Assembly (NCBI GenBank): GCA_020853095.1
Contig: JADYZN010000035.1
Span: 1 to 64,000 of the forward strand
Reading direction: 5' to 3'
DNA length: 64,000 bases
DNA from: Phycisphaerales bacterium
GTDB taxonomy: Bacteria; Planctomycetota; Phycisphaerae; Tepidisphaerales; Tepidisphaeraceae
The position numbers and the translations under genes are program-made. The notes beneath the pieces were generated by a model, which did no database searches, had not been told where the DNA came from, and was given only the letters and a program-made list of their open reading frames with translations. Positions 1-64,000 of the stretch are shown one piece after another. Position 1 is the first letter of the stretch. Each line of letters begins with the position of its first letter.

Positions 1-24
1 ACCTGACAACTAACCGGCCACGAA

Positions 25-131
25 GTGGAGGCGTTGTGGGTGCCGCAGAAGCGGCAATCCTGCAACGCCTCCACTGCATGTGGTCGCCGCTTCGACTGGC
101 ACCCACGCGACGCCTCCCGGCCAACGGGAGG
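25..131 (+). promoter_or_regulatory. Leader with mutually exclusive hairpins before the sigma-like gene
   Basis: Positions 25-36 and 63-74 form a perfect 12-bp inverted repeat (GTGGAGGCGTTG/CAACGCCTCCAC). The same left arm (27-44) can instead pair with 98-117 in two 8-bp blocks, extended by an inner 8-bp pair 48-55/86-93 (GAAGCGGC/GCCGCTTC). A third 7-bp hairpin, 113-119 with 125-131 (CCTCCCG/CGGGAGG), buries the GGGAGG Shine-Dalgarno of the gene starting at 138. The long hairpin uses 113-117, so it would release the ribosome site. The 25-36/63-74 hairpin would leave 113-119 free to block it. The pairings are read directly from the sequence; translational control is inference. Confidence 0.5.
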
Positions 132-137
132 TCCCAA

Positions 138-731
138 GTGGACACCAATCAGAAGCGATGTGAACTGACCGATTACGCACTCGAACTCGTCCATCACAAG
201 GCGTGGCAGCTCGTCGGCAAGGCGGGCTACACGCAGGACGATGTGGATGACATCAAGCAGGACCTGATCGTGGACCTGCTGGAACGCTTGCCCCAGTTCG
301 ACCCGGCCAAGGCGACCTACAACACGTTCGTCGCCCGCCTGGTCGAGCGGAAGATCTCCAACCTGCTCCGCGACCGCCAGGCGGAGATGCGTGACCATCG
401 GCGTGAGGTCTGCTCGCTCAACGAGGAGATCGACACCGGCGAAGACGAGCCGGTGCAGCGTCTGACCACCATCAGCCAGGACGATCAGGACATCCGCACG
501 GGCAAGTACGCACGCCCCGCCGAGGAACGTGCCCATCTCCAGCTCGACATGGATTCGGTGCTCGACGGCCTGACGCCGGAATTGCGGCAGGTCGCCGAGA
601 TGTTGCAGACCAAGTCCGTCTCCCAGGTCGCCCGCGAACTGGGCATCCCACGCCGCACCTTCCGCGAGAAGCACCTGACGCAACTGCGTGAGGTCTTCGC
701 GGCCATGGGCATGGACGACTACCTGCGGTAA
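138..731 (+). CDS. RNA polymerase sigma-factor-like protein (phage-encoded)
   Basis: 197 residues from a GTG at 138, chosen because GGGAGG lies 6 nt upstream; the frame is open back to 36 but that part is the structured leader. Residues 10-85 resemble sigma region 2 (acidic helix, then a basic segment ERKISNLLRDRQ). Residues 140-190 resemble region 4, with a helix-turn-helix near 161-178 (VSQVARELGIPRRTF). This two-domain layout fits ECF-type sigma factors. It would direct host RNA polymerase to specific promoters. A conserved two-block element follows immediately at 741-772 and recurs before two other phage operons, so self-contained control of phage transcription is plausible (inference). 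A non-sigma HTH regulator is the main alternative. Confidence 0.72.
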   Translation: MDTNQKRCELTDYALELVHHKAWQLVGKAGYTQDDVDDIKQDLIVDLLERLPQFDPAKATYNTFVARLVERKISNLLRDRQAEMRDHRREVCSLNEEIDTGEDEPVQRLTTISQDDQDIRTGKYARPAEERAHLQLDMDSVLDGLTPELRQVAEMLQTKSVSQVARELGIPRRTFREKHLTQLREVFAAMGMDDYLR

Positions 732-740
732 TCACGTTCT

Positions 741-772
741 CCGCCAGTTCGCCCCTGCGCCGGGTAAGTAAC
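741..772 (+). promoter_or_regulatory. Two-block promoter-like element, copy 1 (early operon)
   Basis: CCGCCAGTTC at 741-750 and CGGGTAAGTAAC at 761-772, separated by 10 nt. The same blocks with the same spacing occur at 14699-14730 and, inverted, at 31325-31294. This copy lies 50 nt before the start of the exonuclease gene that opens the recombination/replication operon. Best reading: promoter for the phage sigma-like protein encoded just upstream. An operator is also possible. Confidence 0.6.
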
Positions 773-821
773 AGAAGGCGGCTAGGGGCGAGCTGGTCCG
801 GAGAAGACTGGAGACACCAAC

Positions 822-1643
822 GTGAGCGAACACATGGACGTGAACATTGACCTGAGCATCCTGGAAGTCGAACCCGCCGAGGAGTACCACGCCAAGGCGG
901 ATCGTTTCCTCTCCAGCCACCAGTTGCTGGATTTCATGAAGTGCCCGTGGCTGCATCACAAGAAGGCCATCGGCCTGCTGGCCGACTGCGATTCGGCCAG
1001 TTACCTGATCGGTCGCGCCGCCCACGTCCGCATCCTCGAAGGCCGCGACGTTTACGCCGCCGCGTTCGCGCTGGGCGGGCCGGTGAATCCCAAGACCGGC
1101 AAGCCGTTCGGCTCCGGCACGAAGGCCTTTGCCGAGTGGGCCGAGGTGCAGGGCAAGCCAGTGCTTTCGCACGAACAGGTGAACCTGATCGAGCAGATGG
1201 CGTCTGGCGTGGCCATGAACGACCAGGCCGTGGACTTGCTGCTGTACGGCCGCTCCGAGGGCGTCCTGCGGGCGGAGTACTGCGGCACGCCATGCCAGAT
1301 TCGCATCGACTGGGTGCATCCTCACCGAGGCATCGTCGACTTCAAGACCTGCGATGACTTGACCTGGTTCGAGGCCGACGCGCGGCGCTACGGCTATCAA
1401 CGGCAGATGGCGTTCTACCGCGCCGTGCTGGCCCAGGTGATCGAAGGCCAGATGGTCCCCGTCCATCTCGTCGCCGTCGAGAAGAAGGAACCCTTCAGGT
1501 GCGGAGTCTGGCGCGTCAGCGATGACACGCTGGCCATCGCGCAACGCGAGAACGAGGCCGCGATCCGGCGGCTGCTGGTCTGCCGCCAGCATGACGAGTG
1601 GCCCACCGGATATGAGGAGATTCGCGTGCTGGACGTGGCATGA
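822..1643 (+). CDS. RecE-like exonuclease, PD-(D/E)XK fold (DUF3799 type)
   Basis: 273 residues from a GTG at 822, with GGAG about 8 nt upstream. It resembles the phage exodeoxyribonuclease VIII nuclease domain. His68 in GRAAHVRILE, Asp163 in the RIDW segment and Asp173-Phe-Lys175 (IVDFKT) match the metal-binding and catalytic positions of PD-(D/E)XK nucleases. A downstream QMAFYR segment fits the trailing helix motif. Such enzymes resect duplex ends to leave single strands for a phage annealase or recombinase. The nearby Sak4-like ATPase and DUF669 protein fit that partnership. First gene of the early operon. Confidence 0.82.
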   Translation: MSEHMDVNIDLSILEVEPAEEYHAKADRFLSSHQLLDFMKCPWLHHKKAIGLLADCDSASYLIGRAAHVRILEGRDVYAAAFALGGPVNPKTGKPFGSGTKAFAEWAEVQGKPVLSHEQVNLIEQMASGVAMNDQAVDLLLYGRSEGVLRAEYCGTPCQIRIDWVHPHRGIVDFKTCDDLTWFEADARRYGYQRQMAFYRAVLAQVIEGQMVPVHLVAVEKKEPFRCGVWRVSDDTLAIAQRENEAAIRRLLVCRQHDEWPTGYEEIRVLDVA

Positions 1644-1712
1644 GCATGTCTTTCGCGCCCGGGCGGCTTGTGGCGAGTCCCATCAAGCGGCGGCCACCCC
1701 TCGGGCGCTTCT

Positions 1713-1776
1713 GGCAGGGCCGGGCTGTCGGGGCCTCATAAGCCCCGAGACGCGGGTTCGACTCCCGCACCTGCCA
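1713..1776 (+). tRNA. tRNA-Met-like gene (anticodon CAT) with reduced D-arm
   Basis: 64 nt. The acceptor strands are GGCAGGG and ACCTGCC (last pair mismatched), the anticodon arm is GGGGC-CTCATAA-GCCCC with CAT in the standard loop position, and the T-arm is GCGGG-TTCGACT-CCCGC with a canonical T-loop. Only about 10 nt separate the acceptor and anticodon stems, too short for a normal D-arm. No CCA is encoded. It sits in the early operon between the exonuclease and a small winged-helix gene. It may be a minimal phage tRNA, a tRNA mimic or a decaying tRNA; function is uncertain. Confidence 0.6.
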
Positions 1777-1845
1777 TTGGCTTTCACACGCTCATCCAGC
1801 GTGACGAGATGTGTGACCCATGAACCCTCAATCAGGAGCAATGAC

Positions 1846-2130
1846 ATGATCCGCAACTATCGCAGATGCGACCCGCCGACCTCGGCGCTGGCCGGGCGGC
1901 ACGTACGGGCCTGCGGGTGCGCCAAGCGCCACCGCGATCTGTGCCTGGCGGTCGTGAAACGCCAGCCGGGCCTGACCGCCCGCGAGATCGAGGCCCGAAT
2001 CGGCATCAAGGCTCACAAACGCCTGCCGGAACTGCGGGCTGACAAGCTGGTCCGCAACGGCCCGTCCCGCGCCTGCACCGTCTCTGGCCGCCAGGCCATG
2101 ACCTGGCTTCCGCCCCAGTACCTCAACTAA
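1846..2130 (+). CDS. Small putative winged-helix protein
   Basis: 94 residues from ATG 1846, with AGGAG 7 nt upstream. Residues about 35-75 (LAVVKRQPGLTAREIEARIG, then KRLPELRADKLV) read like a winged-helix DNA-binding domain of the MarR/ArsR kind that checks one helix against a 'reading' helix. The N-terminus carries three cysteines within CGCAKRH and an earlier RRCD. I do not recognise a named family. It lies between the tRNA-like gene and the Sak4-like gene in the early operon, so a local regulator or recombination accessory role is possible. Confidence 0.6.
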   Translation: MIRNYRRCDPPTSALAGRHVRACGCAKRHRDLCLAVVKRQPGLTAREIEARIGIKAHKRLPELRADKLVRNGPSRACTVSGRQAMTWLPPQYLN

Positions 2131-2148
2131 AGCCACGGAGAAACACGC

Positions 2149-2979
2149 ATGACCATGATGCAACAGATTCATCGCGGGCGCAAACACTCACCGCCGCGCC
2201 TGCTGATCTACGGAACCGAGGGCATCGGCAAGTCGACCACTGCCGCCGCAGCGCCCACGCCGATCTTCATTCCCACCGAAGACGGCCTCGACCAGATCGA
2301 CTGCGCCAGCTTTCCGCTGGCGACCCGCCTGGCCGATGTCGAGTCGGCGCTGCGGTCGCTGATCCAGGAGAAGCACGACTTCGAAACGGCCGTGATCGAC
2401 TCGGCCGACTGGTTGGAGCGCCTGGTCTGGGATGTGCTGTGCGAGCAGTACGGCGTCACGAGCATCGAGAAGGTCGATGGCGGTTACGCCAAAGGCTACA
2501 CGCACGCCCTCACGCATTGGCGCAGGCTCCTGGCCGACCTCAACACCCTCCGCACCCAGCGCGGCATGTGCGTGATCCTCCTGGCCCACGCGAAGGTGGA
2601 GAAGTTCGAGGACCCTGAGTTCAGCGCCTACGACCGGTACTCGCCGCGCCTGCACAAGCATGTGACGGCGCTATTGACCGAGTGGGCCGACGCGGTGCTG
2701 TTCGCCACGCGCAAGATCATCACCAAGACCGAAGACGGGGGCTTTGGCCGCGACCGCACCATCGCCGCCGGCCTCGGCAAGGATGGGGGCGAGCGCATCC
2801 TCCGCACCGTCGGCAGCCCGGCGTGTGTGGCCAAGAACCGCTTTGACCTGCCCGCCGAGCTTCCCCTCTCGTGGCCCGCCCTGATGCAGGCTTTGACTCA
2901 GGCTCCGCCGCCCGCCGCAGGTCCGAATCTGCGCCTCGTGGGCGCGGAGCAGGACACCAACCCCAACAAGGAGAACTGA
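2149..2979 (+). CDS. Sak4-like RecA-fold ATPase (AAA_24 family)
   Basis: 276 residues; GGAG lies about 13 nt before the ATG at 2149, and a second in-frame ATG follows at 2155. A Walker A motif, GTEGIGKST, is at residues 22-30, and a hydrophobic strand ending in VIDSADWLE (about residue 80) is Walker B-like. This matches the phage nucleotide-binding family that includes Sak4 single-strand annealing proteins, which are cut-down RecA/Rad51 relatives. It likely loads on the single strands made by the exonuclease at 822 and works with the SSB-like product of the next gene, 3 nt downstream. Confidence 0.8.
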   Translation: MTMMQQIHRGRKHSPPRLLIYGTEGIGKSTTAAAAPTPIFIPTEDGLDQIDCASFPLATRLADVESALRSLIQEKHDFETAVIDSADWLERLVWDVLCEQYGVTSIEKVDGGYAKGYTHALTHWRRLLADLNTLRTQRGMCVILLAHAKVEKFEDPEFSAYDRYSPRLHKHVTALLTEWADAVLFATRKIITKTEDGGFGRDRTIAAGLGKDGGERILRTVGSPACVAKNRFDLPAELPLSWPALMQALTQAPPPAAGPNLRLVGAEQDTNPNKEN

Positions 2980-2982
2980 CCC

Positions 2983-3441
2983 ATGGCCAATCTCGGCACA
3001 TTCAACGCCAGCGAAGTCGAACCGACAGCAAGTTTCGATCCCCTGCCCGCGGGCAAGTACCTCGCCGCCATCACCGGGTCGGAGATGAAGCCCACCAAGA
3101 ACGGCGGCGGCAGCTACCTGCAGATGACGTTCACGATCATCGAGGGCGAGTTCAAGAACCGGGTCGTCTGGGCACGGCTGAACCTCAACAACCCCAACGC
3201 CACGGCGGTGAAGATCGCGCGGCAGGAACTCTCGGCTATCTGCCGGGCCGTGGGCGTGATGACCCCGGGCGACAGCGTCGAGCTGCACAACCTGCCGCTG
3301 GTGATCACCGTCAAGCTCAAGAAGCGAGAGGACACCGGCGAGCTCACCAACGAGATCAAGGGGTACGAACCCAAGGCCGCCAGCACGGGCCAGCCGCAGC
3401 AGGCCCCGGTGACCAGCAACACGCCGCCGTGGAAGCGATAA
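2983..3441 (+). CDS. DUF669 single-strand DNA-binding-like protein
   Basis: 152 residues from ATG 2983. The N-terminus (PLPAGKYLAAITGSEMKPTK) and the central beta-rich part match the DUF669 family, common beside phage Sak4/Erf recombinases and thought to act like single-strand-binding protein. The C-terminus is low-complexity and Gln/Pro-rich, ending PPWKR. That layout recalls the flexible tail of SSB proteins, although the tip here is basic rather than acidic. The gene starts 3 nt after the Sak4-like stop, so the two are probably translationally coupled. Confidence 0.78.
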   Translation: MANLGTFNASEVEPTASFDPLPAGKYLAAITGSEMKPTKNGGGSYLQMTFTIIEGEFKNRVVWARLNLNNPNATAVKIARQELSAICRAVGVMTPGDSVELHNLPLVITVKLKKREDTGELTNEIKGYEPKAASTGQPQQAPVTSNTPPWKR

Positions 3442-3451
3442 GGAGGTCGCC

Positions 3452-3862
3452 GTGGTGATGACGCTTCCGTACCCACCCAGCGTGAACCACTACTGGCGCA
3501 ACTTCCGGGGTCGCACCTTGATCAGCCGGGAGGGCCGGATGTTCCGCACGAACGTCTGCGCCCTCCTGGCCGGGGGCAGCGGCCCACGCAAGCCGCCGTC
3601 GGGCGGCCGCATCGCCTTGGCGATGGACGCCTTCCCGCCCGATCGGCGACGGCGCGACCTGGACAATTTGCAAAAACCCGTGCTTGACGCCCTCGAGCAC
3701 GCGGGCGTCTACGAGGACGACAGCCAGATCGACTTGCTGATCACCCGCCGCCGCAAGGTGGTGCCCGAGGGCCGGTTACTGGTGGATGTCGTGGATCTGC
3801 CCCTGCGGCGCTGTCCGGTCTGCGGGGGCGAAATGCACAACTTCAATCCGGAACTGAACTGA
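3452..3862 (+). CDS. RusA-like Holliday junction resolvase
   Basis: 136 residues from a GTG at 3452 (GTG 3455 and ATG 3458 are alternatives); AGGAGGT lies just upstream. The N-terminal PPSVNHYW and the acidic cluster Asp69/Asp71-Asn-Leu-Gln-Lys75 followed by Asp89-Asp90 match the catalytic core of RusA endonucleases, which cut four-way junctions as dimers. A CPVC pair at 121-124 is an added half zinc-knuckle not needed for RusA activity. It completes the recombination set (exonuclease, annealase, SSB-like, resolvase) in one operon. Confidence 0.82.
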   Translation: MVMTLPYPPSVNHYWRNFRGRTLISREGRMFRTNVCALLAGGSGPRKPPSGGRIALAMDAFPPDRRRRDLDNLQKPVLDALEHAGVYEDDSQIDLLITRRRKVVPEGRLLVDVVDLPLRRCPVCGGEMHNFNPELN

Positions 3863-3864
3863 AC

Positions 3865-3999
3865 ATGCAGAAAGTCTTTCCCACACTCCTGATCATCCTC
3901 GACATCTGCGCCGCAGCGGCTTACATGCCCAGCGGCGATTGGCGCAAGGACGTCTACTGGCTGGCGGCGGCAACACTGACGGCGGTGGTCACATGGTGA
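3865..3999 (+). CDS. 44-residue membrane microprotein
   Basis: A short frame from ATG 3865 to TGA 3999 encodes two hydrophobic stretches: residues 4-20 (VFPTLLIILDICAAAAY) and 29-44 (VYWLAAATLTAVVTW), joined by a short charged turn, PSGDWRKD. It starts 2 nt after the RusA stop, and its end overlaps the helicase start (ATGGTGATG at 3993-4001). That tight packing supports translation as part of the operon. Function unknown; a two-pass membrane protein could anchor replication or be holin-like, but nothing decides this. Confidence 0.5.
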   Translation: MQKVFPTLLIILDICAAAAYMPSGDWRKDVYWLAAATLTAVVTW

Positions 4000-5687
4000 T
4001 GCAGCTTCGGCCCTACCAGACCGAGGCGGTCGCCGCTGTCTATGACCACCTGCGGCAGCGGGGTGATCACCCGTGCGTGGTCATCCCAACCGCCGGGGGC
4101 AAGACGCCGGTCATGGCGACGATCTGCCGGGACGCGGTGCAGCAGTGGGATGGCCGCGTGCTGATCCTGGCGCATGTGAAGGAACTGCTCGAGCAGGCCG
4201 CCGACAAGCTGCACGCGATGGCCCCCGACCTGTGGAACCGCATCGGGGTCTTCTCGGCGGGCCTGAAGAGCCGCGACACCGAGCACCCCATCATCGTGGC
4301 GGGGATTCAGAGTGTGTACCGCCGCGCGGCCGAACTGGATCGCTTCGATCTGATCCTGATCGACGAGGCCCACATGCTGCCGCCGGACGGTGAGGGCATG
4401 TACCGCACGTTCCTGTCCGAGGCATGCATCGTGAATCCCAACATGCGCCTGGTGGGCCTGACGGCCACACCGTACCGCATGTCCACGGGGATGATCTGTG
4501 GCCAGGAGAATCTGCTCAACCCCGTCTGCTACGAGGTTGGCGTGCGGGAGTTGATTGTCCAAGGCCACCTCTGCCCGCTCAAGACCAAGGCGGGCAAGCG
4601 CAAGGTCGACACGACCAACCTGCACATTCGTGGCGGCGAGTTCATCGCGGGCGAGGTCGAGGCGTTGATGGACGACGACTCGCTGGTGCGTTCGGCCTGC
4701 CGGGAGATCCTCGATCAGACCGCCGATCGTCACTCGGTGCTGATCTTCGCCGCCGGGGTTCAGCACGCCCTGCACGTCCAGAAGGTGCTTGGGGAGATGG
4801 GCCACGAGTGCGGGTTCGTCTGTGGCGAGACCTTGCCGTTTGAGCGTACGGAGACACTCAAGCGATTCAAGGAGGGCGTACTCAAGTACCTGGTCAATGT
4901 GAACGTGCTGACGACCGGCTTTGACGCGCCGAACATCGACTGCGTCGCGCTGCTGCGGCCCACAAACTCGCCGGGGTTGTTCTACCAGATGGTCGGTCGC
5001 GGTTTCCGGCTGGACCGGTCGAAGGAGAACTGCCTCGTTCTGGACTTTGGCGGCAACATCCTGCGGCATGGGCCGGTCGATGCCTTGGAGATCAAGGACC
5101 GCAGCTCCGGGGGCAGTGAAGCGCCAGCGAAGGAGTGCCCGCAGTGCCAGGCGGTGATCCACGCCGCCTACAGCCTCTGCCCGGAGTGCGGCTATGAGTT
5201 CCCGCCGCCCAAACGTGAGCAACACGATCAAGAGGCTTCCACAGCGGGAATCCTCTCCGGCGAAGTCACCGAGACCGAGTACGAGGTCCAGGATGTTTAC
5301 TACAGCGTCCATGTGAAGCGCGACGCGCCCGAGGACCACCCGCGCAGCATGCGGGTGGATTACCGGGTGGGCTTCAACGACCACCGCAGCGAGTGGGTCT
5401 GTTTCGAGCACACGGGTTACGCCAGGGGCAAGGCCGAGGCTTGGTGGAAGGCACGGTCGCACGAGCCGTTCCCCGATTCATCCCAGCAGGCCGTGGACAT
5501 CTGCGAGGCGGGCGGCGTGGCCGAGACGCGCTCCATCACCGTGCGGTCAGTGACCGGCGAGAAATACGACCGCATCACCAAGCACCAACTCGGCCCGATC
5601 CCGCCGCTCCTGGACGGCAGTGACGAGCGCGACGACGGCGATCTATCGGAATACATGGGCCCGCCGGATGAGGAGATTCCCTTTTGA
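3993..5687 (+). CDS. SF2 DEAD/DEAH helicase with C-terminal zinc ribbon
   Basis: 564 residues from ATG 3993 (ATG 3999 is equally possible); both overlap the stop of the preceding microprotein. It has Walker A PTAGGKTP with Lys37, a DEAH box at 124-127, motif III GLTATPYR and a C-terminal helicase half with TTGFDAPNID and QMVGRGFR (motif VI). A four-cysteine zinc ribbon follows (Cys382, 385, 396, 399). The architecture resembles SSL2/type III restriction-like helicases common in phages, which unwind DNA or RNA with ATP. It is followed directly by the primase-helicase gene with a 4-nt overlap, so a replication role is likely. Confidence 0.85.
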   Translation: MVMQLRPYQTEAVAAVYDHLRQRGDHPCVVIPTAGGKTPVMATICRDAVQQWDGRVLILAHVKELLEQAADKLHAMAPDLWNRIGVFSAGLKSRDTEHPIIVAGIQSVYRRAAELDRFDLILIDEAHMLPPDGEGMYRTFLSEACIVNPNMRLVGLTATPYRMSTGMICGQENLLNPVCYEVGVRELIVQGHLCPLKTKAGKRKVDTTNLHIRGGEFIAGEVEALMDDDSLVRSACREILDQTADRHSVLIFAAGVQHALHVQKVLGEMGHECGFVCGETLPFERTETLKRFKEGVLKYLVNVNVLTTGFDAPNIDCVALLRPTNSPGLFYQMVGRGFRLDRSKENCLVLDFGGNILRHGPVDALEIKDRSSGGSEAPAKECPQCQAVIHAAYSLCPECGYEFPPPKREQHDQEASTAGILSGEVTETEYEVQDVYYSVHVKRDAPEDHPRSMRVDYRVGFNDHRSEWVCFEHTGYARGKAEAWWKARSHEPFPDSSQQAVDICEAGGVAETRSITVRSVTGEKYDRITKHQLGPIPPLLDGSDERDDGDLSEYMGPPDEEIPF

Positions 5688-8056
5688 TCAGCGAGCAGGA
5701 CACATTGCATAGCGCCGCGATGGACTACCTGGCCGCCGGTCTGTGCGCCCTGCCCGCGCGTCGGGCGGAGAAGCGCCCGGCGGTGGGCCAGTGGAAGCGG
5801 TATCGAAAAAGGCTGCCCACCGAGTCGGAGGTGTCCGCGTGGTTCGCCAATGGGCCGGACGCGCTGTGCATCATCTGCGGAGTCGTCTCCGGCCATGCCG
5901 AGATGATCGACTTCGACGCCGGGGGCGAACTCTTCGAGACCTGGGCGGCGCGTATTCCGCCCGACCTGCTGGCGAAGCTGGTGATCGAAAAGACCCAGTC
6001 CGGCGGCTACCACGTCATCTACCGGTACGAGGGCGGGGTCTGCGGCAACATGAAGCTGGCCCAGCGTCGCGACGCCGACAAGATCGTCACGCTTATCGAA
6101 ACCCGTGGTGAAGGTGGTCTGTTCCTGTGTACGCCAACGCCCGGTTATGCGGTGGTCCAGGGCGACCTGTGCGACCTGCCCGTGCTGACCGAGGCTCAGA
6201 GGGACCTTCTGCTGCGGACAGCGTGGGAACTGAACGAATATCTGCCGCCGGTGGTCGATTGTCCGCCGCACAATGGCGTTGTCGGCCAGAGAGGTCCATC
6301 ATCGGCCGCACAATCCGCCTGTGCGTCACATAATGCCGACAGGCCGGGCGATGATTTCAACAGGCGCGGAGATGTGCGGGCCGTGCTCGCACAGCACGGC
6401 TGGTCGTTGGCGAAGTCTGGCGAGAATGAGTACTGGCTACGGCCCGGCAAGGCTTCGGGCTGGTCGGCCTCGCTCAAGGACGGCGTCTTTTACGTCTTCA
6501 GCGCCAATGCCGCCCCGTTCGAGCCGAATCGGGCCTATTCGCCGTTCTCGGTCTACACGCTGCTGAACCACGGCGGCGATTGGGCACAGGCCGCCGGTTC
6601 TCTGCGGCTGTCTGGTTACGGTGGCGATTCTCTGGCGAACAATGCCCACGGGGCGGACATCTCGGCCATTGTGCGAATGTCCGCCGCCCCCGGCGCTTGT
6701 TCGCCGAACAATGGCGATATCGGCCAGACAATGGCCCTGTGCGGCGGACAGGCCGCCCGTGCCCCAGAGATTCCCGACCCAGGCCCGATGCCGCCAGAGA
6801 TGCTGCGCGTGCCCGGCTTCATCAGCGAGGTGATGGATCACACGCTGGCCATCGCGCCGTACCCCAACCCGGTGATGGCGTTCGCCGGGGCCTTGGCACT
6901 TCAAGCGGTGCTTGCGGGCCGCAAGGTCCGCGATCCCGGTGACAACCGCACCAACATCTATCTGCTGGGGTTGGCGCACTCGAGCGCGGGCAAAGACCAG
7001 TCGCGCAAGGTCAACAACGACGTGCTCCACGCCGTCGGCATGGCCGATTGCCTCGGGCTGCACTTTGCCAGTGGCGAGGGCCTGCAGGACGCGCTCTTTC
7101 AGACGCCAAGCATGCTCTTTCAGACCGACGAGATCGACGGCATGCTCCAGTCGATCAACAAAGCCAAGGACGCCCGGCACGAAGCGATCATGGGCACGAT
7201 GCTGACGATGTACTCGTCGGCCAACAGCGTCTTCCCCATGCGCCGCAAGGCGGGCAAGGAATCGCCGGGCGTCATCGACCAGCCGTGCCTGGTCATCTAC
7301 GGCACGGCGATCCCCAACCACTACTACGAGGCCCTCAGCGAGCGGATGCTCACCAACGGCTTCTTCGCCCGCATGATCATCCTCGAATCCGGGCCGCGAC
7401 CGGAGGGCCAGGAACCGGGCCTCGACCCGCCGCCGCCACGAGTGCTGGCGACGGCCAAGTGGTGGGCGGACTATCAGCCGGGCGAGCGCCGGGGCAACCT
7501 GCTGGACATCCACCCCGTGCCCGCCGTCGTCGAGCACACCGATGAGGCCAGGCGGCTGTTGATCGAGACGCGCAAGGCCGCCGAGGCCGAATACACCAAT
7601 GCGGAAGCCAAGAGCGATCCGGTCGGCACGACGGTCTGGGGCCGTGTCAGCGAGCAAACCCGCAAGCTGGCGCTGCTCTACGCAATCAGCGAGAACCACC
7701 GGTCGCCGCGCATCGGCCTGGCCGCCGTCGAGTGGGCGTCGGCATTCGTCATGCACCAGACCCGGCGGATGCTGTTCATGGCGGCGGGCCATGTGGCCGA
7801 GAACCCGTTCCACGCTGAGTGCCTCAAGGCGGTCGAGAAACTCCGCAGCGCTCCGGGAAACGAACTGCCCCACAGCGTGCTGCTCAAGCGCATGAAGATG
7901 GACTCCAAGAGCTTCGGCATGCTGGTGGAGACGCTGGTGCAGCAAGGCGACATCGAGATCACCACGACGGCCAAGCCGGGCTGGCCCATTCGGTCATACC
8001 GCTTGGCCGGTGGGGTGAATCTTCAGGGTGAAACTTCACCTGGGGGTGAATCATGA
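5684..8056 (+). CDS. Prim-Pol primase fused to DUF3987 helicase-like ATPase
   Basis: 790 residues from a TTG at 5684 that overlaps the helicase stop (TTGA). Residues 1-190 are a bifunctional primase/polymerase domain: Asp76-Phe-Asp78 is the metal-binding pair, and SGGYHVIYRY supplies the nucleotide-binding histidine. Residues about 375-720 match DUF3987, with a P-loop-like HSSAGKDQ (Lys437) and a QTDEIDGM Walker B-like segment. A C-terminal winged-helix-like part (HSVLLKRMKMDSKSFGMLVETL) ends the protein. It probably primes and unwinds phage DNA at the candidate origin just downstream. The linker (DNA 6261-6751) is full of short palindromic repeats. Confidence 0.8.
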   Translation: MISEQDTLHSAAMDYLAAGLCALPARRAEKRPAVGQWKRYRKRLPTESEVSAWFANGPDALCIICGVVSGHAEMIDFDAGGELFETWAARIPPDLLAKLVIEKTQSGGYHVIYRYEGGVCGNMKLAQRRDADKIVTLIETRGEGGLFLCTPTPGYAVVQGDLCDLPVLTEAQRDLLLRTAWELNEYLPPVVDCPPHNGVVGQRGPSSAAQSACASHNADRPGDDFNRRGDVRAVLAQHGWSLAKSGENEYWLRPGKASGWSASLKDGVFYVFSANAAPFEPNRAYSPFSVYTLLNHGGDWAQAAGSLRLSGYGGDSLANNAHGADISAIVRMSAAPGACSPNNGDIGQTMALCGGQAARAPEIPDPGPMPPEMLRVPGFISEVMDHTLAIAPYPNPVMAFAGALALQAVLAGRKVRDPGDNRTNIYLLGLAHSSAGKDQSRKVNNDVLHAVGMADCLGLHFASGEGLQDALFQTPSMLFQTDEIDGMLQSINKAKDARHEAIMGTMLTMYSSANSVFPMRRKAGKESPGVIDQPCLVIYGTAIPNHYYEALSERMLTNGFFARMIILESGPRPEGQEPGLDPPPPRVLATAKWWADYQPGERRGNLLDIHPVPAVVEHTDEARRLLIETRKAAEAEYTNAEAKSDPVGTTVWGRVSEQTRKLALLYAISENHRSPRIGLAAVEWASAFVMHQTRRMLFMAAGHVAENPFHAECLKAVEKLRSAPGNELPHSVLLKRMKMDSKSFGMLVETLVQQGDIEITTTAKPGWPIRSYRLAGGVNLQGETSPGGES
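6261..6751. repeat. Short palindromic repeats inside the primase-helicase gene
   Basis: Within the linker between the primase and helicase domains, an ACAATGGC core recurs at 6270, 6708 and 6728, with variants near 6310 and 6639 and one inverted copy at 6665-6672. Flanks are shared too: GTCCGCCGCACAATGGC at 6261-6277 has a reverse-complement partner, TGTGCGGCGGAC, near 6739-6750. All copies stay in frame. They look like an expanded family of small palindromic units tolerated in a disordered linker. Confidence 0.5.
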
Positions 8057-8275
8057 ACGCCCAAACTCGGCTGAAGATTCCCCAAGGTTCACCCAAGATT
8101 CACCCCCCAAGGGTGAAACTTCAGAACCGCGAAAACAGCAGGAATATAAGGAAAAACAACAACTCTCTCTTCATGTTTCTCTCTTTCACCCCCACCCCCT
8201 CGCGCGACGCCCGCCCGCGTGTATGCGTGTGTGTATGCGTGACGGGGGGTGAATCTTCGAATCTTCAGATTAGGT
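8013..8275. other. Iteron-like repeat cluster, candidate phage replication origin
   Basis: A 12-mer, GGTGAA(A/T)CTTCA, occurs at 8014-8025, 8027-8038 and 8112-8123, with close variants at 8045-8056 and 8248-8259. Inverted forms lie at 8072-8083 and 8087-8104, and a partial palindrome AATCTTCAGATT lies at 8260-8271. An AT-rich stretch (about 8125-8190) and a GTGTATGCGT direct repeat (about 8219-8240) sit between the clusters. The position directly after the primase-helicase gene is typical for a phage origin. The open frame 8053-8394 that spans this stretch is low-complexity and I do not call it a gene. Confidence 0.5.
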
Positions 8276-8390
8276 ACTTCCAGGCCAGCGCCTCGGAAGA
8301 TGGCGGCGGGAACGATCACGAGCATAGGCAGAGTTTGTTTTGCGTGTCCGTTTTCTTTCCACGACCCACAACGCGCACGGAGGTGCAACC

Positions 8391-9797
8391 ATGACGACCA
8401 GGACGTTCGATGTTGAACTGCGGCCCATCGAGGCCATCAAACCGTATCCGGGCAACCCGCGCGTCAACGACGACGCCGTGGACGCCGTGGCGGCGAGCCT
8501 GAAGGAGTTCGGCTTCCGCCAGCCCATCGTGGTGGACGCCGAGGGCGTCATCATCGTCGGCCACACCCGCTGGAAGGCGGCGAAGGAGCTCGGCCTGGCC
8601 AAGGTGCCGGTCCATGTGGCGACCGACCTGCCGCCGGAGAAGGTCAAGGCGTATCGCATCGCCGACAACCAGACCGCGACGCTGGCCGAATGGGACTTCG
8701 AGTTGCTGCCCATCGAACTCAAGGACCTGCAGCAGGCCGAGTACGACCTGAGCCTGCTCGGCTTCGACGAGGACGAGCTCGCCCACCTGCTCGACGGCGA
8801 CGTGGCCGAGGGCCTGACCGACCCGGACTCGGTGCCCGAGCCGCCGGATGATCCGATCACGCAGCGCGGCGACATCTGGGTGCTGGGCGACCACCGCCTC
8901 ATGTGCGGCGACAGCGGCAGCGTGGAAGACCTCGACCGGCTGCTCGCTTCCGGGGGCGGCAACGGGATCGACCTGGTTTCGATGGACCCGCCGTACAACG
9001 TGAAGGTCGAGCCGCGCAGCAACACGGCTATCGCCGCCGGTCTCAGTTCGTTCAGCAACAAGAAGGCGCAGTTGCATCACCAGGTCTTCGACCAGGCGCG
9101 CGGCGTCAGCGATCCGAAGAAGGCCCGCAAGAAGATGCGTGCCAAGGATCGGCCGCTGGCCAACGACTTCGTCACCACCGAAGCATTCGATGAAATGCTG
9201 CTGGCGTGGTTCGGCAACGCCTCGCGCGTACTCAAGCCGGGCGGCTCGTTCTACATCTGGGGCGGGTACGCCAACCTCGGCAACTACCCCGCGCCGCTGG
9301 CCACCTCGGGGCTGTACTTCAGCCAAGGCATTGTCTGGGACAAACAACATCCGGTGCTGACGCGCAAGGACTTCATGGGCGCGTTCGAGATCTGCTTCTA
9401 CGGCTGGAAGGAAGGCGCGGGCCACAACTACTACGGGCCGAACAACGCGACCGACCTGTGGCACGTGAAGAAGGTCAACCCGCAGTCGATGGTTCACCTG
9501 ACCGAGAAGCCCGTGGAACTCGCGGTGCGATCCATCCAGTACTCGTCGCTGCCAGGGCAGAACGTGCTGGACCTCTTTGGGGGCAGCGGCTCGACACTGA
9601 TCGGCTGCGAGCAGACCGGGCGGCATGCGTTCCTGATGGAACTCGACCAGGCGTACTGCGACGTCATCGCGAACCGCTGGATGCAATTCACCGGCAAGAT
9701 GGCCCAGCGGATTGCGGCCGATGGCACGGGCGGAACGGAGATGCCGGAGAAAACCCCAGCCGAGTTGGCCGGGGTGAGTGAAGCGGAGGAAAAGTGA
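8391..9797 (+). CDS. ParB-N domain fused to beta-class DNA methyltransferase
   Basis: 468 residues from ATG 8391, with GGAGGT 8 nt upstream. Residues 5-95 are a ParB/Srx-like N-terminal domain (NPRVNDDAVDAVAASLKEFG, GHTRWKAAKELG). Residues about 160-450 form an amino-methyltransferase with the catalytic DPPY at 199-202 before the SAM-binding FGGSGS at 396-401, the order typical of beta-class N6-adenine/N4-cytosine enzymes. ParB-methyltransferase fusions are common orphan methylases in phages and mobile elements. No restriction endonuclease gene lies nearby, so self-protection or regulation is more likely than restriction-modification. Confidence 0.85.
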   Translation: MTTRTFDVELRPIEAIKPYPGNPRVNDDAVDAVAASLKEFGFRQPIVVDAEGVIIVGHTRWKAAKELGLAKVPVHVATDLPPEKVKAYRIADNQTATLAEWDFELLPIELKDLQQAEYDLSLLGFDEDELAHLLDGDVAEGLTDPDSVPEPPDDPITQRGDIWVLGDHRLMCGDSGSVEDLDRLLASGGGNGIDLVSMDPPYNVKVEPRSNTAIAAGLSSFSNKKAQLHHQVFDQARGVSDPKKARKKMRAKDRPLANDFVTTEAFDEMLLAWFGNASRVLKPGGSFYIWGGYANLGNYPAPLATSGLYFSQGIVWDKQHPVLTRKDFMGAFEICFYGWKEGAGHNYYGPNNATDLWHVKKVNPQSMVHLTEKPVELAVRSIQYSSLPGQNVLDLFGGSGSTLIGCEQTGRHAFLMELDQAYCDVIANRWMQFTGKMAQRIAADGTGGTEMPEKTPAELAGVSEAEEK

Positions 9798-9799
9798 TG

Positions 9800-10156
9800 T
9801 CAGGCGGGCTTGGGCTCTTCGCGGAGCGCGTGCCATTCAACCATCGCGTCGAGGTGGACGCTGTCGCTGGCTGGATAGTTCCGCCGGTGCCGGCGGTCGA
9901 TGATTCCGCGCTCCTGAAGGAACGCCTGCGTCACGTCCACCTGGGTGTGCGGCAGGTCGTGCTCGGCGGCGATCTCATTGATGGCAACGCCGTTGCCTTC
10001 GGCGGGCGTCTCTTCCAGAACCCAGGCGACCTTCTCGAACACCTCCAGCGAGCAGCGGTGGGTGTAGGTGCGTCCGTCCGCGCCCGCGACGGTGCGGACG
10101 AGGCACCCATCCTCGTGACGGAAGGTGATGTCGCGATCTCTGATGCTTCGGCGCAT
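9800..10156 (-). CDS. Hypothetical phage protein, 118 residues
   Basis: Starts at ATG 10156 with GAGGTG 6 nt upstream on the minus strand. The N-terminal half reads as a beta-rich domain (ITFRHEDGCLVRTVAGADGRTY). The C-terminal half (ISEIAAEHDLP-like, then TQVDVTQAFLQERGIID) looks like a winged-helix or helical bundle. Last gene of a four-gene minus-strand operon that converges on the methyltransferase gene; the two stops are 2 nt apart. I do not recognise the family. Confidence 0.65.
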   Translation of the reverse strand: MRRSIRDRDITFRHEDGCLVRTVAGADGRTYTHRCSLEVFEKVAWVLEETPAEGNGVAINEIAAEHDLPHTQVDVTQAFLQERGIIDRRHRRNYPASDSVHLDAMVEWHALREEPKPA

Positions 10157-10165
10157 GGCGGCACC

Positions 10166-10549
10166 TCACTTTCCGTTGATGGTGAACAGGCCCCGGTCGG
10201 TCTTCTTGAACCGCGATTCGGAGCCCTTGGTCTGAATCTCCCGCAGGATCGCGGCGTAGATCGTCGCGGCCGGGGTCTTGCCGCCGGTCTTCCAGATGCC
10301 CTCGGCCAGCATGGTCTCGACCATGTCTTTGCAGCGCATCGGCTGGCCGGCGTCCGCCAACACCTGCGCCGCGGCATCCAGCCCGCTGGTCTTCTTGGCT
10401 TTCGGTTCCGCCGGGGCCTTCTTCGCATTGACCGCCTTGGTTGCATTGGAGGGCTTCATCGCCTCTGCCAGCGGCTCCACACCGGGGTTGACGGCCTTGG
10501 CGGGCTTGGCGCTGGCCTTGGTCGTCGTGGTCTTCTTGCTCTTGGTCAT
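10166..10549 (-). CDS. HARE-HTH domain protein with basic Ala/Lys-rich tail
   Basis: 127 residues. ATG 10549 is chosen because AGGAG precedes it at good spacing; the longer frame to 10624 lacks such a site. Residues 1-55 are Lys/Ala/Pro-rich and histone-tail-like. Residues about 57-125 match the HARE-HTH winged helix found in ASXL, HB1 and restriction-linked proteins (AAAQVLADAGQPMRCKDMVE, ending DRGLFTI). The combination suggests a chromatin-like DNA-binding protein of the phage. Second-last gene of the minus-strand operon. Confidence 0.75.
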   Translation of the reverse strand: MTKSKKTTTTKASAKPAKAVNPGVEPLAEAMKPSNATKAVNAKKAPAEPKAKKTSGLDAAAQVLADAGQPMRCKDMVETMLAEGIWKTGGKTPAATIYAAILREIQTKGSESRFKKTDRGLFTINGK

Positions 10550-10627
10550 GACACGTTCTCCTCTGGCCGTCTTCCGGCTGGCCGGGCCGTTGGGGCGGTG
10601 TGCCCCGTAAACCACCGAGGCCATTGT

Positions 10628-11062
10628 TCAGGGCATCGGGAGTGCAAAGGGGCTGTAGCCCTCAGGCTCACAACCCATCGGCTCCAGGACTTCGCGTCCG
10701 AGCAGTTCAACGTACTGCGTGTTGGCGTTGAGGCGGTCGCGCAGGCTGTCGACTTGGCGGTACATCCGGTCTCGCTCGCGCCGGTTAAATCCGCCGCCTC
10801 CATCCCAGGTGCTTCCCTCCACGCACTCGGCAATGCACCATGCTTCAAGTCGCGTGTACAGGTCCAACTCGCCGCCGCGCTTCATGAGCGGGATAACGAG
10901 CTTCAACAACATGGCCTCTGCCTCTTCGGCGGCTGCGGCGTGCTGCTCGCCCCAGGTCTCACTAATGACCTCGGCGATGCTTCCGGCGCTCAGCCGATGC
11001 TCGATGATCATCGCGTCGATCCTGGTCAGTCGCAGTTTCGTGGATTCGGTTTGGGTGTTCAT
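10628..11062 (-). CDS. Hypothetical phage protein, 144 residues
   Basis: Starts at ATG 11062, with GGAGG about 7 nt upstream. Largely alpha-helical, with an acidic alanine-rich segment (AAAAEEAEAMLLKLV) and a basic helix RRERDRMYRQVDSLRDRL. No catalytic motif is visible. It lies between two other unknown genes of the minus-strand cluster, and the operon arrangement and good ribosome site support it being real. Function unknown. Confidence 0.65.
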   Translation of the reverse strand: MNTQTESTKLRLTRIDAMIIEHRLSAGSIAEVISETWGEQHAAAAEEAEAMLLKLVIPLMKRGGELDLYTRLEAWCIAECVEGSTWDGGGGFNRRERDRMYRQVDSLRDRLNANTQYVELLGREVLEPMGCEPEGYSPFALPMP

Positions 11063-11080
11063 GTCGTCCTCCGTTTAGTC

Positions 11081-11353
11081 CTAGTCTTGGAATCGCTGCA
11101 GTTCGCGGAAGTAGCCGTCCACGTCGCTGTTGGTGCCGACCACCCCGTCGCAGCGGCGCTGGACCTCGGTGGCGATCCAGAACAGTTCGGTGTCGTCGGT
11201 GCCCTTGGCGTCGATCTCCCAGGTCTTCCAGGCCTGCTCGCCTTTGCCGGGATCGGCGACGATGCTGTCGATGCGGATGGTGGCGCTGCCGCGTTGGCGT
11301 TCGATGGCGACGTGCCCGGCTCGTCCTTCGAGTTCGATTCGCTTGGTTCGCAT
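11081..11353 (-). CDS. Hypothetical phage protein, 90 residues
   Basis: Starts at ATG 11353, with AAGGAG about 7 nt upstream. The sequence suggests a small beta-sandwich followed by a helix (GRAGHVAIERQRGSATIRID, later FWIATEVQRRCDGVV). First gene of the minus-strand operon, whose promoter must lie in 11354-11494; a weak match to the phage two-block element points this way at 11463-11431. Function unknown. Confidence 0.62.
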   Translation of the reverse strand: MRTKRIELEGRAGHVAIERQRGSATIRIDSIVADPGKGEQAWKTWEIDAKGTDDTELFWIATEVQRRCDGVVGTNSDVDGYFRELQRFQD

Positions 11354-11430
11354 GGCTATCTCCTTGTGGCTATTGGCTTTACGTTCGTTTCAACACCCAC
11401 ATTCAGCCATGCTTTCGCCAGGACATCAAG

Positions 11431-11463
11431 GCAATTAACCCGTTGTGGGCAAAGAACTTACAG
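11431..11463 (-). promoter_or_regulatory. Weak match to the two-block promoter element
   Basis: On the minus strand, CTGTAAGTTC (11463-11454) is followed after 11 nt by CGGGTTAATTGC (11442-11431). AGTTC and CGGGT match the three better copies, but the spacer is one base longer and the right block is imperfect. It points at the 11353 operon. An inverted CTTAC-N8-GTAAG also occurs at 11457-11474. Confidence 0.25.
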
Positions 11464-11494
11464 ATTCTCGTAAGCAGGCCACGGGGCTAGAGAT

Positions 11495-11695
11495 ATGACC
11501 GCAGAAACGCCCAGAATTACGGCCCTGACGCCTGTCCAGGCGGCGAAAATCCTCGCCGCCGCCGGGAACCGGCGGATCACCGAGGCGATGGTGCGCGCCG
11601 ACATCGAGGCCGGTGCGCCCACCAACGTCGACGGCACGGTGAACCTGGTCCACTACGCCGCCTGGCTGGCGCGGGAGGCGGCTCATGGCGATTGA
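11495..11695 (+). CDS. Small terminase-associated protein
   Basis: 66 residues from ATG 11495, overlapping the terminase start by 11 nt. The pattern LTPVQAAKILAAAGNRRITE then NVDGTVNLVHYAAWLARE looks like a small helical DNA-binding module. The same ending motif (HVDLLRYAAWL) appears in the first 70 residues of the large terminase, so the two may share a domain. Position before the large subunit fits a small terminase role (DNA recognition), although it is shorter than usual for that role. Confidence 0.55.
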   Translation: MTAETPRITALTPVQAAKILAAAGNRRITEAMVRADIEAGAPTNVDGTVNLVHYAAWLAREAAHGD

Positions 11696-13949
11696 CGTTC
11701 GGCAACTGCGGCCGTCGATGTTGACGCGGATGTTGAACTCCACGCCGCTGGGCGAGGTGCTCAGCGAACGGCAGCTGCGCCGTCATCGCAACCGGGCGGG
11801 CTACCGCATCGGCGACGAGAAGCACGTCGACCTGCTGCGTTATGCCGCGTGGCTGGTCTGGTCGCGCCACAACCCCGAGCCGGAGAAGGAGCCCCTCGAC
11901 TACGAGGCGATGAAGGAAGCCGCGCGCGCTCGCAACGCGGAACTGTCGGCCATCGGCCGGGACATCGGCGACATCCCCGAGGTGGTCGATCCGCAACGCA
12001 AGGCGCGGGGCGCGACCGACTTTCGGTTCTTCTGTGAGGCGTACTTCCCGCAGACCTTCAGCCTGCCGTGGTCGGACGACCACCTGAAGGTGATTGCCAA
12101 GATCGAGACCGCCGTGTTGCGCGGCGGCGTCTTTGCGATGGCCATGCCGCGCGGCAGCGGCAAGACCACGTTGGCCGAGACTGCCTGCATCTGGGCCATG
12201 CTCACCGGGGCGCGGGAGTTCGTCTGCCTGATCGGCTCGGACGCCGGGCACGCCCGCAACATGCTCGAAAGCATCAAGGTCGAGTTCGAGACGAACGATC
12301 ACCTGCTGGACGATTACCCCGAGGCAGTCTTCCCGATCCACGCCCTGGAGCGCATCCACAACCGGGCCAAGGGGCAGATCTGCAACGGCAAGGCGACGCG
12401 GATCGTCTGGACGGCCGACGAGATCGTGCTGCCGACCATCGACGGCAGCAAGGCGTCGGGGGCGATCATCCGCGTGGCGGGCATCGAGAGCCGGATTCGC
12501 GGCATGAAGTTCAAGCGGGCCGACGGCCGAGCGGTGCGTCCATCACTGGTGGTGCTCGACGATCCGCAGACCGACGAGTCGGCGCGAAGCGACCAGCAGG
12601 TCCGCGCCAGGATGGAGACACTCAACGGCGCGATTCTGAACCTGGCCGGGCCGGGCCAGAAGATCAGTGGCATCATGCCCTGCACGGTGATCCGCCCTGG
12701 AGACATGGCCGACCAGATTCTCGACCGCGACAAGCACCCGGCCTGGCAAGGCGAACGCACGAAGTTGGTCTATGCGTTCCCGTCCAATGAGAAGCTCTGG
12801 GACAAGTACGCCCAGATTCGGGCCGACAGCTTCCGCAACGACGGCGATGGCCACGAGGCCACGGAGTTCTACCGCAAGCATCGCAAGGAGATGGATGCGG
12901 GAGCGGTGATCGCCTGGCCGCAGCGTCACAACGAGGATGAACTCTCGGCGATCCAGCACGCGATGAACCTGCGGTTGCAGGATGAACGGGCGTTCTGGGC
13001 GGAGTACCAGAACGAGCCTCTGCCGCAGGACGAGGGCGATTCGGATCAACTCACCGCCGACGCGATTGCCGCCAAGACCAACGGGCACCCCCGCAGTGTG
13101 ATCCCGATCGGTGCCAGCCATCTGACGATGTTCATCGACGTGCAGGGCAAATTGCTCTTCCACACTGTCGTCGCGTGGGAGGACGACTTCACCGGATACG
13201 TCGTCGATTACGGAACGTATCCCGACCAGCAGCGCCCCGTGTTCGCCTTGCGCGAGGTGCAGAAGACGCTGGCTCGCGTCGCGCCAGGCGCTGGACTGGA
13301 GGGTTCGATCTACGCCGGGCTGGAGAAGCTCACCGGCGAATACCTGGCCCGTCGCTGGCGACGTGACGACGGGGCCGAGATGCGGATTGAGCGGTGTTTG
13401 ATCGACGCCAACTGGGGTCAGTCTACCGATGTGGTCTACCAGTTCTGCCGCCAGAGCGCCCACGCCGGATTGATCATGCCCAGCCACGGGCGGTATGTGG
13501 GCGCGTCGAGCATTCCCTTCAGTGAGTACAAGCGTAAGACCGGCGAGCGCGTCGGGCACCACTGGCGCATCCCGAACGTGCAGGGCCGACGCCAGGTGCG
13601 GCACGTCGTGATCGACACCAATTACTGGAAGAGCTTCGTTCACGCCCGGCTGGCCGTGGCGATGGGCGATCCCGGCAGTCTGTCATTGTTCGGACGCAAG
13701 CCCGCCGAGCATCAACTCCTGGCCGAGCATCTCACGGCGGAATACCGCGTGAAGACCGAGGCCCGTGGTCGTGTGGTGGATGAATGGAAGGTTCGTGCGG
13801 GCGGGCCGGACAACCACTGGTTTGACTGTCTGGTGGGTTGCGCCGTGGCGGCCTCGGTCCAGGGCGCGGTGTTGCCGGGCACGGACGCCAAGGCCGCGCC
13901 GGTTCGCCAGCGTGTGCGGCTGTCTGAGCTGCAAAGGAGCAGGCGGTAG
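11685..13949 (+). CDS. Phage terminase large subunit
   Basis: 754 residues from ATG 11685. An N-terminal helical extension (1-70) precedes the ATPase: Walker A PRGSGKTT at 155-162 (Lys160) and Walker B LVVLDD with Asp292. The C-terminal RNase H-like nuclease shows spaced acids: Asp485 (FIDVQ), Asp574 (LIDANWG) and Asp714 (HWFDCLVG). It cuts concatemeric DNA and pumps it into proheads through the portal encoded downstream. The length exceeds lambda GpA-type enzymes slightly because of the N-terminal extension, which resembles the small gene just before it. Confidence 0.9.
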   Translation: MAIDVRQLRPSMLTRMLNSTPLGEVLSERQLRRHRNRAGYRIGDEKHVDLLRYAAWLVWSRHNPEPEKEPLDYEAMKEAARARNAELSAIGRDIGDIPEVVDPQRKARGATDFRFFCEAYFPQTFSLPWSDDHLKVIAKIETAVLRGGVFAMAMPRGSGKTTLAETACIWAMLTGAREFVCLIGSDAGHARNMLESIKVEFETNDHLLDDYPEAVFPIHALERIHNRAKGQICNGKATRIVWTADEIVLPTIDGSKASGAIIRVAGIESRIRGMKFKRADGRAVRPSLVVLDDPQTDESARSDQQVRARMETLNGAILNLAGPGQKISGIMPCTVIRPGDMADQILDRDKHPAWQGERTKLVYAFPSNEKLWDKYAQIRADSFRNDGDGHEATEFYRKHRKEMDAGAVIAWPQRHNEDELSAIQHAMNLRLQDERAFWAEYQNEPLPQDEGDSDQLTADAIAAKTNGHPRSVIPIGASHLTMFIDVQGKLLFHTVVAWEDDFTGYVVDYGTYPDQQRPVFALREVQKTLARVAPGAGLEGSIYAGLEKLTGEYLARRWRRDDGAEMRIERCLIDANWGQSTDVVYQFCRQSAHAGLIMPSHGRYVGASSIPFSEYKRKTGERVGHHWRIPNVQGRRQVRHVVIDTNYWKSFVHARLAVAMGDPGSLSLFGRKPAEHQLLAEHLTAEYRVKTEARGRVVDEWKVRAGGPDNHWFDCLVGCAVAASVQGAVLPGTDAKAAPVRQRVRLSELQRSRR

Positions 13950-14135
13950 ATGGTCAAGCCAACCGACATCCGAGAATCTGCTTTGCCAAAGCGTGGCCTG
14001 GAATGCCCCGACTGTGGGTGCATGCACTTCCGCGTGCTCTACACCCGGCGTGCCTGGGGTGGTCGCTTGCTTCGCCGCCGCACGTGCCGCCATTGTGGGC
14101 GGCGTGTGACGACCTATGAGCGCGTCGGCGGCTGA
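13950..14135 (+). CDS. NrdR-like zinc-ribbon microprotein
   Basis: 61 residues, starting directly after the terminase stop. CPDCG at about 20-24 and CRHCG at about 46-50 with RRRT between and TTYERV after closely copy the N-terminal zinc ribbon of NrdR repressors (C-x2-C, RRRR-E/T, C-x2-C, TTFE), but the ATP-cone domain is absent. It is therefore a stand-alone zinc ribbon, perhaps a transcription or packaging accessory. The sequence resembles the domain; the role is not known. Confidence 0.65.
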   Translation: MVKPTDIRESALPKRGLECPDCGCMHFRVLYTRRAWGGRLLRRRTCRHCGRRVTTYERVGG

Positions 14136-14203
14136 ACTACTGGCCCCTGTGCTGACGAACGTTGACCGCTTTCCACTGCAAGAGCGGATGGGTTCTGATC
14201 CGC

Positions 14204-14455
14204 TCAATGCTGTTTGCCCTTGCTCCGAAGAGCTTTCGGGACAAGCACGCACTCGAATCGATACGTTCGGAACGTCGTGGGGCGAAGCGGCTTGTTGCTC
14301 TGGAAGAAGTACCGCTCGAACACGGAATGGGCCTTGCCATGCACCTCGATGGCGGTGTGACAGGCCAGCACCGCATCGTCGGCCGACTTCGCCGCCACGA
14401 GATAGGGGTCGACAGAAAAACTTTTTCTGGATCGCTTCCGGGCGGAACGACGGCG
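14204..14455 (-). pseudogene. Gene-like remnant without start
   Basis: On the minus strand a frame open from 14455 to a stop at 14204 reads like the C-terminal part of a real protein (VDPYLVAAKSADDAVLACHT, then KAHSVFERYFFQSNKPLRP). Only an internal ATG at 14398 exists, and no ribosome site precedes it. The family is not recognised. It lies opposite to the surrounding late genes, so it may be debris of an older insertion. The call rests on protein-like composition alone. Confidence 0.3.
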
Positions 14456-14698
14456 TTAAGCCCTGCTCGTCTCCTGATTGACACTATCGACTGTAAGGGC
14501 CAATAAGATTAGCCCAAAAAGCACTCCACGTCAACTAAAATTCTTCGTGAATTGATCGCGTATGCTGAAAAGGCCTGTTGGATTGGCCCGTACGGAGCTT
14601 TTAATCAAGCCCAGATCGTCATCTTCTTGGGGTGTGCGGGCGAAACAAGCCATTCATGTTCTACATGCGTAACGATCTGCTGATTCACCTCTGATTCA

Positions 14699-14730
14699 CC
14701 GCCAGTTCTTGATTCCACCGGGTAAGTAAC
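14699..14730 (+). promoter_or_regulatory. Two-block promoter-like element, copy 2 (portal/capsid operon)
   Basis: CCGCCAGTTC at 14699-14708 and CGGGTAAGTAAC at 14719-14730: both blocks identical to copy 1, with the same 10-nt spacer but an unrelated spacer sequence. The first downstream gene starts at 14768. A TGGCG at 14734-14738 pairs with the CGCCA of the first block, as GGCGG does at copy 1. Probable promoter for the structural genes. Confidence 0.6.
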
Positions 14731-14767
14731 TAATGGCGAGCGTGCACACTCGCCATCGGAGACTTAC

Positions 14768-14965
14768 ATGGCCGAGAACCTTGACAACACGATCCGCGAC
14801 AACGCCGCCGGGCCGAAGAAGGCGACCGGCGATTCGGGCAGCATCGAGCAACACTCGCTGGCCGACCAAATCGCGGCCGACAAGCACCTGGCCAGCAAAC
14901 AGGCGGCTTCAGGCAAAGGCCTAGGCGTCAAGCTGGTCAAACTCTCTGCTCCGGGGGCAGCGTGA
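14768..14965 (+). CDS. Small conserved phage head-region protein
   Basis: 65 residues from ATG 14768, about 6 nt after a weak GGAGA. Hydrophilic and helical, with IRDNAAGPKKATGDSGSIEQ and a basic, glycine-rich C-terminus. Short proteins of this pattern often sit directly before lambda-like portal genes; they may act at the head-tail junction or as adaptors, but no function is established that I can name. Its stop overlaps the portal GTG start (GTGATG), indicating translational coupling. Confidence 0.6.
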   Translation: MAENLDNTIRDNAAGPKKATGDSGSIEQHSLADQIAADKHLASKQAASGKGLGVKLVKLSAPGAA

Positions 14966-16407
14966 TGTGGCCGTTCGGCAATAGGACAACCCGAAAGGCC
15001 CGCTCCTTCGCCCGCGTCATCCGGGCCAAGTACGACGCGGCGGCCACCAATGCCGACAACGCGCGGCACTGGGCCAACGCCGACGGCCTTTCCGCCGACG
15101 CGGCCGCATCGCCGGATGTGCGACAGACGCTGCGCAATCGCAGCCGCTACGAGGTCGCCAACAACAGCTACGCGCGTGGGATCGTGCTCACGCTGGCCAA
15201 CGACTGCGTCGGCACCGGCCCACGGCTGCAACTGCTCTCGGATGACACCGAGGCCAATGACCTGATCGAGACCGCCTTCGCCGAGTGGGCTTCGGAAATC
15301 CATCTTCCCGCCAAACTGCGGCTCATGCGGATGACCAAGGCCGTGGACGGCGAGGTCTTCGGCATGCTGACGGCCAATCCGATGCTGCGTTGTCCGATCA
15401 AGCTGGACTTGCAACTGATCGAGGCCGACCGCGTGGCCAGCCCCGACGCCCGCATCCTGATCGACGATGCCGTGGACGGCATCCAGTTCGACCGCTTCGG
15501 CAACCCGGTGCGCTACCTGGTGCTGCGGCGTCATCCGGGTCAGTGTGGTTTCACACTGGCGTTGGATGGTTACGACCTCGTGCCCGCCGAGGCGATGGTC
15601 CACTGGTTCCGTGCCGATCGGCCCGGCCAACACCGGGGCATCCCGGAGATCACGCCCGCGCTGCCATTGTTCGCCCAACTGCGGCGCTACACGCTGGCGG
15701 TGCTGGGGGCGGCGGAGACGGCGGCGGATTTCGCGGCGGTGCTCTTCACCGATGCGCCCGCCAACGGCGAAGCGGCGTCCGTCGAGCCGATGGACATCGT
15801 CGAGCTTGAGAAGCGAATGGCGACGGTGTTGCCGGATGGCTGGAAGCTCGGACAGATCAAGGCCGAGCAGCCGGGCACGACCTATGGCGAGTTCAAGCGC
15901 GAGCTGCTCAACGAGATCGCCCGTTGCCTGAACATGCCCTTCAACGTCGCGGCGGGCAACTCGTCGGGCTACAACTACGCCTCCGGTCGCCTGGACCACC
16001 AGACCTACTTCAAATCCATCCGTGTCGAGCAGGCCGACTGCAACAACGTCGTGCTCAATGCGCTGCTGAATGCCTGGCTGACCGAAGCCCGTCTGCTGGG
16101 GGATTTCTCGTTCCTGGCAGGTGTCGAAACGTTGGAACACCAGTGGTTCTGGGATGGCACTGAACACGTCGATCCGGCCAAGGAAGCCAGCGCCCAGGCG
16201 CAGCGTCTGGCGAATCACACCACCACGCTGGCCTGTGAATACGCCCGCCAGGGCAAGGACTGGGAGACCGAGCTGCGCCAGCGGGCCAAAGAGAAGCAGT
16301 TGATGAAGGAACTGGGCCTGACCGAGGCCGAGGTCCAACCCACGCCAGAACCGCAACCCCAAGAGGAGGATGACACGGATGTCGAAGACCAACGACAAGC
16401 AGCCTGA
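14962..16407 (+). CDS. Lambda-type portal protein
   Basis: 481 residues from a GTG at 14962, coupled to the previous gene. The N-terminal part (RSRYEVANNSYARGIVLTLA) and core (LIEADRVASPDARILIDD, GIPEITPALPLFAQLRRYTL) match the lambda GpB/GP4 portal family. The dodecameric portal sits at one capsid vertex, where it docks the terminase encoded at 11685 and later the neck. The C-terminal region, ending in an acidic PEPQPQEEDDTDV stretch, overlaps the start of the protease-capsid gene by 29 nt. Confidence 0.88.
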   Translation: MMWPFGNRTTRKARSFARVIRAKYDAAATNADNARHWANADGLSADAAASPDVRQTLRNRSRYEVANNSYARGIVLTLANDCVGTGPRLQLLSDDTEANDLIETAFAEWASEIHLPAKLRLMRMTKAVDGEVFGMLTANPMLRCPIKLDLQLIEADRVASPDARILIDDAVDGIQFDRFGNPVRYLVLRRHPGQCGFTLALDGYDLVPAEAMVHWFRADRPGQHRGIPEITPALPLFAQLRRYTLAVLGAAETAADFAAVLFTDAPANGEAASVEPMDIVELEKRMATVLPDGWKLGQIKAEQPGTTYGEFKRELLNEIARCLNMPFNVAAGNSSGYNYASGRLDHQTYFKSIRVEQADCNNVVLNALLNAWLTEARLLGDFSFLAGVETLEHQWFWDGTEHVDPAKEASAQAQRLANHTTTLACEYARQGKDWETELRQRAKEKQLMKELGLTEAEVQPTPEPQPQEEDDTDVEDQRQAA

Positions 16408-18343
16408 GTTCGTGACCATGCGCGGGCTGCTGACGATCCAAGCCGCCGAGGGCGATAGCGCTCTGCCGCAGTTCCGCATGGTCGCCTACACCGGCGGCCT
16501 GATGCGGATCGCCGGGTTCCCGCACCAGGTCGTGGTCGATCTGGCTGGCCTGGACATCCCGTCGCAGAACCTGCCGATCCGGCTCGACCACGAGCGCCGC
16601 CAGGGCGTGGGCCACACGCAGCGGGTGCTGGTCGAGGCCGGACAACTCGTCGCCGAGGGGCTGATCAGCCGCGACACCTCGTGGGCGCGTGACGTGGCCA
16701 AGAGCGGCGTCAACGGCTTCCCCTGGCAGGCCAGCATCGGCGCGGCGGTGGTGGAGGCGGAGTTCATCCCCGCCGGTGCCACGGTCAACGTCAACAAGCA
16801 GCAGTTCACCGGCCCCGTGCATGTGGTGCGTCGGGCCGTGCTTAAAGAGATCAGTTTCGTCGACATCGCCGCCGATCCGGGCACCACAGCCCGCGTCGCG
16901 GCCCAGGACAAGGAGCCTCAGACCATGAACGGCAAGGAAGCAACGATGGACATCGCCGACAAGCAGCAGGACACGGAAGTCCAGGCGCGGGCGGACGAGG
17001 GCAAGGAGGCCCCGTCCGCTCCCGGAGCCGCCAGCGACCCGGTCAAGGACATGCGCATCCAGGCGGTCGCCGAGAGCAAGCGGATCGCCGCCATTCGCAA
17101 GGTCACCGACGGCAAGCACCCCGACATCGAGGCCAGGGCCATCGAGGAGGGCTGGGACGTCAAGAGCACCGAACTGGAAGTACTGCGCGCCTCGCGGCCC
17201 GCCGCTCCGGCGGCGCACACCGGCGGCACGGCCAACGGCCCGAAGGTGCTGGAGGCCGCCGCGCTGATGACCGGCGGCGTTCGCGGCGATGCCCTCATCA
17301 AGACGCACGGCGAGCAGATCGTCGAGGCGGCAGAGAAGCGCTACCGCAACCGGCTGGGCCTGCACCAGCTTCTGCTGGAGGCGGCCTGGACCAACGGCTG
17401 CGATGCGCGGTTCTTCATTGACGACCCCGAGGCGGTGCTCCGCGCGGCATTCAGCACTTTCACGCTGCCGGGCATCCTGTCCAACGTGGCCAACAAGTTC
17501 CTGCTGGACGGCTTCGAGTCGGTCGAGCAGGCCTGGCAGCGGATCGCCGCCACGCGCAGCGTGAAGGACTTCAAGGCCGTCACCAGCTTCCGGCTGACCG
17601 GTGGCTTTGAGTACCAGGAGGTCGGCCCCGACGGGGAACTGAAACACGCCGAGGTCGGCGAGGAAAGCTTCACCAATCAGGCCAAGACCTACGGGCGGAT
17701 GTTCGGCCTGACCCGCACCGACCTGATCAACGACGACATGGACGCGCTGACCGCCGTCCCGCGTCGCATCGGCCGCGGCGGCGCGCTGAAGCTCAACAAG
17801 GTCTTCTGGGGCGCGTTCCTCGACAACGCCGCCTTTTTCACCGTCGGCCGCAAAAACTACCAGGCGGGCGCGGACACGGCGCTGTCCATTGACGGCCTGA
17901 CGGCGGCGGAACTGATGTTCCTCGATCAGGTCGACCCCGACGGCAACCCACTGGCCATCGAGCCGCGCACGCTGCTGGTGCCCCCGGCCCTGAAGGTCCA
18001 GGCCGAACTGCTGATGAGCAGCCTGAAGGTCAACGAGACCACCACCGCCAACAAGCCCAAGCCCAACGACAACCCGCATGCGGGCAAGTTCGGCGTCGTC
18101 ACCAGCACCTACCTCGGCAACGCGGCCATGTCCGGGTCGAGCACGAAGGCCTGGTATGTGCTGGCCGAGCCGTCGGACCTGCCGGTGATCGAGGTCGCAT
18201 TCCTCAACGGCAAGCAGCAGCCCACCGTGGAGCGGGCCGAGGCGGACTTCAACGTCCTGGGCATCCAGTTTCGAGGGTACTTCGACTTCGGCGTCGCCCT
18301 CCAGGATTACCGGGGCGGCGTGAAGATGAAGGGCGAGGCGTAA
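16379..18343 (+). CDS. Prohead protease-major capsid fusion
   Basis: 654 residues. ATG 16379 is preferred over 16370 because GAGGAGG then sits 10 nt upstream. Residues 10-180 resemble a prohead protease, with His71 (RLDHER) and Ser119 (PWQASIGA) as likely catalytic residues. Residues about 190-290 are charged and helical like a scaffold. Residues about 300-654 look like a Mu-type/HK97-fold capsid protein (KTYGRMFGLTRTDLINDDMD, later NVLGIQFRGYFDFGVA). Protease, scaffold and capsid in one chain imply self-cleavage during assembly. The gene lies between portal and decoration protein, as expected. Confidence 0.82.
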   Translation: MSKTNDKQPEFVTMRGLLTIQAAEGDSALPQFRMVAYTGGLMRIAGFPHQVVVDLAGLDIPSQNLPIRLDHERRQGVGHTQRVLVEAGQLVAEGLISRDTSWARDVAKSGVNGFPWQASIGAAVVEAEFIPAGATVNVNKQQFTGPVHVVRRAVLKEISFVDIAADPGTTARVAAQDKEPQTMNGKEATMDIADKQQDTEVQARADEGKEAPSAPGAASDPVKDMRIQAVAESKRIAAIRKVTDGKHPDIEARAIEEGWDVKSTELEVLRASRPAAPAAHTGGTANGPKVLEAAALMTGGVRGDALIKTHGEQIVEAAEKRYRNRLGLHQLLLEAAWTNGCDARFFIDDPEAVLRAAFSTFTLPGILSNVANKFLLDGFESVEQAWQRIAATRSVKDFKAVTSFRLTGGFEYQEVGPDGELKHAEVGEESFTNQAKTYGRMFGLTRTDLINDDMDALTAVPRRIGRGGALKLNKVFWGAFLDNAAFFTVGRKNYQAGADTALSIDGLTAAELMFLDQVDPDGNPLAIEPRTLLVPPALKVQAELLMSSLKVNETTTANKPKPNDNPHAGKFGVVTSTYLGNAAMSGSSTKAWYVLAEPSDLPVIEVAFLNGKQQPTVERAEADFNVLGIQFRGYFDFGVALQDYRGGVKMKGEA

Positions 18344-18397
18344 GCCTCGTCCCTTCTCCGGGCAGCGTGAACCTTTCAGACCAACAAGGAGAGACTG

Positions 18398-18733
18398 ATG
18401 GCAACGGCAAAGTTCATTCAAGATGGTGACAGCATCGACTACACGCCACCTGCTGCGTCGTTTGCAGCGGGCGATGTGGTGGTGCAGGGCAACCTGGTGG
18501 GCGTGGCAAAACGGGACATCCCCATCGGCACACTGGGCGCGCTGGCGGTGACGGGGGTTTTTCTCATACCAAAATTTACCGGCGTTGCTTTCTCTGTTGG
18601 CGACTCCGTTTATTGGGATACAGCGGCTAAAAATGCAGACAATACCATGGGTCCGGGTCTGGTGCTGATGGGCAAGGCGATCGCCAGCGCCGCCGGTGAA
18701 GATCCCACCGTCAAGGTTCGACTCAGCATGTAG
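18398..18733 (+). CDS. DUF2190 capsid decoration/cement protein
   Basis: 111 residues from ATG 18398, with AAGGAG 7 nt upstream. MATAKFIQDGDSIDYTPPA, then AAGDVVVQGNLVGVAKRDIP and GDSVYWDTA, are typical of the DUF2190 family: small beta-rich proteins encoded right after the major capsid gene and thought to stabilise the shell, like lambda gpD. Its location directly after the capsid gene agrees. Confidence 0.85.
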   Translation: MATAKFIQDGDSIDYTPPAASFAAGDVVVQGNLVGVAKRDIPIGTLGALAVTGVFLIPKFTGVAFSVGDSVYWDTAAKNADNTMGPGLVLMGKAIASAAGEDPTVKVRLSM

Positions 18734-18737
18734 TCAT

Positions 18738-19100
18738 ATGGCCGACCTGCTGCGAACAGGATCAAACTGGCTGGAACGCATGCGAACGGAGCATGCCGCC
18801 AGTGAAGTCGAATACCATCGGCCGCCGGATGCCAAGGTTGTTCTGGCGACCTTCGGCCGCACCGAGTACGAACTCGAAAACGAGTCAGGCCTTCGTACCG
18901 GTGCGATGGCGGCGGATTTTCTGATCCTGGCGGATGATGTGGCATCACCGTTTGGTCATCCTCGGCCTGGCGACTGGATCGTGGCCGATGGAAGACGATA
19001 CGAGGTGATGAACCTGGGGTCCGGCGGCTGCTGGCGATACAGCGACCCCTTCCGTCAGACCTGTCGAATCCACACCAAAGAGATCGGAGCGGATGTTTGA
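18738..19100 (+). CDS. Putative head-tail joining protein
   Basis: 120 residues from ATG 18738, 4 nt after the DUF2190 stop; the upstream sequence shows no strong ribosome site, so coupling is likely. A helical N-terminus (SNWLERMRTEHAASEVEYHR) precedes a beta-rich domain (GDWIVADGRRYEVMNLGSGG) that resembles head-completion or stopper proteins, which often contain a 'gdwIv.dg..yeV' pattern. Position between capsid and neck genes supports this. Confidence 0.6.
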   Translation: MADLLRTGSNWLERMRTEHAASEVEYHRPPDAKVVLATFGRTEYELENESGLRTGAMAADFLILADDVASPFGHPRPGDWIVADGRRYEVMNLGSGGCWRYSDPFRQTCRIHTKEIGADV

Positions 19101-19306
19101 GTGGTTTTCAGGACCAATTGGATGAGATCGCAAATCGACTGGAACAAATCGACCAGGCCATTCGGGGCAACGGGCAGCCGGGGATCAAAATCCGGCTGGA
19201 TCGACTGGAGCGCAGCGCAGTCATTCAAAGCCGACTCGCCTGGCTGATCATCGGCGCTGGCGTCGCAGTGGCGGTCTCCGACGTGGCCGCATTCGTCATG
19301 AGGTAG
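19097..19306 (+). CDS. XhlA-like coiled-coil membrane protein
   Basis: 69 residues from a TTG at 19097 that overlaps the previous stop (TTGA). Residues 5-22 and 30-43 are amphipathic coiled-coil-like helices, and 46-67 is a single membrane span (LAWLIIGAGVAVAVSDVAAF). The layout matches XhlA/haemolysin-type small phage membrane proteins, usually linked to lysis, but the location among neck genes is unusual for a lysis protein. Function uncertain. Confidence 0.55.
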   Translation: MSGFQDQLDEIANRLEQIDQAIRGNGQPGIKIRLDRLERSAVIQSRLAWLIIGAGVAVAVSDVAAFVMR

Positions 19307-19308
19307 TC

Positions 19309-19746
19309 GTGTGGACGGTAATCGACATTGCCGATGCTGTTGTCGGGGAACTCAATGCCGCCCCACCGGGGACGTTTTCACCGGCCTTCACGGCCGTGCG
19401 GAGGGCGCTGCCGGAATACACACTGAGTGATCTGGCAGACCTGAAGGTCACGGTGGTCCCCAGGGGCGTGGAGATCGTTGGCTCAACCCGCTCAACCAGT
19501 CAGTTCGACTGGCAGGTCGACATCGGCGTACAAAAAAAACTCGGTACGGACCTGGACGCCGAAGTGACCACGTTGTGCAAGGTGGCGACCCAGATCGCCG
19601 ACTACCTGCGACGACGCACGTTGTCGGGCGTCCCGGATGCGGTGTGGGTGCGAATGAAAAATGACCCGGTCTATGCACCGGATCATCTGGCCGATCAACG
19701 CGCCTTTATCGGCGTGTTGACGGTGACCTACAGGACCATCGGATGA
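19309..19746 (+). CDS. Putative neck/tail-completion protein
   Basis: 145 residues from a GTG at 19309. The middle part DLKVTVVPRGVEIVGSTRST and FDWQVDIGVQKKL, followed by a helix EVTTLCKVATQIADYLRRR and a closing strand VLTVTYRTIG, follow the pattern of tail-terminator or minor-tail (gpU-like) proteins that cap the tail at the head junction. The stop overlaps the next start by 4 nt. Assignment is by position and fold pattern. Confidence 0.58.
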   Translation: MWTVIDIADAVVGELNAAPPGTFSPAFTAVRRALPEYTLSDLADLKVTVVPRGVEIVGSTRSTSQFDWQVDIGVQKKLGTDLDAEVTTLCKVATQIADYLRRRTLSGVPDAVWVRMKNDPVYAPDHLADQRAFIGVLTVTYRTIG

Positions 19747-20171
19747 TCGGATTTGAACTCAAACAATTGTTTTTCGACCGCCAGGCGGTGGTCACAAAGA
19801 TCGATGCCGCCACGCGGCGGGTGTTCAGCCGGTTCGGTGCCTTTGTCCGGCGGACGGCCAAGGGGAGTATCCGCAAACGCCACAACCCCGCCCCACCCGG
19901 ATCGCCCCCCAGCAGTCATACGGGGCTGCTGAAGAAGTTCATCTTCTTCGGGTACGACCCATCCGCCCGAAGCGTGGTGATCGGACCGGCCCGGCTGAAC
20001 AAAAAAGGGCGGGGTGATGCCCCCTCCCTGCTGGAATATGGGGGCCGATCGGTGATCAGCAGGCGGGGCAGGACCAGAACCGCGCATTATCAGGCCCGCC
20101 CCTTTATGGGACCGGCCTTCGAGAAGGAAAAGACCAACCTGCCCACCCTGTGGCGTGGCAGCATTCGATAG
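19743..20171 (+). CDS. HK97 gp10-like / virion morphogenesis protein
   Basis: 142 residues from ATG 19743, overlapping the previous stop. Basic protein with a helical N-terminus (VVTKIDAATRRVFSRFGAFV) and a PPGSPPSSHTGLLKKFIFF segment, like tail-completion proteins of the gp10/Mu gpG-like group. RPFMGPAFEKEK near the end is also characteristic ('RPFlgPA...'). It lies between neck and tail-tube genes, where such head-tail connectors are found. Confidence 0.65.
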   Translation: MIGFELKQLFFDRQAVVTKIDAATRRVFSRFGAFVRRTAKGSIRKRHNPAPPGSPPSSHTGLLKKFIFFGYDPSARSVVIGPARLNKKGRGDAPSLLEYGGRSVISRRGRTRTAHYQARPFMGPAFEKEKTNLPTLWRGSIR

Positions 20172-20180
20172 GAGACCACC

Positions 20181-20615
20181 ATGGCGGACTTTCTACTGGG
20201 CATGAATGCCAAGATTTATCAGGGGGCGGCTGATGCCGCCCTGTCCACGTTGACCGAGATGTCCAACGTCAGGGATGTGACATTGACCATGGAAGCCGGT
20301 GAGGCGGATGTCACCACCCGTGCCAACTCCGGATGGCGGGCCACCGCCCCAACACTTCGGGAATGCACCGCCGAGTTCGAGATGCTCTGGAAGCCGGGGG
20401 ATGCAGGGTTCGACGCGATTAAAACGGCGTTCCTCTCTGCCGGCACGCTCCGCCTGGCGATCCTGACGGGTGAAAAGGCGACCACCGGCAGCGAGGGGCC
20501 GCTGGGCAACTTCTCCATCACCAACTTCAGCCGCAGCGAGCCGCTGGAGGAGGGCGTGACGGTCAGCGTGACAGCCAAGCTGGCCAAGTTCGACTCCTGG
20601 GTGGAGGTGGCCTGA
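20181..20615 (+). CDS. Major tail tube protein
   Basis: 144 residues from ATG 20181, with GGAG about 6 nt upstream. The sequence pattern (SNVRDVTLTMEAGEADVTTR, later FDAIKTAFLSAGTLRLAILT and FSRSEPLEEGVTVSVTAKLA) matches the beta-sandwich tail tube proteins of long non-contractile tails (TP901-1/lambda gpV-like). Hexamers of this protein stack to form the tail tube around the tape measure encoded at 23527. No sheath gene is seen, in keeping with a siphovirus. Confidence 0.75.
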   Translation: MADFLLGMNAKIYQGAADAALSTLTEMSNVRDVTLTMEAGEADVTTRANSGWRATAPTLRECTAEFEMLWKPGDAGFDAIKTAFLSAGTLRLAILTGEKATTGSEGPLGNFSITNFSRSEPLEEGVTVSVTAKLAKFDSWVEVA

Positions 20616-20625
20616 TGATGGATGC

Positions 20626-20727
20626 CTACAGTTTTTGAATGGCGACGCCCAGTTCGCCGGCCGCCTTGGCCAGCAACTTGTCAGCCTCGTCCAGGAGGCT
20701 GCTGAACCGCTGTCGGGCCCAATGAAG
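20626..20727 (-). pseudogene. 33-codon antisense gene remnant in the tail operon
   Basis: In the gap after the tail tube gene the minus strand has an open frame without a start codon that ends RFSSLLDEADKLLAKAAGEL and then GVAIQKL-stop. It reads like a clean C-terminal helix of a real protein, opposite to all neighbours. It may be debris from an inverted insertion. No plus-strand gene covers this gap. Confidence 0.35.
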
Positions 20728-20753
20728 TCAAACAAAGACCAAGGATCAAAGCC

Positions 20754-21224
20754 ATGAAGACCTTCACGGATGCGGCTGGACGGACCTGGACCATTGCCCT
20801 GACGCTGGGGACGGCCATGACGGTCAAGGGGAAGCTGGACATCGACCTGCTTCAGCCCGAGGCGGGCGAAGTGCCGCTGCTGACCCGACTGGGCACTGAT
20901 GAACTGCTCCTGGGAGAGGTGATCTGCGCCCTGCTGGAGGGGCAGTTCCAGACCCACAAGGTCACAGCCGACGACGTGCGGACCTCCTTTGACGGCCGGA
21001 CCCTCCTGGCGGCACAAAAGGCCTTCTACGATGAGCTGATCGATTTTTTCCAGTCCCGCGGCCGCACCGACCGGGCCAGGGCCATCGCCAAGCAGATGGC
21101 CCTGATCGAGGCGGCCGTGATGGCGATGGAGATGCGAATCGACGCCCTGGACATCGACGCGACGATCCGTGGGGCGATGTCTGGCGCATCGCCGGGGCTA
21201 TCGGCATCGACCCTCGGTCATTGA
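20754..21224 (+). CDS. Putative tail assembly chaperone, upstream part
   Basis: 156 residues from ATG 20754. It begins KTFTDAAGRTWTIALTLGTA with a central acidic helix, and ends in a frame that loses protein-like character after about 21170. Location between tail tube and tape measure is that of the lambda gpG/gpGT pair, which guide tail tube assembly. The next gene begins in the -1 frame, and its protein-like sequence starts upstream of any start codon, so a programmed -1 shift joining the two is possible. Confidence 0.6.
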   Translation: MKTFTDAAGRTWTIALTLGTAMTVKGKLDIDLLQPEAGEVPLLTRLGTDELLLGEVICALLEGQFQTHKVTADDVRTSFDGRTLLAAQKAFYDELIDFFQSRGRTDRARAIAKQMALIEAAVMAMEMRIDALDIDATIRGAMSGASPGLSASTLGH

Positions 21225-21460
21225 CGCTTCGGCAGTTGATGTGGATGGCCGAGGGATTGGGGCGTGAGCGCTGGTCGCACACCTCTTTGATCTGCGCCCT
21301 GATCGCCAACGCCCACCGCGACCCCAAACGAGGCAGGCCCTTCAAGCCGGCCGACTTCGACCCGTATGCGAGACAGGATCGGCGTCAGGTCGCCGACAAG
21401 CGGTCGCTGGCGATCATTCGAGAGGCACTGGAAGGGCAACGAAAGGCAACAGACCCATGA
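21221..21460 (+). CDS. Putative tail assembly chaperone, downstream part
   Basis: From a TTG at 21221 this frame gives 79 residues (LTLRQLMWMAEGLGRERW, then ANAHRDPKRGRPFKPADFDP), matching the T-like half of tail assembly chaperones common in GTA-like phages. The same frame is clearly protein-like upstream to about 21176 (DVWRIAGAIGIDPRS), inside the previous gene. Expression is thus either by reinitiation at the overlapping TTGA or by a -1 ribosomal shift before 21176. Confidence 0.6.
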   Translation: MTLRQLMWMAEGLGRERWSHTSLICALIANAHRDPKRGRPFKPADFDPYARQDRRQVADKRSLAIIREALEGQRKATDP

Positions 21461-22917
21461 CCACGATCAACCAACTTCTTGAATCTGTCGAGACGACCCG
21501 GTCGGCCGTGCGGGAATACGCCGCACACGACGCCGAGCGTGAGGAGGCACTCGCCGAGGCGAACCACCAGGTGGCGATTGCACGGCAGACGATTGCCGAA
21601 TTGTCCAAAAAGCTGAAAGACGCGACTCAGCCCTCGGCACCACCGGCAGGCAGTCCGCCGGTCATTACGATCAGCCACACGACCCGCATGGCGGGATTGC
21701 CGATCTACGTTCACGCGATGGACACGCCGGGGATTGACCAGCACTCTGATATTCGATGGAACTTTGGCGACGGGACGGCGGCGTTTAACGATCTCAGCGG
21801 CTTCAATGCCGCACACGTCTACGATTTGCCGGGGACGTATACCCTGTCATTGAGTGTCAACGGGCGTGTCGTCACACAGCAGGTGCTTATCATCCCGGCT
21901 GTTGTGAACAGGATCATCCGATTGCACGACGCCAGGAGCGACTGCCGCAACGTATTGACGGCTCCTGTAATTGAGTTGCCATCGACCTTCTGGCCGAAGA
22001 TCAGCAACGCGACGATCGAGGGGATGGCAGGCAGCGGTACGAAGCTGACCTACACGGGCCGACAACCCAACGCGAGTGTCATCAGTCTGCCCGATGAATG
22101 CGATGACCTGCTGCTGCGGAGGCTGACGTTCGACTCGGCAATCGACCAGGGAGCAACCCGTGCCGTTGGCGTCTATCAGCAGAAGGCATCCCTTGCGGTC
22201 ATCGACTGCATCGCCTTGCGGCTGGAGTCGTTTATCAAATCGGAGAGCAAGTCCGCCAGCGGGCTATTAATCCAGGGCTGCTCGGCTCCGCTGGCCGATG
22301 GTGTCAGCGGGTATTTCGCATGGGTCAGTTGCAATGATGCAGTCATCGTGGGCAACACGGTGGCCAATGTCACGCGCGAGCATGTGGTGCGGATGGGGTA
22401 TTACGACAGGGTTCTGATCGCGCAAAACGACTTCACGAATCTGGATCGCAGGCAGATCGACAAAGACGACTTTTCCAAAGGGTGCATCGTCGCCCAGCGG
22501 GGCCGGCACGTCTGGATCGCGCACAACCATTGTCGTTTGGGTGGCATCGGCATCGGGCCGCTGGGCGGGCCGGATGGCCTGTCCGACAAGGGTGGCGTCA
22601 CCCGGTTTGCCGTGGTGGAGAAAAACACCATCGAGGGAGGCAACGCCATCGTGGTCAGCCATGGCACGGAACATGCGAGAATCGAGCAAAACACCGTGGA
22701 TCGGGGGAAGGCTGACCTGAGCGCCATCGAGGTCGCAGGCGTCGATCCTCTCTACCCTGACCGAAAAAGCCGCGACCTGAGCATCCTGGACAACCGCCAA
22801 CGACGGCCGACAGGCAACCTGGAGGGGATCACCCCGGTGGTGCGGATCGGCAAGGGTGTGCTGGATGTGCATGAGGAGGGGAATATCGTCGTTGCGAGTG
22901 GAGGATCGAGACAATGA
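21457..22917 (+). CDS. Tail spike-like protein: coiled coil, PKD domain, beta-helix
   Basis: 486 residues, overlapping the previous stop by 4 nt. Residues 8-55 form a coiled coil (probable trimer stem), residues 68-146 a PKD-like fold (WNFGDGTAAF, AAHVYDLPGTYTLSLSV), and residues about 160-470 a right-handed beta-helix with repeated 'I..N.i' rungs (VIVGNTVANVTREHVVRMGY, VVEKNTIEGGNAIVVSHGTE). This design is typical of trimeric tail spikes that bind or trim surface polysaccharide. No catalytic residues are identifiable by eye. Its place before the tape measure gene is unusual. Confidence 0.65.
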   Translation: MTTINQLLESVETTRSAVREYAAHDAEREEALAEANHQVAIARQTIAELSKKLKDATQPSAPPAGSPPVITISHTTRMAGLPIYVHAMDTPGIDQHSDIRWNFGDGTAAFNDLSGFNAAHVYDLPGTYTLSLSVNGRVVTQQVLIIPAVVNRIIRLHDARSDCRNVLTAPVIELPSTFWPKISNATIEGMAGSGTKLTYTGRQPNASVISLPDECDDLLLRRLTFDSAIDQGATRAVGVYQQKASLAVIDCIALRLESFIKSESKSASGLLIQGCSAPLADGVSGYFAWVSCNDAVIVGNTVANVTREHVVRMGYYDRVLIAQNDFTNLDRRQIDKDDFSKGCIVAQRGRHVWIAHNHCRLGGIGIGPLGGPDGLSDKGGVTRFAVVEKNTIEGGNAIVVSHGTEHARIEQNTVDRGKADLSAIEVAGVDPLYPDRKSRDLSILDNRQRRPTGNLEGITPVVRIGKGVLDVHEEGNIVVASGGSRQ

Positions 22918-23534
22918 TTCAATCTGCGAAAATCGGGCTGCTTTTATCGTTGATGGCCATGGCTGTCTCGTGCGCCACAGTGCCCCCGCCAGATCAGGGC
23001 GGCACAATCGTCCATCAACAGGGCGATCTGAGTTACCAATCCTACGCCATTCACACGATCAGCCTCGACGGCCAGACCGTCGGGCTGATCCTGCCAGCCA
23101 CATTCAAATTGCACGAACAGGCGTCCAGTCTGACGCAGCCGACCAACCCCGCCAGTGAAGCAACAATCGTCACCCCCGCACTGACAGCGAGCATTCCGGC
23201 CAGCCGGACGGGGCCGCCCCCCTCCACCCCGGTGGACCGGGCGATGGGAGGAATGGTCTACATCGGGTCGGCACTGCTGCTGCTTGGCGTGGCGGGAGTA
23301 GCCCTGAGGTGGCTCCCATTCTCCTTTGGCCGGGTGATTCCCCTGGGCGTCAGCATCATGATTGCGCTCTCCGGCGGTCTTCTGATCGCCTATGCCTCGC
23401 TGCTGGATCAGGCCCCTTGGTGGGTGATCGCCTTGGCGGTCGGAGCGGTCGTGGCCATCGGCGGTTGGTTCGCCCTTCGCGACAACCTGAAGTTGACTCG
23501 CGCCGCCGCAACACCGGAGGCCTCCAATGGCTGA
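22914..23534 (+). CDS. Lipoprotein-signal membrane protein, three spans
   Basis: 206 residues, overlapping the spike stop by 4 nt. The N-terminus (LLLSLMAMAVSC) ends in a lipobox with Cys20, so a lipid-anchored N-terminus is likely. After a Pro/Thr-rich linker come three membrane spans at about 113-133, 140-163 and 169-188. The product has no recognised family. A lysis or superinfection-exclusion role is conceivable, since phage lipoproteins often act at the envelope, but the sequence does not decide. Overlaps the tape measure start by 8 nt. Confidence 0.6.
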   Translation: MIQSAKIGLLLSLMAMAVSCATVPPPDQGGTIVHQQGDLSYQSYAIHTISLDGQTVGLILPATFKLHEQASSLTQPTNPASEATIVTPALTASIPASRTGPPPSTPVDRAMGGMVYIGSALLLLGVAGVALRWLPFSFGRVIPLGVSIMIALSGGLLIAYASLLDQAPWWVIALAVGAVVAIGGWFALRDNLKLTRAAATPEASNG

Positions 23535-25539
23535 ATCCTCCGCCATCCGGGCCGGAAGAGCCTTCGTTGAACTGTTCGCCGACGATTCAAAGCTGGTGCG
23601 CGGCCTGCGCTCGGCCGAAAAGAAGATCAAAGCCTTCGGCAACTCCATCCGCGACATGGGCCTGAAACTGGTCGGCCTGGGATCGATCATGCTGGCCCCC
23701 CTGGCCGGGGCGGCCAAAGTCTTCGCCGACATGGGGAGCAATCTCCAGGATGCCTCCGACCGCACCGGCGTGTCGGTCGAGGCGCTCAGCGCCCTGGGGT
23801 ACGCCGCCGACCTGAGTGGCGCGGGGATGGAGTCGCTGGAGAGCGCCCTTCGACGGATGCAGCGGACGATCCACGATGCCGCCGGGGGGATGAAAACCGC
23901 CACCGATGCGCTGGCCGATCTTGGGCTGACGGTGGATGACCTGAAAAACCTCTCCCCCGAGGCACAGTTTGCGCTTCTGGCGGACCGGCTGGACAAAATC
24001 GCCGATCCCACCCGCAAGGCCGCCCTGGCGATGGAGGTCTTTGGGCGATCCGGAACGCAGTTGCTGCCCATGATCAAGGGTGGATCGCAAGCGCTGGCGG
24101 AATACCGCAAACAGGCCGAGCGGCTGGGTTTGATCATCGGCACGATGGATGCGGCCGCCGCCGACGCCTTCGGGGATGCGCTGGATGATCTGTGGAAGGT
24201 GCTGAAGATGTCCACCTTCCTCATCGGCTCGGCACTGGCCCCCACACTCAAGGCGGTGGCGGGAACGGTCATCCGCGTCGCCCTGGCCATCAATGGATGG
24301 ATCGGACAGAACAAAGCACTCATCGTCGCAACACTCAAGATCGCCGCCGTCCTGGTGGCGGTTGGCGGCGCGATTGTCGGGCTTGGGCTGTCCATCTCGA
24401 CGATCGGCGTGGCCATCGGCGGGCTGGCCAGCGCGCTATCCGTGGCCGGCGCTGCGTTTGGAGCATTGATCACCGCGATTACCGCGATCTTCACGCCGAT
24501 TGGTGCGGCCATCACGGCGGTTGTCGCGCTGGGCGGGATTATCCTTTACGCCACCGATGCCGGGGGCAAGGCGCTGGACTGGTTGGGGGGAAAGTTCAAA
24601 GCGCTGTCGGACTTCGCCAGCGATTCCTTCGGGGGCATCGCCGACGCCCTGGCGGCTGGCGACATCGCCCTTGCCGCGAAAATCCTGTGGCTTTCGCTGG
24701 ATGTGGCCTGGCAGAAGGGCATCCACACCCTGTTGGGGATGTGGGAGAGCCTGAAAAGCGGGACGATGGCCGCTGTTTACGGCCTTTGGTATGGAGTGCA
24801 CAGCGCGTGGGAGATCGGAGTCGCCTCCGTCACCGAGGGGATGACCCGATTGCATTATGGCATCCTGGGGCTGTGGGAGAAGCTGTCCACGGGCATCATG
24901 AACACCTGGGACAAAACGATCAACTGGGTCTCCAAACGGCTGGTGGACCTGTGGGCGATGGTGGATGACTCCATCGATGCCGACGCGGTAAAAAAACAAC
25001 TGGATGTAGACATCGAGCGGCGGGTTCAGGACCGCGGCAGAGAAAAGGATCAGAACCTTCGGGAGATCGCATCCAGCCGCGACGAAACGCTGAAATCTCT
25101 GGACCAGGAGCACCAGAGGAATCTGGCGGCCATCGGTCAGTCCTCCCTCGATGCAATGGGGAGGATGGACGCCGAGTCGCAACGACGGATCGACGCATCT
25201 CAAGCGAGCCTGGACGAAGCCCGACGGCAATGGAAGCAGGCGGTGGACGAGGCAAAACAGGGTCGAGCAAGCCTGCGGGATGGTCCGGATGCTCCTGATG
25301 CCAACGACCTGGCCAGGCGGGCCAGGGATGCGTTGGCCGGGCTGGACGACATCGGCCGGATGATCCGAGACGAGGCCGCCAAGGTGGAAGTGCGCGGAAC
25401 GTTCAACGCGCAGGCGCTCTGGGGGATGGCCTCCAACGGAGATGCCGCCGAACGGACCGCAACCGCAACCGAGCAGACCGTCAGGTTCGTTCGACGCATT
25501 GCCGACAACACCCCGTCCAAAACACTGACGTTTGAGTAA
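23527..25539 (+). CDS. Tail tape measure protein
   Basis: 670 residues from ATG 23527. The N-terminus RAGRAFVELFADDSKLVRGL, followed by IKAFGNSIRDMGLKLVGLGS, is the usual start of phage tape measures. Several hydrophobic helices lie at about 235-345 (VAVGGAIVGLGLSISTIGVA), then a long charged coiled-coil region at 480-600 (EIASSRDETLKSLDQEHQRN). The protein sets tail length and forms the channel for DNA entry. At about 1.5 angstrom per residue it would specify a tail near 100 nm (inference). Confidence 0.85.
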   Translation: MAESSAIRAGRAFVELFADDSKLVRGLRSAEKKIKAFGNSIRDMGLKLVGLGSIMLAPLAGAAKVFADMGSNLQDASDRTGVSVEALSALGYAADLSGAGMESLESALRRMQRTIHDAAGGMKTATDALADLGLTVDDLKNLSPEAQFALLADRLDKIADPTRKAALAMEVFGRSGTQLLPMIKGGSQALAEYRKQAERLGLIIGTMDAAAADAFGDALDDLWKVLKMSTFLIGSALAPTLKAVAGTVIRVALAINGWIGQNKALIVATLKIAAVLVAVGGAIVGLGLSISTIGVAIGGLASALSVAGAAFGALITAITAIFTPIGAAITAVVALGGIILYATDAGGKALDWLGGKFKALSDFASDSFGGIADALAAGDIALAAKILWLSLDVAWQKGIHTLLGMWESLKSGTMAAVYGLWYGVHSAWEIGVASVTEGMTRLHYGILGLWEKLSTGIMNTWDKTINWVSKRLVDLWAMVDDSIDADAVKKQLDVDIERRVQDRGREKDQNLREIASSRDETLKSLDQEHQRNLAAIGQSSLDAMGRMDAESQRRIDASQASLDEARRQWKQAVDEAKQGRASLRDGPDAPDANDLARRARDALAGLDDIGRMIRDEAAKVEVRGTFNAQALWGMASNGDAAERTATATEQTVRFVRRIADNTPSKTLTFE

Positions 25540-25550
25540 AAGAACCGATC

Positions 25551-26372
25551 ATGGCCACCACCTGCGCCGAAAAACCCGACTCCAGACGATCCGTGGCGGG
25601 AGAATCAGCCGAGCTGACTTACCTCATCCAGGGGACCGCCGGCTCATCCGACGCGATCGCCTCGTTGCAGTCCACCGCGCCAGCCACATTCAACGGCCTG
25701 TATCGTCAGCCGGTGGAGGTGGAGCCGCTATACATTGACACCGCCAACGAGCCGGTGTGTCTGTGGGAGGGGAGAGTCACCTACGCGCCCCTGGAGTATC
25801 AAAGCCCACCGGAGGCCGGGGACAGCACCTTCAACTTCGACACCGGGGGCGGCACCCAGCACATCACCCAATCCCTCGCCACCATCAACAAATACATCGC
25901 CTCCGGAACCGCCCCGGACTTCAAGGGGGCGATCGGTGTCACGGCCGACAGCGTCGAGGGTGTGGACATCACCGTGCCGGTCTACAACTTCTCAGAGACG
26001 CACTACATCGCCCCGGCCGACGTGGATGATGCCTACAAGGGGGCGATCTTCGCCCTGACCGGCAAGGTCAACAATGCCTCCTTTCGCGGTCTGGCCGCCG
26101 GGGAATGCCTGTTCCTGGGGGCATCGGGCACTCGACGGGGCACGGGTGCGGACGACCTGTGGGAGATCACCTACCGCTTCGCCGGGTCGGCGAACCGGAT
26201 GGGCCTGACCATCGGCGGAATCACCGGCATCGACAAGAAGGGGTGGGAGTATCTGTGGGTCCGGTATCAGGATGTTGTTGACTCGCCAAGCAACTCGCTG
26301 GTCAAGCAACCTCTGGCCGTCTATGTGGAGAAGGTTTACGACCTGGGCGACTTCTCGACGCTGGGAATCTAG
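25551..26372 (+). CDS. Distal tail-region protein, 273 residues
   Basis: Starts at ATG 25551, 11 nt after the tape measure stop. Beta-rich, with aromatic segments (LWEGRVTYAPLEYQ, STFNFDTGGGTQHITQSL, LWEITYRFAGSANRM). The pattern and position directly after the tape measure suggest a distal tail or baseplate component. Similar proteins recur in Planctomycetes-type phages next to the gene that follows. No enzyme motif is seen. Confidence 0.6.
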   Translation: MATTCAEKPDSRRSVAGESAELTYLIQGTAGSSDAIASLQSTAPATFNGLYRQPVEVEPLYIDTANEPVCLWEGRVTYAPLEYQSPPEAGDSTFNFDTGGGTQHITQSLATINKYIASGTAPDFKGAIGVTADSVEGVDITVPVYNFSETHYIAPADVDDAYKGAIFALTGKVNNASFRGLAAGECLFLGASGTRRGTGADDLWEITYRFAGSANRMGLTIGGITGIDKKGWEYLWVRYQDVVDSPSNSLVKQPLAVYVEKVYDLGDFSTLGI

Positions 26373-26382
26373 GAGCAAAGCG

Positions 26383-27258
26383 ATGAAGAAGGTTTTATCC
26401 GGCCAACCCCTGTCAATCCCCGCCAGTGAGTACAACGCCTTCGTCGATGCTGCGATGGAACACCGCCGGCGAATGGCCGCACTGGATCAAGGCCCGCTGA
26501 ACATGGCCCTGCCTGCGAACAGGGTCCTGGTCCGAAACGACTCCGGGGGCGTTCGCGGCCGTTTTGATGTGCTGGGGATCAATGGCGTGGTTGTCTCCCC
26601 GACCGACAACCAGGAGTCGTTTTTACGGCAGGTCATCTTCAAAGGCGTCTCCCCGACCGACTTTAACCACCAGGCGAGGTTTGTCGTGCTGGCCGGGCCG
26701 CTGGCAGCAGGAAGAATCGGCCATGCATACGCCGCACCGGCCATCTGTACTGTCAAAGTCGCCGCGACGGCCGATGAGACCGACCTGCGCCACGCCGACA
26801 TCAACAATGGCATCATGACCAGCCTCAAGGCCAGGCAGGATGGTTCATCCCGAATCCTCTGGCGGGCAACAGGGACCGGCGAACAATGGGCGGTTGTCCA
26901 GATCGGGGCAAGGCGATCCGAGGTGATGGTGCGATACGGCAAGGCGACAGCGGACTGGTCCAGCGGCGACACCATTACGCTGACCCCCTGCGTGTCGGCC
27001 ACCAGTTCCACAGCGACCGGAGAACCGAATATCACCGCCATCATCATCTCGCCGGGAGGCGCATCGCCCAGGCCGATCATCCACGCGGGGGACCGCATGG
27101 CATTCCTGACGGCGATCGACTGGACGGGCTACAGCACCCACCTCCTGCTCCCCTCGTTGCAGGAGGATAAAGGCCTGCCAGCCGGGACCGGCGAAGGCAA
27201 GGTATTGCAACTGGATGCCTTCAATCAGCCCTTCTGGGGGTATGTGGAGGCAATTTAA
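26383..27258 (+). CDS. Virion-associated tail protein, 291 residues
   Basis: ATG 26383 is preceded by AGGAG at 26371-26375 (GGAGCAAAGCG spacing). Opens KKVLSGQPLSIPASEYNAFV, a common start of tail-fibre or structural proteins that load onto the baseplate. The rest is beta-rich with small domains (RVLVRNDSGGVRGRFDVLGI; AVVQIGARRSEVMVRYGKAT). No catalytic motif. Part of the distal tail cluster. Confidence 0.6.
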   Translation: MKKVLSGQPLSIPASEYNAFVDAAMEHRRRMAALDQGPLNMALPANRVLVRNDSGGVRGRFDVLGINGVVVSPTDNQESFLRQVIFKGVSPTDFNHQARFVVLAGPLAAGRIGHAYAAPAICTVKVAATADETDLRHADINNGIMTSLKARQDGSSRILWRATGTGEQWAVVQIGARRSEVMVRYGKATADWSSGDTITLTPCVSATSSTATGEPNITAIIISPGGASPRPIIHAGDRMAFLTAIDWTGYSTHLLLPSLQEDKGLPAGTGEGKVLQLDAFNQPFWGYVEAI

Positions 27259-27261
27259 CCC

Positions 27262-28461
27262 ATGGCAACCCCGGCATGGAATGACACGTTCGGCGAGGGG
27301 CTGGTCTGGCAGGACAACGCCTTTCTTGCGATGTTCGAGCAGGCGGTCTGGGAACGACAACAGGCCAACGCGCAGCCCGCAGTGAGCACACCTCCCCCCG
27401 CCGTCCCTGTCTTCTCGCAAACCGATACGCTCCCCGGCCATGTGGTGCAGGGGATTGTAAGGCGGTGGCAGGCCACCGTTGCGCAGGTTCCAAGTATTAT
27501 GTACCCCATCACATCGGGCGTGTGCATCAGGTACATTCTGCCGGACCTGGACGTGGCGTCCGTCGCGCCGGGTGACTGGCCGACGGCGTACGCCAACGAC
27601 CAGATCACATGGCAGCCGGCTACGCTGCTGACGGCCGTCAATGGGCACGAGGGGTGGACGCGCAAATACGAACAGCGGTTTGCCACGATGGTCCACACCA
27701 CCTACACGGACGGGCGGGCAGCCACCGATGGTGACCTCGCCCGCTGCCTGGCCGACTGGAAGGTATACCTTCGCAGCGGCGGAGCATGGGTGGCCGATGC
27801 TTCCACGTCGGGCGATACAGTCACCGCCTACGGCAACGCCCAGGCGGGCGATTACATCGGCCACTGGTGCTTCACCGAGCTGCGCGATGCGCTAAACCTT
27901 CTGGTCAGGTCATACACCCCAACAAGCCTTTGGAATGACTCGGCAGACGGAAACTCCGCCGGCAGCGGCACGCCAAAATCGTCGGCGTCAGCGGCACGAT
28001 CCGCCGCCGATGGAGCATGGCCTGAAGCCGCCGAATGGCTCAACCGAATTTACGCAGCCAAGCGCACGTCGTGGTCGAGATCAGGCCCCGACGTAGTCTG
28101 GGTCGCATCGACTGGTCGAGTCAGTTATAAAACCATGCTGCTGATCAACCCAATCGTGCCGGTCAGTTGCGACCACTGGCTGTACTTCCAACGGTATCCC
28201 AACAACGACCCATCGAGGGAAACTTACGACAACCAGAATGATCACGCCGCCGCTGAAAACACCTACTGGAAATGGCTGACGCGAACCCCGACATCGACCA
28301 ATGATCTGACCGACCACTTCAGCGATGCATCAACCAACCCGCCCCACTGGGGCACAGCACCAACGGTCGATGGCAGCAGCGGAAAGGACATGACCTACGG
28401 CTACATGGCCCATTCACCCATCGCCATCGCCAATTGGCAGTTCACGCAGGGACCGGCGTAG
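27262..28461 (+). CDS. Putative tail fibre/receptor-binding protein
   Basis: 399 residues from ATG 27262, 3 nt after the preceding stop. Trp/Tyr-rich, with long stretches lacking known motifs (HEGWTRKYEQRFATMVHTTY, later DHWLYFQRYPNNDPSRETYD). Last gene of the late operon. Its 3' end runs 61 nt into the minus-strand HTH gene that ends the integration module. Position suggests a tip or fibre component. Family not recognised. Confidence 0.55.
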   Translation: MATPAWNDTFGEGLVWQDNAFLAMFEQAVWERQQANAQPAVSTPPPAVPVFSQTDTLPGHVVQGIVRRWQATVAQVPSIMYPITSGVCIRYILPDLDVASVAPGDWPTAYANDQITWQPATLLTAVNGHEGWTRKYEQRFATMVHTTYTDGRAATDGDLARCLADWKVYLRSGGAWVADASTSGDTVTAYGNAQAGDYIGHWCFTELRDALNLLVRSYTPTSLWNDSADGNSAGSGTPKSSASAARSAADGAWPEAAEWLNRIYAAKRTSWSRSGPDVVWVASTGRVSYKTMLLINPIVPVSCDHWLYFQRYPNNDPSRETYDNQNDHAAAENTYWKWLTRTPTSTNDLTDHFSDASTNPPHWGTAPTVDGSSGKDMTYGYMAHSPIAIANWQFTQGPA

Positions 28462-28906
28462 GCGAGCGGAGGGGGAAGGGGGGGACCGTTGGCTGCCGAC
28501 ACCCCCTGATCGAACGTCAGACACTTCCAGAGCCTTCGCTGATTCCGCCAGTCGGCCTGGGCCGCAATCGGCCTGACCATGATCTCACGGATCGGGTCAC
28601 GCCCTTTTAGGGTGCGAGGCAGGAACAGAATGTCCTCCTGAATGTCCGGCGCGAGTTGCAGCAGGTTCATGATCTGCGTAACCCGGGCGCGGCTCACGTG
28701 GCCGAGCCTTGCCAGGTCCGCCTGGTCGGTGATCTCACCTGCCTTGATCAGCCGGTCGAACCGAATCGCCAGGGCCATCAGACGCGAGATGCGTGGGATC
28801 GTGCCTTCGGGCGTGGTATTCGGCTCCGGCGGCGGGCCTTCCTCGATGACCTTGCGGGTGCGCCGGCCTCGCGCGAAACGTATGTCACACTGGATCGTCA
28901 AACCCT

Positions 28907-28910
<4 letters not shown>
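28401..28910 (-). CDS. Recombinase-associated HTH protein
   Basis: 169 residues, starting at 28910 and overlapping the recombinase stop by 4 nt. Residues about 38-100 carry a ParB/KorB-like helix-turn-helix (QADLARLGHVSRARVTQIMN, then LQLAPDIQEDILFLP). This small protein is regularly found after large serine recombinase genes in Planctomycetes, perhaps as a directionality or DNA-binding partner. The last 35 residues are antisense to the tail fibre gene and look like accidental read-through, so the original stop may have been lost at a junction. Confidence 0.68.
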
Positions 28911-30455
<1,545 letters not shown>

Positions 30456-30463
<8 letters not shown>

Positions 30464-30959
30464 CGACGCCTCCGTTCTTGCCAGCTTTTCCGGGCTTGAG
30501 GTTAAAGAAGTGGTATCCGTTCCAGTGCGTGCTCGTTACGGCCCTGGCGACGGCCGAGAGCGTGCGGTAGACCTCGCCTTCGTATTCGAAGCCCCGTGGC
30601 AGGACGCGAACGACGACCTCGCGGCCCTTGTACGGCCGTCGCAGGATCGCGCCCGGCATCGGCAGCCGTGAATCGTGGTCGAAGGCGACCGACGCCGTAG
30701 TGGTGATGGCGACTGGGTTGTCCTTCGGAGCGGTGGTTCGCAGGTCGGCGTCGTTGGCCAGTTCGTCGGCACGCCGCCTGGCCCGCTCAGACAGATCGCC
30801 GCTGGCGTTGGCCTGGATGCGCCAGGCGATCCGCTTGCGCAGCCAGTCCTTGTTGCCGCTGCGCGTGGCCTCGCCGAAGACATCGACATGCTTGACCCGC
30901 AGGTCCTTGACCGTCAACCGGTCCAGGGCGGCAACCTCTTTGGCGATGTTCACACTCAT
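30456..30959 (-). CDS. DUF2924 protein
   Basis: 167 residues, from ATG 30959 and overlapping the recombinase start by 8 nt. Residues 1-60 (IAKEVAALDRLTVKDLRVKH, KDWLRKRIAWRIQA) and the C-terminal half (GAILRRPYKGREVVVRVLPR, FEYEGEVYRTLSAVARAVTS) match the DUF2924 family, almost always found next to serine recombinases in phages and integrative elements. The second half resembles a HARE/GIY-flanking modification-like fold that may bind DNA. Likely accessory to integration. Confidence 0.82.
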
Positions 30960-30991
30960 GTTTTCGAGCTCCTTTCATGCTTCGCCCGTGG

Positions 30992-31207
30992 CTACCGAGC
31001 GAGCACATGAGGGCTTGTTCCGGCCCCCTCATCAAGTCCGTTTTGCCTCTGTTTCGCGGGACTTTCGGAAGTGCGAGAGAAACGCGAACCTGGGCATGAG
31101 TGGGCCGCATGGCGGAGGCGAAGCACGCCCCGGGCGAGGATGGCGGCGATCTCCCGGCGGCGCTGGTGCGGGGTCATCGCGGCCGGGTTGGCGAACGGTT
31201 CTTCCAT
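30992..31207 (-). CDS. Small conserved protein of recombinase operons
   Basis: 71 residues from ATG 31207. The segment MTPHQRRREIAAILARGVLR is a recurrent small-protein motif beside DUF2924/serine recombinase pairs in Planctomycetes and some Proteobacteria; the remainder is low-complexity. First gene downstream of copy 3 of the two-block promoter element. Function unknown. Confidence 0.58.
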   Translation of the reverse strand: MEEPFANPAAMTPHQRRREIAAILARGVLRLRHAAHSCPGSRFSRTSESPAKQRQNGLDEGAGTSPHVLAR

Positions 31208-31293
31208 TGCGGGCTCCTTGCGGATGCGCCCACAACGGCCTTCGCTTGGCGACCGGCGCGATGTCTGGCTGGGTTGGTGCTCTTCGTCCTTCT

Positions 31294-31325
31294 CTTACTT
31301 ACCCGCCGCGAGTTCGAAATGGCGG
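31294..31325 (-). promoter_or_regulatory. Two-block promoter-like element, copy 3 (integration operon)
   Basis: Reading on the minus strand, CCGCCATTTC (31325-31316) is followed after 10 nt by CGGGTAAGTAAG (31305-31294). Spacing is identical to copies 1 and 2. It points toward the recombinase operon, whose first gene starts at 31207, about 87 nt from the end of the element. Only one base in each block differs from the other copies. The rest of 31208-31522 contains no gene I can support and should include the right end of the element. Confidence 0.58.
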
Positions 31326-31522
31326 AAGGGTCCGAGACGAACGGGACTGTTAACTGGACGAGAGCAGTTTACCAGAGAGTCCGAGAGTTTGGCCCGTTGC
31401 TCGTGGGTTGCGAAGCGGAACGTGTACGTTTCCTCTCGCCACGTCGCGCAGACGGTGCGAAACAGAGAATCGGTTTGTCCGGAGCGATTGACCATAACCC
31501 TTTGACTTCAACGGGTTACAGA

Positions 31523-31553
31523 AAAGCCCCGGCGGCTTTCGCTCCGGGGCTTT
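31523..31553 (-). terminator. Terminator hairpin of the tRNA-Asn gene
   Basis: A 10-bp stem, AAAGCCCCGG/CCGGGGCTTT (31523-31532 and 31544-31553), with an 11-nt loop. On the minus strand the stem ends in CTTTTCTG, so it terminates the tRNA-Asn transcript, and it may also insulate the element from the host. It limits the right end of the prophage to somewhere left of about 31523. Confidence 0.6.
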
Positions 31554-31597
31554 CCGTTAACTGCTCTCGGCGGAGTAGTTCGCCGTTTTCAATCAAG

Positions 31598-31669
31598 CTC
31601 GGCAGGTAGGACTCGAACCTACAACCAGCCGGTTAACAGCCGGCTGCTCTACCATTGAGCTACTGCCGA
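31598..31669 (-). tRNA. tRNA-Asn (GTT)
   Basis: 72 nt on the minus strand. Acceptor TCGGCAG/CTGCCGA, D-arm GCTC-AATGGTA-GAGC, anticodon arm GCCGG-CTGTTAA-CCGGC with anticodon GTT, and T-arm GTAGG-TTCGAGT-CCTAC all pair perfectly. The discriminator base is G and no CCA is encoded. It marks the start of the host chromosome; the phage element lies just beyond its terminator. Confidence 0.96.
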
Positions 31670-31805
31670 ATGGGCGGACCGAGAACACACGGCCGCAGGG
31701 TCACTTTATCAGGGGGGTCTGGACTGTCAAGCGATGGATCGAAATCATCGGCCTATTTGGGCTTTTTACAGGTAAAACAGAGGCGTTTTCGGGTAAAATG
31801 GAGCC

Positions 31806-32387
31806 ATGAATGAGCTTCCGGCCGAGGTGTGCGAGCAGTTGTTGGAACTTGCCCGGCGGGAAGTTCGCGGCGCGTTGGGGGTGATGGATGCGGCCGGGGT
31901 GTGTGTAGGGCATGTTGGGCCGGTTTATGATGTTTTACGGCGGCCGGCGGGGTGTTTTGTGTCGTTGCATACGCTTCGGACAGGGGCGTTGCGGGGGTGT
32001 GTCGGGAAAATGACCGCCGACCGGCCACTGGTTGACACGGTTGGGTCGATGGCGCGGTCGGTGCTGGCCGACCCCCGGTTTATGGATCATCCAATCACGG
32101 CCGATGAATTGCCCGGCCTGGTGATCGAAATCAGCATCCTCGGCCCGCTTCGATCAATTGATGGACCCGAAGCCTTCGACCTCTTTAACGAGGGCATTTA
32201 CATGACCCTGGATCAGCGCCGGGGTTGTTTTCTGCCACAGGTGGCACGGGAGACCGGCTGGAATCGCCAGCAACTGCTGTCGCGGCTTTGCAGCGAAAAA
32301 CTGGGCCTTCCGGCCGATGCCTGGCAAGACCCGCATGCACGCTTTGAAGCGTTCTCGGTGATCCTCATCGGACCCAAACCGTTCTGA
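31806..32387 (+). CDS. AMMECR1-domain protein (AmmeMemoRadiSam system A-like)
   Basis: 193 residues. Motifs LRGCVGKMTADRPLVDTVG, then VIEISILGPLRSI and DQRRGCFLPQVARETGW, define the AMMECR1 family, which in bacteria often accompanies a Memo-like dioxygenase and a radical SAM enzyme; neither partner is seen nearby. Function is not settled. The ATG lies 6 nt after TAAAAT (31794-31799) with no Shine-Dalgarno, so the mRNA may be leaderless. Confidence 0.85.
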   Translation: MNELPAEVCEQLLELARREVRGALGVMDAAGVCVGHVGPVYDVLRRPAGCFVSLHTLRTGALRGCVGKMTADRPLVDTVGSMARSVLADPRFMDHPITADELPGLVIEISILGPLRSIDGPEAFDLFNEGIYMTLDQRRGCFLPQVARETGWNRQQLLSRLCSEKLGLPADAWQDPHARFEAFSVILIGPKPF

Positions 32388-32416
32388 CGCGGTTTGTCCT
32401 GATCAACGCCCCGGCC

Positions 32417-32836
32417 TTATCCGCTGCGCGGTGTTCCCTGGCAGATGTCACATGAAAAGTCGCTGCCGGCGCACCCCTGCACTCTTTTTTGCAACAGCTC
32501 CAGGATCAGGTCATCCATTCCCAGCGGCGGGGTGACATGATAGCGCGTCCCGGGATGTTTGGAACAGGCATCGGCCGTCAGATGCGGAATGTCGCCGGTC
32601 CAATGTTTGCCCGGCCCCAGGAAAAAAGGGCAGACCACGATGCGCTGGCCGCCCCGTTCGACACAGCGGTGATAGGCCGTGGCAATCGATGGCTCGGCCA
32701 GTTCCATGTGGGCCGGCTCGACAATGGCGTATTGGTCCGCAAATCGCCGCCCAAAGGCCTCGGCCACCTGTTCCAGCAGGCGATTGGATTCCGCCATCCG
32801 CGACCCGTGGTCCACGATGATGATCGCCGTTCGCAT
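32417..32836 (-). CDS. CbiX/SirB-like cobalt or ferrochelatase
   Basis: 139 residues from ATG 32836, with GAGGTGG upstream. IIIVDHGSR (His10) and VCPFFLGPGKHWTGDIPHL are the metal-binding and active-site motifs of the short CbiX/SirB chelatases that insert cobalt or iron into sirohydrochlorin for cobalamin or sirohaem. The C-terminus adds a CAGSDFSCDIC cysteine group that could bind a metal or cluster, like the tails of CbiX-type enzymes. No other tetrapyrrole genes are in view. Confidence 0.78.
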   Translation of the reverse strand: MRTAIIIVDHGSRMAESNRLLEQVAEAFGRRFADQYAIVEPAHMELAEPSIATAYHRCVERGGQRIVVCPFFLGPGKHWTGDIPHLTADACSKHPGTRYHVTPPLGMDDLILELLQKRVQGCAGSDFSCDICQGTPRSG

Positions 32837-32880
32837 GATTCCACCTCATCTGTCCGGCGAACCCGGCTCGCCATCCGATT

Positions 32881-32930
32881 AGGCTCTGTCTAAAAACCTC
32901 GCGAGGCCGCGAGGTTTTTAGACAGAGCCT
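32881..32930 (-). terminator. Perfect 23-bp hairpin after homoserine dehydrogenase
   Basis: AGGCTCTGTCTAAAAACCTC... pairs over 23 bp with ...GAGGTTTTTAGACAGAGCCT around a 4-nt loop (AGGC). Its right edge overlaps the stop codon of hom (32929-32931, minus strand). It probably ends the hom transcript, although it has no T-tract outside the stem; the T5 run lies inside the stem. It could also be a palindromic repeat element, but I see no second copy in the window. Confidence 0.6.
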
Positions 32931-34257
32931 AGTTTCCCGTCCCGAATTCCTTCGGCGGGTCGATGATCCGCAACCGCATCGTCGGCGGCTGCACCACCCC
33001 AAGACGATCGATCTCCTCCAGCGCCGACCGCACCGCCCCTTCGCGCGCCAGGTGGGTCGTGATCACCACCGGAACCAGGTTTGTATCGTTGGTTTCATGC
33101 TGCAAAATCGCCGAGAGGGAAATCCCATGTTCGCCCAGAATTCGCGTCACGCGCGCGATCACCCCCGGTTCATCCCGCGCCGTCAGCCTCAGATAATACC
33201 GCGATTGCAACTGCTCAAAATCAAGCATCCGGGCCGCCGGCACGCCCTCGGCAAAAATCCGCACTTGATCAAACAACCGCTGTGCGATCCCCATCCCCAC
33301 CGACACCAAATCCGCCACCACCGCCGATGCCGTCGGCATCTGGCCGGCCCCGCGGCCATAAAACAACGCGTGTCCCAGCGCGCTTCCATACACGCTGATC
33401 GCGTTAAACGAACCCGACACCTCCGCCAGCACGTCGTTCTTGTGCACCAGCGTCGGATGAACCCGCAGCGAAAGATTCCCCTGCTGGTTCTGGCCCGAGC
33501 GCGATGCGATCGCCAGCAATTTGATGACGTAACCCAGTTCGCGCGCGAACCGGATGTCGATTTCCTGCAACGTGTCGATCCCCTCAACGTGAATGTCCGA
33601 CTCGCGAACCGACACGTCAAACGCCAACCCCGACAGCAACGACAGCTTCTGGGCCGCATCCCTCCCCGAAACATCCATCGTCGGGTCGGCCTCGGCGAAA
33701 CCCGCCCGCTGCGCCTCGGCCAGCGCCTGATCATACCCCCAGCCGTTCTTGGTCATCTTTGTCAGGATGAAGTTGCACGTGCCGTTGACGATCCCCACCA
33801 GGTCGTCGATCCGGTTGGCCACCAATCCCTGCATCATCGACTGGATGATCGGAATCCCCCCGCCGCAGGAGGCTTCAAAAGCGATGCACGTCTTGTTCCG
33901 GCGGGCCAGCGCGAACAATTCCCGCCCACGAGCGGCCAGCAGCGATTTGTTGGCCGTCACCACCGCTTTGCCGGCCCGCAACGCCTTTTCCACCAGTTCG
34001 CCCGCCCGTCCGGTGCCGCCCATCAGTTCAACGACAACCTTGACGGCCGGGTCGGCAATCGCCTTCTCGGCGTCGGTGGTCAATGGCAGATCGGCATGTT
34101 GAGCGTGTTTGGACAGGTCGCGAACCACCACGTGCCGCAGATCAAATGTCAGTCCCGTCCGTTCAAGAATCATCCCCCCCTGTTCGCGTAAAATCCGCCT
34201 CACGCCGCCGCCGACGACGCCGTGACCAAGGACACAAATGCCGATTGGATCGCTCAT
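32929..34257 (-). CDS. hom: Homoserine dehydrogenase
   Basis: 442 residues from ATG 34257; the longer frame to 34413 is not used because homology-like sequence begins at SDPIGICVLGHGVVGGGV. Residues 1-135 bind NAD(P) (GHGVVGGGV), residues 150-330 carry the catalytic part (GIVNGTCNFILTKM, with DVSGRDAAQKLSLLSGLAF) and residues about 350-430 are an ACT domain (DEPGVIARVTRILGEHGISL) for feedback control. It converts aspartate semialdehyde to homoserine for threonine and methionine. Divergent from the phosphoesterase gene. Confidence 0.94.
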   Translation of the reverse strand: MSDPIGICVLGHGVVGGGVRRILREQGGMILERTGLTFDLRHVVVRDLSKHAQHADLPLTTDAEKAIADPAVKVVVELMGGTGRAGELVEKALRAGKAVVTANKSLLAARGRELFALARRNKTCIAFEASCGGGIPIIQSMMQGLVANRIDDLVGIVNGTCNFILTKMTKNGWGYDQALAEAQRAGFAEADPTMDVSGRDAAQKLSLLSGLAFDVSVRESDIHVEGIDTLQEIDIRFARELGYVIKLLAIASRSGQNQQGNLSLRVHPTLVHKNDVLAEVSGSFNAISVYGSALGHALFYGRGAGQMPTASAVVADLVSVGMGIAQRLFDQVRIFAEGVPAARMLDFEQLQSRYYLRLTARDEPGVIARVTRILGEHGISLSAILQHETNDTNLVPVVITTHLAREGAVRSALEEIDRLGVVQPPTMRLRIIDPPKEFGTGN

Positions 34258-34332
34258 AGTGGATTCTTGCCAAAAAAACCGGCGGCAACTGTACGCCCCG
34301 CCCCCCCGCCGGGCAAGGTCATCCTCGCTCAA

Positions 34333-34361
34333 TTGACGCTTTTGAGGCTTACCTTTACGAT
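34333..34361 (+). promoter_or_regulatory. Sigma-70-like promoter of the phosphoesterase gene
   Basis: TTGACG (34333-34338), a 17-nt spacer and TACGAT (34356-34361) give a good sigma-70-type match 29 nt before the ATG at 34391. Read by eye from the divergent region between hom and the phosphoesterase gene. Confidence 0.45.
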
Positions 34362-34390
34362 CCGGCGTTTCATAAGACCTCTGGAAATCC

Positions 34391-35140
34391 ATGCTTGCAA
34401 TCGTCAGCGACATTCACGGCAACCTCGAAGCGCTCACCGTGGTGCTCGAAGAGATCGACCGCCGCGGCATCGACCAGCTCATCTGCCTGGGAGACACGGT
34501 CGGTTACGGACCCAATCCCATGGAATGCCTGGACCTGGTCCTGGCCCGCAGCCAGACCTCGCTGATGGGCAATCACGACTTCGCGGTCTTTTATGAACCG
34601 TACAATTTCAACAGCGGCGCCGAACAGGCCTGTTTCTGGACGCGCCAATGCTTTGAAAACGACCCCGACCCCGTCCGCAGGGCCAACCGCTGGAAATTCC
34701 TGGGCAACCTGCCGGTGCGGCTGAAAACCAATGAATTCGTCGCCGTCCACGCCAGCCCCCGCCGGCCGATCAACGAATACATCTTCCCCGATGACATCTA
34801 CACCAATCCCGGCAAATTCGTCAGCATCTTCGAGCGTTTCGAGCGGCTCTGCTTCGTGGGCCATACCCACGTGCCGGGGGTCTTTCTGGAAGGGCCGGAT
34901 TTTTACAGCCCCGATGAGCTGGACTACAAGTTCGAATTAACGGATGAAAAGGCCATTATCAACGTGGGCAGCGTCGGCCAGCCCCGCGACCGGGACCCCA
35001 GGGCCAGTTTTGTCGTCTTGAGCGACTCGGCCATCGAATTCATCCGCCTGCCGTACGACGTGGACACGACCGTGAGAAAAGTGGAAGCGATCGAAGACCT
35101 CGATAATTTCCTCGGAACCCGGCTGCTGGATGGAAGATAA
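34391..35140 (+). CDS. Calcineurin-like metallophosphoesterase
   Basis: 249 residues from ATG 34391. All family motifs are present in order: SDIHGN (residues about 5-10), GDTVGYGP, GNHDFA, VHASPR and GHTHVPG. These bind two metal ions and hydrolyse phosphate esters. The short form resembles YfcE/MJ0936-like phosphodiesterases. Substrate unknown. A sigma-70-like promoter precedes it, and yidC follows 53 nt downstream, but no shared role is evident. Confidence 0.88.
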   Translation: MLAIVSDIHGNLEALTVVLEEIDRRGIDQLICLGDTVGYGPNPMECLDLVLARSQTSLMGNHDFAVFYEPYNFNSGAEQACFWTRQCFENDPDPVRRANRWKFLGNLPVRLKTNEFVAVHASPRRPINEYIFPDDIYTNPGKFVSIFERFERLCFVGHTHVPGVFLEGPDFYSPDELDYKFELTDEKAIINVGSVGQPRDRDPRASFVVLSDSAIEFIRLPYDVDTTVRKVEAIEDLDNFLGTRLLDGR

Positions 35141-35193
35141 TAAACCCCTTGGTCCCTCTCCCACCCGGAGAAGGGAAAAATAGAAGGATTTGA

Positions 35194-37275
35194 ATGAACA
35201 CCAAACGTCTGATCACCCTGATGGTGGTCGGGATGGCCGTGGTGATCGGCTGGCAGATGCTGCTGGATCACCTGTATAAAAAGAACAACTGGCGCCGGCC
35301 CGGCGAACAGACCACCGCCGCCACGCAACCGGCCGAGGTTGTCCCCCCGCCGTCCAGCGGCCCCGCCACGACCCTCGCGTCAACCCACGCGCCGGGAACC
35401 ACCACACCATCCACCCATTCGGCCCCATCGTTGCAACTGACCTCCACCGGCACCGAACAGACCTGGCAACTGGGTTCCGAGCAGGCCAACGACCCCAACT
35501 TCCGCATGGCCGTCGTGGTCGATGCCCGCGGCGCGGGCGTTCGCGCCGTGGTCCTCAACGAGTTCAGCAAGGAAGTGAAAAACGCGCAGCGTTATTCCTA
35601 TGAACACCCCATCGGCGAAGGGCATTCAACCCTCATCCCGCTGGCCACTCGCAGCATCGTGCTGGACAACCAGACCGTGGACCTGTCCAACGCCCCCTGG
35701 CAGGTTCAAGGCCAGCCCGGCAATTCCGATCTGACGCTCTTTGTCGATGTCCAGACCGCCAACGGCCCGGTCCGCATCCTCAAGCGGTATCAGGTTCAAC
35801 CCAAAACCAAGGATGGCGATCTCGGATACGAACTGCTCGTGACCGATTCGCTTCAAAACCTCTCCACCGAGCCGGTGCAGGCCACCCTGGCGTTCAACGG
35901 GCCGGTCCCGCCGGTGCGCGAGCTGGAAAGCTCCGACGACCGCCAGATCGTCGCCGGCTACATGGGCGAAGGATACATCCGCATCGACCACTGGACGCCG
36001 CATCAATTTGAAAAAGAGACCCCTTCCTATCAGATCCTGACCAACAAGGACCATCAGCCCATGATCTGGGCCGGCGCCAGCAGCGTCTATTTCAACGCAC
36101 TGGTGATGCCGGTGCCGCTCGATCCGGGCCAGCAACACGCCGGCTATCTGGCCTCCGTGCAGGCTTATGCCCTGAATCCCGATGCGCCGGCCGACGATCG
36201 GCAGGTGGCCCTCTCCTTCACCACCAGCGCGATGACCCTCAAACCCCAGGAGACCCAGTCCATCCCGCTGAAGGTCTATTTCGGCCCCAAATCCCGTCAG
36301 GTTCTGGAGACCGGCTATTACAAATCCATGCCCCGGTCGTACGACCTGACACTCAACACGCTCAACAGCGGCTGCTCCAACTGGTGCACCTTCGGCTGGC
36401 TGATCGGAATTCTGGTCGGGCTGCTGCGCGCGTTCCATTTCGTCCTGCGCGACTGGGGATTGGCGATCATCGCCCTGGTGGTGCTGGTGCGCGTCATCCT
36501 GCATCCGATCACCAAACGCTCCACCATCTCCATGCAGAAAATGGGGAAAATGGGGCCGGAGATGGAGCGGCTCAAAAAGAAATACGCCGACAACAAGGAT
36601 GAGCTGAACAAGGCGATGATGCAGGTCTACAAGGAACAGGGCTTCACGCCGATTTTCGGCTGTCTGCCCATGTTTCTTCAGATGCCGATCTGGATCGCCC
36701 TCTGGCAGGCGCTGCAAGGAACCTTTGAGCTGCGCCACGCCGAGTTCCTCTGGGGCTGGACGTGGATTCACGACCTGGCCCGGCCCGATGAACTGATCCG
36801 CTTTTCCAACCCGATCCCGCTGATCTTCGGCTGGCACCTGCGGGCGATCAACGTCCTGCCGCTCCTGATGGCGGTGGTCACCTATTTCAACCAGAAATAC
36901 ATGCCCAAGCCGATGGCGGCCTCCCCCGAACAACAACAGCAACAGAAGATGATGCAGTGGATGTCGATGCTCTTTCCGCTGATGTTCTACAGCCTGCCCA
37001 GCGGTTTGAATCTCTATTACGTCACCAGCATGGCGCTGGGCATTTATGAGAGCAAGCGGATCCGCGACCACATCAACCAGCGGGAGGAACAGGAAAAGGC
37101 CCAGCGCATTCTCGTTGACGCCAAACCGACCCGTGCGGCCAAGAACCGCCGCCGCGATGAACCCGCCCCCGAAACCAAAAAAGGCGGCCTCGCCGGATGG
37201 CTGGCCAGCCTCCAGGCCCGCGCTGAGGAAGTCCGCCGTCAGGCGGATAAAGGGCGCAACAACAACAACAAATAA
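35194..37275 (+). CDS. yidC: Membrane protein insertase YidC
   Basis: 693 residues from ATG 35194, with GAAGG about 7 nt upstream. An N-terminal membrane anchor (residues 4-26), a long Pro/Thr-rich spacer and a periplasmic beta domain (about 90-380) are followed by the conserved 60-kDa inner membrane protein core (LVRVILHPITKRSTISMQKM; EQGFTPIFGCLPMFLQMPIW). The C-terminal tail is basic, as needed for ribosome contact. It inserts proteins with or without the Sec translocon. Confidence 0.94.
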   Translation: MNTKRLITLMVVGMAVVIGWQMLLDHLYKKNNWRRPGEQTTAATQPAEVVPPPSSGPATTLASTHAPGTTTPSTHSAPSLQLTSTGTEQTWQLGSEQANDPNFRMAVVVDARGAGVRAVVLNEFSKEVKNAQRYSYEHPIGEGHSTLIPLATRSIVLDNQTVDLSNAPWQVQGQPGNSDLTLFVDVQTANGPVRILKRYQVQPKTKDGDLGYELLVTDSLQNLSTEPVQATLAFNGPVPPVRELESSDDRQIVAGYMGEGYIRIDHWTPHQFEKETPSYQILTNKDHQPMIWAGASSVYFNALVMPVPLDPGQQHAGYLASVQAYALNPDAPADDRQVALSFTTSAMTLKPQETQSIPLKVYFGPKSRQVLETGYYKSMPRSYDLTLNTLNSGCSNWCTFGWLIGILVGLLRAFHFVLRDWGLAIIALVVLVRVILHPITKRSTISMQKMGKMGPEMERLKKKYADNKDELNKAMMQVYKEQGFTPIFGCLPMFLQMPIWIALWQALQGTFELRHAEFLWGWTWIHDLARPDELIRFSNPIPLIFGWHLRAINVLPLLMAVVTYFNQKYMPKPMAASPEQQQQQKMMQWMSMLFPLMFYSLPSGLNLYYVTSMALGIYESKRIRDHINQREEQEKAQRILVDAKPTRAAKNRRRDEPAPETKKGGLAGWLASLQARAEEVRRQADKGRNNNNK

Positions 37276-37319
37276 TTCATTGTGTACTTTGTCCAAACCT
37301 GCGAAAATGCGCCCGGCCC

Positions 37320-38255
37320 ATGCCACCACACGAGATAGACATTTCGTGGCAGGTGCTCCGCCGGGTCGTGCAGGACTGGGCGGGCACGGCGGCGGAGCTG
37401 GCGGAAGTCAAACCGCTGGTGGGGGGCAGCATCAACGTCACCCTCGCCCTGAAGATGCAGGATGGCGCCAGGGCGGTCCTTAAAATCTCCCCCCATCGCG
37501 TCTCGCGGGCCTACCAGACCGAAGCCTGGCAGTTGAACGTGTTGCGGGACGTCGGGCTGCCCACGCCCCGCGTCTATGAATGCCGGCTCGGATCGCTGGA
37601 TGCCCCCTTCAGCTACCTGCTGATGGAATTTATCGACGGCGTCGATCTGACCCAGGCCCGCCAGCGCTGTTCGGCCGAGCAGTTCGACCACCTGCAAATG
37701 CACCTGGCCGAGATGGTGCTGCAGATGCACGAGCGCACCTCCGGGCATTACCGGCGCATCGGCCCCGAAGACACCCCGCAATTCGACACTTGGTCGGCCT
37801 TTTATTTCGACATCTACGACCCGATCTGGCGCGACATCGAAAAATCGCCCCTGCTGCCGGTCAAGTGCCGCAAGCAGATCTCACGCCTGCACGACAAGCT
37901 GGACCAACACCTGCCCAACACCGACCGGCCGCGACTGGTCCATTGGGACCTGTGGTCCACCAACCTGCTGGCCGCCCCCGATGACCAGGGCCGCTGGTGG
38001 ATCAGCGCCATCCTCGACCCCAACTGCAAATACGCCCACGCCGAGGCCGAAATCGCCTATATGGAGCTGTTCCAGACCATCACCCCGGCCTTTTTGCGCG
38101 CCTACCAGCAAACCCACAAGCTCTCAGGCGAATATCACCGCCTCCGCAAGCACATCTATCAGCTCTATCCGCTGATCAACCATGTTCACCTGTTCGGGGC
38201 CGAATACATCAAGCCCCTTCTGGGCATCACGGAAAAGCTTGCGACAATCGTCTAA
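37320..38255 (+). CDS. Fructosamine-kinase/aminoglycoside-phosphotransferase-like protein
   Basis: 311 residues from ATG 37320. It has a kinase-like fold: N-terminal LVGGSINVTLALKM (nucleotide loop), the catalytic HWDLWSTNLL and the metal-binding ILDPNCKYAHAEAEIAYMEL. The last pattern favours ketosamine-3-kinase relatives, which repair glycated amines, over antibiotic kinases. No Shine-Dalgarno is visible, and GAAAAT ends 12 nt upstream of the ATG. Confidence 0.8.
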   Translation: MPPHEIDISWQVLRRVVQDWAGTAAELAEVKPLVGGSINVTLALKMQDGARAVLKISPHRVSRAYQTEAWQLNVLRDVGLPTPRVYECRLGSLDAPFSYLLMEFIDGVDLTQARQRCSAEQFDHLQMHLAEMVLQMHERTSGHYRRIGPEDTPQFDTWSAFYFDIYDPIWRDIEKSPLLPVKCRKQISRLHDKLDQHLPNTDRPRLVHWDLWSTNLLAAPDDQGRWWISAILDPNCKYAHAEAEIAYMELFQTITPAFLRAYQQTHKLSGEYHRLRKHIYQLYPLINHVHLFGAEYIKPLLGITEKLATIV

Positions 38256-38346
38256 TCCGCTTGCTTTGGCCGTGCCAAAGTCGTAGGGTATTCGCGGCCG
38301 TGGAGACGGTCGCCATGACTGGCATTTCAGCAAAGCGAGGTCAAGG

Positions 38347-39162
38347 ATGGCCAAAGGCAAACAGGCTGCCGCGTTATTTGAAGTCATCAACCGAGGCAAA
38401 AGGCCCGACCAGCAGGTGGGCATGACCGGAGCCTTGCGCACCCCCCGCTGGTGGTTCAAACGCAATGCCCAGGGACATTCCTCCACTCCGCCCGCCGCGA
38501 CCGGTCCGTCGGATTCGTCCTCCCTCTTGTCCGCTCCGGCCCCCGGCGAATCCAATCGCCGGCCTGGGTTCACCCTGGATCCCGACCGCCAGACCATCTC
38601 ATTGAAATTGACCTACACCACCGCCGCCATCACCGCCTTCGCGCTGGTGATCGCGCTGTGTCTGGCCTATCTGGTTGGCCGAAGCCTCCGCGGCGGCCCG
38701 GCCGTCGCCAACGCATCCCCTTCCATCGAAGAAACGCTCAATCAACCCCCCCAGCCACAGGTGCTGGACGTCCCCCGGCCCACCGACGCTCCCGCCGATA
38801 ACCCCGCACCCGCCGACGTGTCGCCCGCCCCCACCCCGCCTCCATCGGTGGTCGTGCAGGATGGCAAACGTCAAAACGGCCTCAATTACGTCGTCGTCCA
38901 AAGTTATCCGGATGAAAAAACCGCCCTCGAAGTGCGCGCCCTGCTGATCCAGAACAACGTCGGTGCCACGATCGAAAAAGGCCTGCGCGGACTGAACCCC
39001 AACTGGTACATCGTCGTCGGCACGGATGGTTTCGCCCGCATCAGCTCACCCGAATACCAATCCTACATCCGCCGACTGCAGGCCATCAGCTCCAAATTCG
39101 CGCAAAAAGGAAGCTTCAAATCATTTGAACCGATGGGCTATCGCTGGGATCGCGGAAATTAA
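38347..39162 (+). CDS. Membrane-anchored SPOR-domain protein
   Basis: 271 residues. After a basic N-terminus and a Pro/Ser-rich stretch, one membrane span lies at about 93-113 (TAAITAFALVIALCLAYLVG). A Pro/Ala linker leads to a C-terminal SPOR-like domain (residues about 175-255: NYVVVQSYPDEKTALEVRAL, then WYIVVGTDGF). SPOR domains bind denuded glycan strands at division sites, so a cell-envelope role is likely. Its stop overlaps the convergent P-ATPase gene by 4 nt. Confidence 0.8.
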   Translation: MAKGKQAAALFEVINRGKRPDQQVGMTGALRTPRWWFKRNAQGHSSTPPAATGPSDSSSLLSAPAPGESNRRPGFTLDPDRQTISLKLTYTTAAITAFALVIALCLAYLVGRSLRGGPAVANASPSIEETLNQPPQPQVLDVPRPTDAPADNPAPADVSPAPTPPPSVVVQDGKRQNGLNYVVVQSYPDEKTALEVRALLIQNNVGATIEKGLRGLNPNWYIVVGTDGFARISSPEYQSYIRRLQAISSKFAQKGSFKSFEPMGYRWDRGN

Positions 39163-41219
39163 TCGGAAAAGATCGGCGCCCGCCGCAAAAGCTGCGCGTT
39201 GACCGCCACGATAATCGTGCTCAGCGACATCAGCACCGCACCGACCGCTGGATTCAGCACGATCCCCCACGGCGCCAGCACGCCTGCCGCCAGGGGAATG
39301 GCGAGGATGTTGTATCCAGCCGCCCACCAGAGGTTCTGAACCATTTTACGATAGGCGGCTTTGCTCAATCCAATGACCGCCGGCACGCCGCGCGGGTCGC
39401 TGCGCACCAGCACCACGTCGCCGGCCTCAACGGCGACATCCGTCCCCGCGCCAATGGCGAAGCCCACGTCCGCCGTCAACAGCGCGGGCGCATCATTTAC
39501 GCCATCTCCCACCATCGCCACACGCTGGCGTTGCGATCGCAGTTCCTGGACCTTGGCCACCTTTTCTTCGGGCAATACCTCGGCAAAGACGCTGTCAATC
39601 CCCAGCGCTGCGGCGACCGCGCCGGCGACCGCCTTGGAATCTCCGGTGAGCATCGCAACTTTCACCCCGCCGGCGTGCAGTCGCTGGATGGCCTGATGGG
39701 ATTCGGGACGGACGGCGTCGGCAATGGCGAAAACCGCGAGAATGCTCCGGCCGTCGGTCAGGTAAGTCGCCGACTGCCCGTTGTCCGCCGCCGCCCGCGC
39801 CACCTGCTCCAGTGGCGGTGGCGGTTCGAGACGTAACATTGCCAACAATGCCGGTCCCCCGACCGAGTATGTTTTTCCCTCCACTACCGCGCTGACGCCC
39901 CGGCCGGGCATGGACTGAAAATCATGTGCTTCAGGAACATCAAGGCCGCGTTCCCCGGCGCTGGCCAGCAGCGCCTGCGCGATGGGATGTTCGGCGTCGC
40001 GTTCCACCGCCGCCGCCAGCCGCAGCGATTCCTCACTGGTCATTCCTTGGGCGGCGGTGGTGTGGACTACCCGGTGCGAGCCGAGCGTCAGTGTTCCTGT
40101 CTTATCAAAAACAACCACATCCAGCAGGCGCGCCTCTTCGAGGCCGCGCCGGTCGCGCACCAGCAGGCCGTGCCGCGCGCCCAGCGTGGTGGAGATCGCG
40201 ATCACCAGCGGAATGGCCAGTCCCAGGGCGTGCGGACAGGCAATCACAAGCACCGTCACTACGCGCTCCATCGTAAACGCCCAGCTTTGCCCCAGAAGCG
40301 GCCATGCGATGGAGGTGAGCGCCGCGGCCGCGATGGCGACGATCGTCAGATAAAACGCCGCCCGATCCGCCAGCGCCTGCGCATTCGAGCGTGACGCCTG
40401 CGCCTGGCCCACCAGGCGCATGATTCCCGCCAGGGCGGTCTCCTGGCCGACCCCTGTCACCTCGATGCGCAGCGAGCCTTGCCCGTTGACCGTGCCGGCA
40501 ATCACCCGATCGCCGCCGGCCTTGTCCACCGGCCGGGATTCACCGGAGATCATTGCTTCGTTTACCGCGCTGGCGCCCTCTTTGACGACGCCGTCGGCGG
40601 GGATCGCCGCGCCGGGACGAATCAGCAACCGATCGCCGCGCCTCAGTTCCACCACCGGCACTTGCGCGACTTCCCCCCGGTCGTCCAGTCGCAGCGCCAA
40701 ATCCGGTAGCAGCTTCGCCAGCTCTTGCAGTGCGCCCTGCGCCTGCCTGATCGAGCGCATCTCGACCCAGTGGCCCAGCAGCATGATCGCCACCAGCGTG
40801 GCCAGCTCCCACCAGAGATCCATCCCCCCAACCATGCCCAAGGTGACCAACAGGCTGTAAACCAGCGCCACCGTGATCGCCAGCGCGATCAGAGTCATCA
40901 TCCCCGGCTGCCTTTCGCGCAGCTCCAGCCACGCTCCCCGCAGAAACGGCCAGCCGCCATAGCAATACACCAAAATGCCGAAAACCGCCGCGATGTACTG
41001 TGATCCGGCAAAGCCCGGCGCTTCATACCCGAACCACTGCTGGATCATCGGACTCCAGATCATCGTGGGAATCGTCAGCAGCAGCGTCAGCCAGAACTTG
41101 TTGCGGAACATCGCAACGCTGTGCCCCGCGTGCTTGTCGTGGCCGGAATTTTCCGAGCCGTGCCGGCCATGATGCGCATGAGCACCGTGCGGAGACCGGA
41201 CCCCGTGCGAATGACCCAT
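39159..41219 (-). CDS. CopB-type heavy-metal P1B ATPase
   Basis: 686 residues from ATG 41219, with GAGGAG upstream. The N-terminus is His-rich (HSHGVRSPHGAHAHHGRHG), standing in for the usual CxxC metal domains. In the membrane core the motif is CPH (VIACPHALGLAIP) instead of CPC, typical of CopB subtype exporters. Actuator ISGESRPVD, phosphorylation DKTGTLT, HP motif DAEHPIA, and GDGVNDAPA are intact. It exports copper or silver; substrate is inferred from subtype. No regulator gene lies next to it. Confidence 0.9.
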   Translation of the reverse strand: MGHSHGVRSPHGAHAHHGRHGSENSGHDKHAGHSVAMFRNKFWLTLLLTIPTMIWSPMIQQWFGYEAPGFAGSQYIAAVFGILVYCYGGWPFLRGAWLELRERQPGMMTLIALAITVALVYSLLVTLGMVGGMDLWWELATLVAIMLLGHWVEMRSIRQAQGALQELAKLLPDLALRLDDRGEVAQVPVVELRRGDRLLIRPGAAIPADGVVKEGASAVNEAMISGESRPVDKAGGDRVIAGTVNGQGSLRIEVTGVGQETALAGIMRLVGQAQASRSNAQALADRAAFYLTIVAIAAAALTSIAWPLLGQSWAFTMERVVTVLVIACPHALGLAIPLVIAISTTLGARHGLLVRDRRGLEEARLLDVVVFDKTGTLTLGSHRVVHTTAAQGMTSEESLRLAAAVERDAEHPIAQALLASAGERGLDVPEAHDFQSMPGRGVSAVVEGKTYSVGGPALLAMLRLEPPPPLEQVARAAADNGQSATYLTDGRSILAVFAIADAVRPESHQAIQRLHAGGVKVAMLTGDSKAVAGAVAAALGIDSVFAEVLPEEKVAKVQELRSQRQRVAMVGDGVNDAPALLTADVGFAIGAGTDVAVEAGDVVLVRSDPRGVPAVIGLSKAAYRKMVQNLWWAAGYNILAIPLAAGVLAPWGIVLNPAVGAVLMSLSTIIVAVNAQLLRRAPIFSD

Positions 41220-41247
41220 GGCTCTCCTCAAACTGAATTAGCGCAGC

Positions 41248-41595
41248 TTAATGTCGAATGAAAAACCGCTGAAATTCCCCTGTGGCGGGCTGCTGGTCGA
41301 TCTTGACGTCGCGGATAAACCCATCCATTTTTTCATGCAGCGAATCGAGAATCTGATCCATCTCCCGATCCGGCCCCTCCATCACGATTTCCACCCGGCC
41401 ATCGGGAAGATTTCGCACAAACCCCTGCACCGCATACTGCATCGCGATGTTCTGCACCGCACACCGAAACCCCACCCCCTGCACCCGGCCGCTGACCAGG
41501 CAGCATCGGCGATGCGTCTCGATTTGTGGGTGAGAGACCGACATGAACCTATTCTTATCGCATTCTTGTGAATTCGCCAAGAGGTAATTTGACAT
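41248..41595 (-). CDS. Acylphosphatase
   Basis: 115 residues from ATG 41595, chosen because GAGGG lies 6 nt upstream; ATG 41544 would give a more typical 98-residue length. [20 protein letters not shown] carries the catalytic Arg, [19 protein letters not shown] the catalytic Asn. It hydrolyses acyl phosphates. One of the smallest known enzyme families; unrelated in function to its neighbours as far as can be seen. Confidence 0.9.
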
Positions 41596-41604
41596 TTTCG
41601 ACCC

Positions 41605-42579
41605 TCACGACTCGGTGACCTCCAACGCAATCTGCCGGATGAACTGCTGAAATTCCTCCTCGATCATCGGCAGGCGCTGGCCTAGGTAATACTCCAGCAT
41701 CGGTTTCACACCGGCCGAATCCCACTCGCCGCCGGCCTGGTGATGGGTTCCGGTGGGGTCAAAAACCGTCCCCGTGGCGACATCCATCAGCAACCGTTGC
41801 AGCCGCCTGCGATAGCGCCCATCCTGATAGTCGCACATAAATCGAGCAAACGCCCAGCTTTGCGCATAAAACGCCTCGATCCGCGCCGACGGCTGATCCA
41901 CCACCAGCCCCGCATGGGTGCGAATCAGTTCCTCCAATGGCCAAAGCTGCCCGCGCGCCATCGCATTTCGCAATCCCCGCAGACGGGTCAGGTTGGTTTG
42001 CCGGTTCCATCGCGGCAAATCGTCATTCCAGCGAATATTCTCAAACAAACAGGCCAGCCCCTCTTCCAGAAAAGGAGGCAGCCGGCCGCGAAAATTCCGC
42101 GCCAGAAACTGGTGCCAACCCTCATGCGCCGCCACCGCGTACGTCTGACTGTCCCCCAGGTCATACGCCACGTACTCATCACGCATCGAATATCCGCCGC
42201 GAAGAATCTGCAAATAAATCGCCGACTCATCCCCGGCATGTTCACGGGTAAATGCCGCCCATTGGTCGCGGTCGGCAAACCAGTAACACCGCATCGGATC
42301 GTTTTTGCGCGCGACGATCGGCGCCAACAACAAATACTGCTGATAAGCCCCTTCCATCGCCTGCGCGATTTGACCCATGCGATCCGGGTTATCCAGCGTG
42401 CTGAACAGCAGATAATGTTCGGTTCGATATTGTCTCCCCCGCAGGCCATCGAACGACCACGGTGAGACTTCCACCACCGTCGGCGCTGCCGGTCCGATCC
42501 AATCTTTCGCCGGCCGGCTTGTGGCGCACCCTCCCGCCACCAACAGCACCATCAACAAACCCCAACGGCCAATACGCAT
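41605..42579 (-). CDS. Lipoprotein with HEGWH zinc-protease-like motif
   Basis: 324 residues from ATG 42579, with AAAGG upstream. Signal peptide with lipobox VAGGC (Cys18). Residues about 145-190 hold AVAAHEGWHQFLARNFRGRL and a downstream Glu (PPFLEEGLACLFEN), matching the gluzincin pattern HExxH...E with Trp in the motif, as in DUF1570/peptidase MA-like proteins of Planctomycetes. Probably an exported zinc peptidase. Diverges from the MBL gene. Confidence 0.72.
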   Translation of the reverse strand: MRIGRWGLLMVLLVAGGCATSRPAKDWIGPAAPTVVEVSPWSFDGLRGRQYRTEHYLLFSTLDNPDRMGQIAQAMEGAYQQYLLLAPIVARKNDPMRCYWFADRDQWAAFTREHAGDESAIYLQILRGGYSMRDEYVAYDLGDSQTYAVAAHEGWHQFLARNFRGRLPPFLEEGLACLFENIRWNDDLPRWNRQTNLTRLRGLRNAMARGQLWPLEELIRTHAGLVVDQPSARIEAFYAQSWAFARFMCDYQDGRYRRRLQRLLMDVATGTVFDPTGTHHQAGGEWDSAGVKPMLEYYLGQRLPMIEEEFQQFIRQIALEVTES

Positions 42580-42585
42580 GAACAG

Positions 42586-42613
42586 TTGCCTTTTGTTTCG
42601 CCGGCGCTACGCT
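42586..42613 (+). promoter_or_regulatory. Sigma-70-like promoter, leaderless layout
   Basis: TTGCCT (42586-42591), a 16-nt spacer and TACGCT (42608-42613). The ATG of the MBL gene at 42621 begins 7 nt after the -10 box, which would place the transcription start at or next to the start codon. Confidence 0.45.
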
Positions 42614-42620
42614 CGGTGGC

Positions 42621-43304
42621 ATGGCATCAGCGCGAGTGGACATCATCAGCATCGGAACCCTCAGCCGCAACCGTCTGTGGAACGAATCCCAGGCCGTGCG
42701 CACCCCGCACGCGACCACGATCCTGATCCGCAGCGGCAAACGGCACATCCTGGTCGATCCCGGCCTGCCGGCACAAATACTGGCCGCCCGATTGTACGAA
42801 CGCACCGGCCTGACCGCCGACCGGATCGACACGGTCTTTTTAACCAATTTCCGCCCCGCCCACCGCGCCGGCCTGGACTTGTTCCCCAAGGCGAAGGTTC
42901 TGATCCACGAAATCGAACAGGAAGCCCAGCATCGCCACCTGCAAAACCTGATCGAACAGGCCTCCGACGCCGGCGATGAAACCCGCATCCTGCGGCAGGA
43001 ATTGTCGATTTTGCAATCGCTCCACAGTGCCGATGACCGGCTGGCCGAACAGGTCGACCTGTTCCCCCTTCTGGGTTACACCCCCGGCAATTGCGGCCTG
43101 CTGGTCAGCCAGCCCACCCTCACCATCCTGATTGCCGGCGACGCCGTGCCCACGCAGGACCATTTCCTGGCCGGACAGGTTCTCCCCGACTGCTTTGACC
43201 TCCATGCCGCCCAGGAATCCTTGCGCGAAGCATACGAAATCGCCGACCTGATCGTGCCTGGACACGACAACCTTTTTGTCAATCCGCGAACACAGGGAAT
43301 GTGA
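42621..43304 (+). CDS. MBL-fold protein with partly degenerate metal site
   Basis: 227 residues. The strand LVDPGLP, the helix-turn position of motif TNFRPAHRAGLD (normally HxHxDH) and the late GHDN all follow the metallo-beta-lactamase layout, with TPGNCGLLV and IAGDAVP as in glyoxalase-II-like hydrolases. The first His-x-His pair has become Asn-Phe, so metal binding may be reduced or shifted, and catalysis is uncertain. No Shine-Dalgarno; see the promoter at 42586. Confidence 0.75.
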   Translation: MASARVDIISIGTLSRNRLWNESQAVRTPHATTILIRSGKRHILVDPGLPAQILAARLYERTGLTADRIDTVFLTNFRPAHRAGLDLFPKAKVLIHEIEQEAQHRHLQNLIEQASDAGDETRILRQELSILQSLHSADDRLAEQVDLFPLLGYTPGNCGLLVSQPTLTILIAGDAVPTQDHFLAGQVLPDCFDLHAAQESLREAYEIADLIVPGHDNLFVNPRTQGM

Positions 43305-43320
43305 AACCGTTCGCCCGCGA

Positions 43321-44790
43321 TCAGCGCGACGCCGTGGCCGTTGTGGCATCAATCGCCCGCACGATCCGTTCCTGCAATACCTTGGCCGTGGAATTGGTGC
43401 CGCGCGGGATGCCGTTGAAGAGTATGCTGAAGGCGTACCAGCGGCCATCGTTGGTTTTCAGATAGCCGCTCAATGAACTGACCCCCGCGACGTAGCCGCT
43501 TTTGGCGAAGACCCGCCCGCGCAGGTCCGTGCCGGTGAAACGGTCGTTCAACGTCCCATCCACCCCCGCCACCGCCAGGCTGTTCAAAAAGACCGGCCAG
43601 TAGTCCCCCTGAAAATTATGCGCCAACACCCGCGTCAGCGCGTTGGCGCTGATGCGGTTTTCCTTGGACAACCCGCACCCATCATCCAGCTTGAACTCCG
43701 ATTCGCCGATCCCCAGCGATTTTAAGAACTCCCCCACCGCGGCCGTGCCGTTCGCCCAGGTCCCTTCGCCGCGCGTCGCGAACCCCAGCCGCTTGCACAG
43801 GCACTCGGCATACATGTTCATGCTGTCCTTGTTGGTCCTCGCCAGCACGGTGGACAGGCCCGTCTCATGCACCGCCGACAACACCCAGTCGTTTTTCTGT
43901 TCCCCCTGCAATACCGCCAGGGTCGTGCGGATCGTCCGGTCACGCTGAACCGTGCCGGTCACGGCGATGCCCGCATTCCGGATCGTCTCGCTCAACACGG
44001 TGGCGGCGTACATCGGCGGGTCGTGCATCGTCACCGACACCGGCACATCCGTGCTGCGGCTGGCCTCTCCCCGCAGGGTGATTTCATTGCTTTGCGGCAT
44101 CCGCGAAAACCAGATGGCATTCTGCCGGCCGCTGACGCAGATGTTGCGGATGGTCGCGTAATGGGTGGGCGGGTTGGTGATGTATTGCACCACCTGCCCG
44201 ACAGAGGTGATCTTGACCTGAAAATTCAGCAAATTGGCGTTCAGATTCACCCCGCCCACCTCGGCCATGTAATGCTCATTGATCTGGTCGGCCGGCCAGT
44301 TGGGATGAATGAACACCTCATCGAAAACACTGTCATCCACGATCACGTTGCGGATCGACGTTATCCCCCGCCCTTTAAGCAGCTCCGCCCAATTTTTGAA
44401 AACCGTGTCCACATCCCAGCCGGACTTTCGCAACAATTCATAATCCCCCAACGCCGGGTCTCCATCGCCAACCAGAATCAGATCACCCTCATGCAACACC
44501 AGCAAAGTACGAAACTTGAAGTCCGGCCCCAGCTTGTGCAACGCGGCCGACGTGGTCGCCAGTTTCAGATTGCTGGCCGGTATATATGGTATTTCGCTCT
44601 GATGACGATACAGGATATGGGGGTCGGCCGCGCCGGATTCGAGCTGAATGACCTCGATGCCGGCCTCGACTTTTTGCAGGTATTTATCCGCCAGAATGTC
44701 GCGGATGTCCGATTCCAGCCCGGCCTGCGACCACGAAGCACCCCCCAGCAGCAACCCGATCAATCCAACGACGGCGCACAGGTGTCTCAT
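43321..44790 (-). CDS. dacB: D-alanyl-D-alanine carboxypeptidase/endopeptidase (S13, PBP4-like)
   Basis: 489 residues from ATG 44790. A signal peptide (to about residue 23) is followed by the SxxK motif in PASNLKLATTSAAL, a middle motif SKEN in CGLSKENRIS, and AKSGYVAGVSSLSGY (KTG-like). These match the PBP4/DacB family, which trims D-Ala and cuts peptide cross-links in peptidoglycan. A PBP4 points to conventional peptidoglycan in this host. Confidence 0.88.
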   Translation of the reverse strand: MRHLCAVVGLIGLLLGGASWSQAGLESDIRDILADKYLQKVEAGIEVIQLESGAADPHILYRHQSEIPYIPASNLKLATTSAALHKLGPDFKFRTLLVLHEGDLILVGDGDPALGDYELLRKSGWDVDTVFKNWAELLKGRGITSIRNVIVDDSVFDEVFIHPNWPADQINEHYMAEVGGVNLNANLLNFQVKITSVGQVVQYITNPPTHYATIRNICVSGRQNAIWFSRMPQSNEITLRGEASRSTDVPVSVTMHDPPMYAATVLSETIRNAGIAVTGTVQRDRTIRTTLAVLQGEQKNDWVLSAVHETGLSTVLARTNKDSMNMYAECLCKRLGFATRGEGTWANGTAAVGEFLKSLGIGESEFKLDDGCGLSKENRISANALTRVLAHNFQGDYWPVFLNSLAVAGVDGTLNDRFTGTDLRGRVFAKSGYVAGVSSLSGYLKTNDGRWYAFSILFNGIPRGTNSTAKVLQERIVRAIDATTATASR

Positions 44791-44837
44791 CCTTGAAAAA
44801 CCTCAACTTACGAACAACCTCATCTCACCAGCAGGTT

Positions 44838-44855
44838 ATCGGCTGATGAGCCGAT
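44838..44855 (-). terminator. Weak hairpin between 44862 gene and dacB
   Basis: ATCGGCT-GATG-AGCCGAT, a 7-bp stem with a 4-nt loop just after the stop of the gene at 44862. No U-run follows on either strand, so termination is uncertain. Confidence 0.3.
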
Positions 44856-44861
44856 GGCAAG

Positions 44862-46073
44862 TTATTCATCCTGCTCATCATCCCGCGATCGGAAAATCTT
44901 CGGTACGAGCGGGAGCTGTTTGAGGTTCAATTCATCCACCAATCCCTTTTTGGCGACCATCTCGCCGGCGTGGCGGATGGCGGCAAATTTGCGCGGGGCG
45001 ACGATGTCCAGACACCGGATGATTTCGATCCAGAGCGTGCCGGATCGGGCATCGCGAGCGGGCAGGTCCAGCGTTCCTCTGGATGGTATGACCATGCCGA
45101 TGTCCAGCGGTTCATATCCTTCGCGATCCAGTTGGCGCACGACCACCGGCTCGTGCCGGAGATTCTGAATCTTAAAACGATACCCATCCACCCGCACGGC
45201 GATGTCGTTCTCTGTTTTGACCGGCGGCGGCAACAGAGGCGCGGGCGCTCCCGGCGGAGGGGGCGGCGGCAACGGCGGCAACGGGTCCGCATACTCCACG
45301 TCCGGCAATTTGACGTGCAGGTTTTCGGCCGTCGGGTGCTCCACGTTGAACAGCGCGATGAATTGCTGCGTGTAGTCGGCCAGGTATCCGGTGTATTCGA
45401 CCGTGGCGTTGTTCGGGTTGATCGGGTCGGCCACGTCCAGGATGACCGGTTGGCCGATGTACTGTTCCAGCAGCGGTTCGTAGGCATTGGCCAGCTTGCC
45501 GATCAGCGTCTGGCCGATGGTCGTCACCGAACCACCCTGGCTGGCCAGCACCGAGCTGGTGGGGTTCATTTTCTGATATTGCCCCACCACCGCTCCGATG
45601 GCGGCATTAAACGCATCGCGCAGGGTGTTGATGAAATTTCGCAGCGCCCGCCAGAGCCGCCGGAATGGGCCGGGATTGAAACTGCGTCGAATCTGTCGTT
45701 CCCGATCCTTACGCGTATTTTCATCCAGCTCATCGTGATAACGCAGCAAACTCAGAAGCTGGCCGTCCAATTCCTGCTGGTAGATCAGGGAGCTGGTCTT
45801 TTTCCGCCCGCGCGAGTCGACGTAGGGATGGTCGTAGACGATCTCGATGCCGGTGGGAAAGACCTTCAACCGGCCCCAGATCGTCTGGCCGCGGGCGCGT
45901 TCGAGGGTGACATGGTAGCGATTGAAGAATTTGAGGCATTTGTCGCGCGCCCACTTGGTGGCCACCGTGGTGATGATGGCGGTCAAAAAGATGAAAAGCA
46001 GGGTAAAATAAAATATGGCCGAGGCGCTGGGACCGGATGAGGCGGTTTGAGCGAAAAACAGGTTGTTGGGCAT
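44862..46073 (-). CDS. Membrane protein of the SPFH/zinc-ribbon locus
   Basis: 403 residues from ATG 46073. One membrane span at about 18-38 (SAIFYFTLLFIFLTAIITTV) precedes a cytoplasmic or periplasmic domain with a basic region (RKDRERQIRRSF), and a proline-rich loop (PPLPPPPPPGAP) lies at about 265-285. The C-terminal part is beta-rich (VRVDGYRFKIQNLRHEPVVV). It diverges from the SPFH gene and probably belongs to the same envelope module. Family not recognised. Confidence 0.65.
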   Translation of the reverse strand: MPNNLFFAQTASSGPSASAIFYFTLLFIFLTAIITTVATKWARDKCLKFFNRYHVTLERARGQTIWGRLKVFPTGIEIVYDHPYVDSRGRKKTSSLIYQQELDGQLLSLLRYHDELDENTRKDRERQIRRSFNPGPFRRLWRALRNFINTLRDAFNAAIGAVVGQYQKMNPTSSVLASQGGSVTTIGQTLIGKLANAYEPLLEQYIGQPVILDVADPINPNNATVEYTGYLADYTQQFIALFNVEHPTAENLHVKLPDVEYADPLPPLPPPPPPGAPAPLLPPPVKTENDIAVRVDGYRFKIQNLRHEPVVVRQLDREGYEPLDIGMVIPSRGTLDLPARDARSGTLWIEIIRCLDIVAPRKFAAIRHAGEMVAKKGLVDELNLKQLPLVPKIFRSRDDEQDE

Positions 46074-46100
46074 GGGAGCCTTTTATCGGTTGATCCTATC

Positions 46101-46128
46101 CTGACAAACGATTCGGTGTCTGTAGAAT
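46101..46128 (+). promoter_or_regulatory. Sigma-70-like promoter of the SPFH operon
   Basis: CTGACA (46101-46106), a 16-nt spacer and TAGAAT (46123-46128); each box differs from consensus by one base. The SPFH gene starts at 46173, giving a leader of about 38 nt with an AGGAG site. Confidence 0.5.
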
Positions 46129-46172
46129 ATTATTGTACACTGGATCAACGGCAGATTAACCAGGAGAACCCA

Positions 46173-47282
46173 ATGGGCCTGTGGGACAAGCTTCGCGGCG
46201 AACTGATTGACATCATCGAGTGGCTGGACGAGTCGCGCGACACGATGGTGTACCGGTTTCCTCGTTACGAAAACGAAATCAAATATGGCGCCAAGCTGGT
46301 CGTCCGCGAAGGACAGGCGGCGGCGTTCGTCAACGAGGGAAAGCTGGCGGACGTTTTTCAACCGGGGACGTACACGCTCCAGACGCAGAACCTGCCGATC
46401 CTGGCCACGCTCAAAGGGTGGAAGTACGGTTTCAGCAGCCCATTCAAGGCCGAGGTTTATTTCGTCTCGACGCGGGTTTTCACCGACCGCAAATGGGGAA
46501 CCAAAAACCCGATCATGCTTCGCGATTCGGAATTCGGGCCGGTGCGGCTGCGGGCGTTCGGATCGTACGCGATTCGCGTCAACGACCCGGCCGCATTTTT
46601 GAAGGAAATCGTCGGCACAGACAGCCGGTTCACGATTGATGAATTCGGCGAACAGCTTCGCGACATGGTGGTGTCGCGCTTCACGGACGTGCTGGGAGAG
46701 AGCAAAATCCCCGCGCTGGACCTGGCGAGCAATTACGATGAGCTGGCCAAATACGTCGCTCCGAGGATCGCGCCGGACTTCGCCTCCTTCGGCCTGGAAT
46801 TGAACAAATTCCTGGTCGAAAACATCTCGCTGCCGGCCGAGGTCGAGGCGGCCATGGACAAGCGCACCAGCATGGGGGTCATCGGCAACATGCAGCAATA
46901 TGCGCAGTATCAATCGGCCAACGCCATTGGCGACGCGGCGAAAAACCCTGGCGGCATCGCCGGCGCCGGCGTGGGGTTGGGCGCCGGTTACATGATGGCC
47001 CAGCAGTTCGGACAGGCGATGAACCCGGCCAACCCGCAGACTCCGCCGGCCGCCGGCCCGCCGCCGGTTCCATCGGCAGCGGCCTATTTCATCGTGCTGG
47101 ATGGCCAGCAGGCCGGCCCGTTCGATCTGGGCAAATTGCGTGAGAACGCCGCCGCCGGCCGGCTGAACCGCCAGACCCTGGTCTGGAAACAGGGCATGTC
47201 GCAATGGACGGCCGCCGGCGAGGTGGCCGAACTGGGATCGCTGTTCGCCATCGCCCCGCCGCCTATTCCCAAAAATTCATGA
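46173..47282 (+). CDS. SPFH-domain protein (YdjI-like) with C-terminal GYF_2 domain
   Basis: 369 residues from ATG 46173, with AGGAG upstream. Residues 1-225 match the 'virion core'/YdjI SPFH family (TMVYRFPRYENEIKYGAKLV, LVVREGQAAAFVNEGKLADV). A Gly/Ala-rich stretch follows, then a GYF_2 domain at about 310-358 (GPFDLGKLRENAAAGRLNRQ, WKQGMSQWTAA). YdjI and its partner YdjG support PspA-type membrane repair in Bacillus; the next gene is a YdjG-like zinc-ribbon protein, in the same operon (ATGA overlap). Confidence 0.85.
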   Translation: MGLWDKLRGELIDIIEWLDESRDTMVYRFPRYENEIKYGAKLVVREGQAAAFVNEGKLADVFQPGTYTLQTQNLPILATLKGWKYGFSSPFKAEVYFVSTRVFTDRKWGTKNPIMLRDSEFGPVRLRAFGSYAIRVNDPAAFLKEIVGTDSRFTIDEFGEQLRDMVVSRFTDVLGESKIPALDLASNYDELAKYVAPRIAPDFASFGLELNKFLVENISLPAEVEAAMDKRTSMGVIGNMQQYAQYQSANAIGDAAKNPGGIAGAGVGLGAGYMMAQQFGQAMNPANPQTPPAAGPPPVPSAAAYFIVLDGQQAGPFDLGKLRENAAAGRLNRQTLVWKQGMSQWTAAGEVAELGSLFAIAPPPIPKNS

Positions 47283-48388
47283 CCTCTCCCGCCCGCACCC
47301 CTCCTTCGCTGCCGCCAAAGCAGCGCCAATTCCCCTGCACCCAATGCGGGGCGGACTTGGTCTTCGCCCCGGGGACCGATTCGCTGCAATGCCCGTATTG
47401 CGGGACGGCCAACACGATCCCCGCGAGCGGCGAGCAGGTCCAGGAGCAGGATTATCTGTCGGAACTGGCGCAACTGTCCGTTGACCAGCCGACGGTCGAA
47501 GTGCTGGCGGTTCATTGCGACGTCTGCGGCGCGGAATCCACGCTGAAACCCAACGTCACCGCCGCCAAATGCCCCTTCTGCGGGTCGGGCATCGTCGCCA
47601 CGGGCGCTTCAAAAAAACTGATCAAACCGCAAAGTCTGCTCCCGTTTCGCATCACCCTGTCGGATGCCAATGAACGATTTTCCAATTGGATCCGCGGCTT
47701 GTGGTTTTTGCCAACCAAACTCAAAAAACATACGGACGCGGCCGGACTGGACGGGGTGTATCTGCCCTGCTGGACCTATGATTGCATCACCGACACGCAA
47801 TACACCGGCCAGCGCGGCGACTATTACTGGGTGACCGAAACCTACACCACCCGCATCAACGGCCGCAACGTCACGCAAACCCGGCAGGTGCGCAAGATCC
47901 GATGGTCGCCGGTCAGCGGGCTTGTGACCGAACCGTTTGATGACCTGATGGTGATGGCGAGCAATTCGCTGCCGCGCAAGCAGTTGGATCGGCTGGAACC
48001 GTGGGATCTGAATCAACTTTGCCCCTATGAGGATGAATATCTGAGCGGGTTTGTCTGCCAGAGTTATGAAATCAATCTGCAGGATGGATTTGAATCCGCC
48101 CAACAGATGATGCAGCCGGTCATCGCCCAGGCCGTCCGCCAGGACATCGGCGGCGATGAACAACGGATCGACTCGATGAACACGCAATATCACGACATCC
48201 GCTACAAGCATCTCCTGCTGCCGGTGTGGATCAGCGCGTATCGTTTTCAGAACAAAGTCTACCGTTTTCTGGTCAACGCCCGCACCGGCGAGGTTCAGGG
48301 AGAACGCCCGATCAGTTGGATCAAGGTGATGAGGATGGTGGTGTTGATCCTGGCGGGACTGGCGTTGATCGTGTTCTGGTACTCGTGA
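47279..48388 (+). CDS. YdjG-like double zinc-ribbon membrane protein
   Basis: 369 residues from ATG 47279, overlapping the SPFH stop (ATGA). Two zinc ribbons, CTQCG...CPYCG and CDVCG...CPFCG, lie within residues about 18-110. The middle part WTYDCITDTQYTGQRGDYYW, with LLPVWISAYRFQNKVYRFLV, matches YdjG-type proteins. One C-terminal span is at about 348-368 (VMRMVVLILAGLALIVFWYS). Partner of the SPFH protein in envelope-stress modules; no PspA gene is seen in the window. Confidence 0.82.
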   Translation: MTSPARTPPSLPPKQRQFPCTQCGADLVFAPGTDSLQCPYCGTANTIPASGEQVQEQDYLSELAQLSVDQPTVEVLAVHCDVCGAESTLKPNVTAAKCPFCGSGIVATGASKKLIKPQSLLPFRITLSDANERFSNWIRGLWFLPTKLKKHTDAAGLDGVYLPCWTYDCITDTQYTGQRGDYYWVTETYTTRINGRNVTQTRQVRKIRWSPVSGLVTEPFDDLMVMASNSLPRKQLDRLEPWDLNQLCPYEDEYLSGFVCQSYEINLQDGFESAQQMMQPVIAQAVRQDIGGDEQRIDSMNTQYHDIRYKHLLLPVWISAYRFQNKVYRFLVNARTGEVQGERPISWIKVMRMVVLILAGLALIVFWYS

Positions 48389-48441
48389 ACCGTGACAAAC
48401 CTGCCGACCCGGCTTCCCTTCCGGTCTTCACAAAATCAAAT

Positions 48442-49041
48442 TCATTGCTCGATCACCGTCACGGGCAGGCGTTGGCGGCCCCATTTGAGGGCCTCCTGAT
48501 GGGTGGGAAAATAGACATCCAGACGGTTGCCTTTGATGGCGCCGCCGCGATCAAGCACGGGGACGATCTGGCCGCTGTGATAACCGGGAATGCTCAGTTC
48601 GGTTCCAAATGGAAGCAATCGCGTGTCGGCGGCGACAAATCGGCCATCGTTGTGGCTGACCGTTTTGCCGCTGGCGGTGATGCCGGCGGCCTGTTCGCCA
48701 CAGCATTTGGTGCAGGGGCAATAGGCGGTCACTTCCATCCAGATGATGTGCCGGCGGGGAGAATCGGCCGAATCAACCGCCGCCATGGGCAACATGGATG
48801 CGGCCGAGAGGTTTTTATGTTCGGTTTCCTGAACGATGGATTCCATGTGTTCAGGGGTCAAAGCGGACTCATCCGTAGGAGAATTGGCCGGTTGGCTCGC
48901 CCATGAAATCCCGGCGTGGCGATCAACCAGTTGGATGAACGCCTCGCCGGCGATGCCGATGGCCAATGCCGCGCACAGCCCCAGCAAAAGCCGCCGGGCC
49001 AGTCGTTGCAGAGCGTTGGTTGGTTTGCCATTTTCCAGCAA
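48442..49041 (-). CDS. 3D-domain cell-wall protein
   Basis: 199 residues from a TTG at 49041 with GGTGA upstream. A single N-terminal anchor (LLLGLCAALAIGIAGEAFIQ) leads to a C-terminal 3D domain (residues about 105-195): TAYCPCTKCCGEQAAGITAS, VAADTRLLPFGTELSI, DRGGAIKGNRLDVYF. The three aspartates of the '3D' motif are present, as in MltA and RpfB/YocH-type autolysins. Probably acts on glycan strands outside the membrane. Confidence 0.82.
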   Translation of the reverse strand: MLENGKPTNALQRLARRLLLGLCAALAIGIAGEAFIQLVDRHAGISWASQPANSPTDESALTPEHMESIVQETEHKNLSAASMLPMAAVDSADSPRRHIIWMEVTAYCPCTKCCGEQAAGITASGKTVSHNDGRFVAADTRLLPFGTELSIPGYHSGQIVPVLDRGGAIKGNRLDVYFPTHQEALKWGRQRLPVTVIEQ

Positions 49042-49357
49042 GAGTCACCTGTCAGTGGCGAGGGTCCATGGCGACTATAGCTGATGCCCACATAGCCGGC
49101 GGAGAAAAATTCAAGCCGAAACCGGCCCACCGCCGATCTATAACAATTGTCCCTTCTATGCGGGCGCTGCCCCCGCGTCAATGGCCAATAATGCGGGTTT
49201 GTGATTATCGGACGTGCCGCCCGGCCTTTGGGCCGCTTGGGGCGTGTGTTTTCCGTCTGTACGGGATGTTGCCGCCAATCAACGCAATCCCTGAACAATA
49301 ATCTCCCCCCCGGCTCGTTGTATTGGGTGAATGAAACCCATTAACCAAGGAGCAAAC
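49042..49357. other. Divergent intergenic region, 316 nt
   Basis: Lies between the 3D-domain gene (minus) and the Spy-like gene (plus). It contains a small inverted repeat, CGGCC-TTTG-GGCCG near 49223-49237, and AT-rich patches (CAATAATC near 49298), but no promoter pair I can defend and no gene. Confidence 0.4.
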
Positions 49358-50146
49358 ATGTTGGAATTCATTCGTAATCCCAGGAAATTGTTGCCGGCCG
49401 TGCTGGCAGTTGCATTGGCGGCGCCGGTGGCGGTTTGGGCCGAAGCGCCCGCCACGCAGCCGGATCAGTCGTCCAAGCCGCACCATCGACATCGCGAAGG
49501 CCGAAAGGATCGGATGGGTCATCACAATCCGGGCATGATGCTGGATCGGATGCACGAAACGATCAACAGTCTGGACCTGTCAGCGGATCAGAAAACCAAG
49601 GTGGACGCCATTTTTACGCAGGCCAAGAGCGATTTTGAGGCGTTGCAGGAGAAGTGGAAAAAGGATGATGTGAAGCCGCGCGACCGCATGAAAGAAGGCC
49701 GCGAATTTATGAAGGCTTTGAATCAAAAGATTGAGGCGGTATTGACCGATCAACAGAAGGAAACGCTCAAACAAAAACGCCAGGAAATGATGAAGCAGCG
49801 CGGAGAGAAGGGCGCAAAAGGTGACCGCCAAGGCCCGCCCCCCATGCTCGAACGGCTTCGCCATGCGTTGGACCAGTTGAACCTGACCGACGACCAGAAA
49901 CAAAAGGTCAAGACGGTGCTGGATGAGACTAGGGACAAATTAAAAGCCCTGCACGAGGAATCTGCCGGCGATCGTCAGGCGATGCAGGAAAAAGGCCGCA
50001 AGATCATTGAAAATGCACGGGAACAGATTATTTCCATCCTGACGCCCGAACAGAAGGAAAAATTAAAAGAGATGCGCAAAGAACGCCGGCTCCGCCATGG
50101 CGACAAAGGCAAGAACGCCCCGGCCGACGAGTCTGACAAGACCTGA
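49358..50146 (+). CDS. Spy/CpxP-like periplasmic protein with LTxxQ repeats
   Basis: 262 residues from ATG 49358, chosen over 49331 because AAGGAG precedes it. A signal peptide (to about residue 29, AVWA) precedes a His-rich stretch (HHRHREGR) and long charged helices with repeated LTxxQ-like motifs: LSADQKTKV, LTDQQKETL, LTDDQKQKV, LTPEQKEKL. That is the pattern of Spy/CpxP proteins, periplasmic chaperones linked to envelope or metal stress. Followed by a strong terminator. Confidence 0.75.
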   Translation: MLEFIRNPRKLLPAVLAVALAAPVAVWAEAPATQPDQSSKPHHRHREGRKDRMGHHNPGMMLDRMHETINSLDLSADQKTKVDAIFTQAKSDFEALQEKWKKDDVKPRDRMKEGREFMKALNQKIEAVLTDQQKETLKQKRQEMMKQRGEKGAKGDRQGPPPMLERLRHALDQLNLTDDQKQKVKTVLDETRDKLKALHEESAGDRQAMQEKGRKIIENAREQIISILTPEQKEKLKEMRKERRLRHGDKGKNAPADESDKT

Positions 50147-50172
50147 ATATCCAATGGGTCAGTGTGCCCTCC

Positions 50173-50208
50173 AGGGGATGGACAGAAATGTTCATCCCCT
50201 CTTTTTTT
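50173..50208 (+). terminator. Rho-independent terminator of the Spy-like gene
   Basis: AGGGGATGGACA-GAAA-TGTTCATCCCCT: a 12-bp stem with one G-T pair and a GNRA tetraloop at 50173-50200, followed by a C and seven T residues. Ends transcription after the Spy-like gene. Textbook-quality. Confidence 0.9.
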
Positions 50209-50376
50209 GTCGCATCCGGGGCAGGATTATCGGACGGACCGGATGTTTTTGTCGGGTCCGTTTGCATTTGGGATGTTGTGAATCGTAGGTTTAGGTCCGC
50301 TTCATAACTTCTATTCGCCACGGGCCGTCGCACTGCCCCCCGACCGGGGGCGGCGGCGGCCCCAGGAGTATGTTCA

Positions 50377-50787
50377 ATGGTCTTGGTGGATGCGATGGGA
50401 TGTGCCCACGTTGATGTGGAACCAGAGTGGCCGGCCGAATTGGAATTCATCCTTTCGGCGTTGGAGGCCGGCCAGTCGAGCCGGCACGACCTGCGGGCCA
50501 CGGCACGCAAGAGATACCGCGTCAAGGCGGCATTGCGGCTGTTTGTGGACAAACCGCTGGAATCCCGCGCGCTGTTTACACGCGATGTCAGCCGTCGGGG
50601 CATGGGTTTTGTGACTCAGCACCGCTTGCCGCTGGGATATGGGGGAATCCTGGAATTGCCGGCCCCCGATGGGCGGATGCTTCGCATCGACTGCACGCTG
50701 TTGCGCTGCCGCGAGGCGGTGCGCGGATGGTTTGAGGGGGCGGTCTATTTCAATCGTGAGCAGTTCGGGTTCGGGTTGATCAAATAA
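50377..50787 (+). CDS. PilZ-domain c-di-GMP-binding protein
   Basis: 136 residues from ATG 50377 with AGGAG 8 nt upstream. Residues about 42-132 form a PilZ domain: RKRYRVKAALRLFV supplies the RxxxR switch, and RDVSRRGMGFVT the D/NxSxxG motif, both needed for cyclic di-GMP binding. The N-terminal 40 residues are helical. It is a stand-alone effector. No motility or cellulose genes are nearby. Confidence 0.82.
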   Translation: MVLVDAMGCAHVDVEPEWPAELEFILSALEAGQSSRHDLRATARKRYRVKAALRLFVDKPLESRALFTRDVSRRGMGFVTQHRLPLGYGGILELPAPDGRMLRIDCTLLRCREAVRGWFEGAVYFNREQFGFGLIK

Positions 50788-50800
50788 GAGACAACCGGCC

Positions 50801-51430
50801 TTATTCGGCCTGTTCAAAGGCACGTTTGATGGCGGTTTGTTCGTCGATTCGGTTGCGCCCGTGATCGGTGATGCGATCGTACGCTTCGCCAACCCGGCCG
50901 GCATGGGCCGGGGCGGATTTCATATAGCGGTCGCAGGCCTGCTGAACATGATCGTTGACAACCCGCTGGATCGCTTCATCGCTCATGCCGGCGACGTCAA
51001 TCACTTTGCCGACCAGCGGTTCGGCGGCCTGCCGGGCGGCCTGTTGTGCGGAATTGTTGTAGATCGTCTGGCCGATCTGCTTGTGCCCTTCTTCATGGTT
51101 GTTCAGCTTTTGAGTGGTTTTTTTGGGCAGCCAGATGGTGATTGAAAGGCTGATGTTCATTTGCACGCTCTGGATGGTCACGCGGTCCGCGCCATCCCCC
51201 TGGTTGCGGATGTAACTGACCTCGGCGGAACAACCGTAATTAAATTCGGTCAATGCCGCCTCGCCCGGTTTCATGGGGGGCATGTCCGCGGGCGGTTGCT
51301 TTGGATCAAACGACCGCCGCTGCAATTGAACGACCGACTGAACGACCTCGACCCCCTGCTCGGCCGATGCCGCGCCGCCGGCCAACATCCAGCCCATCAG
51401 GATCGCCACCATCATCCGCCGCTTTGTCAT
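50801..51430 (-). CDS. Exported protein with HEEGH motif
   Basis: 209 residues from ATG 51430; the -10-like TATAAC ends 7 nt upstream, so the transcript may be leaderless. A signal peptide (to about GGAASA) is followed by a beta-rich part and LNNHEEGHKQIGQTIY, a DUF922/gluzincin-like HExxH pattern. A putative secreted or periplasmic zinc protease; a third ligand cannot be assigned by eye. Confidence 0.62.
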   Translation of the reverse strand: MTKRRMMVAILMGWMLAGGAASAEQGVEVVQSVVQLQRRSFDPKQPPADMPPMKPGEAALTEFNYGCSAEVSYIRNQGDGADRVTIQSVQMNISLSITIWLPKKTTQKLNNHEEGHKQIGQTIYNNSAQQAARQAAEPLVGKVIDVAGMSDEAIQRVVNDHVQQACDRYMKSAPAHAGRVGEAYDRITDHGRNRIDEQTAIKRAFEQAE

Positions 51431-51600
51431 CCGGGTCGTTATAGCCTTCGGAACGAAGATTCCCAAGCGAAACATCGGGCAAATCCCATCCGCCGCAAAT
51501 CATGAACACTTGTGTCCATCGAGCTTGAGAATCCTTCAAACTGGCAATAAAATCAGAAAGTGCATCACCGGGGGATAATTTTTTCATTGGATAACACCCT

Positions 51601-53025
51601 TTGAGCGACAAGACCGATCATCCCCCCGTTCCCGAGGCTTTTGCGGCGTTGGGGGTTCGTCCTTCGATCCTGCGCGGCCTGGCGGACGCCCGTTTTGAGA
51701 CCCCCTCTGAAATCCAGGCGCTGTTGATTCCCCGCGCCTTGAGCGGCGTGGACCTGCTGGGACAGGCCCGCACCGGAACCGGCAAGACGGCCGCCTTCGG
51801 CATTCCGATCCTTCAGCGGGCGCAAAAGGGCCTTGCAACCCAGGCGCTGATCCTCGTGCCCACCCGCGAGCTGGCGGTGCAGGTGGATGAGGAGATCAAA
51901 CGGATCGGCCAGCACACCCCCATCCGTTCGGTGGCGGTGTACGGCGGCCAGAAAATCACCGCCCAGATGAAATTCCTCCGGCACGGCCCGGAGATCATCG
52001 TCGGCACGCCCGGCCGCGTGATCGACCTGCTGGACCGGCGCATCGTCTCCCTGGAAAACATCCGCTTCATCGTGCTGGACGAGGTGGACCGGATGCTGGA
52101 CATCGGTTTTCGCGACGACATCCGCAACATCCTGTCGCGCGTGAAGAACCTGCATCGCGATGCCGCGCCGGCCAACGTGCCGGATGAATCATCCGATGGG
52201 GAATCCTCCTCCAACGGCGGCCCGCAGACGATTTTCGTCTCGGCGACCCTTTCACCTGAAATCGAAAAACTCGCCCGCCAGTACATGACCGAGCCGGTTG
52301 AAAAACTGATCGCGCCGGGGGCCAATGACAAACCGACCGTGGAAAAGGTGGAGCAGTATTACCTGTCGGTTCAACCATGGGACAAATACCGGCTGTTGAA
52401 GATGCTGCTGGAAAAGGAAAACCCGGACCTGGCGATCGTCTTCTGCCGGACCAAACACGGGGCGCAGAAGCTGGCCAAAAAACTGCACGCCGACCAGATC
52501 GAATGCCGCGAGATTCACGGCAACCTGGCGCAGAACAAACGCGACCGCGTGATGAAAGGGTTTCGCGGCGGCAAATTCGACGTCCTGGTCGCCACCGACC
52601 TGGCCAGCCGCGGCATCGACGTGGCGGACATCAGCCACATCGTCAATTATGACATCCCCGAAGACCCCGAAGTCTACGTCCACCGCGTCGGCCGGACCGC
52701 CCGCATGGGGGCCACCGGCAAGGCGTTCACCTTCGTCCAGCGCGACCAGGGGGATGAGCTGACCAAGGTGGAATCGCTGATCAACATGGTGATTCCACTG
52801 GGCGTGGTGGAAGGATTCGAGCCTCGACCCACCCCCGATGACTGGACCGAGGAAAAGCCCCTGCCCGGCTCCAACGCCCCGGCCGCCCCGCCGGCCCCCA
52901 GCCGTTATGAACGCCCTTACAACCCCAGCGGGACGGCCTCCAGCACGCCCGTGACCCTGCCGACGCCGCCACGCACGCTGGGAAGCAAAATCCCCATCAC
53001 CCGCCGACACCGCCGCAGACGATAA
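51601..53025 (+). CDS. DEAD-box RNA helicase
   Basis: 474 residues from a TTG at 51601. Q motif (FETPSEIQALLIP), motif I ARTGTGKT, Ia PTRELAVQ, II in the variant DEVD (LDEVDRMLDIG), III SATL, IV VFCRTKHGAQKL, V ATDLASRGIDV and VI HRVGRTARMG are all present. A Pro-rich, basic C-terminal tail (from about 415) may bind RNA. DEVD in place of DEAD is the main oddity. It likely acts in ribosome assembly or cold-shock RNA remodelling. Confidence 0.9.
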   Translation: MSDKTDHPPVPEAFAALGVRPSILRGLADARFETPSEIQALLIPRALSGVDLLGQARTGTGKTAAFGIPILQRAQKGLATQALILVPTRELAVQVDEEIKRIGQHTPIRSVAVYGGQKITAQMKFLRHGPEIIVGTPGRVIDLLDRRIVSLENIRFIVLDEVDRMLDIGFRDDIRNILSRVKNLHRDAAPANVPDESSDGESSSNGGPQTIFVSATLSPEIEKLARQYMTEPVEKLIAPGANDKPTVEKVEQYYLSVQPWDKYRLLKMLLEKENPDLAIVFCRTKHGAQKLAKKLHADQIECREIHGNLAQNKRDRVMKGFRGGKFDVLVATDLASRGIDVADISHIVNYDIPEDPEVYVHRVGRTARMGATGKAFTFVQRDQGDELTKVESLINMVIPLGVVEGFEPRPTPDDWTEEKPLPGSNAPAAPPAPSRYERPYNPSGTASSTPVTLPTPPRTLGSKIPITRRHRRRR

Positions 53026-53099
53026 GAATGGACATTCTCCGGCTTTCAAATCCTTTGATCAGGTAGAACATCGCCCCATTGGCCTCTATACTGACTGCG

Positions 53100-54284
53100 A
53101 TGCTGGATTTGGGCGAGATTTGGGATCGGACACTGTGGCCGGCGGCCGAAAAAGTGTCGGCCGGTGTGCCGCTGTCGCAGGAGGATGGCGTGGCGTTGTA
53201 TGCCTCGCGCGACATCCACGCCATCGGCCAAATGGCCGATGCGGTTCGCCGGCGGATGCACCAGGACAAGACGTATTACAACCGCAACCGGCACATCAAT
53301 TACACCAACGTCTGCGCCTTAAGCTGTAAATTCTGCTCTTTTTATCGAAAACGCGGCGAGGAGGGCGCCTACGAGATGCCGGTGGATCAGGTGGTCCACA
53401 TCGCCCAAAAAGCAGCCCTGGCCGGGGCGACCGAGGTCCACATCGTCGGCGGTTTGCACCCCTGGCTGAAGTTTGATTATTACCTGGAGATGATGCGCGG
53501 GATTCGCCAGCAATGCCCCGCGCTTCACATCAAGGCCTTCACGGCCATCGAGATCGTCCATTTGTCGCGCGTGGCGCGGCTGAGCATTCGGGAGGTGTTG
53601 CAGGCCCTCCGCGAGGCGGGACTGGGTTCGTTGCCCGGCGGCGGGGCGGAAATTTTCGACGACCGCGTGCACGATGAGGTCTTCAAGGGGAAGGTTCGCG
53701 AGGACAAATGGTTCGAGGTGCATCGCACCGCCCACGAACTGGGGATTTTTTCCAACGCGACGATGCTGTACGGCCACGTTGAAAACCCGGCCGAGCGCGT
53801 GGGACATTTGATCAAGCTGCGAAAACTGCAAGCCCAGTCGCTGGCGGCGATGGGGATCGACCACGAGGATTCGCTGTCCGCTCCGCCCATCGGTGAAAAC
53901 CAGACCGGCCGGGCCTGTTTCAACTGCGTGATCCCGCTGTCGTTCATCCCCGAACGTTCGGAACTGGGACACCTGCCGGGGCCAACCGGCCTGACGGATT
54001 TGAAGACGCTGGCGATCACCCGGCTGATGGTCCACAACATCCCGCACATCAAGGCGTTCTGGATCATGCAGGGAATCGGGCTGGCGCAGCTGGCGCTCAG
54101 TTGGGGATGCGACGACCTCGATGGCACGGTGGTCTGGTATGACATCACCAAACGCCAGGGGCACGGCGTGCACCAGGAATTTCACGTTCGCGACATTCAA
54201 CGGCTGATCCGCGAAACCGGCGGCCGGCCCGTGGAACGCGATACGCTGTATCGCGAAATCGAACGCCAAACCGTAACCGCGTAG
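53100..54284 (+). CDS. mqnE: Aminofutalosine synthase MqnE
   Basis: 394 residues from ATG 53100. Radical SAM cluster motif CALSCKFCSFYR, preceded by NRHINYTNV; GGGAEIFDDRVHDEVFKGK and LHPWLKFDYYLEMM are characteristic of MqnE, which joins 3-[(1-carboxyvinyl)oxy]benzoate to SAM in the futalosine route to menaquinone. TATACT ends 7 nt before the ATG and no Shine-Dalgarno is seen, consistent with a leaderless mRNA. The other mqn genes are not in this window. Confidence 0.92.
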   Translation: MLDLGEIWDRTLWPAAEKVSAGVPLSQEDGVALYASRDIHAIGQMADAVRRRMHQDKTYYNRNRHINYTNVCALSCKFCSFYRKRGEEGAYEMPVDQVVHIAQKAALAGATEVHIVGGLHPWLKFDYYLEMMRGIRQQCPALHIKAFTAIEIVHLSRVARLSIREVLQALREAGLGSLPGGGAEIFDDRVHDEVFKGKVREDKWFEVHRTAHELGIFSNATMLYGHVENPAERVGHLIKLRKLQAQSLAAMGIDHEDSLSAPPIGENQTGRACFNCVIPLSFIPERSELGHLPGPTGLTDLKTLAITRLMVHNIPHIKAFWIMQGIGLAQLALSWGCDDLDGTVVWYDITKRQGHGVHQEFHVRDIQRLIRETGGRPVERDTLYREIERQTVTA

Positions 54285-54294
54285 AGGCAGGCAG

Positions 54295-54789
54295 ATGGGC
54301 GAACAGGTATGGTATTACGCACTCGATGGCCGGCAACTGGGGCCAATTGACCTCCAGACGCTTCGGGGTCTGCTTTCAACCGGGAACCTGCAACCGGCCG
54401 ACCTGGTCTGGCGGCAGGGGATGGACACCTGGCAGCCGGCCGCTGCGATGGCGGAACTTCTCCCGGCGAACGCTCCCATTGTTCCGATGGCCACACCGGC
54501 CGAAACATTGCTGTCCGGATCGCCCCTGCCGTATGAGACCGCCACCCCCAACTCACAGGGGCGGGCGACGACCGCGCTGGTGGTTTCGATCCTGGGATTT
54601 TTCTGCTTCGGGATCGTGCTGGGGCCGATCTCGGTCTACCTGGCGGTGAAGGCCAAGGCGAACATGGCCCGCTCGGGAGATTTCACGGGCCATGGCGTGG
54701 CCCAGGCGGCCATGGTGATCGGGATCATTGATATTTTCGTCTTCATGCTGGGCGTGCTGCTGCAGTTTGGGATCATGAATCTGCGATAG
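54295..54789 (+). CDS. GYF_2 + DUF4190 membrane protein
   Basis: 164 residues from ATG 54295, 10 nt after mqnE. Residues 5-52 are a GYF_2 domain (WYYALDGRQLGPIDLQTLRG, DLVWRQGMDTWQPA), and two membrane spans follow at about 92-115 and 136-158 (TTALVVSILGFFCFGIVLGP), as in DUF4190 proteins. Similar GYF-membrane proteins are frequent in Planctomycetes. The GYF domain closely parallels the one at the end of the SPFH protein at 46173, hinting at shared partners. Confidence 0.8.
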   Translation: MGEQVWYYALDGRQLGPIDLQTLRGLLSTGNLQPADLVWRQGMDTWQPAAAMAELLPANAPIVPMATPAETLLSGSPLPYETATPNSQGRATTALVVSILGFFCFGIVLGPISVYLAVKAKANMARSGDFTGHGVAQAAMVIGIIDIFVFMLGVLLQFGIMNLR

Positions 54790-54835
54790 GCGCCACAGGC
54801 TTTCACCTTGTCATCTTGCCGCCTACAATTCGCCC

Positions 54836-55849
54836 ATGATTCAACTGGCATTGGCGGGCGGAGCACACATTCATACCCCGGCGTTTATCAAAACGATCAA
54901 GGGTCGGGCGGAAATTTCGGTTAAATGGGTCTGGGACCACGATTTGGACCGGGCGGCACGATGCGCCGGCGAGTTGGGGGCGAAAGTCGCCTCCAGGGCG
55001 GATGAAATCTGGACGGATGATTCGGTTCGAGGCGTCATCATCTGCTCGGAAACCAACCGCCACGAAGAGCTGGTGTTGCCCGCGGCGGCCGCCCGCAAGC
55101 ACCTGTTTGTCGAAAAACCACTGGGGATGGGATCGGCCGACGCCGGGCGGATGGCCGGAGCGATCCAGGATGCGAAGGTGATGTTTCATACCGGCTATTT
55201 CATGCGGGGGACGCCGGCGATGCGTTTTTTGCGTGATCAGATTTCGGCGGGACATTTCGGCAAAATCCACCGATTGCGAGGCAGCGTGTGCCACCGCGGG
55301 GCACTGGCAGGTTGGTTTGACACGGACTGGCGCTGGATGGCCGATCCCAAACAAGCCGGCTGCGGGGCGTACGGCGATCTGGGGACACACTCCCTGGACC
55401 TCCTGCTCTGGCTGATGAACGAGACACCCGTGCAAAGCTGCATCGCCACGGTCAATGTCGGCACCGGCCGATACGGCGATTGCGATGAACTGGGCGAAGG
55501 CATATTAAAATTGACGGATGGGACCATCGCCACCCTGTCGGCCGGATGGGTTGACCTGGCCAACCCCCTCAGCCTGCTGATCAGCGGGACCGAAGGTCAC
55601 GCCGCGATCCTCAACGACCAGCTTTATTTCCAGAGCAACAAGGTTCCCGGCGCGAACGGGACCGAACCCTGGACGCGGCTTCCCGAACCGATCAATGCGG
55701 GAATTGATGTATTTTTTGACGCGCTTGAAGGAAAGCCGGCCGCGTTGGTGCCGGTGAAGGAAGCCGCCTATCGCAATGTCGTCTTTGAAGCGTTGTACGA
55801 ATCCAGCCGCGGCGGCCGGTGGACGGTCCCGGGGAATGTGCCGCGGTAA
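54836..55849 (+). CDS. Gfo/Idh/MocA-family oxidoreductase
   Basis: 337 residues from ATG 54836, with TACAAT (54824-54829) 6 nt upstream, another likely leaderless start. The N-terminal NAD(P)-binding half (LALAGGAHIHTPAFIKTIKG, ICSETNRHEELVLPAAAARK) and the C-terminal substrate domain with FVEKPLG and GTHSLDLLLWLMNET fit this sugar-dehydrogenase-like family. Substrate unknown; such enzymes are abundant in Planctomycetes carbohydrate metabolism. Confidence 0.85.
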   Translation: MIQLALAGGAHIHTPAFIKTIKGRAEISVKWVWDHDLDRAARCAGELGAKVASRADEIWTDDSVRGVIICSETNRHEELVLPAAAARKHLFVEKPLGMGSADAGRMAGAIQDAKVMFHTGYFMRGTPAMRFLRDQISAGHFGKIHRLRGSVCHRGALAGWFDTDWRWMADPKQAGCGAYGDLGTHSLDLLLWLMNETPVQSCIATVNVGTGRYGDCDELGEGILKLTDGTIATLSAGWVDLANPLSLLISGTEGHAAILNDQLYFQSNKVPGANGTEPWTRLPEPINAGIDVFFDALEGKPAALVPVKEAAYRNVVFEALYESSRGGRWTVPGNVPR

Positions 55850-55871
55850 TGGATGGGGATTCATCGCGCCA

Positions 55872-57119
55872 TCAGGTTCGTCTGAACCGAAACTGCACCA
55901 CGATCCCCACCACCAGCGTCACCATCATCACCGCGCTGACGCCGGCGACACCATAGGCGATCTGCCCGGGCCAGATGGATTGGGTCAAGGCCCCGACGCC
56001 CGGGCCGATGGCCGCACCGAGGCCGATCAGCGCCTCGTGGTAGCCGCCATGTTCGGTGCTGCCATCGCTGAGAACCATCCCGAAATAGAGACTGCCGGAG
56101 TAGATCATTCCCATCGACAACCCCAGGGCGACCTGCCAGATGATCATGGAAGCCAGGTCGATCCCGCCGGTGGCCAATCCCGGCATATTCAGCAGGTCCG
56201 ATGGCCGCAGCGTGATGCCCCAGAAGGACAGCAGCATGATGGCCGATGCCGCCAGCAACAGGCGGGGACGGGTATGCCATGCGGTGGTCATACCGGCCAG
56301 CACGAACGCCAGGAATCTGGCCGCCATCCAGATGCTGGCGATGAGGGTTTTGTTCGCGGTGGTCATCCCCTCCAGAACAGGCAACGAGGGGAGCATCGCC
56401 AACAGGCTGTAACCGAGGACAAAGACGGCCGGCAGCGAGACACGGGCGAGCCACAACGCCAGTTGGCGGATGCGCTGCAACTGCGGTTCGGGGTCCGGGT
56501 GAAACGATTGCCCGGTCGTTGGAGAGGATGCGACATCACGCATCGACCTGTAGGCCAGCGCCCCCGCCATGGTGTGCGACAAGGCGGCGACCAGGAACAA
56601 GCCCAATGGATGCAGGTGAAGGATCGTGCCGGTCAGTGCCACCGTCACCGCCGCCCCGCCCGACCAGACCAGATTGTAAATGGAGACCCGCCGGGACATC
56701 TGATGGGGATCGGCGCCGCGGGTCACCAGGCTTTCGAGGATCGGCCAGACGGCCGCGCTGATGAGAGTGTAAACCAGCAGCAGCGCCACCATCGCCGCCG
56801 GCGACGACGCCACCGGCATGATGATCAGCGCGAACAACGTCATTGCCCCCTGCAATCCCGCCAGGACTCCCATCGGCCCCCACCTTCGACCGCGGAGGGT
56901 CAGTGGGTGGGCCAGCAATGCGCCCCCGATGTACATCACCCCCTGGGCGCTGGCCAGCAGGAGGTTCTTCAGCGGCCCCCACCCGAATTCGTGTTCGGTG
57001 TAAAAAAAGATGCCACTGAGCAGCAGCGTGGCGCCGATGTCCATCAGGCCGGTGATCAGCAGAACCAGTAGCAGACGCCGGCGCTGGGCCAGCGCGGGCG
57101 GGTGAGGGGTGGCGTTCAT
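55872..57119 (-). CDS. MFS transporter
   Basis: 415 residues from ATG 57119 (the longer frame to 57170 lacks support). Twelve or so hydrophobic segments run through the protein, for example LLLVLLITGLMDIGATLLLS and ALIIMPVASSPAAMVALLLV, with a charged central loop at about residues 195-215 (DVASSPTTGQSFHPDPEPQL). No substrate signature. It diverges from the HlyD-like gene of the exporter operon. Confidence 0.75.
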   Translation of the reverse strand: MNATPHPPALAQRRRLLLVLLITGLMDIGATLLLSGIFFYTEHEFGWGPLKNLLLASAQGVMYIGGALLAHPLTLRGRRWGPMGVLAGLQGAMTLFALIIMPVASSPAAMVALLLVYTLISAAVWPILESLVTRGADPHQMSRRVSIYNLVWSGGAAVTVALTGTILHLHPLGLFLVAALSHTMAGALAYRSMRDVASSPTTGQSFHPDPEPQLQRIRQLALWLARVSLPAVFVLGYSLLAMLPSLPVLEGMTTANKTLIASIWMAARFLAFVLAGMTTAWHTRPRLLLAASAIMLLSFWGITLRPSDLLNMPGLATGGIDLASMIIWQVALGLSMGMIYSGSLYFGMVLSDGSTEHGGYHEALIGLGAAIGPGVGALTQSIWPGQIAYGVAGVSAVMMVTLVVGIVVQFRFRRT

Positions 57120-57213
57120 GAAGGTGGGAAATCGACCATTGCTGTTCCGGTGTTCCATCATAACCGCCATGCAGGGGAAATCGAGCGGCCGGTCGCATAT
57201 AATGGCCCGGAAT

Positions 57214-58470
57214 ATGAATCGACCGATGCGGACGCTCTGGCGTTGGGTGGGGATGATGGTCCTGTTGGGGGGGATCGTCTTTGGGGTGCAATGGGGCGTG
57301 ATGCGGCTGGCCAGGCCGACGGTGACGGTGACCCGCGCGGTGGAAGGGCCGGTGGTGCAGGCATTTTACGCCACCGGCACGATCTCGCCCCAGCGCGACT
57401 ACCCGATCAAGAGCAACACGGCCGGCATCATCACCGAATTGAAGGTGGACAAGGGGTCGCCCGTCAAAGCGGGGGATGAACTGGCCCGCGTGTCAGACCC
57501 GGAACTGCAATTCAAGTTCGATCAGGCGAAGGCGACCGTGACCGAAAAGGAGGCGATGGCCGATGAGAAGACCTCTCCCGCGCTGCGCGAGCTGGATGCG
57601 AAGATCGCCGCGTTTCAGGAGCTGCTGGCGATCGCCGGGCGCGAGGAAAAGCGAATCTCCGACCTGATCGAGCGCAACGCCGCATCCACCAATGATCTGG
57701 ATCAGGCGATCGACCGGCTCAAACGCATGTGGGCGGAGGTGGAGTCGCTCAAGGCGCAGCGGGCAAGCAAAAAACTGGAATTGCAAAAGGATTTGGAAGT
57801 GGCGCAGGCCGCCCTGAGAATCGCGCAATGGAACCTGGATCAGCAGGTTTTGCGCAGTCCGGTCGATGGGGTGGTGTTGGACCGTCCCACCTCGCTGGGG
57901 ACGCGCGTGGCGGTCAACGATCGTTTGATGCTGGTGGCGGATGTGTCGGCAAAAAACCTGGTGATGCGGGCGGCGGTGGATGAGGAGGACAAGAACAAGG
58001 TCCATCCGGGGCAGGTGGTGCGGATGACCCTTTATTCGTTCCCCGGCGAGTCGTTTGAAGGGACCGTGGACCGGATTTACGACCAGGCCGACCTGCAGCG
58101 CAGAACCTTCGAGATCGACGTGAAGATGAGCCGGCCGGATGATCGGTTTTCGCCGGGGATGACCGGCGAACTGGCGTTCATCATGGGGGAGAAGGCCCGG
58201 GCGGTGATCGTCCCGGCGCAGGCGTGGCAGGATGGGGCGTTGTGGACGATCAGGGATCAACAGCTCAAACGCCTCGAGGCGCGGATCGGGTTGCGCAGCA
58301 TCGAACGTATCGAGGTGATTTCGGGGCTGCCGGAGGGTGCGGACGTGGTCATCAGCCCCATCGGAACCATGAAGGAGGGCCAGCGCGTGCGATTGGAGCG
58401 GATCGACCCGGCCGTGGCGGCGGGATTGAACAAACACGAGGAAAAGGATGGCTTCAAGGGATTTAACTGA
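57214..58470 (+). CDS. HlyD/MacA-like membrane fusion protein
   Basis: 418 residues. ATG 57214 is chosen because TATAAT (57198-57203) lies just upstream, leaving almost no leader; ATG 57202 overlaps that box. One N-terminal span (MMVLLGGIVFGVQWGVMRLA) is followed by a lipoyl half-motif (GTISPQRDYPIKSNTAGIIT), a long coiled-coil hairpin (about 95-200), the second half (LRSPVDGVVLDRPTSLGTRV) and a beta-barrel. Adaptors of this kind work with the following ABC permease and ATPase, as in MacAB. Confidence 0.85.
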   Translation: MNRPMRTLWRWVGMMVLLGGIVFGVQWGVMRLARPTVTVTRAVEGPVVQAFYATGTISPQRDYPIKSNTAGIITELKVDKGSPVKAGDELARVSDPELQFKFDQAKATVTEKEAMADEKTSPALRELDAKIAAFQELLAIAGREEKRISDLIERNAASTNDLDQAIDRLKRMWAEVESLKAQRASKKLELQKDLEVAQAALRIAQWNLDQQVLRSPVDGVVLDRPTSLGTRVAVNDRLMLVADVSAKNLVMRAAVDEEDKNKVHPGQVVRMTLYSFPGESFEGTVDRIYDQADLQRRTFEIDVKMSRPDDRFSPGMTGELAFIMGEKARAVIVPAQAWQDGALWTIRDQQLKRLEARIGLRSIERIEVISGLPEGADVVISPIGTMKEGQRVRLERIDPAVAAGLNKHEEKDGFKGFN

Positions 58471-58512
58471 TCCTTGCGGGAAATCACCCCGTCGGACGCA
58501 CTGACATCAACC

Positions 58513-59746
58513 ATGCGCTGGTTCATCTCCATCCGCTATTTTCTTTCGCACAAGCGCCAGTCGCTGGTGTGCATCGCGGGCGTCACGATCAGCGTGATGA
58601 TGTTCATCACGATGTCGGCGATGATGGATGGGTTCACCGACAAGTTCATCATCGAAACGGTGGAATCGACCGGCCACATCACCATTCACGATGAGCCGCG
58701 CGAACGCGAGACGCGGATTTTGCAGCGGGTGTACGCCGACCCCAACGCCCTGCTGGTGGTCGAGGGGGTCAAACCGCGCGACAAGGTGGAGAAGATCAAA
58801 AACCCCAGCGGTCTGCTGGCGACGTTGCGCCGGATGCGCGGCATCACCGGCGTGGCGCCGATGGTCACCGGCGACGCCATCGCCACCTATGGAACCAAGA
58901 CGCTGAACCTGTCGATCATGGGCGTGGAGCCTTCGCAACAGGTGGCCGTCACCACCATCGGCGACAAGATGATCGAGGGGGATTTCTCCCGCCTGAAAAC
59001 CACCGCCGACGGCCTGATCATCGGACGCGGCGTCAGCGACATTCTCGGCGCCAAGATCGGCGACAGCGTCACCCTCTCCAGCAGCACCGGCGGCCATGCC
59101 AGCGCCAAAGTCGTCGGCATCTTCGCCACCGGTGTCACGCCGGTGGACTATGCGCGGGCCTACATGCTCCTGAACGACGCCCAGACGCTGCTGGACCGCA
59201 AAAACATCGTCAACGAGATCGTGCTGCGCACCGACGATTACACCCGGGCCGAGGCGTACGCGGCCCAGATCGAGGCGATCTGCGGCTATCGCACCGAAAG
59301 CTGGCAGGAGAGCAACGCCAATTTCCTGAAAATCTTCCGCATCCAGACCATCATCACCTATTTCATCACCGGCGCGCTGCTGGTGGTGGCGGCGTTCGGG
59401 GTGCTGAACATCCTCATCATGGCGGTGCTGGAGCGGGTCAACGACATCGCGATCCTGAAAAGTTTCGGCCTGTCGCGCAACGACATCACCCTGATTTACG
59501 TCTTTCAGGGGCTGGTGATCGGCCTGATCGGATCGTTGCTCGGCGTGGGGCTGGGAAAACTGGCGATCGAGGGCCTTCGCCGGCTGCCGATCCAGATGGA
59601 AGGGCTGGTGAAAGTCGAGGGGCTGCTGATGAGCGAACATCTCAGCTCGTACGTCACGGCCTTCGTGGCGTCGATGCTGGTGGTGCTGCTGGCGGCGGTA
59701 TATCCCGCCCGGCGGGCGGCGCGATATGATCCGGTCGAGGTGATCC

Positions 59747-59760
<14 letters not shown>
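58513..59760 (+). CDS. MacB/LolC-like ABC transporter permease
   Basis: 415 residues from ATG 58513. An N-terminal span (RYFLSHKRQSLVCIAGVTIS) precedes a large periplasmic domain, then three C-terminal spans (IITYFITGALLVVAAFGVLN, LIYVFQGLVIGLIGSLLGVG and SSYVTAFVASMLVVLLAAVY) with the FtsX signature in between (ILIMAVLERVNDIAILKSFG). It ends YPARRAARYDPVEVIRG, typical of the family. Its stop overlaps the ATPase start by 14 nt. Confidence 0.88.
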
Positions 59761-60535
<775 letters not shown>

Positions 60536-60537
60536 CC

Positions 60538-61821
60538 ATGACCACCGAAAAAATCATCCGCGACCCGGTCCACGACGTCATCGCGTTCCGCCTTGACGAT
60601 CCGACCGAGTCGCTGCTGTTTGGCCTGTTGAACACCGAGGAATTTCAACGCCTTCGACGAATCCGCCAGCTTGGCATGGCGAGCCTGGCGTATCCCGGGG
60701 CGGATCATTCACGTTACAGTCACAGCCTGGGCGTGATGCAGACGGCCCGGCTGATTCTCGGCCAGCTTCGGCATTTCACCCCCATCGACCCCGAATCCCA
60801 AACCCTCTGCCTGGTCGGCTCCTTGCTGCACGACCTGGGCCACGGCCCTTTCAGCCACGTCTTTGAGCGCGTCAGCGGGCTGTCCCACGAACAACTGACG
60901 ACCCAGATCATCCAAGACCCTTCCAGTCAGGTGCATCAACTGCTTCGCCAGCGCGATGCGATGCTGCCGGCCAGGGTGGCGGATTTGATGAACGGCCGGC
61001 CGGAGCGGTCGTTTTACAGCGACATCCTTTGCGGCCAGCTCGACGCCGATCGTTTTGATTATCTCCTCCGCGACAACCTGATGACCGGCAGCCGCTACGG
61101 CGGGTTTGATCTCCAATGGCTGCTGCACGCCTTGATGGTCGATGGGCCGACCAACCGCCTGGCCGTGAGGTGGAAAGGGGTCAGCGCCGTCGAAGCCTAT
61201 CTCCAGTCGCGCTATCACATGTACCGCAACGTCTACTTTCACAAGGTGGTGCGCAGCGCCGAGGGAATGGTGAAACTCGCCCTGCAACGGGCCAAACGAC
61301 TTGCGGTGCAGGACCGCCTGGAATGGCCCGCGAGAGAACACGTCGTTCATCGCGCGCTGCTGAGCCAGCGTCTGAGCGTCGAGGAATTCACGGAACTGGA
61401 TGATGTTTCCATCCTGCACTGCTTCAAAATCTGGAAGGATTCCTCCGATGTCGTGCTGGCGGGTTTGTGCCGGGGGTTGCTCCATCGGCGGCTGTACAAA
61501 ACCGTCGATTTGACGGCCATCGAAGACCCCCAACGAATCGAATCGGCCCTGGAAAAAGCCGCCGATGCCGTCACCAAAGCCGGCGGCGATGCGGCCTACG
61601 ATTTGTTTTTCGACCAGCCCGCCGACACCCCCTACGAAACCCGCCGGCCGGCCGATTCGGCGGAAGATGACATCCTCGTGGGCGATCCCGCCGGCCGGTT
61701 GATCCCCTTTGGCGCGATTTCCCCCCTGTCGGCCGCCCTCAATCGCCAGCTCACGTTCCGACGATTGCACGTGGCCGAACCATTCCGGGATGGGGTCCTT
61801 CAGGCCGTTCGCAGCGTCTGA
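60538..61821 (+). CDS. HD-domain phosphohydrolase (dNTPase/YwfO-like)
   Basis: 427 residues; ATG 60538 is preferred over 60532 because GGAGG then has proper spacing. His62 (YSHSLGVM) and His98-Asp99 (LLHDLGHGPFSH) with a later Asp (QLDADRFDYLLRD) form the HD metal site. The N-terminal PVHDVIAF and QRLRRIRQLGMASLAYPGA segments are typical of the SAMHD1-like/YwfO dNTP phosphohydrolase group. Substrate not known. It overlaps the convergent ceramidase-like gene by 22 nt. Confidence 0.85.
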   Translation: MTTEKIIRDPVHDVIAFRLDDPTESLLFGLLNTEEFQRLRRIRQLGMASLAYPGADHSRYSHSLGVMQTARLILGQLRHFTPIDPESQTLCLVGSLLHDLGHGPFSHVFERVSGLSHEQLTTQIIQDPSSQVHQLLRQRDAMLPARVADLMNGRPERSFYSDILCGQLDADRFDYLLRDNLMTGSRYGGFDLQWLLHALMVDGPTNRLAVRWKGVSAVEAYLQSRYHMYRNVYFHKVVRSAEGMVKLALQRAKRLAVQDRLEWPAREHVVHRALLSQRLSVEEFTELDDVSILHCFKIWKDSSDVVLAGLCRGLLHRRLYKTVDLTAIEDPQRIESALEKAADAVTKAGGDAAYDLFFDQPADTPYETRRPADSAEDDILVGDPAGRLIPFGAISPLSAALNRQLTFRRLHVAEPFRDGVLQAVRSV

Positions 61822-63098
61822 GCGAACGATTCCAGCAGTTTTTCGGCCGTCCGCTGGATCGCCTCCTCCTCGTTGACAAACGGAGCGGGCGCATCGAAAT
61901 GGGGATACGCATTGGGTTCATATCCCCCCTCGGCCTTGTGCCGCTGCGTGACCAGATAACCGGTCATGTCGGTGCAATAACCCAACGCCCACACCCCGTT
62001 GATCCCGCGATCTTCGGCCGCGCGTTCGATGGCATATCCAATCTCCTGCACCGACTCACCGGGAATCGTCATCAGCAACACCGGCCCGATGGCCACCGCC
62101 TGCATCCTCGACATCGCCGGGGCATATCCACCCGCCTGCAATTGCCCCTTCACACGGTCATGCCATCGCTGATATGCCGGCAGGGCGAAATTCGGCAACG
62201 AATTGCTCAACTCCTTCCAGATCGCATCCGGGTCGCTTTGCATATATTCCAACTTCAAATCGGCCGCATGGAATGACAGACGATCGGCTTGCATGGCGGT
62301 TTGTCCCAGCGTGGCGCGTTCCACCGCGCCGGCCAACAACTCGCCGCTGTGCATCAATTCCTCGACGGTGGCATTGCGAAAACCCTCCCCTTGAATGTAA
62401 GCCGGCCGGATGTTGCCAAAGCAGCCGGGCATGAACAGCGCCGGTGCGCCTGTTTTTTCCTCGATGACCCGTCGGGCCGCCCCCGGATAGTCCGATGAGA
62501 TTTTGCCGGTGGACCCGGCGATGCTGGTTGGATGGCACGAAAAACAAAACAATGACGCCAGCGTCGATCCATCCGCCCGATCCAGCCGCAGCGTCCGCAC
62601 GCGCGGATCGAACACCCCGCCGCGATTGACGCAGCCGCCCCCTGCCCCCGGAATCGGCCGGCGATTGGTGTGAAAATACGTCTCGGATGAGCCGACCGCG
62701 AACCGCACCGGCACATCGCACCCCTTGACGGCGCGAACGATCGCTTCCAACAGCCGCGATTCCAACGTCCCGACATAATCCGCATCCGGCGTCATGCCAA
62801 TGGCGGGCAACGTCGCCGGCGCGCCGTGCGTGTGGCTGGTCGCGATCAACAACTGGAGACCGGGCGATCCGCTTCGTCGTCGAGCCTCCTCCCGCACCCG
62901 GTCGTTGAATTCCAGCGAAACGCCAATCACATCCAACGTCGCCACCACCACCGGCGGTTCATCCCCCCGCCGCAACGCCAGCACCCGCCCTTCCAGCGGC
63001 AGCAGAACCTCGCTGGACTTCACGTCGCTCAAATGTCCCTGCAAAATCAACCCCGGCTTTGGGGTAAAATCAAACGACTGCACGGCGGCGAACATCAT
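61800..63098 (-). CDS. Neutral/alkaline ceramidase-like protein
   Basis: 432 residues from ATG 63098 with GGAG upstream. VLLPLEGRVLALRRGDEPPV, then ATSHTHGAPAT and FCFSCHPTSIAGSTGKISSD, resemble the N-terminal domain of neutral/alkaline ceramidases and a related hydrolase family widespread in Planctomycetes. His residues in SHTHGAP and CHPTS probably bind metal. No signal peptide is visible, so it may be cytoplasmic, unlike classical ceramidases. Real substrate unknown. Confidence 0.75.
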   Translation of the reverse strand: MMFAAVQSFDFTPKPGLILQGHLSDVKSSEVLLPLEGRVLALRRGDEPPVVVATLDVIGVSLEFNDRVREEARRRSGSPGLQLLIATSHTHGAPATLPAIGMTPDADYVGTLESRLLEAIVRAVKGCDVPVRFAVGSSETYFHTNRRPIPGAGGGCVNRGGVFDPRVRTLRLDRADGSTLASLFCFSCHPTSIAGSTGKISSDYPGAARRVIEEKTGAPALFMPGCFGNIRPAYIQGEGFRNATVEELMHSGELLAGAVERATLGQTAMQADRLSFHAADLKLEYMQSDPDAIWKELSNSLPNFALPAYQRWHDRVKGQLQAGGYAPAMSRMQAVAIGPVLLMTIPGESVQEIGYAIERAAEDRGINGVWALGYCTDMTGYLVTQRHKAEGGYEPNAYPHFDAPAPFVNEEEAIQRTAEKLLESFAQTLRTA

Positions 63099-63122
63099 GG
63101 TTGATTGCTCCAGGCGTAACGG

Positions 63123-64000
63123 CTACTTCTCCACGCTCTTCCACAGTTTACTTTCCACCTCCTGAAAATGCGAAAAACTCTGATCCACCTTCTCCATCAA
63201 CTTTTGAATCTCATCCTTGCCGGCCTGCGGGTTGTTCAACGCATCCCGCAGCGCCAGCGTGGCGTCGTTGAGCGCGTTGGCCCCATCGGAAAACTGCCGG
63301 GCGGCATCGAACAGGTTCAAATTCGCCATCTCACCCGGCGCTGGCTTGTACAACAGCCGCCAGGGGCTGCGACGGATCTCCGCGCTGGCCGCCTTCAAAT
63401 TGTCGCCTGTGGTTTTCAGCGATGCGATCATCCCGTCGAATTTGCCGCGATTGCCCACCACGATGTTCCGCGCGGACGATGCCAGCTCGCGCGTGCTCGT
63501 GACGGTCGCCTGCACATCCACCATCGTCTTGTTCACCTCATCCACCGTTTTGGTCAGTCGGCTTAAGACGCCATCCACCTGTTCCAGCAGACCCGGCAGC
63601 TTCGACTTGATGTCCCCCGTGGAAGCGTTGAGATTCGCCATCGTGCCGCGGAAATCCCCCTTGGTGTCGCCGATCAGGTCGCGCACCTGCACCATCATCT
63701 CGGCCGTCCGGTCGGCCACGGCGTTGTACTTTTCGATCATCGCCGGCATCCGACCGCGGAAATCCGCCAGCAATCCACCGGCCTCATCCGCCGTCTTGCC
63801 ATATCGCGACAGCGTATCGTTCAGTAGAGGAACCGTTCGCGTGCGCACGTCCGCCACCATGCCCTGAACCTGCGGCGTGATCTCGCGCAGCGCCGACACC
63901 AGTTGAGTCATCGTGCCCGGCCGCCCGGTCAGCGGCTGGCCGGCCGCCAGCGCCTCCCCGCTCCCCAGACTGTCGAAATTCAGCCAGCTCGTCCCCGTCA
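63123..64000 (-). CDS. MlaD/MCE-like protein, C-terminal part only
   Basis: The gene runs off the right edge; its start is outside. The visible 291 codons are mostly long amphipathic helices (LLEQVDGVLSRLTKTVDEVN, VADRTAEMMVQVRDLIG), the usual C-terminal region of MCE/MlaD substrate-binding proteins of lipid-transport ABC systems. The diagnostic MCE domain itself is not in view. The internal ATG at 63911 is not the start, since the frame continues upstream (TGTSWLNFDSLG). An associated permease and ATPase would be expected just outside the window. Confidence 0.65.
   Translation of the reverse strand, partial: TGTSWLNFDSLGSGEALAAGQPLTGRPGTMTQLVSALREITPQVQGMVADVRTRTVPLLNDTLSRYGKTADEAGGLLADFRGRMPAMIEKYNAVADRTAEMMVQVRDLIGDTKGDFRGTMANLNASTGDIKSKLPGLLEQVDGVLSRLTKTVDEVNKTMVDVQATVTSTRELASSARNIVVGNRGKFDGMIASLKTTGDNLKAASAEIRRSPWRLLYKPAPGEMANLNLFDAARQFSDGANALNDATLALRDALNNPQAGKDEIQKLMEKVDQSFSHFQEVESKLWKSVEK

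Follow-up and report, generated by a model that had tools for sequence, protein, structure and literature searches.

A leader RNA family with competing conserved folds upstream of a sigma factor gene in phages of Planctomycetota

In attenuators (transcriptional riboswitches, T-box leaders and trp-type leaders) an early hairpin and a later GC-rich hairpin share a common strand. The leader described here has the same arrangement, and in most of its relatives the later hairpin is followed by a T-rich tract. Unlike attenuators it adds a conserved third helix on the same strand, which would form after read-through, and it lies between two phage genes with no known ligand, tRNA or leader peptide. 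The T-tract is also weak in the window, as the whole 64,000 nucleotide stretch of DNA analysed is called here. The put RNAs of phage HK022 are structured phage RNAs which are found at early operons and work as one fold on RNA polymerase (PMC9378689). The leader resembles them as a structured phage RNA of about 70 to 140 nt, located at early operons and sometimes present twice per genome (PMC9378689), but it keeps alternative folds and a terminal hairpin over the Shine-Dalgarno sequence (SD). Translational riboswitches and thermosensors are similar in that 72 of 73 leaders have the SD hairpin and a short copy of the element alternates between a 5' hairpin and a start codon hairpin. In contrast to those systems, no aptamer-like invariant unpaired core was identified in the leader and the predicted anti-anti-SD arm was not conserved. 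To our knowledge gene control in Planctomycetota phages is almost undescribed, and literature searches likewise found nothing.

The contig carrying the prophage (230,995 bases) opens with base 1 of the RNA element and lacks the prophage's left end. The gene behind the leader (138 to 731, plus strand, GTG start) encodes a sigma-70-family, ECF-like sigma factor. Its product matched Sigma70_r2, covering region 2, the PHROG sigma factor group and TIGR02937 (59.9 bits against a curated cut-off of 42.9), in agreement with the preliminary description, which had called the gene sigma-like. The gene heads an early operon encoding an exonuclease VIII-like protein, a Sak4-like annealing protein, a DUF669 protein, a helicase and a primase. 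Terminase, portal, head protein/protease, tape measure and large serine integrase genes are also present in the prophage. The GTG at 138 is the correct start, as start codons line up across all relatives although the length of the leader differs, which also indicates that the frame upstream of it is non-coding. An upstream ORF beginning at the GTG at 36 was considered and rejected; indels break the frame and no stop is shared. Separately, a very stable hairpin (z = -5.0) with a promoter-like motif in its loop region was seen at 732 to 824 on the plus strand, between the sigma and exonuclease genes.

Bases 1 to 140 of the prophage were assigned to an RNA family absent from Rfam. The 150 nt leader had a minimum free energy (MFE) of -81.4 kcal/mol compared to -53.9 ± 3.9 kcal/mol for dinucleotide shuffles (z = -7.05), and none of 200 shuffles was as good. 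A search of the window against Rfam 15 gave a tRNA as the sole match and no family for the leader at gathering score. Ten divergent loci gave no Rfam 15 match at E ≤ 1, the leader DNA had no match among annotated phages, and no account of the leader RNA was found in literature searches. The leader RNA belongs to a new, previously uncatalogued family, which is probably cis-regulatory.

Approximately 30 close relatives were first obtained by scanning viral and genome contigs at the protein level and with DNA patterns; the first protein scan of genome contigs had given no match. A covariance model was built from these, with rough E-values. Its helices were the middle hairpin, the SD hairpin and a weak pairing of 16-21 with 80-85; the 5' hairpin and the long-range helix B1, both described below, were not part of it. 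In total 122 leaders were gathered from viral contigs and Planctomycetota genomes, 73 of them at less than 85% identity. One candidate (L031) was discarded as a chance hit. Searched with the model, 22 of 397 genomes from the host's class proved to carry the RNA, as did 12 of 392 from its phylum, 9 of 249 from another class of that phylum, and many viral contigs. A sigma-like ORF comes after nearly all 122 leaders. Conversely, a protein profile used by itself identified 80 sigma-like loci, 56 of which have the RNA directly upstream. Several without it have another leader, which in L247 contains a classical intrinsic terminator. The sigma relatives L207, L212, L253, L254, L257 and L260, all without the RNA, have structured leaders of other kinds, in some of which GCCGAAATTTCGGC palindromes are repeated. 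Two sigma genes and two full leaders (L018 and L026) were located on one 83 kb viral contig, IMGVR_UViG_3300028837_004134.

The helix of the leader with the best support is a 5' hairpin at 1 to 41 on the plus strand, absent from the preliminary description and predicted to be of the antiterminator type. It is formed by the pairs 1-3/39-41, 6-10/33-37, 14-15/30-31 and 18-21/25-28. In a sequence-only MAFFT alignment of 60 relatives 97.1% of cells were paired and 13 of 14 pairs had changed on both sides. Sliding the partner strand lowered pairing to 28-60%. Pairing also became worse when arms were exchanged between nearest relatives (sister-swap; p = 0.003 and 0.0004 for the two halves), while sister-swap of unrelated arms gave a null result. 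Throughout, the structures were defined on the same sequences as were used for counting and kinship inflates the counts; slid and shuffled controls fail. As neither the 5' hairpin nor B1 was in the collecting model, their covariation was not made by the search.

The middle hairpin (25 to 74, plus strand) consists of stem A1 (27-36/63-72, extended to 25-74) and an apical stem A2 (38-46/51-60). In the preliminary description 25-36/63-74 was given as a perfect 12 bp stem, and this was borne out, with 24/75 pairing as well. The stem runs on into the apical stem, which had been missed. The middle hairpin is part of the overall MFE fold. In the sequence-only MAFFT alignment A1 and its apex were 87.8% paired, with changes on both sides in 10 of 17 pairs. 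Sister-swap was significant for A1 (p = 0.0006) and gave no signal for A2. Behind the stem, at 73 to 82 on the plus strand, lies the site of a T-rich tract in relatives, a possible intrinsic terminator. The frequency of T is 0.4-0.6 at positions 75 to 79 in relatives, and 0.5-0.6 at most of these, compared to 0.18 across the leader, and at least five T in eight were found in 39 of 73 leaders compared to about 7% of control stretches. The presence of this tract right after the middle stem in most relatives suggests a terminator/antiterminator attenuator, and switching there may affect the termination of transcription as well as translation. The tract of the window (ACTGCATGTG) has three T in eight, and its close relatives also have poorer tracts. 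A simple terminator scan, of a kind which misses bipartite stems, found no terminator in the window. Given these weak tracts and the lack of a scan match, the output of the window's own copy could be translation, with the SD hairpin described below as the means.

Long-range helix B1 pairs 36 to 45 with 97 to 106 (plus strand). It was 97.4% paired in 46 relatives (sequence-only MAFFT alignment) with both-side changes in six of ten pairs, compared to at most 54% in slid controls; sister-swap was borderline (p = 0.07). Helix B3 (48 to 55 with 86 to 93, plus strand), named in the preliminary description and a perfect 8 bp stem in the window, is weakly conserved at 61.8% paired, with no clear excess and a sister-swap that was not significant. 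A pairing of 16-21 with 80-85 (P0) was set aside with support confined to the close relatives of the window. The final hairpin (113 to 131, plus strand) is formed by 113-119/125-131, a pairing likewise named there, which is a perfect 7 bp stem covering the SD. Indels make MAFFT counts useless here and it was scored by local folding. The SD was present in 73 of 73 leaders and paired in 72, and sister-swap was significant (p = 0.009).

The preliminary description had joined these elements into a purely translational switch, in which a long hairpin (27-44/98-117 plus 48-55/86-93) removes the anti-SD CCTCC and frees the ribosome site. The arms do exist in the window, 27-44/98-117 pairing as GGAGGCGT..TGGGTGCC with GGCACCCA....ACGCCTCC around an internal loop, and the two large folds cannot coexist. 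Covariation, whose absence the preliminary description had set as a refuting result, was found in the short hairpin and in the long hairpin's inner half. It did not extend to the outer arm, B2 (27-34/110-117), on which capture of CCTCC depends; this was 63.8% paired compared to 63.7% in shuffles, with no covariation excess, and is gapped away in the L012/L013 clade. A weak sister-swap signal for B2 (p = 0.02), the almost universal SD hairpin, the weak T-tract of the window and the translational logic of the short copy before the integrase operon speak for translational control. The proposal leaves the T-rich tract after the middle hairpin, which suggests termination, without explanation. Competing folds and a covered SD are thus kept from the original proposal, the anti-SD capture arm is not, and a switch acting purely on translation is considered unlikely.

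Strand 25 to 45 is shared, with three conserved and competing partners: the 5' hairpin 1-41, 27-36/63-72 and 36-45/97-106. When compensatory events were counted in a phylogeny-aware manner over all column pairs, 20-26, 6-37, 35-64, 8-35, 38-104 and 43-99 ranked highest. These pairs come from all three helices although the ranking was unsupervised. A tree-preserving G-test ranked pairs similarly, with only 20-26 significant against all pairs. Bases 8, 35 and 64 read A-T-A in 51 leaders and G-C-G in six. One strand base covarying with both of its partners is the expected signature of a true switch. As in attenuators, two mutually exclusive hairpins share a common strand and both are conserved. 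Folding of prefixes of the window RNA gave the 5' hairpin at 46 nt, joined by the apical stem at 60 nt. From 72 nt onward the middle hairpin took over as the MFE fold (-38.1 compared to -24.4 kcal/mol). At full length the 5' hairpin state reached -64.8 kcal/mol and the middle hairpin -76.7 kcal/mol. The 5' hairpin state is therefore less stable by 12 kcal/mol and would need kinetics or a factor. Taken together the comparative and folding data strongly support a leader which refolds between mutually exclusive hairpins, alternative folds having been maintained in evolution.

Conservation of exclusive folds also bears on a put-like function, in which the folded nascent RNA would bind RNA polymerase and confer operon-wide terminator resistance as in phage HK022. 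Such a function would fit stem-loops spanning about 100 nt at early operons, and also the pair of copies that some of the phages carry, comparable to putL and putR. A put RNA needs one fold, whereas the leader has conserved folds that exclude one another, and its main copy is intercistronic. This function is considered improbable, more so than purely translational control. It is less probable again that an ordinary terminator of the upstream gene stands beside an unrelated leader hairpin with no regulatory refolding. Sigma relatives without the RNA can have a terminator at that place (L247; L207 and L253 by eye), but such an arrangement fails on the covarying 5' hairpin and B1 sharing one strand, on the triple covariation and on the short copy. 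A DNA-level element (operator, attachment or replication site) with an accidental RNA reading can practically be dismissed: bases 1 to 46 are highly conserved in sequence among close relatives, but many wobble G-U pairs are tolerated, divergent members retain pairing and not sequence, and the element is always on the coding strand just before the start codon.

In relatives the RNA usually begins 10-55 nt past the stop codon of a conserved gene of about 110 amino acids. This stop is often too close for a promoter to fit, which makes the element mostly intercistronic. A promoter just before base 1 was rejected on the same proximity, the stop often being only 13-55 nt distant, and on the lack of a conserved motif, except in L099, where a promoter motif abuts the RNA element. 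The protein of about 110 amino acids had no relative in Pfam, PHROG, NCBIfam or PDB. Its structure was modelled with confidence (pLDDT 88) and a fold search gave no match. With no sequence relative and no fold match, its identification as a known RNA-binding protein was rejected. In L012, L009 and other loci it reads ..LMQRINFGRIEGL..GEPVFDPPPRVVREIKFGGENGPRPE..KHGLPF.. and it is a candidate trans-acting factor. A small hairpin, GGGGGTCGGCTCCCC, recurs just past the upstream stop and 40-60 nt before the RNA in L009, L010, L012, L040 and others.

A bipartite promoter-like motif was found at three sites in the prophage. An exact match, CCGCCA-N16-GGTAAGTAAC, lies before the recombination operon (741 to 772, plus strand). 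The second site is upstream of the portal and head genes (14,699 to 14,730, plus strand) and the third, with one mismatch in the core, is upstream of the integrase operon (31,294 to 31,325, minus strand). The GGTAAGTAAC core occurs twice in the window, at 763 and 14,721, compared to 0.00 expected. In related loci 21 of 22 sites have YCGNCR ahead of the core at a fixed spacing of 16 nt, and no other offset tested shows it. The bipartite pattern with zero mismatches occurs at four places in the 3.6 Mb genome, three in the prophage and one in another contig, C41. Among viral contigs, at least 120 stretches matched CCGNCR-N16-GGTAAGTAAC exactly. From their position and motif these sites are probably promoters of the phage sigma factor.

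The 5' hairpin recurs by itself in a short copy behind the third motif site, ahead of the integrase operon (31,227 to 31,269, minus strand; 31,207 to 31,269 with the alternative pairing). The 3' strand of this copy, GTTGTGGGCG, can pair instead over the start codon region GCCCGCAAT after the latter has been transcribed, and the folds of its prefixes switch between 43 nt and 65 nt. The fold of the short copy alone is modest (z = -1.4 against mononucleotide shuffles), so its assignment is based on sequence and layout. The same layout was found in C41 and, before DUF2924-like genes, in L393 and L394, in the latter followed by an integrase. Several phages have two copies about 3.65 kb apart, one before the sigma gene and the other before a small ORF, a DUF2924 gene and a serine integrase gene. 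Positions 2,580 to 2,710 of C41 (L285), in the host's own genome, hold a second promoter, short RNA and small ORF, perhaps a prophage remnant.

The best explanation, and one we consider reasonably probable, is that the leader is a co-transcriptional RNA switch of three states combined with downstream sigma promoters. In state 1 strand 25-45 would pair with 1-21 as soon as it is made and serve as an antiterminator. In state 2 it would pair with 51-74 in the longer GC-rich hairpin, which is predicted to displace state 1 thermodynamically past about base 72. This would be the OFF state, resembling an intrinsic terminator in most relatives, with the T-rich tract behind it. In state 3 the strand would pair with 97-106 after read-through and lock the read-through RNA. 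A separate hairpin covers the SD. Some factor, whether a protein, the ribosome on the upstream gene, an RNA or a ligand, would stabilise state 1 and so permit expression of the sigma factor gene and the downstream operon. In the short copy of the integrase operon the 5' hairpin would compete with the start codon hairpin, making translation the regulated step. The CCGNCR-N16-GGTAAGTAAC promoters in front of the recombination, head and integrase operons are probably recognised by the sigma factor. The refolding leader thus probably turns the phage's own sigma factor on or off, and its shorter form does likewise for the integrase operon.

More tentatively, the two leaders could belong to a phage-wide RNA regulon, in which the shared 5' hairpin senses one signal before both the sigma and integrase genes, the short element standing behind a promoter read by that sigma factor, and the full element has three states. 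This is a possibility we hold with less than moderate confidence. If it is true, one signal sets both sigma factor and integrase synthesis through RNA refolding, and a single strand changes partner during transcription, first pairing upstream, then with a terminator arm and last at long range. The findings bring together a defined RNA family of wide distribution whose switching can be tested, a sigma factor of the phage and the promoters predicted for it ahead of three operons (recombination, head and integrase). With them, direct tests of the lysis/integration circuit become feasible for a whole group of phages. A natural strand whose three partners are coordinated in evolution would also be a good model of co-transcriptional RNA folding.
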